Positions 1 to 64,000 of a DNA stretch of 64,000 nt are shown piece after piece. A program made the translations under genes and the position numbers. Under the pieces are notes generated by a model. The model searched no databases, had not been told where the DNA came from, and was given only the letters and a program-made list of their open reading frames with translations. The first letter of the stretch is position 1. Every line of letters begins with the position of its first letter. Origin of the DNA: Aeromicrobium wangtongii (GTDB lineage Bacteria; Actinomycetota; Actinomycetes; Propionibacteriales; Nocardioidaceae); NCBI RefSeq assembly GCF_024584515.1, contig NZ_CP102173.1, positions 2,232,001 to 2,296,000 on the forward strand, in the 5' to 3' direction.

Positions 1-362
1 TTGGACTCGAAATGGCGGACTGAATCGGTGACCGACCCGTCAGGCATGGTCCGCTCTGCGGAGAAGGTCAAGATGCGAGCAGAAGCAGTGGCGCGGACGT
101 TGCTTGGAAACGAACGTGGCAGCCATCGGGCAGCCGTAACGCCGTGCCCGTGACCCCTGGCGTTGTCCTGTGGGGACCTTCTCAACTAGACCTGCCGGAC
201 AACGCGACCAGCAGAGACATCGGCTTCGTTGACGGAAAGCGGCTCGTTGAGTGGATCGCTCAGAGACAAGGCGATCCAGTGGACAAAGCCGCGGCGACCG
301 ACTTGCTGCGCCAACTGAAGGAGTTTCGAGCGCCGTCCTGGGACGCCAACGCCATCAGCTGA
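1..362 (+). pseudogene. NERD-domain (nuclease-related) protein remnant, frameshifted, cut by window edge
   Basis: Reading from base 1 gives LDSKWRTESV followed by an alpha-helical stretch, which runs into a TGA at 151-153. From about base 144 a second frame carries VVLWGPSQLDLP and then a helical C-terminus ending in TGA at 360-362. Put together, the two pieces resemble the C-terminal half of actinobacterial NERD proteins: a D-x-K-W strand, a helix, a VVLWGP strand and a final helix with LVEW. The join needs a shift of one or two bases near 140-150. The gene is therefore either broken or carries a sequencing error; a separate 72-residue protein from the GTG at 144 is less likely. The N-terminus lies outside the window. 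The family assignment rests on motif resemblance only. Confidence 0.5.
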
Positions 363-366
363 GGGG

Positions 367-1347
367 TCAGCCGATAAACGCGTCAGCGAACAGCTCAGCC
401 GACTTCAGCCGCTGTTCGGCCCGCGGGCTCTGGTGGGCGACGATGAGCTCGTCGATACCGGTCTGCTCGACGAACGCCGTGACCTCCTTGAGCACGGTGT
501 CGGGCGTGCCGGCCGAGCTGTAGGTCATCATGCCGCGCAGGTGCGCGCCCTGGGGCGAGGCGAGGATCTGGTCGGCCTGTTCGTCGGTGTACTTGGTGCC
601 GGGACGCACGAGCAGGGCCACGCGGGTGCGCATGACCTCGAGCTGCTGGCGCTCGGCGTCGGCCTGGTCGTCGGCGGCGATGACGTTGAACGCGGCCATC
701 AGGTGGGGCTTGTCGAGCTGCTCGGACGGCTTGAACTCGCGGCGGTACAGCGCGATCGCGTCGTGCAGGGCGGCCGGGGCGAAGTGCGACGCGAAGGCGT
801 ACGGCAGGCCGAGGGCAGCGGCCAGGCCCGCGCCGTACAGCGAGGAGCCGAGGATGTAGAGCGGGACGTTGGTGCCGGTGCCGGGGTAGGCGGCGACGTC
901 CGGGATGCGCGACTCGCCGCGCAGGTACGCCTGCAGCTCCAGGACGTCCTCCGGGAAGGTGTCCGACGACGTGGCGTTGCGGCGCAGCGCGTGCATCGTG
1001 TTCTGGTCGGTGCCGGGCGCACGGCCCAGGCCGAGATCGATGCGTCCGGGGTGCAGGGTCTCCAGGGTGCCGAACTGCTCGGCGATCTGCAGCGGCGAGT
1101 GGTTGGGCAGCATCACTCCCCCGGCGCCGAGCCGGATGCTGCTGGTGTGCGCGGCCACGTGGGCGATCAGCACCGACGTCGCCGACGACGCGATCGCGGC
1201 CATGTTGTGGTGCTCGGCGTACCAGACCCGCTGGTAACCGGTCTGCTCCGCGGTCTGCGCCAGGGCGACGGTTCCAGCCAGCGCTTCGGCGACCGACTGG
1301 TCGCGCGCGACGGTTGCAAGGTCGAGGATCGAAACCGGCACAGACAT
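367..1347 (-). CDS. LLM-class flavin-dependent oxidoreductase (luciferase-like monooxygenase)
   Basis: Protein of 326 residues of the bacterial luciferase-like family, which uses reduced flavin (FMNH2, or F420 in some members) to oxidise small organic substrates in the cytoplasm. The start [12 protein letters not shown], the early WYAEHHNM segment and [19 protein letters not shown], followed by [13 protein letters not shown], are typical of the MsnO8-type LLM subgroup. I chose the ATG at 1347 because the family begins there and GAAGGG lies just upstream; a longer frame reaches 1404 but adds unrelated residues. It stands alone. The substrate cannot be read from the sequence. Confidence 0.85.
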
Positions 1348-1640
1348 GAAACACCCTTCGTGGACACAGCGACGCCGGTCGGCGTCGTCATCTATCAGTA
1401 ACAACCGATCGGGGCGCGATTCCCATCCCGGGTCAGCGTCGGCAACCTCTCATCGCCCTGGCCCTGGTCATCGGCCCTCATGTCCGATTCCGCAGACGAG
1501 GAGCCCAAGGGCATGAAACGATGGGCGACGCTTTCGGGCACGCGTCTGACGCCGATCCGGCATGCATAGGCAATGAACGTGTAGGGCGCGCACGGTATCG
1601 AGCACCTCTACTGACGAGTCCCGGAAGGATTCCCACCGTC

Positions 1641-4600
1641 GTGCTCTCCCCCAAGACCCGAGTGCTGCTCTGCCTCGTCCTGCCCACCCTGCTGCTGGCG
1701 CCGGTGCTGACGATCACGCCGGCGTCCGCGGACGACCTGGACCACGTCAGCACAGCCACCGGGACGCCCGAGCTCGTCACCGTGAACGAGCCCTCACTGC
1801 CGCCAGGTGTCAGCCTGGACGACCCGACGGACACCACGTCCCTGCTGAAGAAAGCAGGCGTAGACGGCGAACCGGTCACCAAGGACGGGACCCCCAAGCG
1901 CTCCCTGGCCCGGGCAGCGGCCACCTACTTCCCCGCCGGCGCGTCGGTCATCCCGGGCTACGGTGGCCATGTGGCTCCGGCGTGCGCTGGGGACGGAACC
2001 GACGGCCGACGCGTGCGCGTCATGTACGTCCGCGAGACGAGCGACCCTTCGCGCCTGACGGCCCTGCGTGGTTCGTTCCTCAACGAGCTCGCGCAGGTCG
2101 ACGACCTGTTCGCGTACGCGTCGAGCGCGCCCGGCGAGAGCCGTCGAGTCCGCTGGTACAGCGACCCGAACTGCCAGCCAACCATTGACGAGGTCGTCGT
2201 CGCCGTTGGTGTGCTGTCCGTCGGCGGATCGGCAGGACACACGGCCCTGACCAACGCGCTGAACAAGGCCGGCTACACCAACAACATGCACAAGTACATC
2301 GTGTTCGCAGAGGGCAACCGCATCGGCGGCAGCACGTGTGGGCTCGGGAACTTCTACCAAGACGTGCGTCCCGGAGCAGAGAATTACAACAATGGCGGCG
2401 GTAACACCAGCCCCACGGTCGCTCGCATCGACACCGTCTGCTGGTTCAGCAACGCGTCGTCGGCCACCACCACGCACGAGCTCATGCACACGCTTGGTGG
2501 TGTGCTGCAGTCCGCCCCGGACGCCACCTTGTACGGGCACTGCCACGACGCGCGCGACCCGATGTGTTACGACGACGGGTCGGGGATGCCGATGCGTTCG
2601 GTGTGCACGCAGACCGGCGCCGCGCTGCAGCTCGACTGCAACAAGGACGACTACTTCAACATTGCGCCCGCTTCCGGCACGTACCTGGCGAACAACTGGA
2701 ACGTGGCTAACTCGCTGTTCCTGACCAAGGTCGCCTTCGGTACAGACCCGTGGTCTTCCGCGGCGCTGACAGTGGACCCTCCGGTGGTGACCACCGGCCA
2801 GGACGCAACACTCCTGGTTGCTGGGACGCCCGCTGGGACCACCGCAGCCTTCTCTGTCAGCAACGACAAGTGCACCGTGGTGCCGGCAGGTTCGTCCGCG
2901 GACGGTATCCGCGGCACCCTGAACTGCTCTGCCCGGGCGGTTCCCGGCAATCCGGACACCACGACCGTGGTGGTCACCGCCGCTCTGTCTCACCCGGACT
3001 ACCCCACCAGTTCCCGCTCGCTGAACGTCACTGTGAAGCGGGCTGCACCGCCGATGGTGGCTGTGGCGGGCGGCCCGGAGGTGCGGACGAACGTCCCCTA
3101 CACGATCCGTGCCACGTCGGCGGCGACCGGTCTCAGCTGGGGCTGGACGGCATCCGACTCCCGGTGCCAGCTGGACGGCGCAGCTACCCCCGTGCTGACG
3201 ATTACGTGCCCTGACGCGTCCGCAGGCCGTTTGCTCGAACTGTCGGTGACAGCGACCGCCCCGGACGGTCAGTCCTACACGGCGTACGCCGACGTTGACG
3301 TCATCGCCCAGTACTCCTCACCCGAGCTCGACCTTTTGGGCCCGAGGGACGTCAAGACGGGCAACGAGTACATCTACACGGCGGACCTCACCTCCGCCGA
3401 CCCTGCCGACCCGGTGACGTACTCCTGGAAAGACGAACACATCGAGGCCGGTCGCGAGTACGAGTCGACCATCGTCGGTCCCACCGACCAGCGCACAGTG
3501 AAGCTGAAGCCGATCCAGAATGGTGAGCGACGTCTGACCGTGACTGTGACCGTAGGGTCGCATACCTTGAGTTCGCAGCTGTTCTACCTGGCAACCACCG
3601 ACTACGTCGTGACCGTCACGTCCAGCCACAACACTGCGATGTCTGGGACTCCGGTGGTGTTCGACGCGACCGCAACGGACACGTTCCGCACCAACTTCTC
3701 CTGGTCTCTCAACCCAAAGGCAGAGAGCGGAGGGTGCAGGATCTCGTCGGAGATGACCCCCGAGGACCCACACCACAGCGCGGTGTCTGTCACGTGCCCG
3801 GCAGGCTTCTCAGGTCCCGTCACCGCCACTGTGACAGGCACAGGCAAGAGCGGGCAGGTGGAGGCTTCCGGGTCCAGCACTGTCCAGTTCGCGGCCGTCC
3901 CGTTCAGCGTCGCCTTCCTGCAGACGCCGACTGGCAAGGTTGGCAACGGCAAGGCGGGGACATTCACCGTCACGTCCACGGTGCCCGCACAGTTCCACTG
4001 GGTGCCCACCCGACCCGAGTGCACTGTTGGAAACCCCGGCTCGTTGTCTGAGACCCAGATGACTGCCACGGTCACCTGCCCGGTTACCGTCCACGGGAAT
4101 GTGGGCCTGACCGTCGTAGCAACCGAGATCGACCCCGTCGCGGGTGATGGCAAGGGCCGGACGCGTACCGCTACGGCGTCGATGGAAGTGGACAAGGCGC
4201 CACCACCACCCGCGGCTGTCACTGGCGTGGAGGTTGTGGCCTACGACCCGACGACGATCTCGCTGAGGTGGAACCCGTCTGCGGGCGCCGAATCCTACGT
4301 TGTCCGGTACAGCACCCGCAGTGACGGCAGCTATTACATGACCACGACCGTCGCCGGTGGCGCCAGCACCACGCTCACTGGGCTGTCGCCTGGCATTACC
4401 CACTACGTCAGCATCGTCGCCATTCGCGGGGGTGTCGCCTCGGACCCCACAGGTTGGTGGCCGGTCACGACTCCCCTTGTCATGACTCCGCTCCCGCCGC
4501 GTCGGACACCTTCCACCCCTGCTCCTTTCGTGGCCAAGCCGTCAGGCGTGAAGATGAAGGCGCACACGAAGACGACCATCACCCCGAAGTGGTCGCGGCC

Positions 4601-4808
4601 GGCCGGTGCGAAGAAGTTCATCGTCTACTACGGCACGAAGGCGAACGGAAAGGGCGCGAAGTCCAAGACCGTTGGCAACAAGGCGGCGGTCAAGCTGACG
4701 CGTCTGAAGAAGAACACCCGGTACTACGTGCGGGTGATCGCCGTGTCAGCTGCTGGGAAGAAGTCGGCGTACTCCAAACAGGTCAGCATGAAGACCAAGG
4801 CGAAGTGA
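1641..4808 (+). CDS. large secreted metzincin-like protein with C-terminal fibronectin type III domains
   Basis: Protein of 1,055 residues from a GTG at 1641, preceded by GGAAGGA. The first 30 residues form a signal peptide (LLCLVLPTLLLAPVL, cut near ASA). Residues about 110-340 hold HELMHTLGG with H279, E280 and H283, followed by DPMCY near 308 that looks like a metzincin Met-turn; the third zinc ligand expected in HExxHxxGxxH is not at its usual place. The middle contains repeated Ig-like beta domains with paired cysteines. Two fibronectin type III domains follow (about 856-945 and 965-1055), the last one very lysine-rich. It is probably an exported protease or adhesin bound to the surface or matrix. 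Enzymatic activity is inferred from the HExxH motif only. An in-frame upstream extension to 1521 lacks signal-peptide logic. Confidence 0.7.
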   Translation: MLSPKTRVLLCLVLPTLLLAPVLTITPASADDLDHVSTATGTPELVTVNEPSLPPGVSLDDPTDTTSLLKKAGVDGEPVTKDGTPKRSLARAAATYFPAGASVIPGYGGHVAPACAGDGTDGRRVRVMYVRETSDPSRLTALRGSFLNELAQVDDLFAYASSAPGESRRVRWYSDPNCQPTIDEVVVAVGVLSVGGSAGHTALTNALNKAGYTNNMHKYIVFAEGNRIGGSTCGLGNFYQDVRPGAENYNNGGGNTSPTVARIDTVCWFSNASSATTTHELMHTLGGVLQSAPDATLYGHCHDARDPMCYDDGSGMPMRSVCTQTGAALQLDCNKDDYFNIAPASGTYLANNWNVANSLFLTKVAFGTDPWSSAALTVDPPVVTTGQDATLLVAGTPAGTTAAFSVSNDKCTVVPAGSSADGIRGTLNCSARAVPGNPDTTTVVVTAALSHPDYPTSSRSLNVTVKRAAPPMVAVAGGPEVRTNVPYTIRATSAATGLSWGWTASDSRCQLDGAATPVLTITCPDASAGRLLELSVTATAPDGQSYTAYADVDVIAQYSSPELDLLGPRDVKTGNEYIYTADLTSADPADPVTYSWKDEHIEAGREYESTIVGPTDQRTVKLKPIQNGERRLTVTVTVGSHTLSSQLFYLATTDYVVTVTSSHNTAMSGTPVVFDATATDTFRTNFSWSLNPKAESGGCRISSEMTPEDPHHSAVSVTCPAGFSGPVTATVTGTGKSGQVEASGSSTVQFAAVPFSVAFLQTPTGKVGNGKAGTFTVTSTVPAQFHWVPTRPECTVGNPGSLSETQMTATVTCPVTVHGNVGLTVVATEIDPVAGDGKGRTRTATASMEVDKAPPPPAAVTGVEVVAYDPTTISLRWNPSAGAESYVVRYSTRSDGSYYMTTTVAGGASTTLTGLSPGITHYVSIVAIRGGVASDPTGWWPVTTPLVMTPLPPRRTPSTPAPFVAKPSGVKMKAHTKTTITPKWSRPAGAKKFIVYYGTKANGKGAKSKTVGNKAAVKLTRLKKNTRYYVRVIAVSAAGKKSAYSKQVSMKTKAK

Positions 4809-4824
4809 ATCTGCTGAGGTAGGC

Positions 4825-4846
4825 ACTTCGACAAGCTCAACGGGCG
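4825..4846 (+). repeat. REP-like short interspersed repeat (TTCGACAAGCTCAACGG)
   Basis: Intergenic copy of the element that also occurs inside nrdJ (8855-8937) and, inverted and variant, inside dapF (32371-32389). The core is TTCGACAAGCTCAACGGGCG. It lies between the secreted metzincin-like gene and the flavodoxin-like gene, just upstream of the latter's -10 element. Confidence 0.7.
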
Positions 4847-4862
4847 TGAGCCGTAGATCATA

Positions 4863-4868
4863 TAGATT
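4863..4868 (+). promoter_or_regulatory. -10 element of a probable leaderless promoter
   Basis: TAGATT lies six bases before the ATG at 4875 and no ribosome binding site is visible, so the transcript probably starts at the start codon. Confidence 0.5.
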
Positions 4869-4874
4869 TGGCGC

Positions 4875-5675
4875 ATGGGTTTGCGGGTAGGTGTTGTGCT
4901 GGCCAGTGATCACGGCTATTCGGGGACCACCGGTCAGCTCGTGACGGAGCTGCTCGATCGGCTGCAGGCCGGCACCACGGTGGAGGTCGACACGGTGCTG
5001 ACGACCGATCTGGAGCTCGGGTCCAGCTGCCCCGCGTGCCTGCGCTGCATGACCGACGGCGAGCAGGCGTGCCCCAACTTCGACCGCGCCGCCGCGGCCC
5101 GCCGCGTGATGGACGACGCCGACCTGGTCATCTTCGCGACGCCGGTGCACTCCTTCCAGGTCTCGGCCAGCATGAAGCGGTTCATCGACCACTTCGCCTA
5201 CCTCATCCACCGCCCCGCCTACGTCGGGCGGCCGGCCGTCCTGATCTCGTCAGCCGCCGGCGGCGGACACGACGCGGCCCTGGAGTACCTGCGCAGCGCG
5301 GTGCGGCGCTGGGGATTCCACACCGTCGGCCAGCTGGGCGCCAACGGCCCCGGCCTGGCTCGCCCCGGCTACCGGGCCAAGGTCGACGCCGCGCTGGACG
5401 AGCTCGCGCCCCTCGCCCTGGCCGCACCGAACCAGCCGGAACCGAAGCCGACGACAGCAGACCTGATCGGCTTCCGGGTCGCCAAGATCCTGGTCGACTC
5501 CGGACGCGAGGACGGCCCCGTCGACGCGAAGTACTGGGACGAGCGCGGCTGGTTCGACGCCGAATGGTGGACCGACCAGAAACCGCCGTTCGTCGCCAAC
5601 CGCATCGCCGGCCTGGTCGAGAAGAAGATCCGCAAGGGCATCAATGAGGGCTCGGCCGACCCCTACCGCGGCTGA
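4875..5675 (+). CDS. flavodoxin-fold NAD(P)H-dependent oxidoreductase family protein
   Basis: Protein of 266 residues with the flavodoxin-like fold of the FMN reductase/NADPH:quinone reductase group. The N-terminal strand LRVGVVLASD leads into SGTTGQL (residues 16-22), the FMN phosphate loop; ADLVIFATPVHSFQVSASMKRF around 100 is the second flavin-binding segment, and ISSAAGGGHDAAL the third. A cysteine cluster at C52, C55, C58 and C66, with the usual ordering of ferredoxin-like or metal-binding members, marks the subgroup of multimeric flavodoxin WrbA-like proteins. The C-terminal 80 residues are a helical extension. The ATG at 4875 has a -10 hexamer six bases ahead and no Shine-Dalgarno. Electron donor and acceptor are unknown. 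Confidence 0.75.
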   Translation: MGLRVGVVLASDHGYSGTTGQLVTELLDRLQAGTTVEVDTVLTTDLELGSSCPACLRCMTDGEQACPNFDRAAAARRVMDDADLVIFATPVHSFQVSASMKRFIDHFAYLIHRPAYVGRPAVLISSAAGGGHDAALEYLRSAVRRWGFHTVGQLGANGPGLARPGYRAKVDAALDELAPLALAAPNQPEPKPTTADLIGFRVAKILVDSGREDGPVDAKYWDERGWFDAEWWTDQKPPFVANRIAGLVEKKIRKGINEGSADPYRG

Positions 5676-5693
5676 CCTCACTCCCCCGCGCCG

Positions 5694-6734
5694 TCACATG
5701 CTGGCGGCGTCCTGCACCTCCCCCACGAGTTCCTCGATGATGTCCTCGAGAAACAGCACGCCCGTCGTGACACCGTCCTGGTCCAGCGACCTGGCCACGT
5801 GACCCCCGGTGCGCCGCATCAGGTGCAGCGCATCCTCGAGGTCGGCCTCGCGGAACGTCGAGGTCAGGCGGCGGATGCGCTTGGCCGGCACCGGGGCCGT
5901 GAAGGCGTCCCCCTCGGTCAGGTCCATGACGTCCTTGAGGTGCAGGTAGCCGACCGGCGCCTGGTCGGCACCGGCGACGACGTAGCGGGAGAACCCGTGC
6001 TCCGCGACCGCGTGCTGGACGTCAGCGGGGGTCGCCCCGAACGGCAGGACGACCATGTCGGCCATCGGCACCTCGACGTCACAGACCTTCTTGGCGCTGA
6101 ACTCGAAGGCGGCCGTCAGGGTGCCGGACGTGTCGTCCAGGACGCCCTCCCGGGTGGACTGCTCGACGATGTTGGCGACCTCGTCGAGGGTGAACGTGCT
6201 GCTGGCCTCGTCCTTGGGCTCGACCTTGAACAGGCGCAGCACGGCGTTCGCCACACCGTTCAGCGACCAGATGACCGGCTTGAAGAACCTCGAGACCATG
6301 ACCAGCGGCGGCGCCAGGATCAGCGCGGCGCGGTCCGGGACCGAGAACGACAGGTTCTTGGGCACCATCTCGCCGAACACGACATGCAGGAACGTCACCA
6401 GCGCGAGCGCCACGATGAACGCGATGACGCCGATCGCCTCGGCGGACAGCGACGTGACGCCCAGCGGGATCTCCAGCAGGTGGTGGATGGCCGGCTCGGA
6501 GACGTTCAGGATCAGCAGCGAGCACACCGTGATGCCCAGCTGGCTGGTGGCCAGCATCAAGGTGGCGTGCTCCATCGCCCACAGCGTGGTCTTGGCCGCC
6601 TTGCTGCCGGCCTCCGCCTTGGGCTCGATCTGCGAGCGACGGGCGGAGATGACGGCGAACTCGGCGCCGACGAAGAAGGCATTGCCCGCCAGCAGGACGA
6701 CGAGCCAGATGACTCCGGGAAGGTACTCACTCAT
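5694..6734 (-). CDS. CNNM/HlyC-CorC family membrane protein, short form
   Basis: Protein of 346 residues. The N-terminal half is a DUF21 (CNNM) transmembrane domain with about four helices (LPGVIWLVVLLAGNAFFVGAEF and further segments up to about residue 150). A CBS pair follows from about 190 (VCDVEVPMADMVVLPF onward). It ends at LEDIIEELVGEVQDAASM, so it lacks the C-terminal CorC_HlyC domain found in its neighbour. Such proteins are linked to divalent cation (Mg2+ or Co2+) efflux or homeostasis. Its ATG overlaps the stop of the upstream paralogue by four bases, which indicates translational coupling and perhaps a heteromeric complex. Confidence 0.85.
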   Translation of the reverse strand: MSEYLPGVIWLVVLLAGNAFFVGAEFAVISARRSQIEPKAEAGSKAAKTTLWAMEHATLMLATSQLGITVCSLLILNVSEPAIHHLLEIPLGVTSLSAEAIGVIAFIVALALVTFLHVVFGEMVPKNLSFSVPDRAALILAPPLVMVSRFFKPVIWSLNGVANAVLRLFKVEPKDEASSTFTLDEVANIVEQSTREGVLDDTSGTLTAAFEFSAKKVCDVEVPMADMVVLPFGATPADVQHAVAEHGFSRYVVAGADQAPVGYLHLKDVMDLTEGDAFTAPVPAKRIRRLTSTFREADLEDALHLMRRTGGHVARSLDQDGVTTGVLFLEDIIEELVGEVQDAASM

Positions 6735-8086
6735 GACAGGTCCTCACGCAGCTGATCGACGATCCGGTCGTGTGTCCCGGCCAGCGCCAGATCGGCGTCG
6801 GCCGGGATGAACCGGATCCGCTCGATGCGGCCGCCGTGGACCCGCTCGACCCGCAGGACTCCGTCCTGGGTGCTGACCTCGTCGCCCAGCTCGGCGACCC
6901 GGTCCAACACGTCGGTGACGAAACCACCAGCGGTGTCGTAGCCATCTCCCTCGGGGACCCGGACGCCGGCGCGGTCGAGCACCTCGTCGGGCCGCAGCGC
7001 CGCGTCGAAGACGACCGAGCGGCCGCTCCGGCGCACCTCGCTGCGCAGACGGTCGTGCTCGTCCTCGAGCTCGCCGACGAGCTCCTCGACCAGGTCCTCG
7101 AGCGTGACGACGCCCTCGGTGCCGCCGAACTCGTCCAGCACGATCGCGATCTGGTAGCTCTGGGAGCGCAGCACGCCCAGCAGCGACTCGACGCCCATCG
7201 ACTGCGGCACCAGCAGCGCCTCGGTCAGCAGCTCGCTGACCGGCACGGTGGCCTGGTCGGCCAGCGGAACGGCAAAGGCCTGCTTGACGTGGACGATGCC
7301 CCGGACGTCATCGGAGTCCTTGCCGATCACCGGGAACCGGGAGTACCCGCTGCTGCCCGCCAGCGCGATGACGTCGGCGGCGGTGGCGTCGACGTCCACG
7401 CTGACCATCCGCACCCGCGGGGTCAGGACGTCGGCGGCGGACAGGTGGGAGAACCGCAGCGTGCGGCCCAGGAGGGTCGCGTGGTCGTCGTCCAGCACCC
7501 CGGCCATCGCCGAGCGGCGCACCAGTGAGCTGAGCTCCTCGGCCGTGCGGGCGCCGGACAGCTCCTCCTTCGGCTCCACGCCCAACGACCTGATGACGGC
7601 GTTGGCGGTGTTGTTGAACAGCAGGATCAGTGGCTTGAGCACCGTCGTGAACACGATCTGGAACGGCACCACGATCTTGGCCGTGGCCAGCGGAACGGCC
7701 AGCGCGAAGTTCTTGGGGACGAGCTCGCCGATGATCATCGAGAACAGGGTCGCCAGCAGGACGCCGACGACCGCACCGACTCCGGTGACCGCGCCGTCCG
7801 GGAGGCCGGCGGCGCCCAGCGGCTCGCGCAGCAGCGAGCTGACGGCGGGCTCGAAGGTGTAACCGGTGAGCAGCGTCGTCAGCGTGATGCCGAGCTGCGC
7901 GCTCGACAGGTGCGTCGAGGTGATCTTCAGCGCGCTGATGGTCGGGCCGAGTCGCTTCTCGCCGCGCTCCTGGCGGGCCTCGAGCTCATTGCGGTCCAGG
8001 TTGACCAGCGCGAACTCCGAGGCGACGAACAGGCCGGTTCCCACGGTCAGGGCCAAGCCGATGCCCAGCATGATCCACTCGTTCAT
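6731..8086 (-). CDS. CNNM/HlyC-CorC family membrane protein, full-length form
   Basis: Protein of 451 residues: DUF21 transmembrane domain (residues about 1-190, starting MNEWIMLGIGLALTVG), CBS pair (about 205-330, with DEFGGTEGVVTLEDLVEELVG closing it) and a C-terminal CorC_HlyC domain (about 350-430). Known relatives are implicated in Mg2+/Co2+ homeostasis. I chose the ATG at 8086 because GGAGGTGAG lies nine bases upstream; the in-frame GTG at 8092 sits too close to that site. It is the first gene of a two-gene operon with the shorter paralogue. Confidence 0.88.
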   Translation of the reverse strand: MNEWIMLGIGLALTVGTGLFVASEFALVNLDRNELEARQERGEKRLGPTISALKITSTHLSSAQLGITLTTLLTGYTFEPAVSSLLREPLGAAGLPDGAVTGVGAVVGVLLATLFSMIIGELVPKNFALAVPLATAKIVVPFQIVFTTVLKPLILLFNNTANAVIRSLGVEPKEELSGARTAEELSSLVRRSAMAGVLDDDHATLLGRTLRFSHLSAADVLTPRVRMVSVDVDATAADVIALAGSSGYSRFPVIGKDSDDVRGIVHVKQAFAVPLADQATVPVSELLTEALLVPQSMGVESLLGVLRSQSYQIAIVLDEFGGTEGVVTLEDLVEELVGELEDEHDRLRSEVRRSGRSVVFDAALRPDEVLDRAGVRVPEGDGYDTAGGFVTDVLDRVAELGDEVSTQDGVLRVERVHGGRIERIRFIPADADLALAGTHDRIVDQLREDLS

Positions 8087-8210
8087 GGGCACTCACCTCC
8101 CCTCTTCAGGCGCAGGCACGATGGCAGAGGTGAGCAGGTTCTGGCAGGGGGAGGGTCATCCATGATGCTGGGAGTTTACTGACCCACATCAACCTGCATG
8201 GCCCCACCGT

Positions 8211-8558
8211 TCAAACGGCCCGCGCGGCCCGCCCGGCACGGATGGCAGCGAGCGTCATCAGACCCAGCAATGCCGCGTAACCGGCGATGACCACCACGAC
8301 CGCGAGGCGGGTGCCGACGATTGCCAGCACACCGGCAACCAGTCCCGCCGCTGCGCAGATCCACGCCGCTGCGCGGACAGCCGACACCGCGGCGCGATGC
8401 CCGGCATACCAGGCCTCGTCGGACGCCATGGTCGCCTTGGTGCGGATGCCGATGAGGGCGTTGCGGTCGAGCCCGTCACGGGCCGATGCCTGCGCCAGCC
8501 ATCCGAGCAGAAGGCTCACCGCCACCAGGGATGCCGCCGGCAGGATGAGCGTCTCCAT
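8211..8558 (-). CDS. SdpI-family small membrane protein
   Basis: Protein of 115 residues with three hydrophobic segments (about 3-22, 62-82 and 87-105). Between the first two lies IGIRTKATMASDEAW followed by HR, the pattern of the SdpI domain, named after the Bacillus immunity protein against the SdpC toxin. In actinobacteria most members are of unknown function. It is a single gene ending 125 bp upstream of the HlyC pair; that gap holds the likely promoter of the pair. Confidence 0.75.
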   Translation of the reverse strand: METLILPAASLVAVSLLLGWLAQASARDGLDRNALIGIRTKATMASDEAWYAGHRAAVSAVRAAAWICAAAGLVAGVLAIVGTRLAVVVVIAGYAALLGLMTLAAIRAGRAARAV

Positions 8559-8590
8559 GACCGCGAGGCTATCGCGACAGCCCGTAACGG

Positions 8591-8630
8591 CCCCGGCCCG
8601 AGCTCTCCGCGAAGGAGAACCCGGGCCGGG
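8591..8630 (-). terminator. stem-loop terminator of the nrdR-nrdJ operon
   Basis: CCCGGCCCGAGCTCTCC pairs with GGAGAACCCGGGCCGGG with two mismatches around a GCGAA loop, 20 bases after the nrdJ stop. It has no U-tract, as is usual in high-GC actinobacteria. Confidence 0.7.
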
Positions 8631-8650
8631 ATCGTTGTACGGCTACTGGA

Positions 8651-11590
8651 TCAGCTGCAGCCGCTGGTGCTTCCGCAGCCCTCGCACACGTGGCAAGAGC
8701 CGGCGGGACGCATCTTGGTGCCGCACGTCATGCACAGCGGCGAGTCGACCGCCGAGCCGGTGATCTGCTCGAACAGCTCGGCGCTGGTGTGCGCCTGCGA
8801 CGGAGCCGGCTTGGCGGCGGCCGCCGTGTGGGCGTCACCGGAGACCGAGGCCGTCGTTTCGACAGGCTCCGTTTCGACAAGCTCAACGGGCGTCTTCGCC
8901 GTTTCGACCTTCGCCGTTTCGACAGGCTCAACGGGCGCCGACTCGATCAGCTCGGCGGCGGTGGTGCCGGCGTTGTCGACGGGCTCGTAGGAGCCGGTGT
9001 CGAGGTAACGCTGACGCTCGTCGGAGGAGAAGATGCCCAGCGCCGACCGGGTGTCGAAGTCCAGGTAGTCCAGGGCCAGGCGACGGAACGTGTAGTCCAT
9101 GATCGACTGGCTCATGCGGACGTCCGGGTCGTCGGTCAGACCGGCGGGCTCGAACTTCATGTTCGTGAACTTGCTGACGAAGGTCTCCAGCGGCACGCCG
9201 TACTGCAGCGAGATGCTGATCGCGATGCTGAAGGCGTCCATCATGCCCGCCAGGGTCGAGCCCTGCTTGCCCAGCTTGAGGAAGATCTCGCCGAGCGAGC
9301 CGTCCTCGTGCGCACCGGAGGTCATGTAGCCCTCGGCGCCACCGACGGAGAACGACGTCGTGATGGCCTGGCGCGACTTCGGCAGGCGACGACGGATCGG
9401 CTTCTCGACGATGACTTCCTTGATGACTTCCTTGACCTCGACCGAGCCCGAGGACTTGGCCTCCTTGCCGTCGGACAGCGGCTGGCCGACCTTGCAGTTG
9501 TCGCGGTAGACCGCCAGCGCCTTCAGGCCCAGCTTCCAGCCCTGGAAGTAGACGTCCTTGATCTCCTCGACCGTGGCCGTCTCCGGCAGGTTGACCGTCT
9601 TGGAGATGGCACCGGACAGGAACGGCTGGCAGGCAGCCATCATCAGCACGTGGCCCATGGGAGCGATCGAGCGCTTGCCCATCGCGGTGTCGAAGACCTC
9701 GTAGTGCTCGGTCTTGAGACCCGGCGCGTCGACGACGTGACCGTTCTCGGCGATGTACTCCACGATCGCCTCGATCGTCTCGTTCGCGTAGCCGAGCTTC
9801 TTCAGCGCAGCCGGGATCGTCTGGTTGACGATCTGCATCGAGCCGCCGCCGACGAGCTTCTTGAACTTGACGAGCGAGAAGTCCGGCTCGATGCCGGTCG
9901 TGTCGCAGTCCATCATGAAGCCGATGGTGCCGGTCGGGGCCAGCACGGACGCCTGGCTGTTGCGCCAGCCGTTCTTGGCACCGATCTTCAGGTTGTCGGC
10001 CCACTGCTTGGCGGCCTCACGGTGCACGTCGATGTCGATCGAGTGCATCGTGCGGATCTGGTCGTTGGCGGCCTGGTGCTTGCGCATGACGCGCTCGTGG
10101 CCCGAGGCGTTCTGGGCGAAGCCGTCGTACGGGCCGACGACGCCGGCCAGCTCGGCCGAGCGGCGGTAGGACGTGCCGGTCATCAGCGAGGTGATCGCGC
10201 CGGCGAGGGCACGGCCGCCGTCGGAGTCGTACGCCAGGCCGGACGCCATGAGCAGCGCGCCGAGGTTGGCGAAGCCGATGCCGAGCTGACGGTAGGCACG
10301 CGTCGTCTCGCCGATCGCCTCGGTCGGGAAGTCGGCGAAGCAGATGCTGATGTCCATCGCGGTGATGATGAACTCGACGGCCTTGACGAAGGTCTTGGTG
10401 TCGAACGAACCGTCGTCCTTGAGGAACTTCAGCAGGTTCAGCGAGGCCAGGTTGCAGCTGGAGTTGTCCAGGTGCATGTACTCCGAGCACGGGTTGGACG
10501 CCGTGATGCGTCCGGCCTCGGGCGAGGTGTGCCAGTCGTTGATCGTGCCGTCGTACTGGATGCCGGGATCGGCGCAGGCCCAGGCGGCCTTGGCGATGTC
10601 GTCCCACAGCTTGCGGGCGTCGACGGTCTCGATGACCTCGCCGGTCGTGCGGGCGCGCAGACCGAACTCCTTGCCCTCCTCGACCGCGCGCATGAACTCG
10701 TCGTTGACGCGGATGGAGTTGTTGGCGTTCTGGTACTGCACCGAGGTGATGTCGGCGCCACCGAGGTCCATGTCGTAGCCGGCGTCGCGGAGGACGCGGA
10801 TCTTGTCCTCCTCCTTGGCCTTGGTCTCGACGAACTCGGCGATGTCGGGGTGATCGACGTCCAGCACGACCATCTTGGCCGCACGACGCGTGGCGCCACC
10901 GGACTTGATGGTGCCGGCGGACGCATCCGCACCGCGCATGAACGAGACCGGGCCGGAGGCCGTGCCACCCGAGGAGCGGAGCAGCTCCTTGGACGAACGG
11001 ATGCGGCTCAGGTTCAGGCCGGCACCGGAGCCGCCCTTGAAGATCAGGCCCTCCTCCTTGTACCAGTTCAGGATCGAGTCCATCGAGTCATCCACCGCGA
11101 GGATGAAGCAGGCGCTGACCTGCTGCGGGCTGGACGTGCCGACGTTGAACCACACCGGGCTGTTGAAGCTGAAGACCTGGTGCAGGAGCATGTGCGTCAG
11201 CTCGTGCTCGAAGATCGTGGCCTGCTCCTCGTTGGCGAAGTAGCCGTTGTCGCGGCCGGCCTGCGTGTAGGTCAGGACGACGCGGTCCAACAGCTGCTTG
11301 AGGCTGGTCTCACGCTCCGGCGAGCCGACGGCGCCGCGGAAGTACTTGGTCGTGACGATCGTGGAGGCGTTGACGCTCCAGAACTCGGGGAACTCCACGC
11401 CGCGCTGCTCGAAGACGTTCTCGCCGGTCTTCCAGTTGGTCTGGACGACATCGCGACGCTCCCACGTGACGGCGTCGTACGGGTGCACGCCCTCGGTCGT
11501 GTAGACGCGCTCGACCGTGAGGCCCGCGCCTGCCTTGGCCTTGGCTGCCTTGCGCGGGGACCCCGTGGGGCCGCTGACCGTCTCCGTCAT
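8651..11590 (-). CDS. nrdJ: vitamin B12-dependent (class II) ribonucleoside-diphosphate reductase
   Basis: Protein of 979 residues that makes deoxyribonucleotides using adenosylcobalamin as radical source, so it works with or without oxygen. The N-terminal region (RVYTTEGVHPYDAVTWERRD) is typical of large actinobacterial NrdJ. NPCSEYMHLD carries the active-site cysteine and glutamate, and SSCNLASLNL follows. The last 30 residues contain a zinc-ribbon-like cysteine cluster (CMTCG, CHVCEGCG, SGC) thought to re-reduce the active site. The linker before it (residues about 884-912) is built from translated repeat elements (PVEPVETAKVETAK...). The ATG at 11590 has AGGAGC upstream. It lies 105 bp behind nrdR in one operon. 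I saw no cobalamin riboswitch in that gap. Confidence 0.97.
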   Translation of the reverse strand: MTETVSGPTGSPRKAAKAKAGAGLTVERVYTTEGVHPYDAVTWERRDVVQTNWKTGENVFEQRGVEFPEFWSVNASTIVTTKYFRGAVGSPERETSLKQLLDRVVLTYTQAGRDNGYFANEEQATIFEHELTHMLLHQVFSFNSPVWFNVGTSSPQQVSACFILAVDDSMDSILNWYKEEGLIFKGGSGAGLNLSRIRSSKELLRSSGGTASGPVSFMRGADASAGTIKSGGATRRAAKMVVLDVDHPDIAEFVETKAKEEDKIRVLRDAGYDMDLGGADITSVQYQNANNSIRVNDEFMRAVEEGKEFGLRARTTGEVIETVDARKLWDDIAKAAWACADPGIQYDGTINDWHTSPEAGRITASNPCSEYMHLDNSSCNLASLNLLKFLKDDGSFDTKTFVKAVEFIITAMDISICFADFPTEAIGETTRAYRQLGIGFANLGALLMASGLAYDSDGGRALAGAITSLMTGTSYRRSAELAGVVGPYDGFAQNASGHERVMRKHQAANDQIRTMHSIDIDVHREAAKQWADNLKIGAKNGWRNSQASVLAPTGTIGFMMDCDTTGIEPDFSLVKFKKLVGGGSMQIVNQTIPAALKKLGYANETIEAIVEYIAENGHVVDAPGLKTEHYEVFDTAMGKRSIAPMGHVLMMAACQPFLSGAISKTVNLPETATVEEIKDVYFQGWKLGLKALAVYRDNCKVGQPLSDGKEAKSSGSVEVKEVIKEVIVEKPIRRRLPKSRQAITTSFSVGGAEGYMTSGAHEDGSLGEIFLKLGKQGSTLAGMMDAFSIAISISLQYGVPLETFVSKFTNMKFEPAGLTDDPDVRMSQSIMDYTFRRLALDYLDFDTRSALGIFSSDERQRYLDTGSYEPVDNAGTTAAELIESAPVEPVETAKVETAKTPVELVETEPVETTASVSGDAHTAAAAKPAPSQAHTSAELFEQITGSAVDSPLCMTCGTKMRPAGSCHVCEGCGSTSGCS
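8855..8937 (+). repeat. cluster of TTTCGACA repeats inside the nrdJ coding sequence
   Basis: Two long copies (8870-8892 and 8915-8937, core TTTCGACAAGCTCAACGG or TTTCGACAGGCTCAACGG), one shorter copy (8855-8869) and one fragment (8900-8909). They keep the nrdJ frame open and encode a Pro-Val-Glu-Thr-rich linker between the catalytic domain and the C-terminal cysteine cluster. Confidence 0.8.
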
Positions 11591-11695
11591 GTGGTTGCTC
11601 CTGTGTATGCGGTGAATGAATGGTGGTGCTGGTGTTTCGGGAAGTTCTGGGCGCGGGTCGTGCAGTACAACAACCCCGCCGGGGTGGATGTTTCG

Positions 11696-12208
11696 TCAGC
11701 TGCCGTCGGTGGCGCTGCGGTCGCGCGACGGGTCGCGGGTCTGCTCGGCCAGCTCGCCGTCGGCCGCGGCGACCATCAGCGTCGCGATCTCGGCGGCGAA
11801 GTCATCGGCGCACTCGAACGACTTGTAGACGCTGGCGAAGCGCAGGTACGCGACCTCGTCCAGGGCCTTGAGCGGCTCGAGGATGGCCATGCCGACCTCG
11901 TGCGCCGGGATCTCGGCCGCGCCGCGGTCACGCAGCGCGTCCTCGACCTGCTGGCCCAGACGCGCCAGGTCGTCGGTCGAGACCGGACGTCCCTTGCACG
12001 CCTTGGCGACACCGGCGATGGCCTTGTCGCGGATGAACGGCTCGGTGGCACCGGACCGCTTGGCGATCATGAGCTGCATCTGCTCGATCGTGGTGAAGCG
12101 CTTGCCGCACTCCGAGCAGGCCCGGCGACGACGAATGGCGCCGCCCTCGTCGGCCACCCGGCTGTCGAGCACCTTCGTATCGGTGTTCTTGCAGAACGGG
12201 CAGTGCAT
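11696..12208 (-). CDS. nrdR: transcriptional repressor NrdR
   Basis: Protein of 170 residues. The N-terminal zinc ribbon has C3, C6, C31 and C34 (HCPFC and [15 protein letters not shown]), and an ATP-cone domain spans about 49-139 ([22 protein letters not shown]). NrdR senses ATP/dATP and represses ribonucleotide reductase genes by binding paired boxes. It is the first gene of the nrdR-nrdJ operon, and two candidate NrdR boxes lie about 115-145 bases upstream of its start, which predicts autoregulation together with nrdJ. The C-terminus has a short acidic/polar tail usual in actinobacteria. Confidence 0.97.
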
Positions 12209-12323
12209 GGCGCGCTCCTTCCGGGGGCTGACGAGGATGTGCTGACGACGTTCTTGGGGATGAACCTGTGGATCACGCTGTGCACTCGAGCTCTGGCCTG
12301 TGCATCAGCGGCGACATCCTGTG

Positions 12324-12339
12324 GACCCACATGTGGAGA
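12324..12339 (-). promoter_or_regulatory. candidate NrdR box 1
   Basis: Palindrome CCACATGTGG (12327-12336) centred at 12331.5. Its centre is exactly 31 bp from the second box, matching the three-helical-turn spacing known for NrdR box pairs. The stretch 12209-12577 between nrdR and the next gene holds no coding sequence; it contains these boxes and, at its right end, a promoter for the rightward gene. Confidence 0.6.
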
Positions 12340-12354
12340 ACTACAACCGTGTAA

Positions 12355-12370
12355 GTACTAGATGTAGTGG
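12355..12370 (-). promoter_or_regulatory. candidate NrdR box 2
   Basis: On the nrdR coding strand this reads CCACTACATCTAGTAC, with the inverted core ACTA/TAGT centred at 12362.5. It resembles the actinobacterial NrdR consensus (a CTACAT-TAG type) and pairs with box 1 in 31-bp register. Confidence 0.7.
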
Positions 12371-12542
12371 TAACCATACGCCGCTGACATAGCCACGGCA
12401 ACCAGATTCGCGGACTGCACCGACATTTTTTGCAGACGTCCCGGCATCGCCGCAAAAGGGCAGGTCAGGGGTAGTGCGAGTCACACCAGCCCCATCCGTC
12501 CCGGCGGTTCGACACCCGGAGACCGGCACCCCGAAGCACCTG

Positions 12543-12571
12543 TTTACAGGTCGGCCGCCGCCCCCTACCGT
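12543..12571 (+). promoter_or_regulatory. leaderless promoter, -35 TTTACA and -10 TACCGT
   Basis: TTTACA (12543-12548), a 17-bp spacer and TACCGT (12566-12571), six bases before the ATG at 12578, where transcription should begin. Confidence 0.65.
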
Positions 12572-12577
12572 GACGAG

Positions 12578-13186
12578 ATGAACCGCACCCGGATCCGCTC
12601 AGCCGTCGCGATCCTGGTCGCGCTCGGCCTGGTCCTGACCGCCTCACCCTCGGTCGCCGACTCGCGCACCTTCAAGGACCCGACCGGCGACACCCGCGCC
12701 GCCGGCCTGCTCGACATCGGTCGGGTCACGGTCAAGAACACCAAGAAGTACGTCAGCGTGAAGTTCGCCTTCCCCGCGAACAACTTCGTCCCCGGACCCG
12801 ACGGGTACCTCGAGGTGCTGCTGGACACCGACGCCAAGGCGCGCGGGCCGGAGCTGTCCTGGTCGGCCCCGCTGTTCAGCGAGTTCTCCATCGTGCCCGT
12901 CCGCCGCGGCAAGAAGCTGTTCAAGAAGGAGTGGCTGCGGATGGACGGCACCCAGACCCGGTGTGGGAGGACCGTCCGCATCGACTGGAACCCCCCGAAG
13001 GGCTACGGGCGGCTCAAGCTGTTCAAGAAGGCCGGCTGCGTGGGCAGTCCGTCCCGCGTCCGGGTCCAGGTGCGGACCGTCGTCACCGGTGAGCGTCCCA
13101 CCTACGGCAGCCCCGTGCGGTACTCCCGCCCCGAGCGCGACTTCTTCCCCAGCGCGTCGCGGTACTCCGCGTGGGTGCGTCGCTGA
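12578..13186 (+). CDS. secreted protein of unknown function
   Basis: Protein of 202 residues with a signal peptide (RSAVAILVALGLVLTASPSVA, cut near residue 27). The mature part is basic and beta-rich (DIGRVTVKNTKKYVSVKFAF, YLEVLLDTDAKA), with a single pair of cysteines (RCG... and GCVGS). The DPTGDT start and the beta pattern resemble small exported proteins that are common and uncharacterised in Nocardioidaceae. It is transcribed alone from a leaderless promoter and stops 103 bp before the PAS-GGDEF-EAL gene. I do not recognise a defined family. Confidence 0.75.
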   Translation: MNRTRIRSAVAILVALGLVLTASPSVADSRTFKDPTGDTRAAGLLDIGRVTVKNTKKYVSVKFAFPANNFVPGPDGYLEVLLDTDAKARGPELSWSAPLFSEFSIVPVRRGKKLFKKEWLRMDGTQTRCGRTVRIDWNPPKGYGRLKLFKKAGCVGSPSRVRVQVRTVVTGERPTYGSPVRYSRPERDFFPSASRYSAWVRR

Positions 13187-13289
13187 TCCGTCTGCCTGCC
13201 TCGAACAAGCCCCGCGGTGACCCCGGCTCCACTACCGTGGTCCCACCCCCGCCAAGAACGAATCCACCCCGGAACGGAGCACTCGCGCG

Positions 13290-16200
13290 ATGCACGCACC
13301 ATCGGTCGCGCCTCTCGTCACCACGACGCCAGACGGCGTGATCGTGGCGGCCGACAGCCGCTTCGTCGCCCTCATGCAGCGGCCTGCCGATCAGCTGGTC
13401 GGGCAGCGGCTCCACTGCTTCGCCAGTGCCCCGGAGGACAGCAGCATCATGTCCGAGTGCCTGCAGCTCGTCGCCGGCGGTGCTGGTGCCGGCCAGGTCA
13501 GGGTCCGGCTGAGCACCGGCGACGGGCACGACGTGCGCGTCAACCTCATCGTGACCCTGTGCGGCGACGACATGCTGAACGTCATCGTCATCGACGAGAC
13601 GGCCCGGGTCGACGCCGAGCTGGAACTCGCCCGGTCGGAGCGCCGGTGGTTGTCACTGCTGCGCAACTCCGCCGACATCATCTTCACCGTCGACGAGCAC
13701 GGGTCGTTGACATCGGTCACCTCGGCGCTGGCCGAGAGGCTGGGCTGGGCGACCGACGACGCCCTGGGCGTGACCGGGCTCGACTTCGTGCACCCGGACG
13801 ATCGCAGCCGGGTGTACGGGGCCTACTTCGACGTCCAGAGCGGTCGCACGTCACAGACCCAGCTAGAGATGCGTCTGGTGCACCGCGACGGGAACGTCAC
13901 GTGGGCGCGCGCCATGCTCACCGACCTGCGCGACGACCCCGACGTCCAGGCCGTGATCGGCAATGTCACCGACATCACCGAGCAGAAGCAGCACGAGGAG
14001 CAGCGCCGGGTCGAGGAGGGACGCTTCCGCGCCCGCTTCAACCAGTCGAAGCTCCCCCAGGTCCTGCACGCCCGCGACGGGACGTACGCGGCCGTCAACG
14101 AGGCCATGTGCGCGCTGCTGGGCCGCAGCTCCGACGAGCTCCTGGGGGTGCCCGCCGGGTCGCTGATCCACGCCGACGACCCGGGCGACATCGATACGAT
14201 CTTCCTGCGCCTGCTGCGCGGTGAGGTCGAGTCGGGCCAGGTCGAGGCCGTGCTCAAGGGCGCCGACGGCGGGCCCATCCCGGTCCGCGTCGACCTGACC
14301 CTGCTGCGCGGCGCGGACGGCAGACCCGACGGGTGCGCCACCTCGGTGCAGGACCAACGAGCGCTCCGCGACAGCGAGCGGGCGCGCGCGGACCTGCAGA
14401 ACACGTTCGACCTGGTCGCCAGCCGCTCCCGGGACTTCATGTCCTTGCACGATGCCGAGAGCCGCACGGTGTACGCGTCCCCTGCCGGGCAGGACATCTT
14501 CGGCCCCGTGGACACCATGTCCACCGACGTCCAGCGCCAGATGGTCCATCCCGACGATTTCGACGAGGCCAAGCGCAACTGGCAGCTGATGCTGTCCCGG
14601 AAGGGATCACACACCTGGCGCTTCCGGGGCCGCACTGCTGAGGGGTCGCGGGTCTGGCTGGAGCAGACGTCCACCAACCTGCTCGACACCGAGGCCGCGG
14701 TCGTCGTGACCAACGTGCGCGACGTGACCCGCGAGGTCGAGGCGGTCGAGGCGTTGCGCATCTCGGAGGGCCGCTATCGCGCGATCGCCGAGACGGCCGA
14801 GGAGGGCATCTTGGTCATCGCTCCCGACGGCATCGTGACCTACGCCAACCAGCGGCTCGCCCAGATCACCGGTCTGCCGATGGAGAAGATCCTCGGTTTC
14901 TCGGCCTGGTCGGTGCTGGACGTCGTCCATGCCGCGGAGGTCGAGGCCAAGCTCCGGGACCGGCATCTTCGCGGCTCGGAGAAGTACGAGCTGCCGTACC
15001 GCCACCCCGACGGCTCGATGCGGGCACTGTGGGTGGCGGCCTCCCCCATGCCGGACGTCCACGGAGTGCCCCAGGGCTCGCTGGCGATGATCTCCGACAT
15101 CACCGAGCAGCGCCGGGGTGAGCTGGAGCTGCGCCACGCCGCCCAGCACGACGAGCTGACCGGCCTGCTCAACCGCGCGATGCTGATGGAGCACCTCGGC
15201 AAGCCTGCCGAGGAGGGCACGGCGGTGCTGTTCATCGACCTGGACCACTTCAAGGACGTCAACGACGGCCGCGGACACACCACGGGCGACAGCATCTTGA
15301 TCCAGGTGGCCCGCCGGCTGCGCTCGGCGGTACGCATCGTCGACCTGGTGAGCCGATTCGGCGGCGACGAGTTCGTCGTCGTGCTGCACGACGTCGACGA
15401 GCAGGCCGCCATGGCCATCGCGAACTCGTTGCTCGACATGCTCTCCCAGCCGTACCGGATCGGTCACCACACCATCCGCATCGGGGCCACGATCGGCGTC
15501 GCGATGTCGCCCTCCACCACCGCCGAGGACCTGCTGCGCTTCGCCGACACAGCGATGTACGCCGCCAAGGCGAGCGGACGTGGGCGGGCCAGACTGTTCG
15601 ACGCGGCCCTGGCCGAGCAGGCCGAGGAGCGCTACACCCTCGGTGCCGAGCTGCTCGCCGCGCTCGCCGACGACAGCCTGGAGATGCACTACCAACCGGT
15701 CATCGATCTGGCCACCGGCGAGGTCGGCGCGGTCGAGGCACTGGCCCGCTGGCACCACCCGACCCGGGGGATGATCTCGCCGACCCGGTTCGTCGCCCTG
15801 GCCGAGCTCAGTGCCAGTGCTGCCGACCTCGATCGCTGGGTCATCCGCCGAACCATGCGGGACGTGGCCGAGCTCAAGGCCGACTGGACCATGCCGGAGT
15901 CCACGGTCCTGGCGATCAACCTGTCCGGCCAGAGCCTGGCCGAAGGACTCGACGCCTTCATCATCGACGCCGCCCAGCAGGCCGGGCTGGCGCCCGCGCT
16001 GGTCACCCTGGAGATCACCGAGAGCGCGATCATGGCCGACACCACCGTCGCGGTCGCCGTGCTCCAGCGCCTGCGCGACCACGGATTCGGCATCGCGATC
16101 GACGACTTCGGCACCGGCTACAGCTCGATGGCCTACCTGCGCGACCTGCCGATCACGGTGCTCAAGATCGACCGCGGATTCGTCGAGGGCATCCCGGACG

Positions 16201-16436
16201 ACGCCCACTCGCTGGCCATCGTGACGTCGCTGGTCGAGCTGGCACGCTCGCTGGACCTGTCCATCGTCGCCGAAGGGGTCGAGACGCCGGCCCAGGTGGA
16301 CGCGCTGCGCTCACGCGGATGCCACTACGCGCAGGGCTGGCTGTGGAGCGCCGCCCAGTCGCCGGCCGAGCTGCGCGACAGCGAGATCTTCGCGGCGCGC
16401 TTCGACGTCGACGGGACGTCGGCCGGCCCGATGTGA
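13290..16436 (+). CDS. multi-PAS sensor with GGDEF and EAL domains (cyclic-di-GMP turnover)
   Basis: Protein of 1,048 residues with no clear transmembrane segment. About five PAS-type modules occupy residues 1-615 (recognisable at LRNSADIIFTVDEHGSL, FVHPDD, FNQSKLPQVLHARDG, MSLHDAESRTVYASP and AETAEEGILVIAPDG). The GGDEF domain (about 620-785) has an intact active site near 690 and an RxxD inhibitory site (RIVD) five residues before it. The EAL domain (about 795-1035) keeps EAL at 816, LEITES, IDDFGTGYSS, LKID and VAEGVET, so phosphodiesterase activity is likely. It can therefore in principle both make and degrade c-di-GMP. The ligands of the PAS domains are unknown. It stands alone, with a TACCGT -10 about 50 bp upstream. 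Confidence 0.93.
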   Translation: MHAPSVAPLVTTTPDGVIVAADSRFVALMQRPADQLVGQRLHCFASAPEDSSIMSECLQLVAGGAGAGQVRVRLSTGDGHDVRVNLIVTLCGDDMLNVIVIDETARVDAELELARSERRWLSLLRNSADIIFTVDEHGSLTSVTSALAERLGWATDDALGVTGLDFVHPDDRSRVYGAYFDVQSGRTSQTQLEMRLVHRDGNVTWARAMLTDLRDDPDVQAVIGNVTDITEQKQHEEQRRVEEGRFRARFNQSKLPQVLHARDGTYAAVNEAMCALLGRSSDELLGVPAGSLIHADDPGDIDTIFLRLLRGEVESGQVEAVLKGADGGPIPVRVDLTLLRGADGRPDGCATSVQDQRALRDSERARADLQNTFDLVASRSRDFMSLHDAESRTVYASPAGQDIFGPVDTMSTDVQRQMVHPDDFDEAKRNWQLMLSRKGSHTWRFRGRTAEGSRVWLEQTSTNLLDTEAAVVVTNVRDVTREVEAVEALRISEGRYRAIAETAEEGILVIAPDGIVTYANQRLAQITGLPMEKILGFSAWSVLDVVHAAEVEAKLRDRHLRGSEKYELPYRHPDGSMRALWVAASPMPDVHGVPQGSLAMISDITEQRRGELELRHAAQHDELTGLLNRAMLMEHLGKPAEEGTAVLFIDLDHFKDVNDGRGHTTGDSILIQVARRLRSAVRIVDLVSRFGGDEFVVVLHDVDEQAAMAIANSLLDMLSQPYRIGHHTIRIGATIGVAMSPSTTAEDLLRFADTAMYAAKASGRGRARLFDAALAEQAEERYTLGAELLAALADDSLEMHYQPVIDLATGEVGAVEALARWHHPTRGMISPTRFVALAELSASAADLDRWVIRRTMRDVAELKADWTMPESTVLAINLSGQSLAEGLDAFIIDAAQQAGLAPALVTLEITESAIMADTTVAVAVLQRLRDHGFGIAIDDFGTGYSSMAYLRDLPITVLKIDRGFVEGIPDDAHSLAIVTSLVELARSLDLSIVAEGVETPAQVDALRSRGCHYAQGWLWSAAQSPAELRDSEIFAARFDVDGTSAGPM

Positions 16437-16439
16437 GGC

Positions 16440-17291
16440 CTACTGGTCCTTGGCCCAGCGCAGGAACGCGGCCGCGTGGTGCAGATCGGTGAAGCCGTCG
16501 CCGAGCAGCTCGAGCAGCAGGTCGTTGCTCCACACCGCCAGCCGGCCCAGGGTCAGCGATGTCTCGTCGACGACCGGCAGCTCCAGGCCGTAGACGGCCA
16601 GCGTCAGCGCCTTCTTCTCCTGGAAGGTCACGATCGGCAGGAACCGGTCAGGATCGGCGATCGAAAGCGTCTTGGTCAGCAGTGCCTCGCCCCAGCCCGG
16701 CATCGCCATCGCGAACGTCCCGTCGGCCAGCTCGGTGAGCCGGTCCGCCAGCTCCCCCGGGCCGCGCAGCAGGTGGTTGGTGACGGCCCGGATGCGCCGG
16801 GCGCACTCGAGCTCGCCCAGCAGCAGCCACCCCTTGTCGAAGGCGGTGGGGTCGCCGGTGGCCGCCCCGATCGGGTTGTCGGCGAAGTACTTCAAGTCGG
16901 CGGTCGCGACCTTCTCGAGGCCGTCGGCCGAGAACACCCAGCGGTACTTCATCCAGTGCCGGGCGACCAGCTGGTCGGGCTCGTAGGGCACCGTCGCGAG
17001 GAAGGTCGCCTTGAGCAGCTCGGCCTGCTGGCGGGCGTCGAGCTCGACGTCCTCGACGGTCGGGAAGCGGCGGGCGACCACCGTGATCGGCGCGACCGTG
17101 GGCTTGGAGACCTTGGGGGCAGCCTTGCGCTTGCGCGGCGGCGCGGCGGCCGGCTTCTCCTCGCGCGGCGAGCCGTAGACGAAGGTGAAGTCGCAGTCGT
17201 CGCAGCGAGCTTCCTTGCGACCGTCCGGGAGGGTGCGGACCAGGTGGATGTCGTCCTCGCGAACGCACAGAGGACAGACGATCAATGCCAT
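16440..17291 (-). CDS. zinc-ribbon protein of unknown function
   Basis: Protein of 283 residues. The N-terminus forms a zinc ribbon with C6, C9, C30 and C33 (VCPLC and RCDDC). A basic, proline/alanine/lysine-rich linker follows (PPRKRKAAPK), then a helical domain of about 210 residues from VVARRFPTVEDVELDAR to the end. Nothing in that domain matches an enzyme motif I know. The ATG is preceded by TAGATT six bases upstream, a leaderless pattern. It converges with the GGDEF-EAL gene with a gap of only three bases. Nucleic-acid binding is possible from the ribbon and basic linker, but this is inference. Confidence 0.7.
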   Translation of the reverse strand: MALIVCPLCVREDDIHLVRTLPDGRKEARCDDCDFTFVYGSPREEKPAAAPPRKRKAAPKVSKPTVAPITVVARRFPTVEDVELDARQQAELLKATFLATVPYEPDQLVARHWMKYRWVFSADGLEKVATADLKYFADNPIGAATGDPTAFDKGWLLLGELECARRIRAVTNHLLRGPGELADRLTELADGTFAMAMPGWGEALLTKTLSIADPDRFLPIVTFQEKKALTLAVYGLELPVVDETSLTLGRLAVWSNDLLLELLGDGFTDLHHAAAFLRWAKDQ

Positions 17292-17380
17292 GACTCAAAT
17301 CTACGTCCCGGGCCGAAGGCATCCGTGCGCGACCACGACACCGGGCGGCGAGCTCTTCGTGGTAGTTCGTCCCGGACGCA

Positions 17381-17414
17381 GCGACGCCCCTCGGCCGGGG
17401 CCGAGGGGCGTCGC
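17381..17414 (-). terminator. strong stem-loop terminator
   Basis: GCGACGCCCCTCGGCC and GGCCGAGGGGCGTCGC form a perfect 16-bp stem 12 bases after the stop of the YeaQ/YmgE-type gene. Confidence 0.8.
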
Positions 17415-17426
17415 TGGGGATCGGGC

Positions 17427-17684
17427 TCAGACGCGCGAGCGTCCGCCGACCTGACGCCACACCAGCAGCGCGATGATCGCACCGATGATCGAGCCGATGA
17501 TGCCCGAAGCGGTCAGGTCAGCCGGGCCGTCCTGGATCAGCGATCCCAGGAATCCGCCGATGAACGAACCGACGATGCCCAGGATGATCGTCGCGATGAC
17601 GCCCATGTGGTCCTTGCCCGGCACGACGGCGCGAGCGATGAAACCGGCGATCAGGCCGACGATGATGAATCCGATGATGCCCAT
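17427..17684 (-). CDS. GlsB/YeaQ/YmgE-family stress response membrane protein
   Basis: Protein of 85 residues made of three hydrophobic glycine-rich segments (MGIIGFIIVGLIAGFIARAVVP, GVIATIILGIVGSFIGGFLG and IIGSIIGAIIALLVW). This layout and the ARAVVPGKD loop are typical of the transglycosylase-associated/YeaQ-YmgE family, small inner-membrane proteins induced by stress, whose function is not established. The ATG at 17684 is chosen because GGGAGGA lies eight bases upstream; the open frame continues to 17807 without family similarity. It is monocistronic and divergent from dps. Confidence 0.85.
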   Translation of the reverse strand: MGIIGFIIVGLIAGFIARAVVPGKDHMGVIATIILGIVGSFIGGFLGSLIQDGPADLTASGIIGSIIGAIIALLVWRQVGGRSRV

Positions 17685-17828
17685 GTGGGGGTCCTCCCTA
17701 GGTGCGTAGCCGCCGCGGATGCGCTGGGTGAGCGCGCGACGGCGACCCACGACGTTAGCGGTCCCGCGGGCGGCATGCATCTTTTGCCCCGGGTGCATGA
17801 AATGCAACGGCCGGGGTACTGACCTGCC

Positions 17829-18398
17829 ATGGCTACTTCACCGAAATTCACGATTCCCGGCCTGGAGCCCGCTGAGGGCGAGAAGCTCGCTGGCATCCTT
17901 CAGGACCGCCTGAACGCTCTCAACGACCTGCACCTGACGCTCAAGCACGTCCACTGGAACGTCGTCGGCCCGCACTTCATCGCGGTCCACGAGATGATCG
18001 ATCCGCACGTGCTCGAGGTCATCGGCATGGTCGACGAGACGGCCGAACGCATCGCGACCCTGGGCGTCTCCCCGCAGGGCACGCCGGGCGCCATCGTCAA
18101 CGGACGCACCTGGGACGACTACTCCCTGGGTCGCGCCACGACCAATGAGCACCTCGGTGCGCTGGACGAGGTCTACGTCAACCTGCTGAAGGACCACCGC
18201 AAGGCACAGGAGGCGGTGTCCGAGCTCGACCCGGTCACCGAGGACCTGATCATCGGTCAGCTGACCAAGCTCGAGCTGTTCCACTGGTTCGTCCGCGCGC
18301 ACCTCGAGAGCGCCGGCGGCAAGCTGTCGACGAGCGACGCGCGGTCCGAGAAGGGTGCCGCGAAGGCCGCCCAGAAGGCAGCCGAAGCCACCAGCTGA
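17829..18398 (+). CDS. dps: Dps-family DNA-binding ferritin-like protein
   Basis: Protein of 189 residues; Dps dodecamers oxidise and store iron with H2O2 and can coat DNA. The inter-subunit ferroxidase site is visible: H42 in KHVHWNVVG, H54 in AVHEM, and D69 and E73 in VDETAERI. The C-terminal 25 residues form an Ala/Lys tail (EKGAAKAAQKAAEATS) that could contact DNA. The ATG at 17829 has no clear ribosome binding site, and TACTGA lies six bases upstream, an imperfect -10, so a leaderless start is possible. A terminator hairpin follows 20 bases after the stop. Confidence 0.93.
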   Translation: MATSPKFTIPGLEPAEGEKLAGILQDRLNALNDLHLTLKHVHWNVVGPHFIAVHEMIDPHVLEVIGMVDETAERIATLGVSPQGTPGAIVNGRTWDDYSLGRATTNEHLGALDEVYVNLLKDHRKAQEAVSELDPVTEDLIIGQLTKLELFHWFVRAHLESAGGKLSTSDARSEKGAAKAAQKAAEATS

Positions 18399-18418
18399 CG
18401 CAGCCCCCCCCAGCTCGG

Positions 18419-18447
18419 AGCCCCGGCCCACACGCTGAGCCGGGGCT
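18419..18447. terminator. bidirectional terminator between convergent genes
   Basis: AGCCCCGGC and GCCGGGGCT (9 bp, 11-base loop) lie between the stop of dps and the stop of the leftward gene at 18466. Confidence 0.7.
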
Positions 18448-18465
18448 TCGTCTTGCCCGGGGGCC

Positions 18466-18696
18466 CTACTGGCGCCTGCGGGGGCGCGGCTTGGGACCGG
18501 AGCGACGCTCGTCGGGTGCCTTGTAGGTGCCGCCGGCGATGCGCGCCATCAGCAGCTGCGGATCACCCTTCTCGGCCTCGCGGACGAACTGGTGCGCCCG
18601 CTCGCCCTTGAGGACCGCCGCCTCGGCGCCGTGGTGGGAGATCACCACCTCCTTGCCGCGGACCTCCCAGGCGTAGCCACTGGGACGGTTCTTCAT
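18466..18696 (-). CDS. small conserved protein of unknown function
   Basis: Protein of 76 residues. It starts MKNRPSGYAWEVRGKEVVISHHG, continues with KGERAHQFVREAEKGDPQLLMARIAGGTYK and ends in a strongly basic tail (RRSGPKPRPRRRQ). I recall similar small proteins in actinobacteria but no assigned function. Its start overlaps the stop of the glutamine amidotransferase by four bases (ATGA), hence the two are co-translated. A role in nucleic-acid binding could be argued from the tail only. Confidence 0.7.
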   Translation of the reverse strand: MKNRPSGYAWEVRGKEVVISHHGAEAAVLKGERAHQFVREAEKGDPQLLMARIAGGTYKAPDERRSGPKPRPRRRQ

Positions 18697-19370
18697 GCGA
18701 CACCCAGGTAGCTCAGCGCCGCGTCGGTGAGGCGGTGCGCCAGATTGCGGGACCCCGGGGCGTGATCGTAGGCCTGTCGGATCAGGTCCTTCGGATCGGC
18801 GCCCGTGTCACCCCAGTAGCCCTCCTTGACCCACCGCTCGTACGTCGTGGGGGTCACCTCGGGATGGAACTGCCAGCCGATCGCCCGGGCCCCGAAGCTG
18901 TCGTCGATGATGCACTGCGGGCCGCGCCACGAGGTGCCGATGACCTTGGTGGTCGGGCCGGGAGCGAAGACGTCCCGGTGCATCTGCCCCCACGGCCCCT
19001 CGGGGCACAGCGCCTGGTCGGTCGTGTCGACCCGGGCCCAGCCGAGCTCGGCCTGGTCGGAGCGCCAGGACGTCCCGCCAAGCGCGCGGGCCATGATCTG
19101 GGCGCCGTAGCAGATGCCCATGACGGGGGTGCCGGCCTTCAGCGACGCTCGCACGAAGCGGATCTCGGCAGTGACGGACTCGATCCACTTGTCCTCGTGC
19201 GCCGACTTGTCCGAGCCGAGCAGCAGCACCAGGTCGGAGTCGCCGATCGTGTCGTGGGCCGGGAGGTCGTCGCGGTCCAGCTCGACGATCTCTCCCCCGC
19301 GCTGCACGAGACGTTCCGCGACGTAGCCGCCGTCCTTGTCCGCCGTATCGGCGACGACATGAATTCGCAT
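18693..19370 (-). CDS. class I glutamine amidotransferase-like protein
   Basis: Protein of 225 residues with the class I GATase fold. The nucleophile is C87 in GICYGAQ, and H169 and E171 in FHPEV complete the triad, so glutaminase chemistry looks intact. There is no attached synthase domain; relatives are stand-alone enzymes of the GMP synthase-like group and can also act on gamma-glutamyl compounds. The ATG at 19370 is the start of homology, with GACAAT six bases upstream (leaderless pattern); the frame extends further without similarity. It is co-translated with the downstream 76-residue protein. The partner or substrate is unknown. Confidence 0.8.
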   Translation of the reverse strand: MRIHVVADTADKDGGYVAERLVQRGGEIVELDRDDLPAHDTIGDSDLVLLLGSDKSAHEDKWIESVTAEIRFVRASLKAGTPVMGICYGAQIMARALGGTSWRSDQAELGWARVDTTDQALCPEGPWGQMHRDVFAPGPTTKVIGTSWRGPQCIIDDSFGARAIGWQFHPEVTPTTYERWVKEGYWGDTGADPKDLIRQAYDHAPGSRNLAHRLTDAALSYLGVA

Positions 19371-19384
19371 GCGCCCATTGTCGC

Positions 19385-20338
19385 CTACGGCTCGGCCGGC
19401 ACCGGATGGTCCTTCGCCCGCACCCGGTCGAGGACCAGCGAGATGACGACGCCGGCCACGATGGCGACGATCCACGGGGTCAGCGGGCGGACGCCGGGCG
19501 AGGCGGCCATGCGCCACACGTCCAACGTCGCCGAGAGGTGCTCACCCAGCATGTCCGGCAACCCCATGCCTGGGCGCAGCATCGGCTCGATGTACGCAGC
19601 AGCGGTGACCGTCGGAGACACGATCCACGCCAGGACGATCGCGACCGGCCACCAGACCAAGCGCGCCACGCGCCGCAGCCCGATCGTGGCGAGCGATGCG
19701 GCCAACATGGCGGCGCCCACCCATCGCGCGACGTCGGTGACGTGCTGGAAGGCACCCGGGCCGTCCAGACCGACCTGGCTCAGCACTGCGGGGAGCCACA
19801 CGGGCGCCGCGCCGGCGAGCGCGGCGCCGGCGATGCCGATCCCGGCACGACCGGCGGTCGCCAGCAGACCGATCGCGAGGGCGACGACCGACACGAGCAC
19901 GACGAGCGCGGTCAACCCGTCCAGGACGCGTCCGTCGGTGCCGCCAAGCGCACTACGCGACTGCATCACGACGATCATGACCGTCAGCGTCACGCCGGCG
20001 GCCACAGCAGCGATGCGCGACGCCCGACGACCCCGGCCCAGCAGCGGCACGAAACCGGCGGTCAGCCCGCCGACGCCCGACCCGACCAGCAGCTCGCTCA
20101 CGTGGCCGGTGAACAACGGCACCGCCGCCAAGGGCGTGCCGAGCCGGCTCAGCACGTCGTGACCCAGGCCGCTCAGAATCCACGGCAGGAACCCGGTGAC
20201 CCACCACACGAGACCCGCAATCGGGATCAGCGCCGGCGCCGGCAGACCGCGCTCCCGGCTCGCGGGGCGTGCCGCCGGATCGGTGGCCACCGGCATCTCC
20301 ACGGTTTCCGTCCCGTCCGACGGCCAGCCCGCGGTCAC
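19385..20338 (-). CDS. polytopic membrane protein of unknown function
   Basis: Protein of 317 residues from a GTG at 20338 that overlaps the stop of the penicillin-binding protein gene by four bases (GTGA). Roughly seven hydrophobic segments are visible (for example LIPIAGLVWWVTGFLPWIL, RIAAVAAGVTLTVMIVVM, LTALVVLVSVVALAIGLLAT, WWPVAIVLAWIVS and PWIVAIVAGVVISLVL). I do not recognise a family. The overlap with the PBP gene suggests that the two products are made in fixed ratio and may work together at the membrane in cell-wall synthesis, which is inference from context. Confidence 0.7.
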   Translation of the reverse strand: MTAGWPSDGTETVEMPVATDPAARPASRERGLPAPALIPIAGLVWWVTGFLPWILSGLGHDVLSRLGTPLAAVPLFTGHVSELLVGSGVGGLTAGFVPLLGRGRRASRIAAVAAGVTLTVMIVVMQSRSALGGTDGRVLDGLTALVVLVSVVALAIGLLATAGRAGIGIAGAALAGAAPVWLPAVLSQVGLDGPGAFQHVTDVARWVGAAMLAASLATIGLRRVARLVWWPVAIVLAWIVSPTVTAAAYIEPMLRPGMGLPDMLGEHLSATLDVWRMAASPGVRPLTPWIVAIVAGVVISLVLDRVRAKDHPVPAEP

Positions 20339-22230
20339 TGAGCGGCCCGCAGGAACTTCTCCAGCAGCGGGCCGGCGGTCTGCGATCCGGATTCGCCGTC
20401 GGCGACGAACACCGAGACGGCCAGATCGCCGTGGGTCGCGATCATCCACACGTGGGTGCGCGGCGGCGTGTCGGTGCCGTACTCGGCCGTGCCGGTCTTG
20501 GCCGAGACCGGTCCGCCGGGGACGTCGGCCAGGAACCGGCCGCTACCGTCGGTGACCACCGCGCGGAACATCTCCTGGAGCTGCTTGGCCTCGCCGGCGG
20601 TCAGCGGTTTGGTCGCCGGCGTGGCGGGCTTGGTCGGTGCGTCGGCCAGCAGCGTCGGGGTGACCCGCTCCCCCCTCGCCACCGATGCGGCGACGACGGC
20701 CATCGCCAGCGGGGACGCCTCGATCTTGCCCTGGCCGATCATCGACGCCGCGTGCTCGGTGCCGGCCGCCTGCTCGGGCACCGAGCCGAGGAAGCCGGGA
20801 TATCCCAGGTCGACGTCCGGGCCGAGTCCGAGGGCCGCGGCGGCCTGCGCCAACTGATCCTGTGGCGCCTTGTCACGCATCGCGATCATCGCGGTGTTGC
20901 ACGAGTTGGCGATCGCCGTGCGCAGCGGGATGTCGCCGACGGCGTTGCCCGGATAGTCCGAGTAGTTCTTGAACCGCCTGCCATCGACCGTCACGGTGTC
21001 GGTGCACGGCACCTGGCTGGAGGGGGTGAGCCCGGACCGCAGCAGGCTCAGCGCGGTGACGAGCTTGAACGTCGATCCCGGCGGGTAGTGGCCGGATGCG
21101 GCGGTGTCGGCGCCCTTGCCACCGGCCCCGCTGGCCAGTGCCACGACCTGGCCGGTCGAGGGTCGGATCGCCACGATCGCGCTGGCGGGCCCGACCCCGG
21201 CGAGGATCTCGTCGGCGGCTGCCTGCATCGCGACGTCGATCGTGGTGCGCAGCGGCTTGCCCGGCGTGGGCTTGCCGGTGAACAGGGCGCGCGGCTCGGC
21301 CCCCTCCGCGGAGGACACCGCCTCGACGATGACGCCGGGGCTCCCCCGCAGCTGCTTGTCGTAACGCAGCGCGAGCCCCGACAGACCGACGGTGTCACCG
21401 GCGCGCACCGAGCCCTTGGACTTCTGCACGATCTCGGCGGTCGCCTCACCGACGACACCGAGCATCGGCTGCCCGAACGTCCGGCTCGGGGCCAGCGGCA
21501 GCGAGCCGGGCAGCGCCACGGCACCGGGGATCGCGGCCAGCTCGCCATCGCTCAGCGCCGCGTCCGAGCCCGAACGGGCCACGAGGCCCAGGACGAAGGC
21601 CTGCGGGCCGGCGGCCTCGACCTGCTTGGCGTAGGCGTCGGGGTCGATGTCGATGCGCTGGGCCAGTGCGCGGGCGGACGCCCCGGCCTGCTCTGCGGGC
21701 ACCTTGGTCTTGTCGATGCCGATGCGGTCCACGTCGCGGGCGGTGACGATGGGCTGGTCGCCGGCGCCCAGGATGTCGCCGCGATCGGCAGGCGTCGTGC
21801 GGACCCGCAGGCGCTCGTCGTCACCGAGCTCCGGGGCCACGATCGCCGCGCTCCAGGTGACCTGCCAGGCGTCGTCGACCTTGGACAGCGCGACCGGCGT
21901 CGTGTACTGCCAGGTCGACCCGGAGAGCTTCCACTCCGTGGCCAGCTCGGCGGTGGCGGTGTCGCCGTCCTCGGACACGTCGGCGACGGTGACCGAGGGC
22001 TTCAGTCCGTCCATGCCCTTGACGATGCGTTCCAGATCGACCTGCGGCACCCGCCCACCCTTGACGGTCTGCACCGACGAGAGGTCCTGCTTGGCCAGGC
22101 CCGCCGCCAGGTCTTCGGCGGCGTCGCGCGCGTCGGGCCCGCCCGAGGAGCACGCTGCGAGCAGGGACGCGATGACCGCGGAGGCGCAGCCGAGCGCGGC
22201 GACCCTTTGCCTGGAGCCGACACGGCGCAT
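20335..22230 (-). CDS. penicillin-binding protein (transpeptidase) with lipobox and NTF2-like N-terminal domain
   Basis: Protein of 631 residues. The N-terminus is a lipoprotein-type signal with LLAAC (C27), so the protein is probably anchored by lipid outside the membrane. Residues about 35-140 look like the NTF2-like MecA N-terminal domain, then a PBP dimerisation region, and the transpeptidase domain from about 330 with S386-T-F-K389, S443-C-N and K578-T-G. All three catalytic motifs are intact. Such class B PBPs cross-link peptidoglycan stem peptides and some have low beta-lactam affinity. The ATG at 22230 is chosen because it starts the signal sequence. It is co-translated with the membrane protein downstream. 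Confidence 0.9.
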   Translation of the reverse strand: MRRVGSRQRVAALGCASAVIASLLAACSSGGPDARDAAEDLAAGLAKQDLSSVQTVKGGRVPQVDLERIVKGMDGLKPSVTVADVSEDGDTATAELATEWKLSGSTWQYTTPVALSKVDDAWQVTWSAAIVAPELGDDERLRVRTTPADRGDILGAGDQPIVTARDVDRIGIDKTKVPAEQAGASARALAQRIDIDPDAYAKQVEAAGPQAFVLGLVARSGSDAALSDGELAAIPGAVALPGSLPLAPSRTFGQPMLGVVGEATAEIVQKSKGSVRAGDTVGLSGLALRYDKQLRGSPGVIVEAVSSAEGAEPRALFTGKPTPGKPLRTTIDVAMQAAADEILAGVGPASAIVAIRPSTGQVVALASGAGGKGADTAASGHYPPGSTFKLVTALSLLRSGLTPSSQVPCTDTVTVDGRRFKNYSDYPGNAVGDIPLRTAIANSCNTAMIAMRDKAPQDQLAQAAAALGLGPDVDLGYPGFLGSVPEQAAGTEHAASMIGQGKIEASPLAMAVVAASVARGERVTPTLLADAPTKPATPATKPLTAGEAKQLQEMFRAVVTDGSGRFLADVPGGPVSAKTGTAEYGTDTPPRTHVWMIATHGDLAVSVFVADGESGSQTAGPLLEKFLRAAQ

Positions 22231-22329
22231 CTGGGGACCCCCCGGGTTCGCGACAGGCTCACGGCCCGAGACCACGAGAAGTCAAGCAGGTGCGTTGCGC
22301 GCGGTCAACGCGCACAGGGCCGGACACGA

Positions 22330-22375
22330 CGAAGCCCGGCGGGGTCACCTTCCCTTGTGACCTCGCCGGGCTTCG
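22330..22375 (-). terminator. terminator after the LysM gene
   Basis: A 19-bp stem with one mismatch (CGAAGCCCGGCGGGGTCAC at 22330-22348 against 22357-22375), just downstream of the LysM stop. It separates that gene from the PBP operon. Confidence 0.8.
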
Positions 22376-22392
22376 ACGTGTTCGCGTGCTGG

Positions 22393-22746
22393 CTACTTGA
22401 CGTAGACCGGCACCGCGATCTCCGAGCCCATCTGCAGGGCGGAGGCATTGGGGAGGGCGTTGAGCTCGATGATCTCGTCGACCGTCGAGCGGATGTCTCC
22501 GTCGGGGTTGGCCGTCGCCGCGATCTCCCACAACGTGTGCCCCGGGAGCACTCGGACCATCGTGGTCTCGGTGGGGGCGCCGACTTGGTCGGTGGCCGTC
22601 GACGAGGGGCCGAACACGATCGCGAGGACGCTGATCGCGGCCACGGCGGCGGACAGGACCGCGGCCTTGCCGCGGCGGGTCAGCCGCATCTGGGGTGCGG
22701 TGCGACGGGCGGTGAAGGGGATCTGGCCGAAAGTGATGGTGCTCAT
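22393..22746 (-). CDS. SOS-controlled LysM membrane protein, probable cell-division inhibitor
   Basis: Protein of 117 residues: a basic cytoplasmic start, one transmembrane segment (about 29-46, AVLSAAVAAISVLAIVF) and an extracytoplasmic LysM domain (about 64-116, VRVLPGHTLWEIAATAN) that binds peptidoglycan. This layout, together with the SOS boxes in its upstream region and its position near lexA, matches DivS of Corynebacterium and ChiZ of Mycobacterium, which delay septation during DNA damage. Sequence similarity to those is not tested here. The ATG at 22746 follows AGGCAGC; the open frame reaches further upstream without similarity. Confidence 0.8.
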   Translation of the reverse strand: MSTITFGQIPFTARRTAPQMRLTRRGKAAVLSAAVAAISVLAIVFGPSSTATDQVGAPTETTMVRVLPGHTLWEIAATANPDGDIRSTVDEIIELNALPNASALQMGSEIAVPVYVK

Positions 22747-22829
22747 TGCTGCCTCCGTGGGGGAAGTGAGACGGTGCTGGACGTGTGGGGTGCTCGAGCG
22801 AACGCTGCTCTCGATGTCATTCGATGGGT

Positions 22830-22845
22830 GCGAACAGGCGTTCGA
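22830..22845 (-). promoter_or_regulatory. LexA/SOS box 1 of the LysM promoter region
   Basis: GCGAACAGGCGTTCGA matches 11 of 12 fixed positions of the actinobacterial SOS consensus TCGAAC-N4-GTTCGA. It directly abuts box 2. Confidence 0.75.
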
Positions 22846-22861
22846 TCGAACACATGTACGA
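22846..22861 (-). promoter_or_regulatory. LexA/SOS box 2 of the LysM promoter region
   Basis: TCGAACACATGTACGA matches 11 of 12 fixed consensus positions. Boxes 1 and 2 are head to tail without a gap. Confidence 0.85.
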
Positions 22862-22892
22862 CAATAGGGGCCACCTCCGACAAAAGGAAGAA

Positions 22893-22916
22893 CCAATCGA
22901 ACACAATTTCGATTGG
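22893..22916. promoter_or_regulatory. 24-bp palindrome containing a third SOS box
   Basis: Perfect 9-bp arms CCAATCGAA and TTCGATTGG around six bases. The inner 16 bp (22897-22912, TCGAACACAATTTCGA) match 11 of 12 SOS positions. It sits between the LysM gene and the divergent BrkB gene and could serve either. Confidence 0.65.
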
Positions 22917-23026
22917 GTGTTGCTCTGGCCTGGAATCCCAGTCAGAAATTGCTCCACTTTTTCTGCGCACGCCCCTGCCTGACGGCTCCGGAGGCGCCCG
23001 AGGGGTCGCCCCGCTACCGTCGACGC

Positions 23027-24031
23027 ATGGCGGCGAAGAGCACGGTCCTCACGGCGTGGAAGCACGCATCTGCCCATCAGGCACCCCTGTTGGCGGCGGG
23101 AGTTGCCTTCTACACGTTCTTGTCGTTGTTCCCGGCGCTGATCGCCGGCGTCCTGACCTACGGGCTGGTCGCCTCACCGGAGACCGTCCAGCGGCAGTCG
23201 GCCGACCTGACCGAGGCCCTGCCCGCCGACGCCGCGTCCCTGGTGACCGGTCAGCTGGACTCGCTCGTGTCGACTTCGAGCGGATCCCTCGGATTCGGGC
23301 TGGTCCTGGCCGTGGTGCTGGCCGTCTACAGCGCGTCGGGCGGAGTCGGCAACCTGATCACGGCGATCAACGCGATGTACGGCATCCGCGACCGCCGCAA
23401 CTTCGTGAAGAAGAAGCTGCTGGCCGTGGGGGTCACCGCGGGCGCCGTGGTGTTCATGCTGCTCGTCATCACCCTGGTCGCCGCCGCCCCCGCGGTCTTC
23501 AACGCGATCGACATCGTCCCGGGCATCCGCGTGGTGCTGGAGCTCGCCCGCTGGGTCATCCTGCTGGGTGCCATCGTCGTGGCGATCGGCGTGCTGTTCC
23601 GCATCGCGCCCGACCGCGAGAACAAGCCCTCGATCTTCACCAAGGGCGTGCTGGTCGCCAGCGTCATGTGGGCTGCGGTGTCGCTCGGCTTCTCGCTGTA
23701 CGTCGACAACTTCGGCAGCTACGGCAAGACGTACGGCGCACTGGCCGGCGTCGTGGTCCTGCTGCTGTGGCTGTGGATCGGGATGTACGCGATCCTGCTC
23801 GGCGCCACGATCGAGGCGGTCCGTGAGGACGTCGTCACCGCCGAGACGGTCGCCGAGGACGCGGAGATCGCCGATCTGCGCGGCGCCGAGGCCGACGGCG
23901 ACAGCGTCCCGGTCGAGGTCGTGGAGGAGCCGGAGCCCGAACCGGCCCCGGAGCCGAGCTCGAAGCCCGTCTTCAAGCGCCTGCGCAACCCGTTCCGCCG
24001 CGGTCGTCAGGACGCCGAAGCCGACCTCTGA
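23027..24031 (+). CDS. YihY/BrkB-family inner membrane protein
   Basis: Protein of 334 residues. About six transmembrane segments span residues 20-270 with the family features AGVAFYTFLSLFPALIAG near the N-terminus and YSASGGVGNLITAINAMYGI; LLLWLWIGMYAILLGA closes the membrane part. The C-terminal 65 residues are acidic and then basic (EEPEPEPAPEPSSKP... RNPFRRGRQ), cytoplasmic and of low complexity. The function of the family is unsettled (once thought to be RNase BN; now considered transport-related). The ATG at 23027 has TACCGT six bases upstream and is probably leaderless. Confidence 0.85.
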   Translation: MAAKSTVLTAWKHASAHQAPLLAAGVAFYTFLSLFPALIAGVLTYGLVASPETVQRQSADLTEALPADAASLVTGQLDSLVSTSSGSLGFGLVLAVVLAVYSASGGVGNLITAINAMYGIRDRRNFVKKKLLAVGVTAGAVVFMLLVITLVAAAPAVFNAIDIVPGIRVVLELARWVILLGAIVVAIGVLFRIAPDRENKPSIFTKGVLVASVMWAAVSLGFSLYVDNFGSYGKTYGALAGVVVLLLWLWIGMYAILLGATIEAVREDVVTAETVAEDAEIADLRGAEADGDSVPVEVVEEPEPEPAPEPSSKPVFKRLRNPFRRGRQDAEADL

Positions 24032-24040
24032 CGGCTCGGC

Positions 24041-24877
24041 TCAGCGCAGCCCGGCCCTGCGCAAGCGGTAGGCACCCAACCGGCGCATCGCCCGATCGGC
24101 GTGCATCGACGCCGCCGGCGCCAGCGAGGCCGTCCGCGCGATACCGCCGCGCCAGGCGGGGAGGGTCTTGACGACGCGCGCGGTGCCGAACATCCCCACC
24201 AGCTCGGCGGCCACCTTCTCGGGCGTCAGCATGACGCCGGCCGCCAGCGCCTCGCGGGCCCCGCCTCGGACGTCGAAGCCGTCGACCATCGCGGTGGCGA
24301 CGCCGTCGGGGCACACCGCGTGCACGCCGATCCCGTCGTCGTGCAGCTCGGCGGCCACCGAGGTGACGACGGAGAGGACCGCGGCCTTCGTGGCGGCGTA
24401 GACGCTCAGGCCGGGAACCGGTGCGTGCGCGCTGAGCGAGGCGAGCACACCGATCTCGCCGCCGGGGACGCCATCGCTCGCCTGGGCGCGGAACGCGTCG
24501 GTCGCCACCCGCAGGCCCCACATCACGCCGAGCACGTTGACGTCGACCGTCAGACGCACCTGCTCGTCGGTCAGCTCCGGCAGGTCGCCGTCGAAGGCAA
24601 CGCCGGCATTGCACACCCACGCACCCAGCGGTGCGATCTCCCGCGCCAGATCGGCCACCGCCCGGTTCGCCGCCGGGTCCGTGACGTCCAGCGCCAGTCC
24701 GGAGTGCGCGCCGAGCTCGGTCGCGGTCCGCTGCGCACCCGCCGCGTCGACGTCGGTCACCAGCACGTCGTAGCCGCGCTCGACCAGCTCGGCGCAGATC
24801 GCTCGCCCGATCCCCCGCGCACCTCCCGTCACGACGGCAGATCGACGGGTTCCGGGACTCACGCGGGGCTGGCTCAC
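24041..24877 (-). CDS. short-chain dehydrogenase/reductase
   Basis: Protein of 278 residues, classical SDR. The cofactor loop TGGARGIG lies at 17-24, NAG at 90-92, and the catalytic S147 or S149, Y160 and K164 (YAATK) follow. An aspartate near the end of strand 2 (TDVD) suggests preference for NAD(H). The substrate is not evident. It is divergent from lexA, and the LexA box at 24913-24928 lies only 35 bp from its start codon, so it may also be affected by LexA. The C-terminal 50 residues are basic. Confidence 0.88.
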   Translation of the reverse strand: MSQPRVSPGTRRSAVVTGGARGIGRAICAELVERGYDVLVTDVDAAGAQRTATELGAHSGLALDVTDPAANRAVADLAREIAPLGAWVCNAGVAFDGDLPELTDEQVRLTVDVNVLGVMWGLRVATDAFRAQASDGVPGGEIGVLASLSAHAPVPGLSVYAATKAAVLSVVTSVAAELHDDGIGVHAVCPDGVATAMVDGFDVRGGAREALAAGVMLTPEKVAAELVGMFGTARVVKTLPAWRGGIARTASLAPAASMHADRAMRRLGAYRLRRAGLR

Positions 24878-24912
24878 GCCGAAAACCTAGGCCACCCCCT
24901 CGCGACACGCCA

Positions 24913-24928
24913 TCGAACATATGTTTGA
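24913..24928. promoter_or_regulatory. LexA/SOS box at the lexA promoter
   Basis: TCGAACATATGTTTGA matches 11 of 12 fixed consensus positions. Its right arm overlaps a -35 TTGAAC (24925-24930); the -10 TAGCCT (24949-24954) lies six bases before the lexA ATG. This is the expected autoregulation, and the lexA transcript is probably leaderless. Confidence 0.9.
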
Positions 24929-24960
24929 ACATGCGCCCCGGTTCGGGATAGCCTTTCCCC

Positions 24961-25689
24961 ATGACCGATGATCGCAACGCCGACGTCACCGAGCTGCCCG
25001 ACGGCCCCGCCGACTCCTCGGGCCTCACCACGCGCCAGCGCAAGGTGCTGGAGTTCTTGCGCGACGAGATCGAGAAGCGCGGCTACCCGCCCAGCATGCG
25101 CGAGATCGGTGCAGCGGTCGGCCTGACCAGCACCTCGTCGGTCGCCCACCAGCTGCGGGCACTCGAGGGGCTGGGCTACGTCAAGCGCGATCCCAACCGT
25201 CCCCGCGCCCTGGAGATCTTCCTGCCGGACGTCCTGAAGGCACGCCGCTCGATGAGCGGCGCGCCCGAGGGTGACAGCGGGGTCGACGAGACCGGCATCG
25301 GCGACGCAATGCCCAGCGCGGTCAACATCCCGATGGTGGGACGTATCGCGGCCGGCGGTCCGATCCTGGCCGAGCAGCGCGTCGAGGAGATCTTCCCGAT
25401 GCCCAAGTCGCTGGTCGGCGAGGGGACGCTGTTCATGCTGGAGGTCTCCGGCGACTCGATGGTCGACGCGGCGATCTGCAGCGGCGACTACGTGGTCATC
25501 CGCCAGCAGCCCGATGCCGAGAACGGGGAGATCGTCGCGGCGATGCTCGACGGTGAGGCCACGGTCAAGACCTTCCAGCGCAAGGACGGCAAGGTCTGGC
25601 TGCTGCCGCACAACGACGACTACTCCCCCATCGACGGCACCCACGCCACGATCCTGGGCAAGGTCACCGCGGTCATCCGGCGCGTCTGA
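24961..25689 (+). CDS. lexA: SOS repressor LexA
   Basis: Protein of 242 residues. The winged-helix DNA-binding domain spans about 22-88 ([32 protein letters not shown]). The C-terminal S24 peptidase-like domain keeps the autocleavage site A131-G132 in GRIAAGGP, the nucleophile S166 in GDSMVD and K203 in ATVKTF. RecA filaments trigger self-cleavage, which releases SOS promoters. A box in its own promoter and boxes before recA and the LysM gene show the local regulon. The acidic N-terminal extension of about 20 residues is typical of actinobacteria. Confidence 0.98.
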
Positions 25690-25724
25690 GCACTGCCCCG
25701 ACCGGACTGGCGGTCCCGCGAGGC

Positions 25725-25784
25725 GGGACCAACGATGAGGGTTTGGGGTAGTCCTAGCTACCCAAAACCATCATCCTGCGTCCC
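25725..25784. repeat. palindromic element A (imperfect, about 60 bp)
   Basis: Begins GGGACCAACGATGAGGG and ends CATCCTGCGTCCC, with GGGTAG/CTACCC facing each other near the centre. It shares most bases with element B 20 bp further on. Both lie between the convergent lexA and galE genes. Confidence 0.75.
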
Positions 25785-25805
25785 CCACCACGATCCGCAC
25801 GCCAA

Positions 25806-25870
25806 GGCGGGACCGACGATGAGGGTTTTGGGCAGTCCTGGCTACCCAAAATCCTCATCGTCGGTCCGCC
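25806..25870. repeat. palindromic element B (near-perfect, about 65 bp)
   Basis: The arms 25810-25832 and 25845-25867 pair over 23 bp with one mismatch (GGACCGACGATGAGG against CCTCATCGTCGGTCC at the base) around a 12-base loop. It is a second copy of element A. It could act as a bidirectional terminator or be a REP-type mobile palindrome. Confidence 0.8.
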
Positions 25871-25877
25871 GCGCCGG

Positions 25878-26843
25878 TCAGGCGGGGTGGTTCTGGCGCG
25901 CCTGCCAGGCGCTGCGGACCATCTCCTCGACCGAGTGGCTCATGGTCCAGCCGAGGTCCCGGGTGGCCAGCTCTCCGGAGGCCACGATGCGCGCGGGGTC
26001 CCCGGGGCGGCGGTCGGCGATCTCGGGCTCGAAGTCGATGCCGGTCGCTGCGGCCACGGCGGTCATGATCTCGCGCACCGACACCCCGTCGCCGCTGCCC
26101 AGGTTGTAGACCGGCTCCAGGTCTTCGCCGGCCAGCAGCTTCTTGGCGGCGACCACGTGCGCGTCGGCCAGGTCGGCGACGTGCACGTAGTCACGCACGC
26201 ACGTCCCGTCGGGCGTCGGGTAGTCGGTGCCGTTGATGCGCGGCGTGCGCCCATCGACCAGGGCGTCCAGGACCAGCGGGAACAGGTTGTGAGGGCTGGT
26301 GTCGTAGAGCTCGGGGACGGCCGAGCCGACCACGTTGAAGTAGCGCAGCGAGGTGTGGTGCAGGCCGAACGCCTTGGCGGCATCGCGCAGCAGCCACTCC
26401 CCGATCAGCTTGCTCTCGCCGTACGGCGACTCCGGCGTGGTCGAGGTCTGCTCGGTGACCAGGTCGACATCGGGCGTGCCGTAGACCGCGGCGCTGGAGG
26501 AGAACACGATCTTGTCGACGTCGGCCTCGTGCATGGCCCGCAGCAGCGCAACGGTTCCCTGGACGTTCTGCTCGTAGGTGTGCAGCGGGCGCTGCACCGA
26601 GACGCCGGCGTACTTGAACCCGGCCAGGTGCACCACGGCGTCGACGCCGTGCTCGGACATCGCCCGGGTGACGGTGGCCGAGTCCAGGATCGAGCACTCG
26701 ACGAAGGGCACGTCGTCCGGCACGAACTCGCGGTGGCCGCTGGACAGGTCGTCCACGACGACACAGTCCAGCCCTGCCAGGCCGAAGGCACGCACGATGT
26801 GGGAACCGATGTAGCCGGCGCCGCCGGTCACGAGGACAGTCAT
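25878..26843 (-). CDS. galE: UDP-glucose 4-epimerase
   Basis: Protein of 321 residues, extended SDR. The NAD loop is TGGAGYIGSH (6-15), the catalytic S116 region is FSSSAAVYG, and Y141 and K145 form YGESK. The family segment RYFNVVGS follows. GalE interconverts UDP-glucose and UDP-galactose for galactose use and for cell-wall or polysaccharide synthesis. It stands alone, converging on lexA across the twin palindromes. Upstream of the ATG, CAGGCT lies six bases away, which fits a leaderless start. Related UDP-sugar epimerases cannot be fully excluded, but length and motifs fit GalE well. Confidence 0.93.
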   Translation of the reverse strand: MTVLVTGGAGYIGSHIVRAFGLAGLDCVVVDDLSSGHREFVPDDVPFVECSILDSATVTRAMSEHGVDAVVHLAGFKYAGVSVQRPLHTYEQNVQGTVALLRAMHEADVDKIVFSSSAAVYGTPDVDLVTEQTSTTPESPYGESKLIGEWLLRDAAKAFGLHHTSLRYFNVVGSAVPELYDTSPHNLFPLVLDALVDGRTPRINGTDYPTPDGTCVRDYVHVADLADAHVVAAKKLLAGEDLEPVYNLGSGDGVSVREIMTAVAAATGIDFEPEIADRRPGDPARIVASGELATRDLGWTMSHSVEEMVRSAWQARQNHPA

Positions 26844-26859
26844 GGCCCCAGCCTGTCAC

Positions 26860-26886
26860 GGCCCGGGAACGGACGTTCCCGGGGCC
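26860..26886 (-). terminator. stem-loop after the secreted-protein gene
   Basis: GGCCCGGGAAC and GTTCCCGGGGCC pair with one bulged base around GGAC, in the gap between the secreted-protein gene and galE. Confidence 0.65.
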
Positions 26887-26901
26887 GGTGGTCCGCCGTG
26901 A

Positions 26902-28479
26902 TCACTTGAAGCGCAGGTGCCCCGCGTTGTAGGTGCGTCCGGCCTTGACCTTGATGTAGTGCTTGCCGGTGAACGTGCGGCCGATACCACGCCAGGAGTC
27001 AGCGTTGAGGGTGATCTTCCAGCGGCCCGGGGTCAGGCCGGCGACGTAGAAGTTGCCGCGGCCGTCGGTCAGGTCCGTGCGCAGGACGCGCTTGCCGTCC
27101 TGCGACGTCAGCGTCACCATCATCTCGGTGCCCGTCTTGCCCTTGACGCGGCTGACGTGGCCCTTGACGATGGCGCCCTTCTTGGAGATCACCCGGGTGC
27201 TCCGGCTGTTGCCGGTGCCCGAGATGTCGATCGTCTTGATGCCGCCGGCGCCCAGCGCCTTGCAGTGCGTCCGGTACATCCAGCCCTTGAAGCCGCGCGG
27301 CTTCTTGCCCTGCTCGGCGCTCGTGGCGGGATTGGGGTTGGCCCGACGGGCGATGCCCTCGAGTCCACTGTTCGCGCCGCCCGACAGCTTGCTCAGGTAC
27401 GGGAAGGACTTCCAGCGCTCGGGGCCGCGGTCGAGGCCCTTGAAGTAGGTGTTGTTGTTGGTGAACCGGCTCGGGTACCAGTCGGCGCAACCGGTACGGC
27501 GGCCCAGCTCGACGTAGTAGCGACCCGGTGCCAGGTTGTAGAACGTCGCGCTGCCGGCGCGGGTCGTGGCCTTCTGCGCCACGACGGGCGAGGCCAGGAC
27601 CGGCACGCCCGGCTGGGCCTCGCGGATGCTGACCCACCGGTCGCCCTGCGCCGTGGGCTTGAAGCCCCGGAACGCGCCGTTGACCGTCAGGTGGTTGCCA
27701 CTGGCGCCGACCTCGACCGGGTGGTTCGTGCCGGCAGGGTTCAGCGCCAGCATGTTGGACCGGGAGTAGCGGTAGTTCTGCACGTCGAAGCAGCTGCCGA
27801 AGCTGTTGTTCCAGCGCTCGTCATCACCCAGTCGGGCCGCGACCATGTAGCGCTTGTCGCCGGAGCCGTAGGGCAGGAAGTCGACCCGGTAGGTGCCGTT
27901 CGAGGCCGTGGTGGTCGCGTACACGTTCGCGCAGCCCGGGATGTCCAGCTCCCGCCGGGCCTCCTTGCCGCCCTTGTAGGACGGGGGTGCTGCGGCCACG
28001 GTGATCCGCGAGCCGGCCGGCGCGGTGCCGGAGAGCGTGGTGTACCGGAAGTCGGCCCGGAACGCGCCGTACTTGGTGGCCTTCACGACCGTCGCGTCAC
28101 GCAGGTAGCGCCCACCGGTCGTGGGCTTTCCGTTCTTGCCGCGCCAGAACCAGGACCGGGCCGAGCCCGCGGTGGCGGGCGCGGAGATGCGCAACCGGTA
28201 CGGACGCGAGGTCTTGTTCTTGGTGCCGTTCAGCGGGACGCTGAAGGAGTACCTGCCGCCGTCGGGGACGTTGTTGGCGAAGCGCACCACCTTGGTGTTG
28301 CCGCCGCGGACGACCGAGAGCAGCTCGACGCGGACGGGGCCGACGGTGCCGGCTCCGCCGGGACCGCTGACTGTTCCGGTGATCTGCTGCGCCCGAACTG
28401 CCTGGGCGGGTGAGGCGACCAGCACCCCACCGACAAGCGCCCCGAGGGCAGGAACCAGCAGGACGGCACGCAACTTCAT
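26902..28479 (-). CDS. secreted protein with carboxypeptidase-regulatory-like beta domains
   Basis: Protein of 525 residues with a signal peptide (LRAVLLVPALGALVGGVLVASPAQA, cut near 27). The mature chain is a series of beta-sandwich repeats: VRAQQITGTVSGPGG at the start, a middle with GRYYVEL and a C-terminal module IVKGHVSRVKGKTG... DGRGNFYVAGLTPGRWKITL that looks like a carboxypeptidase regulatory-like (CnaB/transthyretin-type) domain. No catalytic motif is visible. It is rich in Lys, Arg, Thr and Gly. It is probably a surface or matrix protein. The ATG at 28479, after GGGGAT, is chosen because it opens the signal peptide. Confidence 0.75.
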   Translation of the reverse strand: MKLRAVLLVPALGALVGGVLVASPAQAVRAQQITGTVSGPGGAGTVGPVRVELLSVVRGGNTKVVRFANNVPDGGRYSFSVPLNGTKNKTSRPYRLRISAPATAGSARSWFWRGKNGKPTTGGRYLRDATVVKATKYGAFRADFRYTTLSGTAPAGSRITVAAAPPSYKGGKEARRELDIPGCANVYATTTASNGTYRVDFLPYGSGDKRYMVAARLGDDERWNNSFGSCFDVQNYRYSRSNMLALNPAGTNHPVEVGASGNHLTVNGAFRGFKPTAQGDRWVSIREAQPGVPVLASPVVAQKATTRAGSATFYNLAPGRYYVELGRRTGCADWYPSRFTNNNTYFKGLDRGPERWKSFPYLSKLSGGANSGLEGIARRANPNPATSAEQGKKPRGFKGWMYRTHCKALGAGGIKTIDISGTGNSRSTRVISKKGAIVKGHVSRVKGKTGTEMMVTLTSQDGKRVLRTDLTDGRGNFYVAGLTPGRWKITLNADSWRGIGRTFTGKHYIKVKAGRTYNAGHLRFK

Positions 28480-28520
28480 AGGATCCCCGTGGTGATAGGT
28501 CGAACAACTCGATGACACTA

Positions 28521-30449
28521 TCAGCCGTCAGCGGCGTTAGCGGCCTCATCGAGACGGCGAAGTGCAGCCAGTGCCACATTCCGGTCGGTGGTGCGCCACA
28601 TGTCCGGCATCGAAGCGGTCAGGAACGACCCGTACCGTGCGGTCACCAGGCGGGGATCGAGGACGGCCACGACCCCGCGATCGGTCCCCCGCCGGATGAG
28701 GCGGCCCGTGCCCTGCGCCAGCAGCAGTGCAGCATGCTGCGCCGCGACGCTCATGAAGCCGTTGCCGCCACGCTTCTCCACCAGCCGCTGGCGGGCGCTC
28801 ATCAGTGGATCGTCGGGCCGCGGGAACGGGATGCGGTCGATGATGACGAGCTGGCAGGTGTCGCCGGGCAGGTCGACGCCCTGCCACAGGCTGAGGGTGC
28901 CGAACAGGCATGCGCTGGGGGTCTCGGCGAACCGGCGCGCGAGCTCGGGCAGCTGCGCATCGCCCTGGCACCAGATGTCGAGATCGGGCAACCGCTCGCG
29001 GACCTCCTCGGCGGCCTTCTCCGCGCCGCGGCGCGAGGAGAACAGGCCGAGCGTCCGGCCGCCGGCGGCCTCGATCAGATCGGTGATCTCGGCGAGCTGC
29101 GCCTCCTCCAGGCCGTCGCGGCCCGGCGCGGGCAGGTGCTTGGCGACGTACAGCATGCCCTGCTTGGCGTAGTCGAACGGCGAGCCGACGTCGAGCGACG
29201 TCCACGGCGGGTCGTCGCCCCACAGGCCGAGCGAGCGGGCGACGGGCTCGAAGCCGCCGCCGAGCTTGAGGGTCGCGCTGGTCAGCACCACGGTCTTGTC
29301 GGCGAAGAGCTTGTCACGCAGCGCCCCGGAGACGTCGATCGGCGCGATGTGCAGCTGCTTGTTGCCCTTGAACTCGCTGATCCACAAGACCTCGGTCTCG
29401 CCCTTGGCGGCCATGCGCTCGGCGATCTTGCGGACGTCGTCCACCATGCCGCGGGCCTGCTGGAGGGCGGCATCGGGCTCGCTCTTGTCCTCCTTGGGGA
29501 ACGCCGAGAGGCAGGCACGGGCGCTGTCGCGCACCAGCGCCAGGACCGCCTCCAGTGGCTGGGGCAGCTCGTCGATGCGCCCCGCTTCCGTGCGGGCCAG
29601 GATGTCGGCCAGCGCGTCGGAGGCGTCAGTGAGGTCATCGCCCTCCCCCGAGCTGATCCGGGCCCGCGCGCGGCGGGCGGCGCGCTCGACGATGACCGGG
29701 TCGAGCTCGTCGGTGGACGCCTGCGTCACGCGGGCCGCCAGCTCGTGGGCCTCGTCCACGACCACCGCGTCGTACTCGGGCAGCATCGGCACACCGTCGA
29801 TCGCGTCGATGGCCAGCAGCGCGTGGTTGGTCACGACCACCTGGGCGTTGTGGGCGTCCTCGCGGGCCAGCTCGGCGAAGCACTCCAGCGCGTGCGCGCA
29901 CCGAGATGCTCCCAGGCACTCGCGGTGGTTGACGCTGACCTGGCGCCACGCGCGGTCGTTGTGCGCGGGCGCGGAGTCCCGGTCGCCCGTGTGGCCGCGG
30001 GCCGCCTGCTCCTCGGCCCACTCGCGCAGCTCGAGCACCTCGGCACCCAGCGATCCCTCGGGGATCTCGACCAGCGTGCCCTGGTCGTCGGGCGCGCCCT
30101 CGCGGACCCGGTGCAGGCACGCGTAGTTGCCGCGGCCCTTGACCACGGCGTGGTGGGGCACCTTGTCGAGCGTGGCCCGGGCGGCTTCCTTGAGGGCGGG
30201 GATGTCGCGCTCGACCAGCTGGTGCTGCAGGTTCAGTGTCGCGGTCGCGACCACGACCCGCTTGCCGTGCAGCAGGCTCGGCACCAGGTAGCCCAGCGAC
30301 TTGCCGGTGCCGGTGCCGGCCTGGACCAGCAGGTGCTCGCCGCTGTCGAGGGCGTTCTTGACGGCCTCGGCCATCTGGATCTGCCCGGGACGGTCCTGCC
30401 CCCCGACGGACTCGACGGCGGCGTGGAGGACGTCACGGATCGAGGGCAC
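28521..30449 (-). CDS. ATP-dependent DNA helicase of the DinG/YoaA (XPD-like) family
   Basis: Protein of 642 residues, superfamily 2. Walker A is AGTGTGKS (44-51) and the DEAH box lies at 232-235. C111, C178, C184 and C190 sit between them with the spacing of an iron-sulphur cluster domain, as in DinG and XPD. Conserved C-terminal motifs follow (LFGTLSLWQGVDLPGD, and QGTGRLIRRGTDRG). It unwinds DNA 5' to 3', probably resolving R-loops or stalled forks. The start is a GTG at 30449 with TAACCT five bases before it. The position downstream of hflX is conserved in actinobacteria. Confidence 0.92.
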   Translation of the reverse strand: MPSIRDVLHAAVESVGGQDRPGQIQMAEAVKNALDSGEHLLVQAGTGTGKSLGYLVPSLLHGKRVVVATATLNLQHQLVERDIPALKEAARATLDKVPHHAVVKGRGNYACLHRVREGAPDDQGTLVEIPEGSLGAEVLELREWAEEQAARGHTGDRDSAPAHNDRAWRQVSVNHRECLGASRCAHALECFAELAREDAHNAQVVVTNHALLAIDAIDGVPMLPEYDAVVVDEAHELAARVTQASTDELDPVIVERAARRARARISSGEGDDLTDASDALADILARTEAGRIDELPQPLEAVLALVRDSARACLSAFPKEDKSEPDAALQQARGMVDDVRKIAERMAAKGETEVLWISEFKGNKQLHIAPIDVSGALRDKLFADKTVVLTSATLKLGGGFEPVARSLGLWGDDPPWTSLDVGSPFDYAKQGMLYVAKHLPAPGRDGLEEAQLAEITDLIEAAGGRTLGLFSSRRGAEKAAEEVRERLPDLDIWCQGDAQLPELARRFAETPSACLFGTLSLWQGVDLPGDTCQLVIIDRIPFPRPDDPLMSARQRLVEKRGGNGFMSVAAQHAALLLAQGTGRLIRRGTDRGVVAVLDPRLVTARYGSFLTASMPDMWRTTDRNVALAALRRLDEAANAADG

Positions 30450-30501
30450 ACCCTAGGTTATCCGGGCTCGGCCTCCGGGCCCTCATCCCGTCCACAGCCG
30501 G

Positions 30502-31911
30502 TCAGGCCGTGTAGGGCTCCAGCTCGCTGGCGAGGGCTCCGTTGACGCGGGCCACGACGTGCGTGCCGTCCGCCTCGTGGTCGAGGGACTCGATCTCGCC
30601 CTCGGTGTGGATCTGGTTGAGCAGATCGCCCCGGGCGTACGGGAGGACGACATCGACGTGCACCGAGGGCTGCGGCAGATCGGCCTCGATCGCGCTGAGC
30701 AGCTCGTCGATGCCCTCGCCGGTACGTGCGCTGACCACGACAGCGTGCGGCTCGCGCACCAGCAGCTGCTTGATGGCCATCGGGTCGGCGGCGTCGGCCT
30801 TGTTGATCACCAGGATCTCGGGGATCTCGTGGGCACCGGCCTCGAGCACGACCTGTCGGACCGCGGCGATCTGGCCCTCCGGATCGGGGTCGGAGCCGTC
30901 GACGACGTGCAGGATCAGGTCGGACTCGGCGACCTCCTCCAGCGTCGAGCGGAACGCCTCGACCAGCTGGTGCGGCAGGTTGCGGACCAGGCCGACGGTG
31001 TCGGACAGGGTGTAGACGCGTCCGTCGGACGTCTGCGTGCGCCGTGTCGTCGGGTCGAGCGTCGCGAACAGCGCGTTCTCGACCAGCACCCCGGCGTCCG
31101 TCAACCGGTTGAGCAGGCTGGACTTGCCGGCGTTGGTGTAGCCCGCGATCGCCACCGACGGGATGTCGTGGCGCTTGCGGTTGCCCTTCTTGGTCTCGCG
31201 GGCCTTGCTGAGCTCGGCGAGCTCACGGCGCAGCTTGGTCATCTTCATCTCGATGCGACGACGGTCGGTCTCGAGCTTGGTCTCACCGGGGCCACGGCCA
31301 CCGATGCCCTCACCGGCGGCGGCCTGGCCGCCCGCCTGGCGGGACAGGTTGCCGCCCCAGCCGCGAAGACGCTGCTTCTGGTACTGCAGCTGGGCGAGCT
31401 CGACCTGCGCCTTGCCCTCCTTGCTCTTGGCGTGCTGGGCGAAGATGTCCAGGATCAATGCGGTGCGGTCGACGACCTTGACCTTGATCTTGTCCTCGAG
31501 GTTGCGCAGCTGGCTGGGCGCCAGCGCACCGTCGCAGATCACCGTGTCGGCGCCGGTCGCCTCGACGGCGGCGCGCAGGTCGTCGACCTTGCCCGAGCCG
31601 ATGTACGTCGCCGGGTCGGGCTTCTGCCGACGCTGGATCAGCGCGTCCAGCACCTCGGAGCCGGCCGTCTCGGCCAGCAGCTTGAGCTCTGCCATCGAGT
31701 TCTCCGCATCCTCCGCGGTGCCCTCGGTCCAGACGCCGACGAGCACGACGCGCTCGAGGCGCAGCTGCCGGTACTCGACCTCGGTGATGTCCTCGAGCTC
31801 GGTGCGCAGGTTCGCCACGCGGCGCAGCGAGTTGCGCTCCTCGAGCTCCAGACCGTCGACGCCCTGGGGCGCGGGTCCGGTGGTCGTCGAGGTGCTGGTG
31901 TGTTCGGTCAT
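30502..31911 (-). CDS. hflX: GTPase HflX
   Basis: Protein of 469 residues. An N-terminal HflX domain (about 45-190) contains KPDPATYIGSGKVDDLR; a glycine-rich loop (GGRGPGETKLE) precedes the helical linker; the G domain has GYTNAGKSS (257-265), DTVGL and NKAD. HflX binds 50S and 70S ribosomes and splits stalled or hibernating ribosomes during stress. The ATG at 31911 overlaps the dapF stop by four bases, so translation is coupled. An upstream in-frame ATG three codons earlier is possible. Confidence 0.96.
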   Translation of the reverse strand: MTEHTSTSTTTGPAPQGVDGLELEERNSLRRVANLRTELEDITEVEYRQLRLERVVLVGVWTEGTAEDAENSMAELKLLAETAGSEVLDALIQRRQKPDPATYIGSGKVDDLRAAVEATGADTVICDGALAPSQLRNLEDKIKVKVVDRTALILDIFAQHAKSKEGKAQVELAQLQYQKQRLRGWGGNLSRQAGGQAAAGEGIGGRGPGETKLETDRRRIEMKMTKLRRELAELSKARETKKGNRKRHDIPSVAIAGYTNAGKSSLLNRLTDAGVLVENALFATLDPTTRRTQTSDGRVYTLSDTVGLVRNLPHQLVEAFRSTLEEVAESDLILHVVDGSDPDPEGQIAAVRQVVLEAGAHEIPEILVINKADAADPMAIKQLLVREPHAVVVSARTGEGIDELLSAIEADLPQPSVHVDVVLPYARGDLLNQIHTEGEIESLDHEADGTHVVARVNGALASELEPYTA

Positions 31912-32735
31912 GCAGTCCAATCCATGGTGCCCCGGGCGACGATCTGCGCGGGACCGGTGAGAACGATGTGGTCATCGGCGTTCCAGCTGACGTGCACGGT
32001 ACCGCCGGGGACGTCGACCCGATAGGTGATGGGTCGCTCGGCTCCGTCGGCCACCGCGGTGGCCACGGCCACGGCGCAGGCGCCGGTGCCACAAGAACGC
32101 GTCTCCCCCGAGCCTCGCTCGTGCACACGCATTGCCACGTGGCGCTCGCCCTCGCGGACGACGAACTCGATGTTGACGCCTTCGGGGTAGACCGACTCGT
32201 CGAACTCGGGCTGCGTCAGCAAGGTGCCGGCGTCGCCCAGCCGGTCGACGAAGGCGACAGCGTGGGGATTGCCAGTTCTAACATCCTGGGCCTCCCAGGT
32301 GTTCCCGGCCGCGCTGACCTTCGAGACACCCTGCACCTGCGGGACGCCCATGTCGACGCTGATCTCCGCCCCTTGAGCCTGTCGAAAGGAGATCTCCTTG
32401 TCCCCATCCCGCGTGCCGACGACGAACGGCTCGCTCGGGTCGACGAGGCCCTCCTGCACCAGGTGCAGCGCGAAGACCCGCATGCCGTTGCCGCACATCT
32501 CGCTGATCGACCCGTCGGCGTTGCGGTAGTCCATGAACCACTCGCCGGCCGACGGCAGGCCGATCGCGGACGTCCGGATGACCCGCAGCACGCCGTCGGC
32601 GCCGATGCCGCGGCGGCGCTCGCACAGGGCCGCGACGAAGGACGGATCGAGGTCGCCGTGGACGGAGCCGTCATGGTCAGGGAGCAGCACGAAGTCGTTC
32701 TCGGTGCCGTGCCCCTTGAGCCATGCGAAGGTCAT
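31908..32735 (-). CDS. dapF: diaminopimelate epimerase
   Basis: Protein of 275 residues that converts LL- to meso-diaminopimelate in lysine and peptidoglycan synthesis. The two catalytic cysteines are C81 (MCGNGMR) and C215 (SCGTGACA); ADGVLRV and GNPHAV are conserved. Residues about 115-123 (SFRQAQG) come from an inserted REP-like repeat in a surface loop between strands; both flanks (VVGTRDGDK and ISVDMG) read as normal DapF, so the enzyme is probably active. It overlaps miaA upstream and hflX downstream by four bases each, forming a tightly coupled operon. Confidence 0.96.
   Translation of the reverse strand: MTFAWLKGHGTENDFVLLPDHDGSVHGDLDPSFVAALCERRRGIGADGVLRVIRTSAIGLPSAGEWFMDYRNADGSISEMCGNGMRVFALHLVQEGLVDPSEPFVVGTRDGDKEISFRQAQGAEISVDMGVPQVQGVSKVSAAGNTWEAQDVRTGNPHAVAFVDRLGDAGTLLTQPEFDESVYPEGVNIEFVVREGERHVAMRVHERGSGETRSCGTGACAVAVATAVADGAERPITYRVDVPGGTVHVSWNADDHIVLTGPAQIVARGTMDWTA
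32371..32389 (-). repeat. REP-like repeat inside dapF
   Basis: On the minus strand the core is TTTCGACAGGCTCAAGG, a variant of the elements in nrdJ and at 4825-4846. It is bounded by GATCTCC (32361-32367) and GGAGATC (32387-32393), an inverted repeat. It is translated as FRQAQG without breaking the frame. Confidence 0.75.
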
Positions 32736-33661
32736 CCCCCCAGCCTAGCGCGACCCATCGCGTCGAGGGCCTGGTCGACGAGGTCGTCGGCGGCGTACGG
32801 GAGCCAGTGGATGCGCGGATCCTTGCGGAAGAGCCGGTCCTGGCGGCGGGCGAACTTGCGGGTGCCGGTGATCGTGGCCTCCCGCGCCTCGTCCTCGGTC
32901 ATCTGTCCGTGCAGGTGGGCCAGGATCTGCTGGTAGCCCAGCGCGCGACTCGCGGTCAGGCCGTCCTCCAGCCCTTGCGGCAGCAACGCCCGGACCTCGT
33001 CGACGAAGCCGTCGGCCCACATCTGCTCGACCCGCTCGGCCAGGCGGACGTCCAGCACGTCGCGGGGGACGTCGAGCCCCAGGATCGTCAGGTGCGGGTA
33101 GATCGAGTCGTAGCCGGGCATCGTGGCGGTGAACGGCTCGCCGGTCAGCTCGATGACCTCGAGCGCCCGGACGATCCGGCGATCGTTGCTGGGGTGGATC
33201 TGCGCCGCAGCGGCGGGATCGCGCCGCGCCAGCTCGGCGTGCATCGCGCTCTTGCCGCGACGCTCCAGCTCACCGGCCCAGCGCGCCCGGACCGCCGGAT
33301 CGGTGCCGGGGAACTCGAGGCGGTCGAGCACTGCGCGGACGTAGAGCGCTGATCCGCCGACCAGCACGGGCGTGACGTCGCGCGCGTGGCAGTCGGCGAT
33401 GGCGTCCCGCGCGAGCTGCTGGAACTCGGCGACGCTCGCGGTCTCGGTCACGTCCAGCACGTCGAACAGGTGGTGCGGGACGATCGCCCGCTCGGCGGCC
33501 GTCGGCTTGGCGGTGCCGATGTCCATGCCGCGGTACAGCTGCATCGAGTCGGCGTTGACGACCTCGGCCGAGCCCAGCCGCTGCGCGATGCGGACGGCCA
33601 GCGATGACTTGCCCGATGCAGTCGGACCGACGACGGCGACGACTCGCTCAGATCCGGGCAT
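32732..33661 (-). CDS. miaA: tRNA dimethylallyltransferase
   Basis: Protein of 309 residues that adds a dimethylallyl group to A37 of tRNAs reading UNN codons, the first step before MiaB. GPTASGKS (12-19) is the P-loop and NADSMQLYRGMDIGTAKP follows with the conserved aspartate; VGGSALYVRAV and the LAHLHGQM region are family signatures. The stop overlaps the start of dapF by four bases. Upstream of its ATG, GACAAT lies six bases away, so it may be the leaderless first gene of miaA-dapF-hflX. MiaB, the next enzyme in the pathway, is encoded at 45883-47352. Confidence 0.97.
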   Translation of the reverse strand: MPGSERVVAVVGPTASGKSSLAVRIAQRLGSAEVVNADSMQLYRGMDIGTAKPTAAERAIVPHHLFDVLDVTETASVAEFQQLARDAIADCHARDVTPVLVGGSALYVRAVLDRLEFPGTDPAVRARWAGELERRGKSAMHAELARRDPAAAAQIHPSNDRRIVRALEVIELTGEPFTATMPGYDSIYPHLTILGLDVPRDVLDVRLAERVEQMWADGFVDEVRALLPQGLEDGLTASRALGYQQILAHLHGQMTEDEAREATITGTRKFARRQDRLFRKDPRIHWLPYAADDLVDQALDAMGRARLGG

Positions 33662-33673
33662 GGGCCCATTGTC

Positions 33674-34342
33674 TCAGGCGCGCACGACCCAATCGGCCAC
33701 GACGTAGCCGACGCCGAACGGCGCCTCGTCGTCGCGCAGGTGGGCCGTGACGGCGGCATCGGCCGTCAGGGCTCCGAGGGTGCGCAGGGCCGGGACACCC
33801 GCGGCCCCCAGCTCGGCCCCCAGCTCGGGATCGAGCGCGACCAGCGCGGCCGGGTCGCCGTCACGCAGGGCCGTGGCGATGGCCCGGTCGTAGTCCTCGG
33901 CGCGCTCGTCGAAGAACCCCGGCGCCTTTTCGGAACGGGTGTTGGTGCCGTCGGCCATGACGAGCAGCCCTACCTCGCCGTCGACGTCCGGGCGACCGGT
34001 GGAGTAGGTGCGGCGGCCGGTCCAGCCGGCCCGGTCGAGCAGCCAGGCGCCGATCGTCAGGCTCAGCGGCAGGCACACGTCCGGTCCCCCGGCGCGCACG
34101 TCGACGCCGTGACCGGCCAGCGTGCCGCCGGCGCGCTCGTCCCGATCGGCTCCGAGGTCCCCGGCGCCGATCACGACGACCCGCTCGGGGCGCGCGTCCA
34201 GCACCGTGCGGACCGCCCGGTCGCACGCCGCCCGCAGGGTCGCCAGCTCTTCGGTCGTGCCGGGCGCGATCTGCGGCACCAGCAGCGGCGGGCACGGGCA
34301 GACGGCGGCGGCGAGGATCACGGGTGGAACGCTACCCGGCAT
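33674..34342 (-). CDS. class III extradiol dioxygenase subunit B-like protein
   Basis: Protein of 222 residues. The start VILAAAVCPCPPLLVPQIAPG and the segments RVVVIGAGDLGAD, VCLPLSLTIGAWLLD and VGLLVMADGTNTRSEKAPGFFDERA are characteristic of the LigB-like proteins found next to miaA in actinobacteria. Aromatic ring cleavage has not been shown for this branch, so the substrate is open. It lies 12 bp upstream of miaA and probably shares the transcript. A GTG at 34330 is an alternative start. Confidence 0.8.
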   Translation of the reverse strand: MPGSVPPVILAAAVCPCPPLLVPQIAPGTTEELATLRAACDRAVRTVLDARPERVVVIGAGDLGADRDERAGGTLAGHGVDVRAGGPDVCLPLSLTIGAWLLDRAGWTGRRTYSTGRPDVDGEVGLLVMADGTNTRSEKAPGFFDERAEDYDRAIATALRDGDPAALVALDPELGAELGAAGVPALRTLGALTADAAVTAHLRDDEAPFGVGYVVADWVVRA

Positions 34343-34356
34343 GACACGATGGGCCC

Positions 34357-34947
34357 GTGCTCGACGCCCCTGGTCCGGGATACCCGCCTCCCCGCAACAC
34401 CTGGCAGTTCCCCCCGCCGGAGGTCCGCACGCGCTGGAAGTGGATCGCGGCGCTGGCCACCGTGCTGGGCCTGGTTGGCGCGGCCGGCCTGACCACCCTG
34501 CTGGTGGTCCTCGGCAGCCAGGACTTCTCCGGTCTGATCGAGGACGAGGAGCTCACCGACACGATCGCGTCGCAGTGCGAGCTGATGACCGCGACGATCG
34601 ACAGCATGCCGCTGTCCGGCTCCACGCCGCAGCAGGCCGCGACGATCGTCGACCAGAACCGCGCCGTCGAGCTCATGGTGCTGGCGATCCGGCGCGAGAA
34701 CGCACGGGAGGTGCGCGACGACGAGCCGGCCGAGCAGTGGCTGCAGGACTGGGAACGACTCGTGGACGCCCGCGAGCGGTACGCCCGCCGGTTGCTGCGC
34801 GATCCCGAGGCGTCCCTCGAGGTGCCGCGTGACGCCGACGGTCACAAGATCACCGAACGGATGAACGACGTGTGGCTCGGCGATCCGGCCTGCACGGTGC
34901 CCCGGACGCTCGCGAACCCGCGGACCGACGCCTACCGGGGGATTTGA
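34357..34947 (+). CDS. membrane-anchored protein of unknown function
   Basis: Protein of 196 residues from a GTG. A proline-rich cytoplasmic start (PGPGYPPPRNTWQFPPPEV) precedes one transmembrane segment (about 28-51, WIAALATVLGLVGAAGLTTLLVVL). The outer domain is helical and acidic (DNRAVELMVLAIRRENAREV-like stretches), with cysteines at about 73 and 182. No family recognised. The start codons of this gene and the divergent dioxygenase-like gene are only 14 bp apart, so their promoters must overlap each other's coding regions or both transcripts are leaderless. Confidence 0.7.
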   Translation: MLDAPGPGYPPPRNTWQFPPPEVRTRWKWIAALATVLGLVGAAGLTTLLVVLGSQDFSGLIEDEELTDTIASQCELMTATIDSMPLSGSTPQQAATIVDQNRAVELMVLAIRRENAREVRDDEPAEQWLQDWERLVDARERYARRLLRDPEASLEVPRDADGHKITERMNDVWLGDPACTVPRTLANPRTDAYRGI

Positions 34948-34958
34948 ACCCCGCCCGT

Positions 34959-35894
34959 TCACGGGCAGCCGATGGACTCCTTGACGTAGCGCACCAGCTC
35001 GATGGCCTCCTCGCGTCGCTCGGACTCCGGTCGCTGATCGGCCGGCGCCCAGCCCAGCGGCGAGGACTCGGCCCGCAGGACACACGTGTCGCCCACGTTG
35101 AGGTTGATGCCGCCGGCGGTGTCGAACTGCGCCTGGTCGCCGTCCACCTCGACTAAGGTGTCCGGGCCACCGGCGATCGCGCTGAACTTCCCGGTCGCAG
35201 CGACCGCCGCCAGCGTGAGCGTCCGCGCGTCACTCACGTAGTTGCACTCCACCCAGCTGTTGCCGCTGGCAGAGCCGCGGGCCACCAGCGTCGCGCCGAC
35301 AGCCTTCTGGACCTGCGGGTCCGACGGCGGCGGGCATGCCTCCGGCAGACGCACCGCCCCCGGCTTCTCCTGGCCGAGGGCGGACGCGACCTCCTTGGCC
35401 ACTGCGATCATGTCGTCGCGGCTGATCCCGTCGCCGCTGCTGCCGATGTACGCATCGCTGTTGACGATCAGCTCGTGGTCGCCGACGCGCGCCGCGATGC
35501 GGACGCCGTCGTAGCTGTTGTCTCCGATGTACGCCTGGTCACCGATGCCGTCCAGCGGCTGGGCCGCTTCCACGAGGGTCTCCAGACCGGGTCCTCCCGG
35601 GGCCGCCCGGACGGCGAATCCCACGTCGACCCCGGTGTTGATCCGGCACTCGACGAACAGCTCGGCGCCCCGCATCAGGCCCTCGTGGGGCTTGCTCTGC
35701 TCGTCGGCCGACCTGGCCTGCAGGTCCTTGACCGTGTCGTCCGACACCAGCGAGCAGACGTCGAGTCCCGCGTCGCCGGACGTCTGCGACCGGTCCCCGC
35801 CGTTCCCGCCGTCCCCGCCGTCCTCGCTGTCAGTGCCGCACGCGCCGGCCAGCGCCAGCACGCAGATGGTCACGATCGACACCAGACGCCGCAT
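34959..35894 (-). CDS. secreted lipoprotein of unknown function
   Basis: Protein of 311 residues with a lipoprotein signal (LVSIVTICVLALAGAC, C19) followed by a flexible Gly/Asp/Ser stretch (DSEDGGDGGNGGDRS). Two similar halves follow, each with a DVCSLVSDDTV- or EACPPPSDPQV-like start and paired cysteines, resembling the DUF3558-type lipoproteins of actinobacteria (tentative). No catalytic motif. It stands alone and converges with the preceding membrane-anchored protein. Confidence 0.72.
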   Translation of the reverse strand: MRRLVSIVTICVLALAGACGTDSEDGGDGGNGGDRSQTSGDAGLDVCSLVSDDTVKDLQARSADEQSKPHEGLMRGAELFVECRINTGVDVGFAVRAAPGGPGLETLVEAAQPLDGIGDQAYIGDNSYDGVRIAARVGDHELIVNSDAYIGSSGDGISRDDMIAVAKEVASALGQEKPGAVRLPEACPPPSDPQVQKAVGATLVARGSASGNSWVECNYVSDARTLTLAAVAATGKFSAIAGGPDTLVEVDGDQAQFDTAGGINLNVGDTCVLRAESSPLGWAPADQRPESERREEAIELVRYVKESIGCP

Positions 35895-35960
35895 GAGATC
35901 CCCCCCGAGATGAATTCGCGTGAGGCGATTGTGGCAGCGATCGGCGCGCTCCGCAGGGGA

Positions 35961-36530
35961 TCAGGCGCCGGCCTCGCGGGCGGCCTTCTTCTGCTCCTGC
36001 TTGAACGCACGCACCTTGGCCAGCGACTCCGCGTCCACGACATCGGCCACCGACCGGAAGCCCTTGCGGCCGTAGTCGCCGACGACGGTCGTCCAGCCGC
36101 GAGGCTTGACGTCCAGCTGCTTGGCCAGCAGCGCCGTGAAGATCTTGGCCTTCTGCTCGCCGAACCCCGGCAGCGCGGTGAGCCGCTTCATCAGCGCCTC
36201 GCCGGTGGACGCCTCGGTCCAGATCCGGGACGCGTCGCCGTCGTACTCGTCGACCACGATGCGCGCCAGCGCCTGCAGCCGTCCGGCCATCGAGCGTCCA
36301 TAGCGGTGGATCGCCGGCGGCGTCGAGCACAGCTCGGCGAACGCCTCGGGATCGGCGTCCGCGATCGCGGCCGGGTCGAGCGTGCCGAAGCGGTCCAACA
36401 CCTTGGCCGGGCCGGCGAAGGCCCGCTCCATCGGGAACTGCTGGTCGAGCATCATTCCGGCCAGCAGAGCGAACGGGTTCTCGGTCAGCACCTGGTCGGC
36501 ATGGGGGTCCTGGGCGATCTGGAGGGGCAT
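35961..36530 (-). CDS. HhH-GPD-type base excision DNA repair protein
   Basis: Protein of 189 residues of the helix-hairpin-helix glycosylase superfamily. NPFALLAGMMLDQQFPMERAF near the N-terminus corresponds to the conserved FxxLxxxILsQQ segment, and ALPGFGEQKAKIF (about 120-132) is the HhH motif. The catalytic lysine and aspartate of typical members cannot be placed with certainty (VGDYGRKGF follows), and no iron-sulphur cysteines are present. It probably removes damaged bases. The start at 36530 is chosen from homology and a GAGG site; the longer frame reads into upstream sequence of the SMR leader. Confidence 0.8.
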   Translation of the reverse strand: MPLQIAQDPHADQVLTENPFALLAGMMLDQQFPMERAFAGPAKVLDRFGTLDPAAIADADPEAFAELCSTPPAIHRYGRSMAGRLQALARIVVDEYDGDASRIWTEASTGEALMKRLTALPGFGEQKAKIFTALLAKQLDVKPRGWTTVVGDYGRKGFRSVADVVDAESLAKVRAFKQEQKKAAREAGA

Positions 36531-36540
36531 GGCCTCATTC

Positions 36541-36646
36541 TCCCACCGCAGCCGGACGTGCCAGACTGGGCGCAGAGCCCTGACGGGCTCCCGGACGAGC
36601 GGTGCCGTACCCGGTGTGCGACAAGACGGCGCCAAGGAGAACTCTC
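36541..36646 (+). promoter_or_regulatory. structured 5' leader of the SMR transporter gene, possible guanidine riboswitch
   Basis: The 116-bp gap between the HhH gene and the SMR gene contains GAGCCCTGACGGGCTC (a 6-bp stem with a TGAC loop), an upstream ACTGGGCGCAGAG that recalls the ykkC segment ACUGG-x-CGAGAG, and a final GCGACAAGACGGCGCC before the ribosome binding site. This is partial resemblance only; no alignment to the guanidine-I model was possible here. Confidence 0.3.
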
Positions 36647-36961
36647 ATGTCCTGGCTCGTCCTCGTGGTGTCCGGCGTCCTCGAAGCGGTGTGGGCCACC
36701 GCCCTCGGCCGCTCGGACGGCCTGACCCGTCTCGTGCCCACCATCGTCTTCGCGATCTCGATCGTGCTGAGCATGGGCGGCCTCGCCTATGCGATGCGCG
36801 AGCTACCGGTCGGCACCTCGTACACCGTGTGGGTCGGCATCGGTGCGACGCTGACCGTCACCGTCGCGATGATCACCGGCCAGGAGCCCGCGTCCGTCGT
36901 CAAGGTGCTGCTGATCGCCGGCATCGTCGGCTGCGTGATCGGGCTCAAGCTGCTGCACTGA
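36647..36961 (+). CDS. small multidrug resistance family transporter, Gdx/SugE-like
   Basis: Protein of 104 residues with four transmembrane segments. The essential glutamate of SMR proteins is E13 in SGVLEAVWATALG. The segment ELPVGTSYTVWVGIGA is closer to guanidinium exporters (Gdx/SugE) than to EmrE. These proteins act as antiparallel dimers that exchange substrate for protons. ATG at 36647 follows AAGGAGA. It is the only member here, so a homodimer is expected. The upstream leader may be regulatory. Confidence 0.88.
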   Translation: MSWLVLVVSGVLEAVWATALGRSDGLTRLVPTIVFAISIVLSMGGLAYAMRELPVGTSYTVWVGIGATLTVTVAMITGQEPASVVKVLLIAGIVGCVIGLKLLH

Positions 36962-36978
36962 GCCCGAGCGTGGCTCAG
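36958..36978. terminator. small stem-loop between convergent genes
   Basis: CTGAGCC and GGCTCAG (7 bp) contain the stop codons of both the SMR gene and the TetR gene. The stem is short, so termination strength is uncertain. Confidence 0.4.
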
Positions 36979-37610
36979 ACGGCGGGCTCGGTCACGGTCA
37001 GCAGCAACAGCGGCAGCGTGCCCTTCAGCAGGCCCAGGTCGATCGGGCGGTCCTCGATCAAGGCCTCGCGCAGCGCGCTCTCGTAGGTGCCCATCAGGAT
37101 CGTCGCGGCGTGCGAGACGCTGACCGTCAGGCGCAGCCGGAGCGTCTGCAGGACGGTGGACATGAAGTCCTCGAAGTCGGCCCGCACCTGGCGCCAGGCC
37201 TCGACGAAGGCGCGCCCGACGGCGTCGTCGCGCACCCCGCGCAGCTGGAACTCGGCGTTGACCAGGAACCACTCGCGGTCCTGCGGCTGCATCAGCAGGA
37301 ACCGGTCGATCATGACGCCGAAGGCCTCGACGACGTCCAGCCCCTCGTACGACGCGGGGTCGGCCGCCGCCCGCAGCGCGGTGAACATCCGCTCGCGCTC
37401 CTGGTCGAGCAGCGCCAGCACCAGGTCGTCCTTGCTGCCGAAGTTGGAGTAGAACGCGCCGCGGGTGAACCCGGCCTGGTCGCAGATGTGCTCGACGGAC
37501 GCGCCCTGGATGCCCTCACGGGCCAGCACCTCGCGGGCGGCGTCGAGCAGGCGCTCGCGGGTCGCGGCCCGGCGGCGCACGGCGGGTCGCGCGGGTGAGC
37601 TGTCCGACAT
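36975..37610 (-). CDS. TetR/AcrR-family transcriptional regulator
   Basis: Protein of 211 residues. The N-terminal helix-turn-helix (about 15-62) reads RERLLDAAREVLAREGIQGASVEHICDQAGFTRGAFYSNFGSKDDLV-like, a textbook TetR DNA-binding domain; the rest is a helical ligand-binding domain. ATG at 37610 follows AGGAAGGA. It is divergent from the RND-ABC fusion gene, and a palindrome in the gap overlaps that gene's -35, so it most likely represses the exporter until a ligand binds. Ligand unknown. Confidence 0.93.
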   Translation of the reverse strand: MSDSSPARPAVRRRAATRERLLDAAREVLAREGIQGASVEHICDQAGFTRGAFYSNFGSKDDLVLALLDQERERMFTALRAAADPASYEGLDVVEAFGVMIDRFLLMQPQDREWFLVNAEFQLRGVRDDAVGRAFVEAWRQVRADFEDFMSTVLQTLRLRLTVSVSHAATILMGTYESALREALIEDRPIDLGLLKGTLPLLLLTVTEPAV

Positions 37611-37652
37611 ACCAGTCCTTCCTGCGGTGAGGCCCACATCATAGTTCAATAC

Positions 37653-37682
37653 ATTGACGTACTCAATACACAAACGTATCGT
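37653..37682 (+). promoter_or_regulatory. promoter and TetR operator of the RND-ABC fusion transporter
   Basis: Inverted repeat ATTGA-N5-TCAAT (37653-37667) overlaps a -35 TTGACG (37654-37659). After 17 bp comes -10 TATCGT (37677-37682), seven bases before the GTG at 37690. A bound repressor would block RNA polymerase directly, and the transcript would be leaderless. Confidence 0.65.
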
Positions 37683-37689
37683 CCTTGCG

Positions 37690-40581
37690 GTGTCGAACTC
37701 CCTGTACGCCCTCGGCCGCTGGGCCTTCCGCCATCCACGCCGCGTGCTCGGCGGGTGGGTGCTGGTGCTGCTGGTCGCCGGCGTCGCAGCCGTGGGCCTG
37801 GGCGACGGCACCAAGAACGCCTTCGACATCCCCGGCACCGAGTCGCAGGAGGCGATCGACTCGCTGGGGCGGACGTTTCCCGAGCTGAGCGGCACCTCGG
37901 CCTATCTCATCGTCGTGGCACCCGACGGCGGGACGGTCGACGATCCCGCCACCAAGCGCCTGGTCACCGACGCCGTCGCCGAGATCTTGCAGGTCGAGGG
38001 AGTCACCGAGGCGGTCTCGCCCTATGACAAGGGCAATGCGATCGGCCTGTCCAAGGACCGTCATGCCGCCCAGGTGCAGATCCAGTTCGACCGCGAGCTG
38101 ACCGACGTCACGCCGGCCGAGCGCGACCAGCTGGTCGACACCGGGGACGCGCTGAAGGCCGCCGGCCACACGGTCGCCTTCGGCGGCGACGTGTTCACCA
38201 ACACCGGCCCCCAGCTGTCGATCATCGAGGTCATCGGCATCATCGTGGCGTTCATCGTCCTGCTGGTGATGTTCCGGTCGCTGCGCGCCGCGGTGATGCC
38301 GATCGTCACCGCGGTGCTGGGCGTGCTGGTCACGATGGGCATCACGATCGCCGCCACCGGATTCGCCTCGATCTCCTCGACCGCTCCCCTGCTGGCGCTC
38401 ATGATCGGTCTGGCGGTCGGCATCGACTACGCCCTGTTCATCGTGTCGCGCCACCGCGAGCTGCTCGGCGACGGGCTGGAGCCCGAGGAGGCCGCGGCGC
38501 GGTCGGTGGCCACGGCCGGCTCGGCGGTGGTGTTCGCCGGCATCACGGTCGTCATCGCCCTGCTGGGCCTGGCGATCGCCCGCATCCCGTTCCTGACCAT
38601 CATGGGCGCGGTCGCCGCGCTGTCGGTCGTCATCGCGGTGGCCGTGGCGCTGACCGCGCTGCCTGCACTGCTGGGACGCGCGGGGGCGCGACTGACTCCG
38701 AGTGCCGGCCACGCGCCGGGAGGGTTCTCGCGCCGGTGGGTGACGGTGATGACGCGGTTCCCGCTGATCGCGATCGTCGTGGTCGTGGTGGGCCTGGCGA
38801 TCACCGCCATCCCGGCCAAGGACCTGCAGCTCGCGCTGCCCGACAACGGCACCGCACCGGCCGGCAGCACCCAGCGAGTCGCCTTCGACCTGATCGACGA
38901 GCACTTCGGTCCCGGCCACAACGGTCCCCTGCTGGTCAGCATCGACATCATCTCCACGACCGACCCGATCGGCGTCGTGGACGACATCGCCGCCGACCTG
39001 CGCGCGATGCCCGGCGTGGCCGACATCGGTCTGGCCACGCCCAACCGCACCGCCGACACCGGCATCGTCCAGGTCATCCCCACGACCGGACCGACCGACG
39101 AGCGGACCACCGAGCTGGTGCGTGCGATCCGCGACCGCGCCCCTGAGTGGCGCACCGAGCACGGTGTCCCCGTGGCCGTCACGGGTCTGACCGCCGGCGG
39201 CATCGACGTGTCCGACCGACTGCAGGGCGCACTGCTCCCGTTCGGCGTCGTCGTGGTGGGCCTGTCGGTGCTGCTGCTGATGATCGTGTTCCGCTCGATC
39301 GTCGTGCCGCTCAAGGCCACGCTGGGCTTCCTGCTGTCGACCGGCGCCTCGTTCGGCGCGGTCGTCGCGGTCTTCCAGTGGGGCTGGCTGATGGAGCTCG
39401 TCCACCTGGAGCACACCGGCCCGCTGATCAGCTTCCTGCCGATCATCTTGATGGCGGTGCTGTTCGGCCTCTCGATGGACTACGAGGTGTTCTTGATGGC
39501 GCGGATGAAGGAGGAGTACGTCCGCTCGAACGATCCGCGCCGGGCGATCGTCGACGGCTTCGTGGGCAGCTCCCGCGTCGTCACGGCTGCCGCGGTCATC
39601 ATGCTGGCGGTGTTCGCGGCCTTCGTCCCCGAGGGCGACCCGAACATCAAGCCGATCGCGTTCGCGCTGGCGATCGGCGTCTTCGTCGACGCCTTCCTCA
39701 TCCGGATGCTGTTCGCGCCGGCCGTGCTCGAGCTGTTCGGCCGCCGCGCGTGGACCCTGCCGGCAGCGCTCGAACGACGCCTGCCCCACGTCGATGTGGA
39801 GGGCGAGGGCCTGCACCGCCGGGTCGACCTGGCCGCGTGGCCGCGTCCGGGCTCGACCGCCGCCATCACCGCGGCGGCGCTGACAACCGAGGGACCCGAG
39901 GGACCCGTGTTCAACGACGTCTCGGTCGAGGTCGAGCCCGGCGACTGGCTCGTGGTGCACGGCCCGACCGGGACCGGCAAGACCGCCCTGCTGCTGACGT
40001 TCGCCGGTCGGATGGCCTTCGACAGCGGACGCCTGCGCATCGCCGGCCACCTGCTGCCGCAGGAGTCCTCGCGGGTCCGCCACCGCGTCGCGCTGGCCGA
40101 GCTGGCGGGCGTCAACGACCTCGAGGACAACCTCACCGTCGACCAGCACATCGCCGAGCGCCTCTCCATCCGGTCCTTCGGGCTGTCGGTCAGCCGTCGC
40201 CGCCTCGGGCCGGTCCTGGGCCAGCTCAACGACGCCCTCGAGCAGGCCCACCGGCAGGCAGGCATCCCGTTCGAGCCGGTTGCCGGGTCGGCGCTCGTCG
40301 CGACCCTGACCCGGCTGGAGCGCAAGCTGCTGGGCATCGTGCTGGCGCTCACCGACGATCCCCGCATCGTCATCGTCGACGATGCGGACGAGCTGCGCGC
40401 CGCCGAGGACATCGACCTGTTGTGGTCGGCCCTGGCGACGTTGCTCGAGCACCACGACGTGACGCTCGTGGCGAGCGTCCTGTCGGCCTCGGCGGCACCC
40501 ATGACCTCCGGCTCCACCTCCAGCCGGCTCCACCTCCTGGAGCTGGACACCTCCCGCACCCCTGCTGAGTTGATGCTCTGA
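37690..40581 (+). CDS. RND/MMPL-family exporter fused to a degenerate ABC ATPase-like domain
   Basis: Protein of about 963 residues from the GTG at 37690 (leaderless context; a TTG at 37654 is in frame but lies inside the operator). Residues about 1-700 are an MMPL transporter: 11-12 transmembrane segments in two halves, with GLAVGIDYALFIVSRHRE and GLSMDYEVFLMARMKEEY as the paired proton-relay motifs. Residues about 715-940 form a nucleotide-binding-like domain with Walker A GPTGTGKT (758-765) and a Walker B RIVIVDDADE (892-901). The ABC signature LSGGQ, the Q-loop glutamine and the H-switch are not recognisable. The next gene starts on its last base. It probably exports lipids or hydrophobic compounds; the role of the ATPase-like part is unclear. 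Confidence 0.88.
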   Translation: MSNSLYALGRWAFRHPRRVLGGWVLVLLVAGVAAVGLGDGTKNAFDIPGTESQEAIDSLGRTFPELSGTSAYLIVVAPDGGTVDDPATKRLVTDAVAEILQVEGVTEAVSPYDKGNAIGLSKDRHAAQVQIQFDRELTDVTPAERDQLVDTGDALKAAGHTVAFGGDVFTNTGPQLSIIEVIGIIVAFIVLLVMFRSLRAAVMPIVTAVLGVLVTMGITIAATGFASISSTAPLLALMIGLAVGIDYALFIVSRHRELLGDGLEPEEAAARSVATAGSAVVFAGITVVIALLGLAIARIPFLTIMGAVAALSVVIAVAVALTALPALLGRAGARLTPSAGHAPGGFSRRWVTVMTRFPLIAIVVVVVGLAITAIPAKDLQLALPDNGTAPAGSTQRVAFDLIDEHFGPGHNGPLLVSIDIISTTDPIGVVDDIAADLRAMPGVADIGLATPNRTADTGIVQVIPTTGPTDERTTELVRAIRDRAPEWRTEHGVPVAVTGLTAGGIDVSDRLQGALLPFGVVVVGLSVLLLMIVFRSIVVPLKATLGFLLSTGASFGAVVAVFQWGWLMELVHLEHTGPLISFLPIILMAVLFGLSMDYEVFLMARMKEEYVRSNDPRRAIVDGFVGSSRVVTAAAVIMLAVFAAFVPEGDPNIKPIAFALAIGVFVDAFLIRMLFAPAVLELFGRRAWTLPAALERRLPHVDVEGEGLHRRVDLAAWPRPGSTAAITAAALTTEGPEGPVFNDVSVEVEPGDWLVVHGPTGTGKTALLLTFAGRMAFDSGRLRIAGHLLPQESSRVRHRVALAELAGVNDLEDNLTVDQHIAERLSIRSFGLSVSRRRLGPVLGQLNDALEQAHRQAGIPFEPVAGSALVATLTRLERKLLGIVLALTDDPRIVIVDDADELRAAEDIDLLWSALATLLEHHDVTLVASVLSASAAPMTSGSTSSRLHLLELDTSRTPAELML

Positions 40582-42701
40582 TGATCCCCTCGCCGTCCCT
40601 TCCCTGGTTCGAGCTGGCCAGGTTCCGGCGCAGCCGGCTGACCCGAGCCGCCATCGTCGCGGTCGCGCTGGTGCCGTTGTTCTACGGCGCGATGTACGTG
40701 TGGGCCAATCTCGACCCGACCGGCAACATCGACTCCGTCAAGGCTGCCGTGGTCAACGAGGACAAGCTGATCGAGATCACCGGCCGCGACGGCAAGAAGC
40801 AGCCCGTCGCGATCGGCCGCCAGCTGGCCGGCAACCTGGTCAGCGACGACGGCGACAACAACTACGACTGGGTGCTCACCGATGCCAAGGACGCCCAGCG
40901 CGGGCTGGCCACCGGCGACTACAAGGCCGTCCTGACGATCCCCGAGAACCTGTCGAGTGCCGCCACCTCCACCAGCGGGGACCCGCAGGACGCGATCCAG
41001 GGCAATCTGGACCTGCAGACCAATGACGCGGTCAACTACATCAACGGGACCATCGCCCGGACGATCCTGCAGGCGGCCAAGTCGGCGCTCAACGCGCAGG
41101 TCACCGAGACCTACCTGGACAACGTCTATCTGAGCTTCTCCGATCTCAAGCTCGCGCTCGACGACGCCGCCGACGGCGCGGCCGAGCTCGCCGACGGCTC
41201 CGACCAGCTGTCGGACGGCGCGGGCGAGCTCGGTGACGGGGCCGATCAGCTCGCCGGGGGTGCCGGCGAGCTGGCCGACGGCGCCGGCACCCTGGCCGAC
41301 GGCAACCGCAAGCTCGCCCGCGGGGCGAAGCAGCTCGACTCCGGCGCCAAGCAGCTGTCCTCGGGCCTGGAGCAGCTGGACGAGCGCACCTCGACGCTGC
41401 CGCGCGACTCCCGGCGGCTGGCCGACGGGGCCGCCCAGGTCGCCGATGGCACGGCCCAGGTCGACGAGCTCGTTCAGGGCGTGACCAAGGGCCTCCTGGG
41501 ATCCACCGACCGCGCCGAGACCGACATCGACCGGCTCGCGAGCTCGCTGCGCACCCTGGCCAACCAGTGCCGTGACGCTTCCCCGGCCGGCCTGGACTGC
41601 TCGGCGATCGAGGGTACCGCGAGCCGCGCCGGCGACCTCAAGACCTTCGTCCGCGACGTGCGCGGTCGGGCGTCCGGCGCCGGCCAGCAGACCCGCCTGC
41701 TCGCCGACGGTGCCCGCCAGGTCGCCGACGGCACCTCCGAGCTGGCCCGCAGCGTCCCGGCCCTGGTCGACGCGATCGGGCAGGCGTCCGACGGCGCGAA
41801 CCGGCTGACCGACGGAACCGGCCAGCTCCGCAAGGGAGCGGACGCCGCGGCGTCCGGCGCCGACCGCCTGGCCGACGGCGGTGACGAGCTCGCCGTTGGC
41901 GCCGACCAGCTCGCCGATGGTGCGGGTCAGCTCGTCGACGGCGCCGACCAGCTGTCGGCGGGCGCGACGAAGCTGTCCACCGGCCTGGACGAGGGCAGCG
42001 GCCAGGTGCCGGACTACACCTCGTCCGAGCGCGAGAAGCTCGCGAAGACCGCCGCAACACCCATCGAGGACGCGGCTGATCGCCTGCACCCGGTGAAGAA
42101 CTACGGCGCCGCGCTCGCGCCGTACTTCATCTCCCTGGCCCTGTGGGTCGGTGCCATGGCGATCTTCCTGCTGCTGCGACCGCTGTCGGCGCGTGCCATC
42201 GCATCGACGGCCGGCAGCATCCGCACCGCGCTGGCCGGCTACCTGCCGGGCCTGGCGATCTCGCTCGTCCAGGTCGCGCTGCTGCTGGCCGTGCTGCAGG
42301 GCATCATCGGCGTCGAGCCGGCCAACCAAGCACTGCTGATCGGCATCGCCCTGGCCACGGCTGCCGTGTTCGTCGCGATCAACCAGATGTTCGTCGCACT
42401 GCTCGGCCCGGCCGGACGCTTCGCGGCGCTGGTGTTCGTCAGCCTGCAGCTGACCTCATCGGGCGGCACCTACCCGATCGAGACGTCACCGCCGTTCTTC
42501 AACGTGCTGCACGACCTGCTGCCGATGACCTACACGGTCCACGGGCTGCGGGCGGCGCTGGCCGGCGGCACCGACGGGGTGGTGCGCGACGTCCTGGTGC
42601 TGGGGCTGTTCACGGCGCTGGCGCTGGGCGTCACGGTGCTGGCGGCACGGCGCAAGCAGATCGTCACGATCACCCGGCTGCACCCGACGCTGCAGGTCTA
42701 G
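40581..42701 (+). CDS. YhgE/Pip-family (ABC-2-like) membrane protein
   Basis: Protein of 706 residues. One N-terminal transmembrane segment (AAIVAVALVPLFYGAMYVWANLD) is followed by a large extracytoplasmic region (about 40-500) full of short repeats of the LADGADQLADGAGQL type, expected to form a long helical coiled structure. Five C-terminal transmembrane segments follow (about 510-700), as in ABC-2 permeases. Relatives include the phage infection protein Pip and the type VII secretion protein EsaA. Such permeases lack an ATPase; here the only ATPase-like domain is the one fused to the MMPL protein, whose stop codon overlaps this start by one base. Confidence 0.88.
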   Translation: MIPSPSLPWFELARFRRSRLTRAAIVAVALVPLFYGAMYVWANLDPTGNIDSVKAAVVNEDKLIEITGRDGKKQPVAIGRQLAGNLVSDDGDNNYDWVLTDAKDAQRGLATGDYKAVLTIPENLSSAATSTSGDPQDAIQGNLDLQTNDAVNYINGTIARTILQAAKSALNAQVTETYLDNVYLSFSDLKLALDDAADGAAELADGSDQLSDGAGELGDGADQLAGGAGELADGAGTLADGNRKLARGAKQLDSGAKQLSSGLEQLDERTSTLPRDSRRLADGAAQVADGTAQVDELVQGVTKGLLGSTDRAETDIDRLASSLRTLANQCRDASPAGLDCSAIEGTASRAGDLKTFVRDVRGRASGAGQQTRLLADGARQVADGTSELARSVPALVDAIGQASDGANRLTDGTGQLRKGADAAASGADRLADGGDELAVGADQLADGAGQLVDGADQLSAGATKLSTGLDEGSGQVPDYTSSEREKLAKTAATPIEDAADRLHPVKNYGAALAPYFISLALWVGAMAIFLLLRPLSARAIASTAGSIRTALAGYLPGLAISLVQVALLLAVLQGIIGVEPANQALLIGIALATAAVFVAINQMFVALLGPAGRFAALVFVSLQLTSSGGTYPIETSPPFFNVLHDLLPMTYTVHGLRAALAGGTDGVVRDVLVLGLFTALALGVTVLAARRKQIVTITRLHPTLQV

Positions 42702-43261
42702 CGGTGGGCGTCGGCCGCGTGCTTGATGCGGGCGACATACACCGGCCAGTCGGTGCCGCTGTCGTGGGTGTCGGACCCGGTGCGTCCGTCGGCCAGCTCG
42801 CGGATGATCTCGGCGTGCCCGGCGTGCTGGGCGGTCTCGGCGACCATCCGCACGAGCAGGTAGCCCAACGTCGTGCCGGCCGTCGCCGGTGGCCAGTGCG
42901 GCACCCGGCCGGGCGCGTCGATGGACAGCGCGTCAAGCGTCGTGTCGCCGTGCGCGCAGGCCCGGTGGTAGAGGGCCAGGATCTCCTGGCTGGACTCGTC
43001 GGCCGTGGCCCACATGTCGGCACCGTCCCACACCGAGCCGTCCGCGACCCACGGCAGCACATCGGGCGCCGGTCGTCCGAACGACTCCCCCAGATAGACG
43101 TGCTCGACACCAACCAGATGCTTGACCAGGCCGAGCAGATTGGTGCCGGTCGGTGTCATGGGGCGGCGCAGGTCGTACTCGCTCGCGCCGTCGACCCCGG
43201 CCAGCAGGGCGCCGCGGACCTCGCGCAGCTTGGCGTGCAGGACGTCCTTGAGGTCGCTCAT
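42698..43261 (-). CDS. DinB-family protein (DUF664-like)
   Basis: Protein of 187 residues with the four-helix DinB/YfiT-like fold. The sequences TGTNLLGLVKHLVGVEHVYLGESFGRP and MVAETAQHAGHAEIIRELADG are typical; the histidines in LVKHL, AQHAGH provide the usual metal triad. These proteins are often thiol transferases using mycothiol or bacillithiol, but individual functions are mostly unknown. Its start overlaps the upstream lipoprotein stop by four bases, and its stop overlaps that of the convergent YhgE gene. Confidence 0.85.
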   Translation of the reverse strand: MSDLKDVLHAKLREVRGALLAGVDGASEYDLRRPMTPTGTNLLGLVKHLVGVEHVYLGESFGRPAPDVLPWVADGSVWDGADMWATADESSQEILALYHRACAHGDTTLDALSIDAPGRVPHWPPATAGTTLGYLLVRMVAETAQHAGHAEIIRELADGRTGSDTHDSGTDWPVYVARIKHAADAHR

Positions 43262-44421
43262 GGCTCCATCGTGCCGCCTGCCGGGGACAGCGCCGGGTCG
43301 TCGTCCAGCAGTTCTCGATCGATCATGAAGCCGATGTTTCGGCTGTCGAGGTGCACGAAGACCAGGTCCCACTCACCCACCAGCTTGGCAGCCCCCTCGT
43401 ACTCCGGCACCGTGACATGGCTCTTGCGGACCGCGACGAAGGTGTCCTCGTCGCGCCAGGTGAACATCCAGATCTGGCCGCTGCCATCAGCAGGGCCGGG
43501 GATCCACGCGAAGTAGTGCCCCTGCGGGTCGACGACGCAGTGCCCAGCGAACCGCTCGGTGTCGCACGGATCGTCGGCGAACCAGTCCGGTGGCCCCGGT
43601 GCGACGAGCACGTCCACCGTGGGCGACGGGTCGTCGCCGAGCCGACTCGTCGTGAACCGACCGCCGACCGCCCCGGCGCCCAGCTCCCTCACCAACGGGG
43701 ACGGCCGGCGATCGCGCGCCGTGCCGCCGTCCGCGGTACGTAGGTATCCGTTGATCAAACCGTTGCCGGTCGCTGTCGTCTCGCTGATCTGAGAGGGGTC
43801 GGGCTCGCCGCCGAGCCAGTCGTCGACCCGCTCCCCCGCATCGATCGTCGCCTGCGACGTCGTGGGCCGCAGCCGCTCGTCCTGGACGAGGTCCTCCATG
43901 GCCGCGACCGGGATCCGCAGCCGTTGCCGGCGCGGATCGCCGGTGATGGCCTCGTCGGGGAGCCACGCGACCGAGACCTCACGATCGGCGGCATGCAGCG
44001 TCACGGAGACGAACCCGGGGTCCTCCTCCGGCTCCTCCTCCTGCCACTTCAGCACCATCGTGCCGTCGTCGACCTCGCGCTTCACGCATCCGTCGAGAAG
44101 CTCGTCGTCGCACACCGGCCGGTCCACGTCGGGGGTGACACTTACGCCGAGCGAGGAGCCATCTGTCTCACTCCCGTACCGGAACGAGATGCCGACGTCC
44201 CTCGTCTCCTTCGGATCGTCGAAGATCGCCCTGCGCGACGTCGTGTCGCCGGGCACGTGGTCGAGGGCGACCGCGGCTATCGCGCGCGGCGTGATGGGCA
44301 GGTCACCACCCCCGCGCTCCGCTGCGAGCCCGGAACCGCAGGCTGCCGCCGGCAGCAGGCTCGCCACGACCACGATCATCCTGCGCCGCCGGCCGGACCG
44401 ACAGCCCCGAGTCCCCCGCAC
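43258..44421 (-). CDS. secreted lipoprotein of unknown function
   Basis: Protein of about 387 residues from a GTG at 44421 with GGGGGA upstream; a basic start (VRGTRGCRSGRRRR) leads to a lipoprotein signal (MIVVVASLLPAAAC). The mature chain is acidic and beta-rich, with scattered cysteines (VCDDELLDGC, DPCDTERFAGHC) that may form disulphides. No known domain recognised. It is co-translated with the DinB-like gene. An ATG at 44379 is an alternative start that still keeps the lipobox. Confidence 0.68.
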   Translation of the reverse strand: MRGTRGCRSGRRRRMIVVVASLLPAAACGSGLAAERGGGDLPITPRAIAAVALDHVPGDTTSRRAIFDDPKETRDVGISFRYGSETDGSSLGVSVTPDVDRPVCDDELLDGCVKREVDDGTMVLKWQEEEPEEDPGFVSVTLHAADREVSVAWLPDEAITGDPRRQRLRIPVAAMEDLVQDERLRPTTSQATIDAGERVDDWLGGEPDPSQISETTATGNGLINGYLRTADGGTARDRRPSPLVRELGAGAVGGRFTTSRLGDDPSPTVDVLVAPGPPDWFADDPCDTERFAGHCVVDPQGHYFAWIPGPADGSGQIWMFTWRDEDTFVAVRKSHVTVPEYEGAAKLVGEWDLVFVHLDSRNIGFMIDRELLDDDPALSPAGGTMEP

Positions 44422-44501
44422 GCGTCCCCCTGTCGTCGATGCCGGACCCACCGTCGCACATGACATCGCGCTGCATACGCCCTTTGCGTCGCAGGCTGCG
44501 G

Positions 44502-45872
44502 TCAGCCGGCGAAGTGCTGTCCGTCGATCTTGCCGTAGGGCCAGCGGAATCCGTGGCGCCGCATGATGGTCGGCACCAGGTGTGACCGCTTGGTCCACGC
44601 GTAGGCGCCGGCCGCCTTGTTGCGCCACCAGGTGTTCGGGACCCACTTGCCGGCGCGGTACCGGTACGGGTTCTCGAAGGCGTTGATGTCGATCGCGCGG
44701 CCGTAGGCGTGGGGTGAGCGCACCCCCTTGCGTCCGATGACGTCGCGGCAGTTGAACGCACTGGTGTTGTCGGCGGCCATCGACGCGTAGTCGTTGGCGC
44801 CGCGCAATCGCTTGGAGTAGCCGAACCGGTCGACGCGGTACATCGCGCGGATGGGGACCTTGTGGCGGTACAGGTCGGAGAACGCCCGCACCGTCTTGCC
44901 GGTGATCGACCGGTGCACGACCAGCTCACCGCGATGGCGGTAGCCGTCGAAGCCCCAGTAGTTGATGCGCACCAGGCGCAGCTGGCTGCGGCCGACCGGG
45001 CACCCGGCGCGCCACGAGCGTCCCTTCATGCTCTTCCAGACCGGGTCGCTGATGGTCGACACCGACGGGTTCGGACCGTCGCCGGAGGCCCTCGGCTGGG
45101 CCGGCAGCTTGCGTGGCTTGGGCGCCTTCGAAGGCAGCTTGACGACCTTGCCGGGCGGGACGTTCGTGACCGTCACGGTCGACGAGCGAGCACCGGTGTA
45201 CCAGTCGCCGGCTGCCACGATCGCCCGGTACTTGTACGTCACCCGTGGCTTCGAGCTCACCGTCGCGACGCCGGCGTCGTTGGTGCGTGCGGTGCCGAGG
45301 GTGCGCCACTTCTTGTCGCGGTAGACCTGCACGGTGACCGCCGCTCCCGGGACCACGGAGTACGGGGTGGTGACGCGCGCCGCGATGCGCAGCGTCCGCT
45401 CGTCCGTGACCGACCGCGGGGCGTCCAGCCCGACGGTGGTCGGCTGCTGGGCGCCGGCGACGACGACGGGCGCTGACGTCGAGGGCGCGTAGCCCTCCAC
45501 GCCCAGGTAGGTGGCGCGCAGCGCGATGGGATTGGTGGTGAACGTCGCGGTGATGACCGCAGTGCCGGACGCGTCGAGGCCGGCGTCGCCCAGGACGATC
45601 CAGCCGCCCGCGGTCTGCTGCTCGAACCGGACCGCTCCCCCGGCTGGCGGCTGGGCGCCGCCCTGGACCGTTACGCGCGCAGTCAACGCGGCCGGCCGCC
45701 GCAGGGTCACCTGCGGGGCGTCCAGCCGGGTGGCGGTTGCCACCGGGTCGACCGGAGCCTGCTGGGTGGGCGCGGGCGCGGTCGGTACCGGCACAGGAGC
45801 GCCACTGGCCGGGGACAGCAGACTCACAGACATCACCAAGGCCGCGACTGCGACGAGCCCCGTCCTCACCAT
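44502..45872 (-). CDS. secreted M15-type (D-Ala-D-Ala carboxypeptidase-like) peptidase with Ig-like N-terminus
   Basis: Protein of 456 residues. Signal peptide (LVAVAALVMSVSLLSPASGA, cut near 24). Residues about 45-240 form two Ig-like beta domains (VTLRRPAALTARVTV, LRIAARVTTPYSVVPGAAVTV). The C-terminal domain (about 290-456) holds SPHAYGRAIDINAFENPY, with the H and D zinc ligands of the VanY/M15 fold, and QHFAG at the very end that may supply the last histidine. It probably trims peptidoglycan stem peptides outside the cell. It begins ten bases after the miaB stop and probably shares that transcript. The ATG at 45872 opens the signal peptide. Confidence 0.82.
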   Translation of the reverse strand: MVRTGLVAVAALVMSVSLLSPASGAPVPVPTAPAPTQQAPVDPVATATRLDAPQVTLRRPAALTARVTVQGGAQPPAGGAVRFEQQTAGGWIVLGDAGLDASGTAVITATFTTNPIALRATYLGVEGYAPSTSAPVVVAGAQQPTTVGLDAPRSVTDERTLRIAARVTTPYSVVPGAAVTVQVYRDKKWRTLGTARTNDAGVATVSSKPRVTYKYRAIVAAGDWYTGARSSTVTVTNVPPGKVVKLPSKAPKPRKLPAQPRASGDGPNPSVSTISDPVWKSMKGRSWRAGCPVGRSQLRLVRINYWGFDGYRHRGELVVHRSITGKTVRAFSDLYRHKVPIRAMYRVDRFGYSKRLRGANDYASMAADNTSAFNCRDVIGRKGVRSPHAYGRAIDINAFENPYRYRAGKWVPNTWWRNKAAGAYAWTKRSHLVPTIMRRHGFRWPYGKIDGQHFAG

Positions 45873-45882
45873 CGGACCGAGC

Positions 45883-47352
45883 TCAGATGGCGCAGGCCGG
45901 GGCGGCCGGCGGCAGCGGTGCCGGGACGCCCAGTGAGGGCATGCCCAGGCCCACCGAGCGGACCTCGGTGCGTCCCTGGCGCGACTCCCACGCATCGCCG
46001 GCCTTCGTGCGCCGGTACGCGATGGGTGCCTCGTCGCTGACCAGGTGGTGCGGGGCTGCGTAGGTCACCCGCACCTTGACCATGTCGCCGGGACGCACGT
46101 CGTGGTCGCCGGGGACGAAGTGCACGAGGCGGTTGTCGCGCGCACGACCGGTCAGGCGGTGCGTCGCACCATCCTTCTTGCCTTCGTGGTCGGCGACGAG
46201 CAGCTCGACGACGCGGCCCTCCTGCTTCTTCGCCTCGTCCCACGCGACCTCGTTGACGACCTCGATGAGCCGCTCGTACCGCTCCTGCACGACCGCCTTG
46301 GGCAGCTGGTCGGGCAGCGTGGCCGCGGGGGTGCCGGGGCGCTGGGAGTACTGGAAGGTGAAGGCGCTGGTGAAGCGGGCCTTGCGCACGACCTCGATGG
46401 TCTCGGCGAAGTCCTCCTCGGTCTCACCGGGGAATCCCACGATGATGTCGGTCGTGATGGCAGCGCCGGGCATCGCCTCGCGGACCCGGTCGATGATGCC
46501 GAGGAACTTCTCCTGGCGGTACGAGCGGCGCATCGCCTTCAGCACCCGGTCGGAGCCGGACTGCAGCGGCATGTGCAGCTGCGGCATGACATTGGGCGTC
46601 TCGGCCATCGCGGCGATGACGTCGTCGGTGAAGTCCTTGGGGTGCGGGCTGGTGAACCGGACCCGCTCGAGGCCCTCGATCTCACCGCAGGCCCGCAGCA
46701 GCTTCGCGAATGCCTGCCGGTCGCCGAACTCGACGCCGTACGCGTTGACGTTCTGGCCCAGCAGGGTCACCTCGACGACGCCGTCGTCCACGAGCGCCTG
46801 CACCTCGGCCAGGATGTCGCCGGGACGCCGGTCCTTCTCCTTGCCGCGCAGGGCCGGGACGATGCAGAACGTGCAGGTGTTGTTGCAGCCCACGCTGATC
46901 GAGACCCAGGCGGCGAACACCGAGTCGCGCTTGGTCGGCAGCGTGGACGGGAAGACCTCGAGCGACTCCAGGATCTCGACCTGCGACTCCTGGGCGATGC
47001 GGGCCCGCTCCAGCAGCACCGGCAGCGAGCCGATGTTGTGGGTGCCGAACACGACGTCGACGTACGGCGCCTTCTTGGTGATCGTGTCGCGGTCCTTCTG
47101 GGCCAGGCAGCCACCGACGGCGATCTGCATGCCGGGGTTCTTCTCCTTGACCGACGCGATGTGGCCCAGGTTGCCGTACAGCTTGTTGTCGGCGTTCTCG
47201 CGCACCGCGCAGGTGTTGAACACGACCAGGTCGGGCGTGACCCCGTCCTCGGCGCGCACGTAGCCGTCCGTCTCGAGCAGGCCGCCGAGCCGCTCACTGT
47301 CGTGGACGTTCATCTGGCAGCCGTAGGTGCGCACTTCGTAGGTCTTCGTCAT
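45883..47352 (-). CDS. miaB: tRNA-2-methylthio-N6-dimethylallyladenosine synthase
   Basis: Protein of 489 residues. The N-terminal UPF0004 domain has the auxiliary cluster cysteines C12 (YGCQMN), C48 (NTCAVREN) and C82 (GGCLAQ). The radical SAM domain has C156-x3-C160-x2-C163 (CNNTCTFC). A TRAM domain lies near 380-445. MiaB adds the methylthio group at C2 of i6A37 made by MiaA, encoded 12 kb away. Neighbouring genes to the left follow on the same strand. In many actinobacteria recX lies close to miaB; here more than 14 kb separates them. Confidence 0.97.
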
Positions 47353-47617
47353 GACCCGACCATGGTACGTGGCGGTTCGTCGGTGACCATCCAGGAACGC
47401 CTGTGTGCCGTGGCCATTGGAACGAGGACTACAGGAGACGACTGTTCGCCCCTATGGACGTCGCCCATGCAGAGCACAGAACGACGACGACCACTCCGAG
47501 GAGTCTTCCCCGAGATCGAGCGAGTGGACTTCCTTTTCAGGCGAGGCCCTAGCCACCTCCCCTCAGGACGATCTCGACGAGCTATCCATGACCCAGTGCC
47601 GACTGAGACCATGGGGC

Positions 47618-47926
47618 ATGTCCGCGAAGTCGAAGATGTCCCCATGGGTCAAGGGGCCCCAGCACAACTGGAAGACGACGGACAAGAGCCGGCAAGATGC
47701 GGGCGGGGACATCATCGAAGAGGTCTACACCGAGAGGTGGATATACATCTTCGCAATCGCGGTCGTCGCCCTCTGCGTCGTGGGCTGGTGGTGGCAAGCG
47801 TCTCTGGACGGCTGGAGCCGTGGGATAGTCCTCGCAGCCACAGTCGTCGTCACGGCCTACATGGTGGTGATGAGCGCGGCCATGGTGGTGTTCTGGCTTG
47901 TTGGCCGGTTCCTTCGGAGTATCTGA
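47618..47926 (+). CDS. small membrane protein of unknown function
   Basis: Protein of 102 residues. A polar N-terminus of about 40 residues (MSAKSKMSPWVKGPQHNWK) is followed by two transmembrane segments (WIYIFAIAVVALCVVGWWW and GIVLAATVVVTAYMVVMSAAMVVFWLVG). No family known to me. The base composition of this stretch is noticeably less GC-rich than its neighbours. The start is uncertain: ATG at 47618 or at 47588. It lies alone between miaB and the excalibur gene. Confidence 0.5.
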   Translation: MSAKSKMSPWVKGPQHNWKTTDKSRQDAGGDIIEEVYTERWIYIFAIAVVALCVVGWWWQASLDGWSRGIVLAATVVVTAYMVVMSAAMVVFWLVGRFLRSI

Positions 47927-48147
47927 GCGCGGTCAGACGACTACTCGGCCTTGGCCTCGCGCACTGGCTGGACATGATCGGTCCGACCCGCCGCAAGGAG
48001 TGGCCCACGCTGAGCCCGTCCGTGATGCGGCAGCTGGAGGCTTACAACGACTGGCGCTGGACGAGGACTGCGAGTTCCCGCGTTCGTCAGACGCCGAGCC
48101 GCGGCCCCGAGAGAATCGGACGGTAAGGAACTCACATCGGGAGAATC

Positions 48148-48417
48148 ATGCTGCGCAAGCTCACCTCCGCCGTGTGCACCGTCGCCGTCGTCGGGCTCGG
48201 GGTCGTCGCGACCACGTCACCGGCCGAGGCCGCCAACAAGACGTACAAGAACTGCACCGCGCTGAACAAGGCCTATCCGCACGGGGTGGGCAAGCCCGGT
48301 GCGAGGGACAAGACCTCCGGCAAGCCGGTCACGAACTTCACGCGCAGCGCTGCCATCTACAAGAAGAACACGAAGTCCGACCGCGACAAGGACGGCATCG
48401 CCTGCGAGAAGAAGTGA
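48148..48417 (+). CDS. secreted excalibur calcium-binding domain protein
   Basis: Protein of 89 residues. A signal peptide (LTSAVCTVAVVGLGVVATTSPAEA) is cut near residue 29. The mature part is one excalibur domain: YKNCTALNKAYPHGVGKPGARD with the first cysteine and DRDKDGIACEK (residues 78-88) with the DxDxDGxxCE calcium loop. Such domains are surface-exposed and often attached to nucleases; here it is alone. GGGAGA precedes the ATG. A stem-loop covering the stop codon follows. Confidence 0.88.
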   Translation: MLRKLTSAVCTVAVVGLGVVATTSPAEAANKTYKNCTALNKAYPHGVGKPGARDKTSGKPVTNFTRSAAIYKKNTKSDRDKDGIACEKK

Positions 48418-48426
48418 TCGCAGGCG
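48399..48426 (+). terminator. stem-loop overlapping the excalibur gene stop
   Basis: CGCCTGCGA (48399-48407) pairs perfectly with TCGCAGGCG (48418-48426) around ten bases that include the TGA. Confidence 0.5.
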
Positions 48427-48443
48427 CTCGTTTGCCGGTAGAG

Positions 48444-48611
48444 CTAGTCCGGCAGCTCGGTCTCGAGGGCAGCGATACGCGCCTCCCCCAGGCCGTCGTC
48501 CTCCGGGGTGTCGACGATCTCGGGCTCGGGCTCGGTCGGCAACGGCGCGCTGGGATCGGTGAACGGCGTGCCAACCGGCGAACCAGTCGGTGCGTTGGGG
48601 ATCTCGGTCAT
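48444..48611 (-). CDS. small acidic, proline-rich protein (55 residues)
   Basis: The frame begins MTEIPNAPTGSPVGTPF, continues with an acidic PEPEIVDTPEDDG stretch and ends ARIAALETELPD before TAG. GAGGAGA lies just upstream of the ATG, a good ribosome binding site. The codons are GC-rich at third positions like the surrounding genes. The product is acidic, without hydrophobic segments and probably disordered. No known family. It converges with the excalibur gene. Confidence 0.6.
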   Translation of the reverse strand: MTEIPNAPTGSPVGTPFTDPSAPLPTEPEPEIVDTPEDDGLGEARIAALETELPD

Positions 48612-48682
48612 GGGCTCTCCTCGGCTTGATCGTCGCGCTCCGTGATCGAAGCACGTCTACTTGGTACCCGTCGCGCGACGGA

Positions 48683-48726
48683 AGAATCTGGTTCCGTCGG
48701 CAACGGGTCTGACAAAACCAGATTCT
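48683..48726 (-). terminator. stem-loop downstream of the hydantoinase/CoA operon
   Basis: AGAATCTGGTT (48683-48693) pairs perfectly with AACCAGATTCT (48716-48726), 27 bases beyond the lyase-like gene's stop. The 22-base loop contains a further short complementarity (CCGT...ACGG). Confidence 0.55.
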
Positions 48727-48753
48727 CTCGTCCCGCCCCCGGCGCGGCGGCGG

Positions 48754-49659
48754 TCAGTTCGGGGGGAAGGCGCCGGCGCGCAGGAGGGCGCCGGGCAGGG
48801 TCTTGCCCAGGCGGTCCTGCAGCCAGGCGGTGGCGGAGGTGACGACGTCGAGGTCCAGCCCAGTGTCGACGCCCATCCGGTCGAACAGGTAGATCAGGTC
48901 CTCGGTGGCCACGTTGCCGGTCGCCGCCGGCGCGAACGGGCAGCCCCCGGTGCCGCCGATGCTGGCGTCGAGGGTCGCGACACCGGCGTCCAGCGCTGCG
49001 ACCGCATTGGCCACGCCGGTGTGCCGGGTGTCGTGCAGGTGCAGCCGGACGGGGGTGCCGGCCGGCAGGAGCCCACGGGCCAGGCCGACCCGGACCGTGA
49101 CGTCGGTGGGCACCGCGACGCCGATCGTGTCCGCCAGTGCCACCTCGTCCGGTCCCATGTCGACGACGCGCCGCAGCACCTCGGTCAGGCGCGCCTCGCT
49201 CACCTCGCCCTCGAACGGGCAGCCGAAGGCAGCAGCGACGGTGACCGTCGCGAGCACTCCCGCCTCACGCGCCTCCTGCACCAGACCGGCCGCCTCGTCG
49301 CACGCCTGCGCGGTGGTCATGCCCTGGTTGCGGCCGCAGAAGGTGTCGGTCGCCACCACGACGACGTCGATCTCGTCGACCTCGGCGGCCATCGCCCGCT
49401 CGAGGCCCCGGCGGTTCAGCACCAGGCCGGCGTAGTTCACCTCCGGGTGCCGCGGCACCTGGCGCATCAGCTCGTCCGCATCGGCCATCTGGGGCACGCG
49501 CTGCGGGTTGACGAAGCTGGTCACCTCGATGCGGCGCGCACCGGCGGCGACGGCACGTTCGACCAGCTCGATCTTGTCGGCCGTCGAGAGCACGGTGTCC
49601 TCGTTCTGCAGGCCGTCCCTCGGCGCGGTCTCCAGGATCTGGATGCTCGGGCTGGTCAT
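48754..49659 (-). CDS. hydroxymethylglutaryl-CoA lyase-like protein
   Basis: Protein of 301 residues of the DRE-TIM metallolyase family. APRDGLQNE (12-20) carries the R14, D15 and Q18 of the active site; LHLHDTRHTGVANA holds the metal-binding histidines and GGTGGCPFAPAATGNVATED (about 234-253) is the HMG-CoA lyase signature with the catalytic cysteine. HMG-CoA lyase splits HMG-CoA into acetyl-CoA and acetoacetate; relatives split other 3-hydroxy-3-alkyl acyl-CoA thioesters. It is the last gene of a five-gene operon that also encodes a CoA transferase, which could make the thioester substrate. Confidence 0.88.
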   Translation of the reverse strand: MTSPSIQILETAPRDGLQNEDTVLSTADKIELVERAVAAGARRIEVTSFVNPQRVPQMADADELMRQVPRHPEVNYAGLVLNRRGLERAMAAEVDEIDVVVVATDTFCGRNQGMTTAQACDEAAGLVQEAREAGVLATVTVAAAFGCPFEGEVSEARLTEVLRRVVDMGPDEVALADTIGVAVPTDVTVRVGLARGLLPAGTPVRLHLHDTRHTGVANAVAALDAGVATLDASIGGTGGCPFAPAATGNVATEDLIYLFDRMGVDTGLDLDVVTSATAWLQDRLGKTLPGALLRAGAFPPN

Positions 49660-50279
49660 GGCGTCGTCGTTCCTGTCGTCCGGAGATAGCTGCAGATGTC
49701 GTCGGCGTCCATGACCTCGGCGTACTTGCTGCGCAGGTCGTACAGATTGGCCTCGTGCACCGCACGGGTCCGGTCGCCCACCGCATCGGAGACCACCAGC
49801 GGCACGAAGCCGTGCTGGACGGCGTCCACGGCGGTCGCCCGCACGCACCCGCTGGTGCTCACACCGACCACCACGAGCGTATCCACCGCCTGGGAGATCA
49901 GGGTGCTGGCCAGCGACGTGCCGAAGAAGGCGCTCGCGTACTGCTTGACCACCACGACCTCGTCGTCGAGCGGTCGGACCTCGTCCATCGGCTGCCCCCA
50001 GGGACCGTCTCCGACCAGGTGACGCAGGGCCGGCACCTTGCGGAAGAACACCCCGCCGTCGGCGCCGCCGGACGCGTACCGCACCTGCGTGTGCAGCACC
50101 GGCACCCCGGACGCGCGGGCCGCCGCCAGCACCCGCGCCGCCTGCTCGAGGCACGACCTGTCGTCCAGGAACAGCGGGCTCTGCGGCTCGAAGTAGGCCC
50201 GCACGAGGTCCACCGCGACCACTGCCGGCCGGCGTCCCGGCTCCAGGGCAGCGCCGAACGGCTCCTCGCGGTCGGTCAT
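49656..50279 (-). CDS. isochorismatase-family hydrolase (N-carbamoylsarcosine amidase-like)
   Basis: Protein of 207 residues. The cysteine hydrolase triad is visible as D24 (VAVDLVRAYF), K112 (VVVKQYASAFFGT) and C145 (GVSTSGCVRATAVDA). The SAFFGTSL segment with a C-terminal GVSTSGC is the arrangement seen in N-carbamoylsarcosine amidases and related amide hydrolases. Adjacent hydantoinase subunits make an N-carbamoyl or amide product plausible. Both ends overlap neighbours by four bases. The exact substrate is open (nicotinamide-type amides cannot be excluded). Confidence 0.85.
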   Translation of the reverse strand: MTDREEPFGAALEPGRRPAVVAVDLVRAYFEPQSPLFLDDRSCLEQAARVLAAARASGVPVLHTQVRYASGGADGGVFFRKVPALRHLVGDGPWGQPMDEVRPLDDEVVVVKQYASAFFGTSLASTLISQAVDTLVVVGVSTSGCVRATAVDAVQHGFVPLVVSDAVGDRTRAVHEANLYDLRSKYAEVMDADDICSYLRTTGTTTP

Positions 50280-52147
50280 CGCGGGATCGGCGCCTTCGGC
50301 GCCGGCAGCCCTGTCTCCTCCAGGCAACGCTCGAGGATCGTGGCCAGGTCAGGCCCACGGTCGAAGGTCGGCAGCGGATCGGGGCGGCCCGCACCCAGCT
50401 CGTCGCGCAGCGAAGACGTCGCCGCGTCGTCCACCGACCCGTCGTCGGCCAGCGCGACGCCGTAACGTCGGGCGCCCTCGGCCGTGACCAGTCCCCGGCG
50501 CACCTCCAGGGCCACCAGCTGCGGATCTCGGGCCAGCGGATCGCCCCAGCCACCGCCGCCCCAGGTGACGAAGTGCAGCAGGTCGCCGGGTAGCACCTGG
50601 ACGTCGTGGACCTTGCTGCCGAGCACCTCGGTGGTGCCGTCGGCGCGCTCGAGCCACTTGCGACCGCGCGCACCGGGCTCCCCGCCGTTGACGCCCCACG
50701 GATAGGTCAACCAGCGGTCGTCGTGGATCGCGATCGTCCCGGCCTCGAGAAAGCGGTAGGCGACGTCGACGCCGTTGCCGCCGCGGTGCACGCCCGCTCC
50801 CCCGGTGTCGGCGACGGTCTCCCACCGCTCGATGCGCAGCGGGTAGTACGACTCGAGGTACTCGCACGGGATGTTGACGAACGAGGGCCACAGCGAGTGC
50901 CCGTCCGGGCCGTCGCCGATCGGACGCCCGGGGATGCCGCCGAAGCCGATCGAGTACAGCTGGAACCACTCCCCCTTGCGGTCGCCCTCCCCGTACGTGC
51001 CGGAGTACATGAAGTGCGGCGAGGACGAGAAGCCCGCCGCGTTCAGCAGATCGGGATTGGTCTGGCCGAGCAGGCCGCCGAACAGGTCGAAGACGCGGCC
51101 GATGCCGTGGTTGCGGGCATTCAGCGCCGCCGGATAGGCCGGCTTCCAGAACGAGTCGTCGGGGATCTCGACATCCACCAGGGGGTAGAAACCGTCGTTC
51201 CACAGGATCTGCGGATCGGCGACGGTGATCATGTAGATCCCGAAGAACATCCGGACCAGGTTCTCGTTGATGAAGTAGTTGATCGGCCCCTGCGCCTGCG
51301 GGCTGCTGCCGGTGAAGTCCAGCAGCACCTTGTCGCCGGTGCGGGTCAGGCTGAGCTTGAGCTCGTACGGGCCGTAGCCGATGCCGTCGTCGCAGATGTA
51401 GTCGGTGAACTCCAGCGTGCGGCCCTCCTCGAACACCATCGCGAGCAGCGCCTTCATCGCCCGGTAGTTGCGGTCCAGCAGGGCGTCCAGGGCCGAGTTG
51501 TAGGTGTCGACGCCGAAGCGCGCGCAGAGCTCCTGGATGCGCTTGGCCGCGGTGCGGCAGGCCGCCACGATGCCGTTGAGATCGGCCCGGTTCCAGTCGG
51601 GCTTGCGGACCTGGTTGAGGATGATGCGCAGCGCGTCCTCGTCCAGGACCCCCTTCTTGTACAGCTTGAAGGGCGGGATGACGACGCCCTCCTCGAAGAT
51701 CGTGCGGGCATCGGTGGGCATCGAGGCCGGTGTCTTGCCGCCGACGTCGGACATGTGCCCGAACATCGACGCCCACCCCACGATGCGTCCCTCGAAGAAG
51801 ATCGGCAGCACGACCAGCCAGTCGTTCGCGTGGCTGATCGCCGCACCGCACGAGTACGGATCGGACGTCAGCAGGACGTCCCCCTCCTCGATCGTGCCGT
51901 CGAAGTTCTCCAGGAAGTCCGGGATCGAGAGGCCGAACTGGCCCACCATCATCTTGCCCTCGTGATTGGCGATCAGCGGGAACTCGTCATGCTGCTCGCG
52001 GATGCCCGGCGACAGCGCGGTGCGGAACAGCACCTCGTCCATCTCGTAGCGAGCGTTGCGCAGGGCGTTCTCGACCAGGTCAAGCGTCACCATGTCCACG
52101 TCGACGGACCTCATCGGCGTGGTCGCGGTCTCGATCAGCTGTGCCAT
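50276..52147 (-). CDS. hydantoinase B/oxoprolinase family protein
   Basis: Protein of 623 residues (HyuB domain). NPCEYLESYYPLRIERW-type, GGAGVHRGGNG and FVTWGGGGWGDPL segments are typical. The family works as a complex with the HyuA subunit in ATP-dependent opening of cyclic imides or lactams (N-methylhydantoin, 5-oxoproline) or, with a further subunit, acetone-type carboxylation. The ATG at 52147 is two bases after the hyuA-like stop, so the two are coupled. The frame also extends upstream without homology. Confidence 0.92.
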   Translation of the reverse strand: MAQLIETATTPMRSVDVDMVTLDLVENALRNARYEMDEVLFRTALSPGIREQHDEFPLIANHEGKMMVGQFGLSIPDFLENFDGTIEEGDVLLTSDPYSCGAAISHANDWLVVLPIFFEGRIVGWASMFGHMSDVGGKTPASMPTDARTIFEEGVVIPPFKLYKKGVLDEDALRIILNQVRKPDWNRADLNGIVAACRTAAKRIQELCARFGVDTYNSALDALLDRNYRAMKALLAMVFEEGRTLEFTDYICDDGIGYGPYELKLSLTRTGDKVLLDFTGSSPQAQGPINYFINENLVRMFFGIYMITVADPQILWNDGFYPLVDVEIPDDSFWKPAYPAALNARNHGIGRVFDLFGGLLGQTNPDLLNAAGFSSSPHFMYSGTYGEGDRKGEWFQLYSIGFGGIPGRPIGDGPDGHSLWPSFVNIPCEYLESYYPLRIERWETVADTGGAGVHRGGNGVDVAYRFLEAGTIAIHDDRWLTYPWGVNGGEPGARGRKWLERADGTTEVLGSKVHDVQVLPGDLLHFVTWGGGGWGDPLARDPQLVALEVRRGLVTAEGARRYGVALADDGSVDDAATSSLRDELGAGRPDPLPTFDRGPDLATILERCLEETGLPAPKAPIPR

Positions 52148-52149
52148 CG

Positions 52150-54249
52150 TCAGTGCCTCTCGGTGGGGTCGGTGTCGCTCGCGTGGTCCAGCGGCCTGAT
52201 CAGCAGGCTCCCGCTGGGATGGACGGTCGCTGCGTGCCCGGCCAGCACGACCGTCGTGGAGTCCATCTCGGTGATGACGGCCGGACCGGGCACGACATGG
52301 CCGGCCAGCAGTGCGCCGCGGTCGTAGATGGCCGCGTCGACCATGGCGCCGTCGGACCACACCCGGTGGTCGGCGATGCGCGCCTTGGCCGGATCGCTGC
52401 CGCCGTCGTCGAGCGTCGGGGCGGGGACGTCCGGCCGTGGGGCGCGAGCCGTGACCCGGAAGGTGACCAGCTCGGGCTCGGTCTGCAGCGTGAAGGAGAA
52501 CTGCCGGTCGTGCTCGGCGTCGAACGCGGCCTGCAGGGCGCGCAGCCCCACGTCGGGCGCCGATCCGTCGAAGGCGGCCAGGTCGACCTCGACCGGCAGC
52601 TCCGAGCCCTGCCCGTGGTACCGCAGGTCGGCGGTGCAGGTCAGCTCGATCGCGTCGCCCGGGACGCCCTCGGCGTCCAAGACGGCCCGGGCCGTCGCGG
52701 AGAGGTCCTCGGCCAGGGCCACGAGCTCGTCGTCGGTGAGCTCGGAGAACCGGCGCACCAGGGTGCGGACCGCCTCGTTGCGCAGGCTCGTCGTGGCGTC
52801 GCCGTAGGCGCACAGCACCCCCGGCGACGGCGGGATGATCACCGGCCACGAGCCCGTGAGACGGCCGAGGGCGTTGGCGTGCAGCGGCCCCGCTCCCCCG
52901 AACGCGACGAGTGCGAAGTCGCGCGGGTCGAATCCCTGCTGCACCGACACCAGCCGCAGCGCGCCGAACATGTTCTCGTTGACGATGTCGACGATGCCGG
53001 CCGCCGCTGCCTCCACGGAGTCCAGGCCCGTCGCGTCCGCGATGGTCTGCACCGCCTTGCGGGCAGCCTCCGCGTCCAGCACGATCTCGCCGCCGGCCAG
53101 GTCGCTGGGCAGGTGGCCCAGCACGATGTTGGCGTCGGTCACCGTCGGCTCGGTGCCGCCGGCGCCGTACGCCGCCGGCCCGGGAACCGCTCCCGCCGAC
53201 TGCGGCCCGACGCGCAACGCCTGGGTCAGCTCGGGCACGTGCGCGATCGAGCCGCCGCCGGCGCCCACGCTGCGGACGTCGACCGAGGTGGCGCGGACCG
53301 TCAGGTCACCGACCGAGGTCTGGCGTCCCACCCGCGGGGTCAGCCCCTCGACCAGCGCGACATCGGTGGACGTCCCGCCCATGTCAAGGGTCAGGAAGTC
53401 CGGGTGGCCGGTCTGCTCGGCGTTCCAGGCCGCGCCGGTCACCCCGCCGGCCGGGCCGGACAGCAGCAGGTTGACCGGGTTGTCGGCGGCGACCGCGGCC
53501 GACACCAGCCCACCGTCGCTGCGCAGGATGGACAGCGAGCCGTCCATGCCGGAGTCGCGCAGCTGCGACTCCAGGTTGGCGACGTAGCGCGCGACCTGCG
53601 GCTGAACGACCGCATTGGCGACCGTCGTGATGGTCCGTTCGTACTCCCGCAGCTCCGGCAGGACCGAGGACGAGACCGACACCGGAAGATCCGGCAGCTC
53701 CTCGGCGGCGATCTGCGCGACCCTCAGCTCGTGCTCGGCGTTGGTGTAGGAGTTGATCAGGCAGATGCTGAGCGCCTCGATGCCGCGACCGGCCAGCGAC
53801 CGCAGCTGGCGCCGGACGTCGTCCTCGTCGAGCGGATGCACGATCGATCCGTCGCTGCCGATGCGGCCCCGCACCTCGACGGTGTCCTCGAGGGCGGCCA
53901 GCGGCTCCGGCTTGGGCCAGATGATCCAGCCGGCGAGACCGCCCGGCACGAACGACCTGGCGATCTGCAGCACCTGGCGGAAGCCCTCGGTCGTGACCAG
54001 GCCGACCCGCGCGCCCTTCTTCTCCAGGATCGCGTTGGTCGCCACCGTCGTGCCGTGGAAGACGTCCGCGACCTGCGAGGGCGAGATCCCGGCCGCCCCG
54101 CACGCCTGCCGGACGCCGCGCAGGACACCGACGGACTGGTCCTGCGGCGTGGATGCGGTCTTGGCGCGGAACGTGCCGCCGCCGTCCTCGTCGATGAGCA
54201 GGATGTCGGTGAAGGTCCCGCCGACGTCCACTCCGAGCCGATAGGTCAT
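52150..54249 (-). CDS. hydantoinase/oxoprolinase A family protein
   Basis: Protein of 699 residues. The N-terminus RLGVDVGGTFTDILLIDEDG is the phosphate-binding loop of the ASKHA-type ATPase fold found in HyuA; VFHGTTVATNAILEKKGARVGLVTTEGF and DMGGTSTDVALV (the second ATPase motif) follow. It supplies the ATP-hydrolysing half of the two-subunit enzyme with the next gene. The start at 54249 is ten bases after the CoA transferase stop. Substrate class is discussed with the operon. Confidence 0.93.
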   Translation of the reverse strand: MTYRLGVDVGGTFTDILLIDEDGGGTFRAKTASTPQDQSVGVLRGVRQACGAAGISPSQVADVFHGTTVATNAILEKKGARVGLVTTEGFRQVLQIARSFVPGGLAGWIIWPKPEPLAALEDTVEVRGRIGSDGSIVHPLDEDDVRRQLRSLAGRGIEALSICLINSYTNAEHELRVAQIAAEELPDLPVSVSSSVLPELREYERTITTVANAVVQPQVARYVANLESQLRDSGMDGSLSILRSDGGLVSAAVAADNPVNLLLSGPAGGVTGAAWNAEQTGHPDFLTLDMGGTSTDVALVEGLTPRVGRQTSVGDLTVRATSVDVRSVGAGGGSIAHVPELTQALRVGPQSAGAVPGPAAYGAGGTEPTVTDANIVLGHLPSDLAGGEIVLDAEAARKAVQTIADATGLDSVEAAAAGIVDIVNENMFGALRLVSVQQGFDPRDFALVAFGGAGPLHANALGRLTGSWPVIIPPSPGVLCAYGDATTSLRNEAVRTLVRRFSELTDDELVALAEDLSATARAVLDAEGVPGDAIELTCTADLRYHGQGSELPVEVDLAAFDGSAPDVGLRALQAAFDAEHDRQFSFTLQTEPELVTFRVTARAPRPDVPAPTLDDGGSDPAKARIADHRVWSDGAMVDAAIYDRGALLAGHVVPGPAVITEMDSTTVVLAGHAATVHPSGSLLIRPLDHASDTDPTERH

Positions 54250-54259
54250 GGCCGCTCCT

Positions 54260-55483
54260 TCAGATCACGCCATCGGCGCGCAGCGACGAGAGCTCGTCGT
54301 CGCTGAGCCCCAGCAGGCCTTGGTAGATGGCTTCGTTGTGCTCCCCGAGCTCTGGTCCGACACGGCGCACCGCCCCGGGCGTGCGCGACAGGCGTGGGGC
54401 GACGTTCTGCATCGCGATGGGGCCGAGCTCCGGGTGCGCGACCCGGATGATCGCCTCCCGGGCGGCGAAGTGCTCGTCCGCGAGCATGTCGCTGGCCCGG
54501 AAGATCCGGCCGGCCGGCACGCCGCCTGCGTGCAGCCGCTCCAGCAGCTCGTCGGCCCCGAGCTCACGGGACCACTGGGCGATCAGCGTGTCGAGCTCGT
54601 CCATGTTGGCGCCGCGCGCGCCATGGGTCGCGTACCGTTCGTCGGTCGCCAGCTCGGGACGCCCCATGACCTCGGCGAGACGCCTGAACACGGTGTCCTG
54701 GTTGGCGGCGATCAGGATCATCTCGCCGTCCGCGGTGGGGTACACGTTGCTGGGCGACACATTCGGCAGCACCGTGCCGGTGCGCTCACGCTGGTACCCG
54801 GCCACCTGATACTCCGGGATCATCGACTCCATCAGTGCCAGGACGGCCTCGTAGATGGCCGAGTCGACGACCTGGCCGCGTCCGGTGCGGCCCACCTGGT
54901 GCAGGGCGACGAGCGTGCCCAGGCAGGCGAACGTCGCGGCCAGGGAGTCGCCCAGCGAGACGCCGGTGCGCGCCGGCGGGCGGTCCGGGTCGCCGGTGAC
55001 GTAGCGGATGCCGCCCATCGCCTCGCCGATCGAGCCGAAGCCCGCCCGCGCCGCATAGGGACCGGTCTGCCCGAATCCGGTGACCCGGGTGACGACCAGG
55101 CGCGGGTTGATCTCCCACAGCTGGTCGGGGGCCAGACCCCACCGCTCGAGCGTCCCGGGCCGGAAGTTCTCGACGAGGACGTCGGCATCGGCCAGCAGCC
55201 GGCGGACGAGGTCCTGGCCACGCTCGGTGCGCAGGTCGGCGGTGACCGACCGCTTGTTGCGGGCGACCACGGGCCACCACAACGACTGCCCGTGCGGCTT
55301 CTCCCGGCCCCACTGCCGCATCGGGTCGCCGCGGGCCGGATCCTCGACCTTGATCACGTCGGCCCCGAAGTCGCCCAGGAGCTGACCGCAGAACGGGCCG
55401 GCCAGCAGCTGTCCCAGCTCGACCACCCGCAGGTCGTCCAGGGGCATCGCGGTGTCGTCGCTCTGGGACGTCTGGTCGGCCAC
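54260..55483 (-). CDS. CaiB/BaiF (class III) CoA transferase
   Basis: Protein of 407 residues. VVELGQLLAGPFCGQLLGDFGADVIKVEDPARGDP is the usual start; VENFRPGTLERWGL and GFGQTGPYAARAGFGSIGEAMGGI contain the family segment near the catalytic aspartate. Class III enzymes move CoA between carboxylic acids without a ping-pong intermediate pool. It is the first gene of the operon and is preceded by a 15-bp palindrome (55522-55536). With the lyase-like gene it suggests that an acid is activated to its CoA ester and then cleaved. Confidence 0.93.
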   Translation of the reverse strand: MADQTSQSDDTAMPLDDLRVVELGQLLAGPFCGQLLGDFGADVIKVEDPARGDPMRQWGREKPHGQSLWWPVVARNKRSVTADLRTERGQDLVRRLLADADVLVENFRPGTLERWGLAPDQLWEINPRLVVTRVTGFGQTGPYAARAGFGSIGEAMGGIRYVTGDPDRPPARTGVSLGDSLAATFACLGTLVALHQVGRTGRGQVVDSAIYEAVLALMESMIPEYQVAGYQRERTGTVLPNVSPSNVYPTADGEMILIAANQDTVFRRLAEVMGRPELATDERYATHGARGANMDELDTLIAQWSRELGADELLERLHAGGVPAGRIFRASDMLADEHFAAREAIIRVAHPELGPIAMQNVAPRLSRTPGAVRRVGPELGEHNEAIYQGLLGLSDDELSSLRADGVI

Positions 55484-55521
55484 GCCGCACCACTTTCGTA
55501 TGGCAACGAATTCACGCAGGT

Positions 55522-55536
55522 GGTGTGGATCACACC
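55522..55536. promoter_or_regulatory. palindromic operator candidate upstream of the CoA transferase operon
   Basis: GGTGTG-GAT-CACACC, perfect 6-bp arms, 39 bp ahead of the ATG at 55483. A second, smaller repeat TTCGT-N6-ACGAA (near 55495-55510) lies closer to the start. No regulator gene is adjacent. Confidence 0.45.
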
Positions 55537-55589
55537 GATCCCGGCACGCTAGGCGTCATTCCGGCGGGTGGCAAGACCCTCGAGCAGAG

Positions 55590-55638
55590 CGATCCTGATG
55601 CATGACGACCGGTGTGCGGTCGTCATGCATCAGGATCG
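55590..55638. repeat. 22-bp perfect inverted repeat
   Basis: Arms 55590-55611 and 55617-55638 are fully complementary (CGATCCTGATGCATG at the outer part) around GTGTG. It lies after the leftward genes ending at 55652 and may terminate them; no T-run follows. Its length and perfection also fit a mobile palindrome. Confidence 0.75.
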
Positions 55639-55651
55639 GGGGCGGGAGCGG

Positions 55652-55744
55652 TCAGCGGCTGAAGATGGCGATCACGATGAGCGTGCCGACGACCGAGATC
55701 GCCAAGGAGCCGAGACAGCCCAGCCTGTTGCTGAAGAACAGCAC
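55652..55744 (-). CDS. 30-residue hydrophobic small membrane protein
   Basis: From a GTG at 55744 the frame reads VLFFSNRLGCLGSLAISVVG and ends with a hydrophobic TLIVIAIFSR before TGA. It is one transmembrane segment with a short polar start. I recall small proteins with the FFSNRLGCLGSL motif in actinobacteria; function unknown. It begins three bases after the stop of the upstream gene, so the two are probably co-translated. Confidence 0.55.
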   Translation of the reverse strand: MLFFSNRLGCLGSLAISVVGTLIVIAIFSR

Positions 55745-55747
55745 GGA

Positions 55748-56296
55748 TCAGCCGAGGACGCGCTTGGCGATGCCCTTGTGCACCTCGGAGGGACGCTCCT
55801 GCTCACCGGCGAAGGCGCTGACGACGACCAGGGCGCCGGTGAGCGCAGGCACGGCCCACTGCAGCATCCGGAGCTGGCGCTGCGCAGCGGCGACCTCGGG
55901 CGGAGTGCCCATGGCCGGCTTCGTGCCCGACGAGGCAGGGACGTTCTGGTGCGCGGACACCTTCTTGCCCAGCACCCGGCTGTACGCCGTGACGCCGAGC
56001 GCTGCGGCGGTCAGTCCGGTCTTGGCCAGGGCCATCGACGCGACGCCCTGCTGATCCTTGATGCGCGCCTTGTTGCCGCCGATCTGGCCGAGGCTGCCGA
56101 TCAGGTGAGCACCGATCGCTGCAGCGTTGACCGGCGTCCAGCGGTCCCATCCGGCGTTGGCGACGGCACCGACGTCAGAGGCTCCGGAGGCCTTCGCCGC
56201 TGCGGGGTTCAGCGCCACCGCATTGGCGAGCGTTCCGCCGAACCAGGCGGACAGGCCGAGATCGTGCAGGGAGCGAGAGATCGTGTTGCGGGACAT
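55748..56296 (-). CDS. membrane-associated protein of unknown function
   Basis: Protein of 182 residues. The ATG at 56296 has AGGAGG upstream. It begins SRNTISRSLHDLGLSAWFGGTLANAVALN, a pattern I associate with uncharacterised actinobacterial membrane proteins, followed by three more hydrophobic or amphipathic segments (VNAAAIGAHLIGSLGQIGG, ALAKTGLTAAALGVTAY, LQWAVPALTGALVVVSAFAG). No catalytic motif. It lies upstream of the 30-residue membrane protein, divergent from gluA. Confidence 0.68.
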   Translation of the reverse strand: MSRNTISRSLHDLGLSAWFGGTLANAVALNPAAAKASGASDVGAVANAGWDRWTPVNAAAIGAHLIGSLGQIGGNKARIKDQQGVASMALAKTGLTAAALGVTAYSRVLGKKVSAHQNVPASSGTKPAMGTPPEVAAAQRQLRMLQWAVPALTGALVVVSAFAGEQERPSEVHKGIAKRVLG

Positions 56297-56476
56297 GGTC
56301 CTCCTGGGAGTGAGTGCCGCCCGGACCGTTCCGGGCATCGGCGCTCGCAGTACCCGATGACCTCGACCGGCAAACGGCACTGCATCGTTGCCTGTCGCTC
56401 CCCCGCGCCATCGTTACATTTCGATGACAGCCGGTGCTGCACCCGGTGGCTCCCACGGGCGCCGCCCCGATCCCGC

Positions 56477-56482
56477 TAGGTT
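56477..56482 (+). promoter_or_regulatory. -10 element of the gluABCD operon
   Basis: TAGGTT lies seven bases before the gluA ATG; no ribosome binding site is seen, so a leaderless start is likely. A convincing -35 is not evident. Confidence 0.5.
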
Positions 56483-56489
56483 GTCCCGC

Positions 56490-57236
56490 ATGGCTGACAC
56501 GATTCCCATGGTGGCGATGCACGGCGTGCAGAAGTGGTTCGGCGACCTGCACGTCCTCAAGGACATCGAGCTGGAGGTCGCTCCCGGCGAGGTCGTCGTC
56601 GTGATCGGGCCGTCCGGCTCGGGCAAGTCGACGCTGTGCCGCGCGATCAACCGCCTCGAGGTCGTCCAGGAAGGCACCATCGTCGTTGACGGCGAGCCGC
56701 TTCCGGCCGAGGGCAAGGATCTGGCGCAGCTGCGTGCGGACGTCGGGATGGTCTTCCAGTCGTTCAACCTGTTCGCGCACAAGACCGTGCTGGAGAACGT
56801 AACGCTCGGCCCGATCAAGGTCAGGGGTCTGAAGAAGGCGGACGCCGACAAGCGCGGCATGGAGCTGCTCGCCCGCGTGGGCGTCGAATCCCAGGCAGGC
56901 AAGCTGCCGGCCCAGCTCTCCGGAGGTCAGCAGCAGCGCGTCGCCATCGCGCGCTCGCTCGCGATGGACCCGAAGGTCATGTTGTTCGACGAGCCGACCT
57001 CGGCCCTCGACCCCGAGATGATCAAGGAAGTCCTCGACACGATGGTGGACCTGGCCAAGGGCGGCATGACCATGGTCGTCGTGACGCACGAGATGGGCTT
57101 CGCGCGCACCGCCGCCGACCGCGTCCTGTTCATGGCGGACGGCCGGATCGTCGAGCAGAACACACCCGAGGCGTTCTTCACCAACCCCCAGACTCCCCGC
57201 GCCCAGGACTTCCTCGCGAAGATCCTGACCCACTGA
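56490..57236 (+). CDS. gluA: glutamate/polar amino acid ABC transporter, ATP-binding protein
   Basis: Protein of 248 residues. Walker [10 protein letters not shown] (40-48), Q-loop Q90, signature LSGGQ (143-147), Walker B with D167-E168 ([12 protein letters not shown]) and the H-switch in VTHEMGFAR are complete. It energises import of glutamate or a related polar amino acid, together with GluB, C and D encoded next. The order gluABCD-recX-recA matches the Corynebacterium arrangement, which supports the glutamate assignment, though the ligand is not proven. ATG at 56490 with TAGGTT upstream. Confidence 0.93.
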
Positions 57237-57268
57237 CGCACGTTCATCACATCGAGGGAAGGAAACCC

Positions 57269-58174
57269 ATGAAGTTCCGCACCACACGAACGCGCCGGGC
57301 CCGCTGGGCTGCCATCGCCGCCACCGCCGCACTGACCCTGTCCGCCTGTGGCAGCGCCGGTGAGGACAGCTCCGACGACAATGACGTCGACGTCTCCTCG
57401 GACGCCGCATCCTCCTTCGAGGACGGCACCCGCATGAAGGAGCTGGCCGAGGCCGGCACCGTCAAGATCGGCGTCAAGTTCGACCAGCCCGGTGTCGGCT
57501 TCAAGGCCGCCGGCGCCAAGACGCCCACTGGTTTCGATCCCGAGATGGGCAAGGTGATCGCGGGCAAGCTGGGCATCTCCCCCGACAAGATCAAGTGGGT
57601 CGAGACGATCTCCGACAACCGCGAGCCCTTCCTGCAGGCAGGCACCGTCGACTTCGTCCTCGCGTCCTACTCGATCACCGACGAGCGCCGCAAGGTCGTC
57701 GGCCAGGCCGGCCCCTACTACGTGACCGGCCAGAGCCTGCTCGTGGCCGCGGACGACGACAGCATCAAGGGCCCGGAGGACCTCAAGGGCAAGAAGGTCT
57801 GCTCGGTCACCGGCTCGACGTCCATCAAGACGGTGGAGGAGAAGTTCGGCGCCCAGCCGGCCGGCTTCGACACCTACTCCGAGTGCGTCGAGCAGCTCAA
57901 GAACGGCTCGGTCGACGCCGTCACCACCGATGGCGCGATCCTGCTCGGCTACGCCGCCGAAGCACCCGACCAGATCAAGGTCGTCGGTGAGCCCTTCTCG
58001 GAGGAGCGCTACGGCATCGGCTACAGCAAGGACAGCCCCGAGCTGTGCGAGTTCATCAACGACACGCTGACCGAGTCGTTCGACGGCGGCGCCTGGAAGA
58101 AGGCGTTCGACGCCACGCTCGGCAAGTCGGGCAACGACGCGCCGGAGACCCCGGCCCTCGATCCCTGCAGCTGA
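57269..58174 (+). CDS. gluB: glutamate ABC transporter, substrate-binding lipoprotein
   Basis: Protein of 301 residues. Lipoprotein signal AALTLSAC with C27 as the lipidated residue. The rest is a family 3 solute-binding protein: LAEAGTVKIGVKFDQPGVGFKAAG, PTGFDPEMGKVIAGKLG and TISDNREPFLQAGTVDFVLASYSITDERR match the amino-acid binding lobes. It captures the amino acid outside the membrane for GluCD. GGAAGG-type ribosome binding site (GAGGGAAGGAAA) lies upstream. A strong hairpin directly after the gene probably protects this part of the mRNA or lowers permease expression. Confidence 0.92.
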   Translation: MKFRTTRTRRARWAAIAATAALTLSACGSAGEDSSDDNDVDVSSDAASSFEDGTRMKELAEAGTVKIGVKFDQPGVGFKAAGAKTPTGFDPEMGKVIAGKLGISPDKIKWVETISDNREPFLQAGTVDFVLASYSITDERRKVVGQAGPYYVTGQSLLVAADDDSIKGPEDLKGKKVCSVTGSTSIKTVEEKFGAQPAGFDTYSECVEQLKNGSVDAVTTDGAILLGYAAEAPDQIKVVGEPFSEERYGIGYSKDSPELCEFINDTLTESFDGGAWKKAFDATLGKSGNDAPETPALDPCS

Positions 58175-58182
58175 TCGACATG

Positions 58183-58215
58183 ACGGCGGGCGGGTCACGA
58201 CGACCCGCCCGCCGT
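58183..58215 (+). terminator. intra-operon hairpin between gluB and gluC
   Basis: A perfect 14-bp stem (ACGGCGGGCGGGTC with GACCCGCCCGCCGT) and a five-base loop, nine bases after the gluB stop. Such structures between binding protein and permease genes usually give partial termination or block 3' decay. Confidence 0.75.
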
Positions 58216-58239
58216 CCCCTACTCATGAGGAGGTGACGC

Positions 58240-58887
58240 ATGGACGCACTGACCGACAACTTCGACCTGATCCTGAAGGGATTCCTCGAGACGCTCAAGC
58301 TGCTGCTGTCGTCCGGCGTGTTGGCGCTGGTGCTCGGGACCCTGATCGGGGTGTTCCGTCTCAGCCCGGTGCCGATCCTGCGCGGAACGGCCATCGCCTA
58401 CGTCACCATCTTCCGCAACACCCCGTTGCTGGTGCTGATCCTGCTGGCCATCTACGGCCTGCCGCAGCTGGGCATCGACTTCGGCTTCTTCTGGAACATC
58501 ACCCTGGCGATGGGGGTCTACACCGCGTCATTCGTGACCGAGGCGATCCGTTCCGGCGTGAACGGCATCCCCCTCGGTCAGGCGGAGGCCGCCCGATCGA
58601 TCGGCATGCCCTTTGGCATGACCATGACCCAGGTGCTGCTGCCCCAGGCCTTTCGACTCGTCGTCCCGCCGCTGGCGAGCGTGTTCATCGCGTTGACCAA
58701 GAACACCTCGCTCGCCGCCGGTTTCGGCGTCGCCGAGGCCACGTTCCGGCTCAAGGGCCTGCTCAACGACTACGCCACCGAGCGGATCGCGATCTTCGTG
58801 GGCATCGCCGTCGGCTACATCATCATCGTCGAGCTGATCTCGCTCGGCGCCCACCTCTTCGAGCGCAAGTATGCGGTGACCCGATGA
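58240..58887 (+). CDS. gluC: glutamate ABC transporter, permease subunit
   Basis: Protein of 215 residues, His/Glu/Gln/Arg/opine family permease. About five transmembrane segments; YVTIFRNTPLLVLILLAIYGLP is the family's N-terminal loop, and EAIRSGVNGIPLGQAEAARSIGM carries the EAA motif that touches the ATPase. GGAGGTGAC is a strong ribosome binding site. Its stop overlaps the gluD start (ATGA). Confidence 0.92.
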   Translation: MDALTDNFDLILKGFLETLKLLLSSGVLALVLGTLIGVFRLSPVPILRGTAIAYVTIFRNTPLLVLILLAIYGLPQLGIDFGFFWNITLAMGVYTASFVTEAIRSGVNGIPLGQAEAARSIGMPFGMTMTQVLLPQAFRLVVPPLASVFIALTKNTSLAAGFGVAEATFRLKGLLNDYATERIAIFVGIAVGYIIIVELISLGAHLFERKYAVTR

Positions 58888-59732
58888 GCTCTGTCCTGTT
58901 CGACGTCCCCGGGCCCAGGGCCGCCCGCCGCCACCGGATCATCGGCATCGCCACCGTGATCGCGGTGATCGCGATCATCGGCGCCGTGATCTGGAAGTTC
59001 CAGGCCGAGGGCCAGCTGACCTACGCCAAGTGGGAGCCGTTCTTCACCCCCAGCCTCATCCAGCTGCTCCTCAAGGGCCTGGCCTGGACCATCCTCGCCG
59101 GCGCGCTCGCGATCGTCTTCGCCGTTCCCCTGGGCATGGTCCTGGGCGTCGCCAAGCTGTCGGACCACCGGATCATCCGCTGGCCGGCCTGGCTGTTCGT
59201 CGAGTTCTTCCGCGCCGTGCCGCTGCTGATGCTGATCATCTTCATCTGGTCGATGCAGGGGTTCCCACTCGACACGATCTTCCCGTTGGTGCTCGGACTG
59301 CTGCTGTACAACGGCTCCGTGCTGGCCGAGGTGGTGCGCGCCGGCATCAACGCCGTGCCGGTCGGCCAGGCCGAGGCGGCGTACGCCCTTGGCCTGCGCA
59401 AGCACCAGGTCATGCGGATCATCCTGCTCCCGCAGGCGATCAAGATCATGCTCCCGTCGTTCATCAGCCAGTGCATCGTGGCGCTCAAGGACACCAGCCT
59501 GGGGTTCTACATCCTGGCGCCGGGCCTCACCTTCGCCGGCCGCGAGATCTACAAGACGTTCCAGAACTACCTGCAGACCGCGATCGTTCTCGCGGTCGTC
59601 TACATCATCCTCAACCTGCTGCTGGGCCTGCTCGGCGAGTGGCTGCAGCGACGGTTCGGCGGGGAGTCGAAGATCCAGATGGTCGGCGACGTCGTGCGGG
59701 CGCAGCCCGAGGGCGCGACCGCACGAGCGTAG
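58884..59732 (+). CDS. gluD: glutamate ABC transporter, permease subunit
   Basis: Protein of 282 residues. A longer N-terminus (RAARRHRIIGIATVIAVIAIIGAVIW) adds one transmembrane segment to the usual five; EFFRAVPLLMLIIFIWSMQG and EVVRAGINAVPVGQAEAAYALGLRK with the EAA loop mark it as partner of GluC. The two permeases form the channel. The start overlaps gluC by four bases. The C-terminus ends 2 bp from the convergent DUF4442 gene. Confidence 0.92.
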   Translation: MSSVLFDVPGPRAARRHRIIGIATVIAVIAIIGAVIWKFQAEGQLTYAKWEPFFTPSLIQLLLKGLAWTILAGALAIVFAVPLGMVLGVAKLSDHRIIRWPAWLFVEFFRAVPLLMLIIFIWSMQGFPLDTIFPLVLGLLLYNGSVLAEVVRAGINAVPVGQAEAAYALGLRKHQVMRIILLPQAIKIMLPSFISQCIVALKDTSLGFYILAPGLTFAGREIYKTFQNYLQTAIVLAVVYIILNLLLGLLGEWLQRRFGGESKIQMVGDVVRAQPEGATARA

Positions 59733-59733
59733 G

Positions 59734-60198
59734 TCAGCGGTTCTTCGCCGGGACGACCCACAGGTGGATCGTCCCGGCAACCGTGACGGTGCCGTCCTCG
59801 GTGACCGCCTTCACGGTGACCGGGACGTCGGGAGCGCCGGCCCAGTCGGCCTCGGTCGTCTCGGCCGTGCAGGTCAGCGCGCTCGTCGACTTGGCCAGGT
59901 ACTGCACGTCCATGCCCTTGGGCAGCCAGCGCATGCCGGGCGGGCAGGTCGCCTCGGCCAGCAGGCCCATCGCGGCCTCCAGACCGTTGCAGGCGGCGAT
60001 GGCATGGATCGTGCCGATGTGATTCTTGACCGACCGACGCTTGGGGATGACGACCTGACCCAGGTGCGGCTTCATCTCCTGCACGCGCATGTGGATCGAC
60101 GCGAAGTACGGCGCCTTCTGGCCGTACAGGACGGAGAACAGTCGCTTGCCCTGCGGCAGAGCGGTGATCTTGCGGTACAGGTCGAACGTCGATGACAT
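59734..60198 (-). CDS. DUF4442 hotdog-fold protein
   Basis: Protein of 154 residues. MRVQEMKPHLGQVVIPKRRSVKNHIGTIHAIAACNGLEAAMG is the pattern of the DUF4442/thioesterase-like hotdog family; the KNHIGTIHA segment corresponds to the active-site helix of acyl-CoA thioesterases. Activity has not been shown for this branch, so thioesterase function is a guess. TAACAT lies six bases before the ATG, which suggests leaderless transcription. Confidence 0.82.
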   Translation of the reverse strand: MSSTFDLYRKITALPQGKRLFSVLYGQKAPYFASIHMRVQEMKPHLGQVVIPKRRSVKNHIGTIHAIAACNGLEAAMGLLAEATCPPGMRWLPKGMDVQYLAKSTSALTCTAETTEADWAGAPDVPVTVKAVTEDGTVTVAGTIHLWVVPAKNR

Positions 60199-60228
60199 GC
60201 CGTCATGTTACCCACAGGTAACCGCTGG

Positions 60229-61314
60229 TCAGACCACCGCCGCGCGGATGCACAGGACATCGGGCAGGTTGGTGCGCAGCTCGGTCCATGAGCCGCCCTC
60301 GTCGTTGCTGGCCCACACCGACCCGTGACGGGTGCCGATGTACAGGCCCGCCGGATCGGCACGATCGGCCGAGAAGCCGTCGCGGAGCACCGCTGTCCAG
60401 GCCTCCGGCGGCAGACCGGCGCCGATCTCCTCCCAGGTGTCCCCCGCGTCGGTGGATCGCCAGGCGGCCGGCTTGCCGTGCGGCGGGAACCGTCCGATCG
60501 CTCCGTCCAGCGGGTACACGTAGATCGTGCCGGGACGATGTGGGTGCGCCACCATCGGGAAGCCGAAGTCGGCCGGCAGACCGGCACTGATCGACTGCCA
60601 GCTGCGCCCGGCGTCGTCGGAACGGAACACGCCGCCGTGGTTCTGGGCGTAGAGCCGGTCGGGATCGCCGGCGTCGATCGCCACCTTGTGCACGCACTGG
60701 CCGAACTCGGGCGGCTCGCCCGGTAGGAACTCGGTGGTGATCCCGCGGTTGCGCGGAGCCCAGCTCGCTCCCCCGTCCTCGGAGCGGTAGACGCCGCCGG
60801 TCGACATCGCCACGGTCACGATGTCCGGGTCGGTCGGATGCGGCACGATCGTGTGGATCGCCTGGCCACCGAAGCCCTCTCCCCACTCGGGACGGTGCGG
60901 GTGGTCCCACAGGCTGCGCACGAGCTCGAAGTTCTCGCCCCGGTCACCGGAGCGGAACAGTGCCGACGGCTGGGTGCCGGCCCACACGACGTCCGGCTCG
61001 GCCGGCGAGGGCTGCAGCTGCCACACCCGCTCGACCGAGCTCCCCAGATCGGCCGGGAACCGAACCGTCCCGGTGGGCGACTCGGCCCACGTCCGGCCCA
61101 GGTCGTCGGACCGGTACACCATCGGGCCGTAGTGCCAGCTGGTCGAGCCGACCAGGAGGCGCGGGACGGCACCGCGCGTGTCGATGGCGGCGGCGTAGAT
61201 CTCCTCCATCGGGAACAGTGGCGTGTCGTCCCAGTCCCAGTGCTCACGAGCCTCATCGGACCGGCCGACGAACAGACCCTTGCGGGTCCCGGCCAGGAGA
61301 ACCGATGCTGTCAT
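60229..61314 (-). CDS. sialidase-like (Asp-box/BNR repeat) beta-propeller protein
   Basis: Protein of 361 residues without signal peptide. Six Asp-box type repeats are visible (YRSDDLGRTW, FRSGDRGENF, YRSEDGGASW, FRSDDAGRSW, WRSTDAGDTW, WASNDEGGSW), which build a propeller. It starts TASVLLAGTRKGLFVGRSD. Typical sialidase catalytic residues were not located, and the protein is probably cytoplasmic, so it is better called a propeller than a sialidase. GGAGGTGAT precedes the ATG at 61314. Divergent from a PadR regulator that probably controls it. Confidence 0.85.
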   Translation of the reverse strand: MTASVLLAGTRKGLFVGRSDEAREHWDWDDTPLFPMEEIYAAAIDTRGAVPRLLVGSTSWHYGPMVYRSDDLGRTWAESPTGTVRFPADLGSSVERVWQLQPSPAEPDVVWAGTQPSALFRSGDRGENFELVRSLWDHPHRPEWGEGFGGQAIHTIVPHPTDPDIVTVAMSTGGVYRSEDGGASWAPRNRGITTEFLPGEPPEFGQCVHKVAIDAGDPDRLYAQNHGGVFRSDDAGRSWQSISAGLPADFGFPMVAHPHRPGTIYVYPLDGAIGRFPPHGKPAAWRSTDAGDTWEEIGAGLPPEAWTAVLRDGFSADRADPAGLYIGTRHGSVWASNDEGGSWTELRTNLPDVLCIRAAVV

Positions 61315-61332
61315 GCGGATCACCTCCCAGTG

Positions 61333-61345
61333 TTCCTAATTGGAA
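61333..61345. promoter_or_regulatory. palindrome between the PadR gene and the propeller gene
   Basis: TTCCTAATTGGAA, 4-bp arms TTCC/GGAA around TAATT, in the 45-bp gap. Next to it, TACGCT (61348-61353) lies six bases before the PadR ATG. A PadR dimer here would cover both start regions. Confidence 0.45.
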
Positions 61346-61359
61346 GTTACGCTACGAGC

Positions 61360-61905
61360 ATGGCGCATTCACTGTCAACGACCTCGTACGCACTGCTGAG
61401 CCTGCTGGTGATCGACGGCGGCTCCGACGAGGGCATGACCGGGTACGAGATCAAGCAGCGCGCCGACTTCACGCTGCGGTTCTACTGGGTCTCCCCCGCG
61501 ATGAGCCAGATCTACACCGAGCTGGACCGCCTGCTGTCGCACTCGTACGTCGCCGCGGTCGAGGAGACCTCCGGCAAGCGCACCAGCAAGCGCTATCGGA
61601 TCACGCCGACCGGGCGCGAGGCCCTGCAGGCGTGGCTGCACCGCTCGGAGGACGACTTCCCGGTGCTCAAGCACCCCATCGCGCTGCGGCTGATGCTCGG
61701 CGCCATGATGGACCCCGACGAGGTGCGGGCCATGCTCGACCGCTACGAGAAGGCTCTGGCCGAGCGCCGCCAGGAGCTCGAGGCCGTGCGCGAGATGCTC
61801 GGGGACCGCGAGGAGGTCGCCTATCCGGCGCGGGTCGCCGAGTGGGGACTGTCGTTCTTCGACTCCGAGGCCGCGACGATCAACCGGGTGCGGGACTCGC
61901 TCTGA
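61360..61905 (+). CDS. PadR-family transcriptional regulator
   Basis: Protein of 181 residues. The winged helix spans about 10-85 (TTSYALLSLLVI, MTGYEIKQRADFTLRFYWVSPAMSQIYTELDRLL, RYRITPTGREAL), and a C-terminal helical domain (about 100-181) of the PadR C-terminal type (AMMDPDEVRAMLDRYEKALAERRQELEAV) forms the dimer. Such regulators repress neighbouring genes until a small molecule, often a phenolic acid, binds. The target is likely the divergent propeller gene and itself. ATG probably leaderless. Confidence 0.88.
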   Translation: MAHSLSTTSYALLSLLVIDGGSDEGMTGYEIKQRADFTLRFYWVSPAMSQIYTELDRLLSHSYVAAVEETSGKRTSKRYRITPTGREALQAWLHRSEDDFPVLKHPIALRLMLGAMMDPDEVRAMLDRYEKALAERRQELEAVREMLGDREEVAYPARVAEWGLSFFDSEAATINRVRDSL

Positions 61906-61918
61906 GCCGCCGCGGCAC

Positions 61919-62437
61919 TCACATCGACTCGAGTGCCTCGGCCTCGGAGCCCAGCTCGGACCGTACGACGCCCACGGCCAGCTGCGGCGCATAGCCCTTG
62001 CGGGCCAGCATCCCCACCAGCCGGCGCATCTTGGTGGCCTCGTCCAGGCGCGACATCGAGCGCAGCCTGGTCTGCACCAACCGGTGTGCGGCCTCCAGCT
62101 CGACCTCGGGATCGAGCTCACCGAGGACCTGTTTGGTCAGCTCGTCGTCGACACCCTTGCGACGCAGCTCGTCGGCCAGGGCGCGCGAGGACAGGCCCTT
62201 GCCGCGCTGACGGGCCTGCACCCACGAGCGGGCGAAGTCCTCGTCGTCGATCAGGCCGGCCACCTCGAACTTGGCCAGCGTCGCCTCGACGACCCCCTCA
62301 GGCACCTGCTTCTTGGCAAGTGCCTGAGAGAGCTCGCCGCGACTGTGCGCTCGTTCGCTGAGCTTGCGGACGACGACCTCCTTGGCGAAGCTCGCCAGCT
62401 CCTCGGGGGTCATCTCGTCCACGGGTGTCCGGGCCAC
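61919..62437 (-). CDS. recX: regulatory protein RecX
   Basis: Protein of 172 residues from a GTG. Helical repeats RGELSQALAKKQVPEGVVEATLAKFEVAGLIDDEDFARSWVQARQRGKGLSSRALADELRRKGV are the RecX signature. RecX caps and disassembles RecA filaments and prevents toxic recombination. It lies 45 bp downstream of recA in the same direction, so it should be induced with recA. It converges with the PadR gene. Confidence 0.95.
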   Translation of the reverse strand: MARTPVDEMTPEELASFAKEVVVRKLSERAHSRGELSQALAKKQVPEGVVEATLAKFEVAGLIDDEDFARSWVQARQRGKGLSSRALADELRRKGVDDELTKQVLGELDPEVELEAAHRLVQTRLRSMSRLDEATKMRRLVGMLARKGYAPQLAVGVVRSELGSEAEALESM

Positions 62438-62482
62438 GGTTCACTCAGCTCTTCTCGCGCAATTCGGCGGCGACGCGCCGGA

Positions 62483-63562
62483 TCAGAACTCGGTGGCGTC
62501 GAGGTCGGGACCGTCGACGACCTCGAGAGCCGGCTTGTCGTCCTGCGGGCCGATGCCCTTGGCCTTCATGATGCGCTTCTCGAGCTCCTCGGCCAGGTCG
62601 GGGTTGTCCTTCAGGAACGCCCTCGACTTCTCCTTGCCCTGGCCCAGCTGATCGCCCTCGTAGGTGTACCAGGCGCCGGCCTTGCGGACCAGACCACACT
62701 CGACGCCCACATCGATCAGGCTGCCCTCGCGGCTGATGCCCTGGCCGTACATGATGTCGAACTCGGCCTGCTTGAACGGCGGGGCGAGCTTGTTCTTGAC
62801 CACCTTGACGCGGGTACGGTTGCCGACCATGTCGGTGCCGTCCTTGAGCGTCTCGATGCGCCGGACGTCGAGACGGACCGAGGCGTAGAACTTCAGCGCC
62901 TTGCCGCCCGTCGTGGTCTCGGGCGAGCCGAACATGACGCCGATCTTCTCGCGCAGCTGGTTGATGAAGATCGCCGTGGTGCCCGAGCCGTTGATGGCAC
63001 CGGTCATCTTGCGCAGCGCCTGGCTCATGAGACGAGCCTGCAGACCCACGTGGCTGTCGCCCATCTCGCCGTCGATCTCGGCGCGGGGCACGAGCGCCGC
63101 CACGGAGTCGATCACGATGATGTCCAGGGCACCCGAGCGGATCAGCATGTCGGCGATCTCGAGCGCCTGCTCACCGCTGTCGGGCTGCGAGATCAGCAGG
63201 GCGTCGGTGTCGACGCCGAGCTTGCGGGCGTAGTCGGGGTCGAGCGCGTGCTCGGCGTCGATGAACGCCGCGACGCCGCCTGCGCGCTGCGCATTGGCCA
63301 CCGCGTGCAGGGCGACGGTCGTCTTTCCGGAGGACTCCGGTCCGTAGATCTCGACGACGCGGCCGCGCGGCAGACCGCCGATGCCCAGCGCGATGTCGAG
63401 CGTCGTGGCGCCGGTGGGGATGACCTCGATCGGCGCACGGGCCTGGTCACCCAGTCGCATGACGGCGCCCTTGCCATGGGCGCGATCGATCTGTGCCATC
63501 GCGTTCTCGAGGGACTTGCCCTTGTCCTTGCTCGTCGCGAGGGAGCTGTTGGGCTGTGCCAT
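62483..63562 (-). CDS. recA: recombinase RecA
   Basis: Protein of 359 residues. Walker A is GPESSGKT (74-81), the L2 region [27 protein letters not shown] is intact and the C-terminus is acidic ([16 protein letters not shown]). RecA forms filaments on single-stranded DNA for homologous recombination and LexA cleavage. I chose the ATG at 63562 since the family starts MAQPNSS...; the frame reaches 63625. A SOS box lies 132 bases upstream. No intein is present, unlike some mycobacterial RecA. Confidence 0.98.
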
Positions 63563-63693
63563 GGTGGATCCGTTTCTGCTGGTGGGTGGCCGGTCATCGA
63601 CGACGTTAGAAGGACCCTCAGACATATGTGGGCCTCGTCGACCCGTCTGTGGATGCTGTCCTGCTCACGTCCAACCTGTGGGCACCAGCCTAT

Positions 63694-63709
63694 ACGAACA
63701 TCTGTTCGA
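63694..63709 (-). promoter_or_regulatory. LexA/SOS box of recA
   Basis: ACGAACATCTGTTCGA matches 11 of 12 fixed consensus positions. It lies between recA and the oxidoreductase gene. Confidence 0.9.
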
Positions 63710-63727
63710 GAGTCAGCGACACGCCGA

Positions 63728-64000
63728 TCAGGTCCGCCCGATGCCGTCCAGCTCGACGTCGCCGGGTCGTGGCTGCATGCCGGCGGCACGGTACGTCGCG
63801 TCGACCAGGTCCATCGTGGCGACCGCGTCGTCCAGCCCGAGCGGAGGAGGCGCGGTCCCCCGCACCGCCGCGTCCAGCGCCGCGAGCTGCCAGTCATAGG
63901 ACGTCGGCCCGGTGACCCACTCGTGCCGCTCGGCGCTGCCCACGGTGACCAGCAGCCGCTCGTCCAGCTGCGGCAGCACGAAGCACGGCGCCTCCAGCTG
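63728..64000 (-). CDS. Gfo/Idh/MocA-type oxidoreductase, C-terminal part
   Basis: Only the last about 90 residues are in the window; the frame is open to the edge (QLEAPCFVLPQLDERLLVTVG). The end GPTSYDWQLAALDAAVRGTAPPPLGLDDAVATMDLVDATYRAAG is typical of the C-terminal domain of NAD(P)-dependent sugar dehydrogenases of this family. The cofactor domain lies outside, so substrate and length are unknown. Confidence 0.6.
   Translation of the reverse strand, partial: QLEAPCFVLPQLDERLLVTVGSAERHEWVTGPTSYDWQLAALDAAVRGTAPPPLGLDDAVATMDLVDATYRAAGMQPRPGDVELDGIGRT

Follow-up and report, generated by a model that had tools for sequence, protein, structure and literature searches.

A conserved fusion of an MMPL transporter to a putative ABC pseudo-ATPase precedes YhgE/Pip genes in Actinomycetes

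Introduction

Transporters of the HAE2-MMPL branch of the RND superfamily, to which MmpL3 belongs, are built from two MMPL halves with Asp-Tyr pairs, and HAE2 members are described as exporters of complex lipids (PMC3924187). In the MmpS5-MmpL5-AcpM system, the cytosolic protein AcpM is reported to bind at the C-terminus of MmpL5, where it bridges protomers, and a coiled-coil tube is reported to extend across the wall (PMC12501195). ABC-2 exporters of the NodI/J, CcmA/B, and ABCG types have a separate nucleotide-binding domain (NBD), encoded directly before an ABC-2-like permease. In the heterodimeric ABC exporter MsRv1273c/72c, one of the two nucleotide sites is described as active, and in the degenerate site Asp replaces the catalytic Glu and Gln replaces the switch His, with ATP possibly serving as glue (PMC12038006). 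The YhgE/Pip family, which is related to EsaA of type VIIb secretion, includes Enterococcus proteins reported to act as phage entry factors; in Enterococcus PIP, TM1 and TM2 are described as flanking a single large extracellular domain (PMC4999554).

Here, we analyze a locus in a window of 64,000 nucleotides from Aeromicrobium wangtongii (contig NZ_CP102173.1, positions 2,232,001 to 2,296,000), in which elements of these systems are joined. The window protein shares the two MMPL halves and the Asp-Tyr pairs with MmpL3 and its HAE2 relatives, but adds a C-terminal ABC NBD. As in the ABC-2 exporters, this NBD lies directly before an ABC-2-like permease, yet it has no catalytic residues and sits on the MMPL protein. 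The permease resembles the YhgE/Pip family and EsaA in its profile matches and heptads, and differs in that it follows an NBD-family protein fused to MMPL. The locus also recalls MmpS5-MmpL5-AcpM in combining an MMPL protein with a cytosolic C-terminal partner and a long helical part; however, the partner here is a fused putative pseudo-NBD, and the long helices belong to the neighboring YhgE. Neither an MMPL-ABC fusion nor a YhgE-linked ABC pseudo-ATPase is described in the titles and opening parts of abstracts listed by searches of the open-licence PMC literature. All parts of the locus come from known families; it is their combination, together with a family-wide loss of catalysis, that changes the expected energy source.

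Results

The fusion gene (37690..40581, plus strand) encodes 963 amino acids from a GTG start, in a frame that is open from 37654/37690 and closes with a stop codon at 40579-40581. Its first ~703 residues (37690..39798) constitute an MMPL/RND transporter of the 12-TM type, matching PF03176 at 1.1e-90 in two stretches and above the gathering score. The remainder (39799..40578) is the fused NBD, which contains a match to ABC_tran (PF00005; 3.5e-12, 47.5 bits against a cut-off of 25) at residues 741-899 (positions 39910-40386). The predicted model of this domain (mean pLDDT 79.4, pTM 0.79) matches PDB structures of ABC NBDs (best 1.3e-13), which identifies it as an ABC-fold P-loop domain; its best full-domain match in NCBIfam is NodI. 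An intact P-loop, GPTGTGKT, occupies residues 758-765 (39961..39984), exactly where the initial annotation had placed a Walker A motif. That annotation, made from the sequence alone, had described a two-halved MMPL transporter continuing in one frame into an ABC ATPase-like domain and overlapping by one base a YhgE/Pip gene that has no ATPase of its own. Each of these points holds: the profiles for MMPL, ABC_tran, and YhgE all score above their cut-offs, and the ATG of the next gene begins at position 40581, the last base of the fusion gene. The possibility that the fused tail is not a P-loop domain was rejected on the profile, model, and fold matches given above. At 978 amino acids, the frame is longer than those of seven further MMPL genes with two matches in this genome, which span 723-854 amino acids.

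Upstream of the fusion gene, a divergent gene (36975..37610, minus strand; start taken at MSDSSPARP) encodes a TetR-family regulator (Pfam TetR_N, 2e-14), and a TetR match likewise precedes the fused gene at most same-genus loci. The intergenic region holds a promoter/operator-like element (37653..37682, plus strand), which consists of the palindrome ATTGACGTACTCAAT (37653-37667), a -35-like TTGACG (37654-37659), a 17-nt spacer, and a -10-like TATCGT (37677-37682) ending 7 nt before the GTG. By eye, ATACATTG is present at this element in 18 of 21 same-genus sequences, and its genus-wide position just ahead of the GTG supports the start at 37690. Together, the arrangement suggests a leaderless transcript of the fusion operon that would be controlled by the divergent TetR protein.

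The second gene of the operon (40581..42701, plus strand) encodes a YhgE/Pip protein of 706 amino acids. It scores above the curated cut-offs of TIGR03061 (3e-43, 147.3 bits against 96.15) and TIGR03062 (3.8e-62, 209.6 bits against 102.2), matches the XXXLXXG heptad model TIGR03057 in 11 stretches (4e-33), and shows a weak match to the EsaA model TIGR03929. Its ABC-2-like character is indicated by ABC2_membrane_3 (PF12698, 2.7e-18). The protein is laid out as an N-terminal TM helix with the YhgE-N domain, an XXXLXXG helical part (~153-474), and a C-terminal ABC-2-like membrane domain. In the predicted model, which is weak (pLDDT 70.1, pTM 0.38), ~320 residues of long helices separate TM1 from the C-terminal membrane domain, and ABCH/ABCG membrane domains are aligned over ~200 C-terminal columns of this low-confidence model (E ~1e-3; several rows have an rmsd of 3.4-4). 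Coiled coils dominate the fold search with the whole model, and the search of solved structures with YhgE returned coiled coils only. A convergent gene (42698-43372, minus strand), which matches mycothiol-S-transferase (MST) at 1.6e-38, overlaps the YhgE stop with its frame.

The fusion recurs well beyond the window. Among 36 same-genus genomes, 20 carry it and seven have a standalone NBD gene before YhgE; the remaining nine have no YhgE above the cut-off, several of them being incomplete assemblies. Where YhgE is found above the cut-off (41 genomes), each genome has exactly one. In a sample of 394 genomes of the class, at least 27 have a fused-type match, distributed over six family codes (f1, f2, f20, f39, f45, and f47). 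These 27 fusions were verified by domain profiles and comprise the window itself, 13 loci sampled earlier, and 13 newly fetched ones. YhgE directly follows every one of them, including all 13 of the newly fetched loci, which had been picked by their NBD and not by YhgE. Given this recurrence, an assembly frameshift joining two genes, or a chance open frame, can be rejected. One further genome (G414, locus L251) was not counted as fused, given that its fused gene is broken: at about 900-5750 of this locus, MMPL, NBD, and the beginning of YhgE are in different frames of one fused-type locus. In four genomes from a different family of the order (G037, G040, G045, and G053), fused and standalone types are found at separate loci. 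No fused record was found on plasmids, where none of 220 matching records covers 80% of the query, and no fused type occurs outside the class among the matches listed for a phylum sample of 198 genomes.

Within the genus, the NBDs are 60-80% identical to that of the window, except for one at 39%. In a tree of the NBDs, inferred by a quick method from a set that preceded the 13 later fused sequences, with flagged long branches and an SH-aLRT of 89 for the standalone clade, fused and standalone types are parted by one change, or by two if the canonical outgroup is counted. One old fusion is thus the simplest history, and several independent fusions are not needed to account for the tree.

Whether the domain occurs fused or as a separate gene beside YhgE, which the initial annotation had raised as a question, was addressed with 74 YhgE genes of the class on 70 fetched stretches. 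These stretches were hand-picked from 85 YhgE-bearing genomes, with the largest genus thinned and loci already sampled left out. A separate NBD gene of the same family directly precedes YhgE in 61 cases and the fusion in six; one YhgE gene follows an MMPL gene without NBD, and six have neither. Since seven of the 74 YhgE genes have no family NBD upstream, such an adaptor is not obligatory. The NBD-family profile gives 62-242 bits for members at loci in which a control profile of canonical NBDs gives about 15-58 bits or no match. The family NBD was also found at both of the Actinomycete plasmid loci that were opened (Arthrobacter and Tsukamurella), and, with YhgE beside it, at a locus (L252) of a different class within the phylum. 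It is absent from all five YhgE loci examined in Bacillota and Deinococcota (Roseburia, Deinococcus, Bacillus, Leuconostoc, and Paenibacillus; upstream sequence is limited to 1.1 kb in Leuconostoc, and the Paenibacillus record is unannotated), which indicates that the YhgE family as such does not need an NBD. Two class loci (L157 and L158) have two tandem YhgE genes and no family NBD upstream. Two others (L125 and L133) contain two tandem NBD-YhgE pairs each, the first NBD of L125 being split over two frames.

The MMPL half appears fit to serve as a motor. Asp-Tyr pairs have a role in proton transfer in MmpL3. In the window protein, both pairs are present, one in each half (GIDY and SMDY), and they are retained in 45 of 46 fused MMPLs as well as in the one unfused MMPL beside an NBD-less YhgE; in the exception (L079), one pair reads Asp-Val. 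The nearest solved structure to the window MMPL is MmpL3 (1.6e-49). The MMPL half is therefore likely to be proton-driven.

In a joint alignment of 33 fused and 74 standalone family NBDs with 20 NBDs of the same genome as controls (two pieces of the split L125 NBD were left out, which reduced the family rows from 109 to 107), the window NBD reads LTRLE at the place of the LSGGQ signature (40306..40320) and IVIVDD at the Walker B strand (40366..40383), with Asp at the place of the catalytic Glu (40381-40383) and Leu at that of the switch (H-loop) His. The catalytic Glu is found in 19 of 20 controls, 1 of 33 fused, and none of 74 standalone NBDs; the switch His in 17, one, and none; the Q-loop Gln in 17, none, and one; and a signature-like LSGGQ in 13, none, and none. 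Loss of the signature alone is weak evidence, given that seven of the 20 controls also miss its strict form. The P-loop Lys follows another pattern (20/20 controls, 24/33 fused, 4/74 standalone). Lys, Glu, and His (the last within two columns) occur together in 17 of 20 controls and in none of the 107 family NBDs. When the 13 later fused sequences are added (n = 46), 26 have the Lys, one the Glu, one the His, and none the Gln; 20 of the 46 fused relatives have thus lost the Lys, keeping fusion and operon. Six of the 33 fused NBDs retain only 6-19 residues of the stretch before the signature, which leaves no room for a normal site in these clades, and the signature columns are absent from most of the 13 later sequences. 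The standalone NBDs of the same genus (L085-L091, L173, and L174) read GxxGxGHT instead of GxxGxGKT, a fixed Lys-to-His change, and His occupies the Lys column in 17 of the 74 standalone NBDs overall.

An alignment artefact as the source of the motif loss is countered by the 20 same-genome NBDs placed in the same alignment. Alignment-free patterns were tried as well (hhhhDE in 1/46 fused, 7/75 standalone, and 19/20 control NBDs; SGG in 3/46, 14/75, and 11/20), and the alignment counts are preferred because such patterns give chance matches in this family. The initial annotation had taken the fused domain as a possible energising subunit of YhgE, an idea that runs against the family-wide absence of the catalytic Glu, switch His, Q-loop Gln, and LSGGQ.

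The clade of the window differs from the other fused clades in what it has kept. Among 21 same-genus fused NBDs, the P-loop Lys is present in 21 and the Walker B Asp in 19, and this speaks against a pseudo-ATPase in suggesting that the nucleotide still matters in the window clade. At the catalytic position, 18 have Asp and three have Gly, and 12 have Gln at the position of the His. This is the Asp and Gln combination described for the degenerate site of MsRv1273c/72c, and the window-clade NBD may thus bind ATP without turning it over, although slow hydrolysis could persist with an Asp at the catalytic position. Given the retained P-loop, a regulatory role of the domain is possible, too.

Discussion

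Standalone NBDs of this family go with YhgE and not with MMPL, which makes YhgE the probable partner of the NBD, and the fusion therefore ties MMPL to YhgE. Our preferred reading, to which we assign a probability of about 0.58, is that a proton-driven MMPL transporter is tethered to YhgE by an ABC pseudo-ATPase acting as adaptor, the complex itself being inferred from the genes. The operon would encode a system for envelope export, repressed by the divergent TetR protein, in which the MMPL half, with its proton-relay residues kept, would supply the drive. The C-terminal pseudo-ATPase would contribute an ABC fold and, in the window clade, a P-loop possibly holding ATP, with the hydrolysis residues gone. 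This pseudo-NBD might dock MMPL on the cytoplasmic face of an ABC-2-like YhgE dimer, as NBDs do on ABC permeases, and bound ATP could be structural glue at the docking site. The long XXXLXXG helical domain of YhgE, located outside the membrane, could carry or guide cargo through the wall; judging by the protein families, the cargo may be amphiphilic or lipid-like. The initial annotation had suggested lipid or glycolipid export as a possibility.

While the P-loop and the Walker B Asp, which the genus keeps in the absence of catalytic residues, would suit an NBD that senses ATP levels or nucleotides and gates its own MMPL, with YhgE merely co-expressed, we consider this reading doubtful. The C-terminus of an MMPL protein is reported as a place for cytosolic partners (PMC12501195), which agrees with such a sensor; however, the NBD family is paired with YhgE rather than MMPL in 61 of 74 class loci, which makes YhgE its older partner, and loss of the P-loop Lys in 20 of 46 fused relatives has left fusion and operon in place.

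A bolder form of the tethering model, unlikely in our judgment, would have the pseudo-NBD sit rigidly on MMPL, dock at the ATPase place of YhgE, and relay the motion of MMPL. An ABC-2 permease would then have exchanged ATP for the proton gradient as its source of power, and, more broadly, nearly all YhgE/Pip proteins of Actinomycetes would be accompanied by a retired ABC ATPase.

It is quite improbable that the fused domain is a working ATPase that energises YhgE and thereby unites an ATP-driven with a proton-driven transporter. The ABC fold with an intact P-loop in the window clade, the family NBD beside most Actinomycete YhgE genes, and the ABC-2-like C-terminal domain of YhgE all fit such an arrangement, but the residues for hydrolysis are missing, the P-loop Lys is found in just four of the 74 standalone relatives, which are sited before YhgE as well, and YhgE occurs without NBD in all five non-actinomycete loci. 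Of the proposal in the initial annotation, a physical link between MMPL and YhgE survives as a genomic inference, and a secondary plus a primary transporter in one complex is unlikely, given the loss of these residues from the NBD and its whole family.

It is very improbable that the degenerate NBD pairs with a canonical NBD encoded elsewhere to give a single functional site, as heterodimeric ABC exporters do. The Asp for Glu (18/21) and Gln at the His place (12/21) are the pair reported for the degenerate site of MsRv1273c/72c (PMC12038006), but no second NBD lies within the operon, and clades without signature and P-loop could not build such a site. MsRv1273c/72c differs from the present system in that one of its two sites is described as active, whereas the full residue set occurs in none of the 107 family NBDs. 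We give next to no credence to a functionless accident kept by chance, given that, although the nucleotide pocket has decayed strongly in several clades, one old fusion has been kept across six family codes and all but one of the genus NBDs have stayed within 60-80% identity of the window domain.

YhgE/Pip proteins are widespread in Gram-positive bacteria, without a settled transport function or energy source. A conserved and putatively hydrolysis-deficient ABC family encoded beside YhgE, and fused in one old lineage to MMPL, now offers a candidate partner and a testable energy model for these proteins. If the preferred reading of an MMPL transporter tethered to YhgE is true, an ABC motor domain would have been turned into a structural part, and RND and ABC-type proteins would meet in one system.
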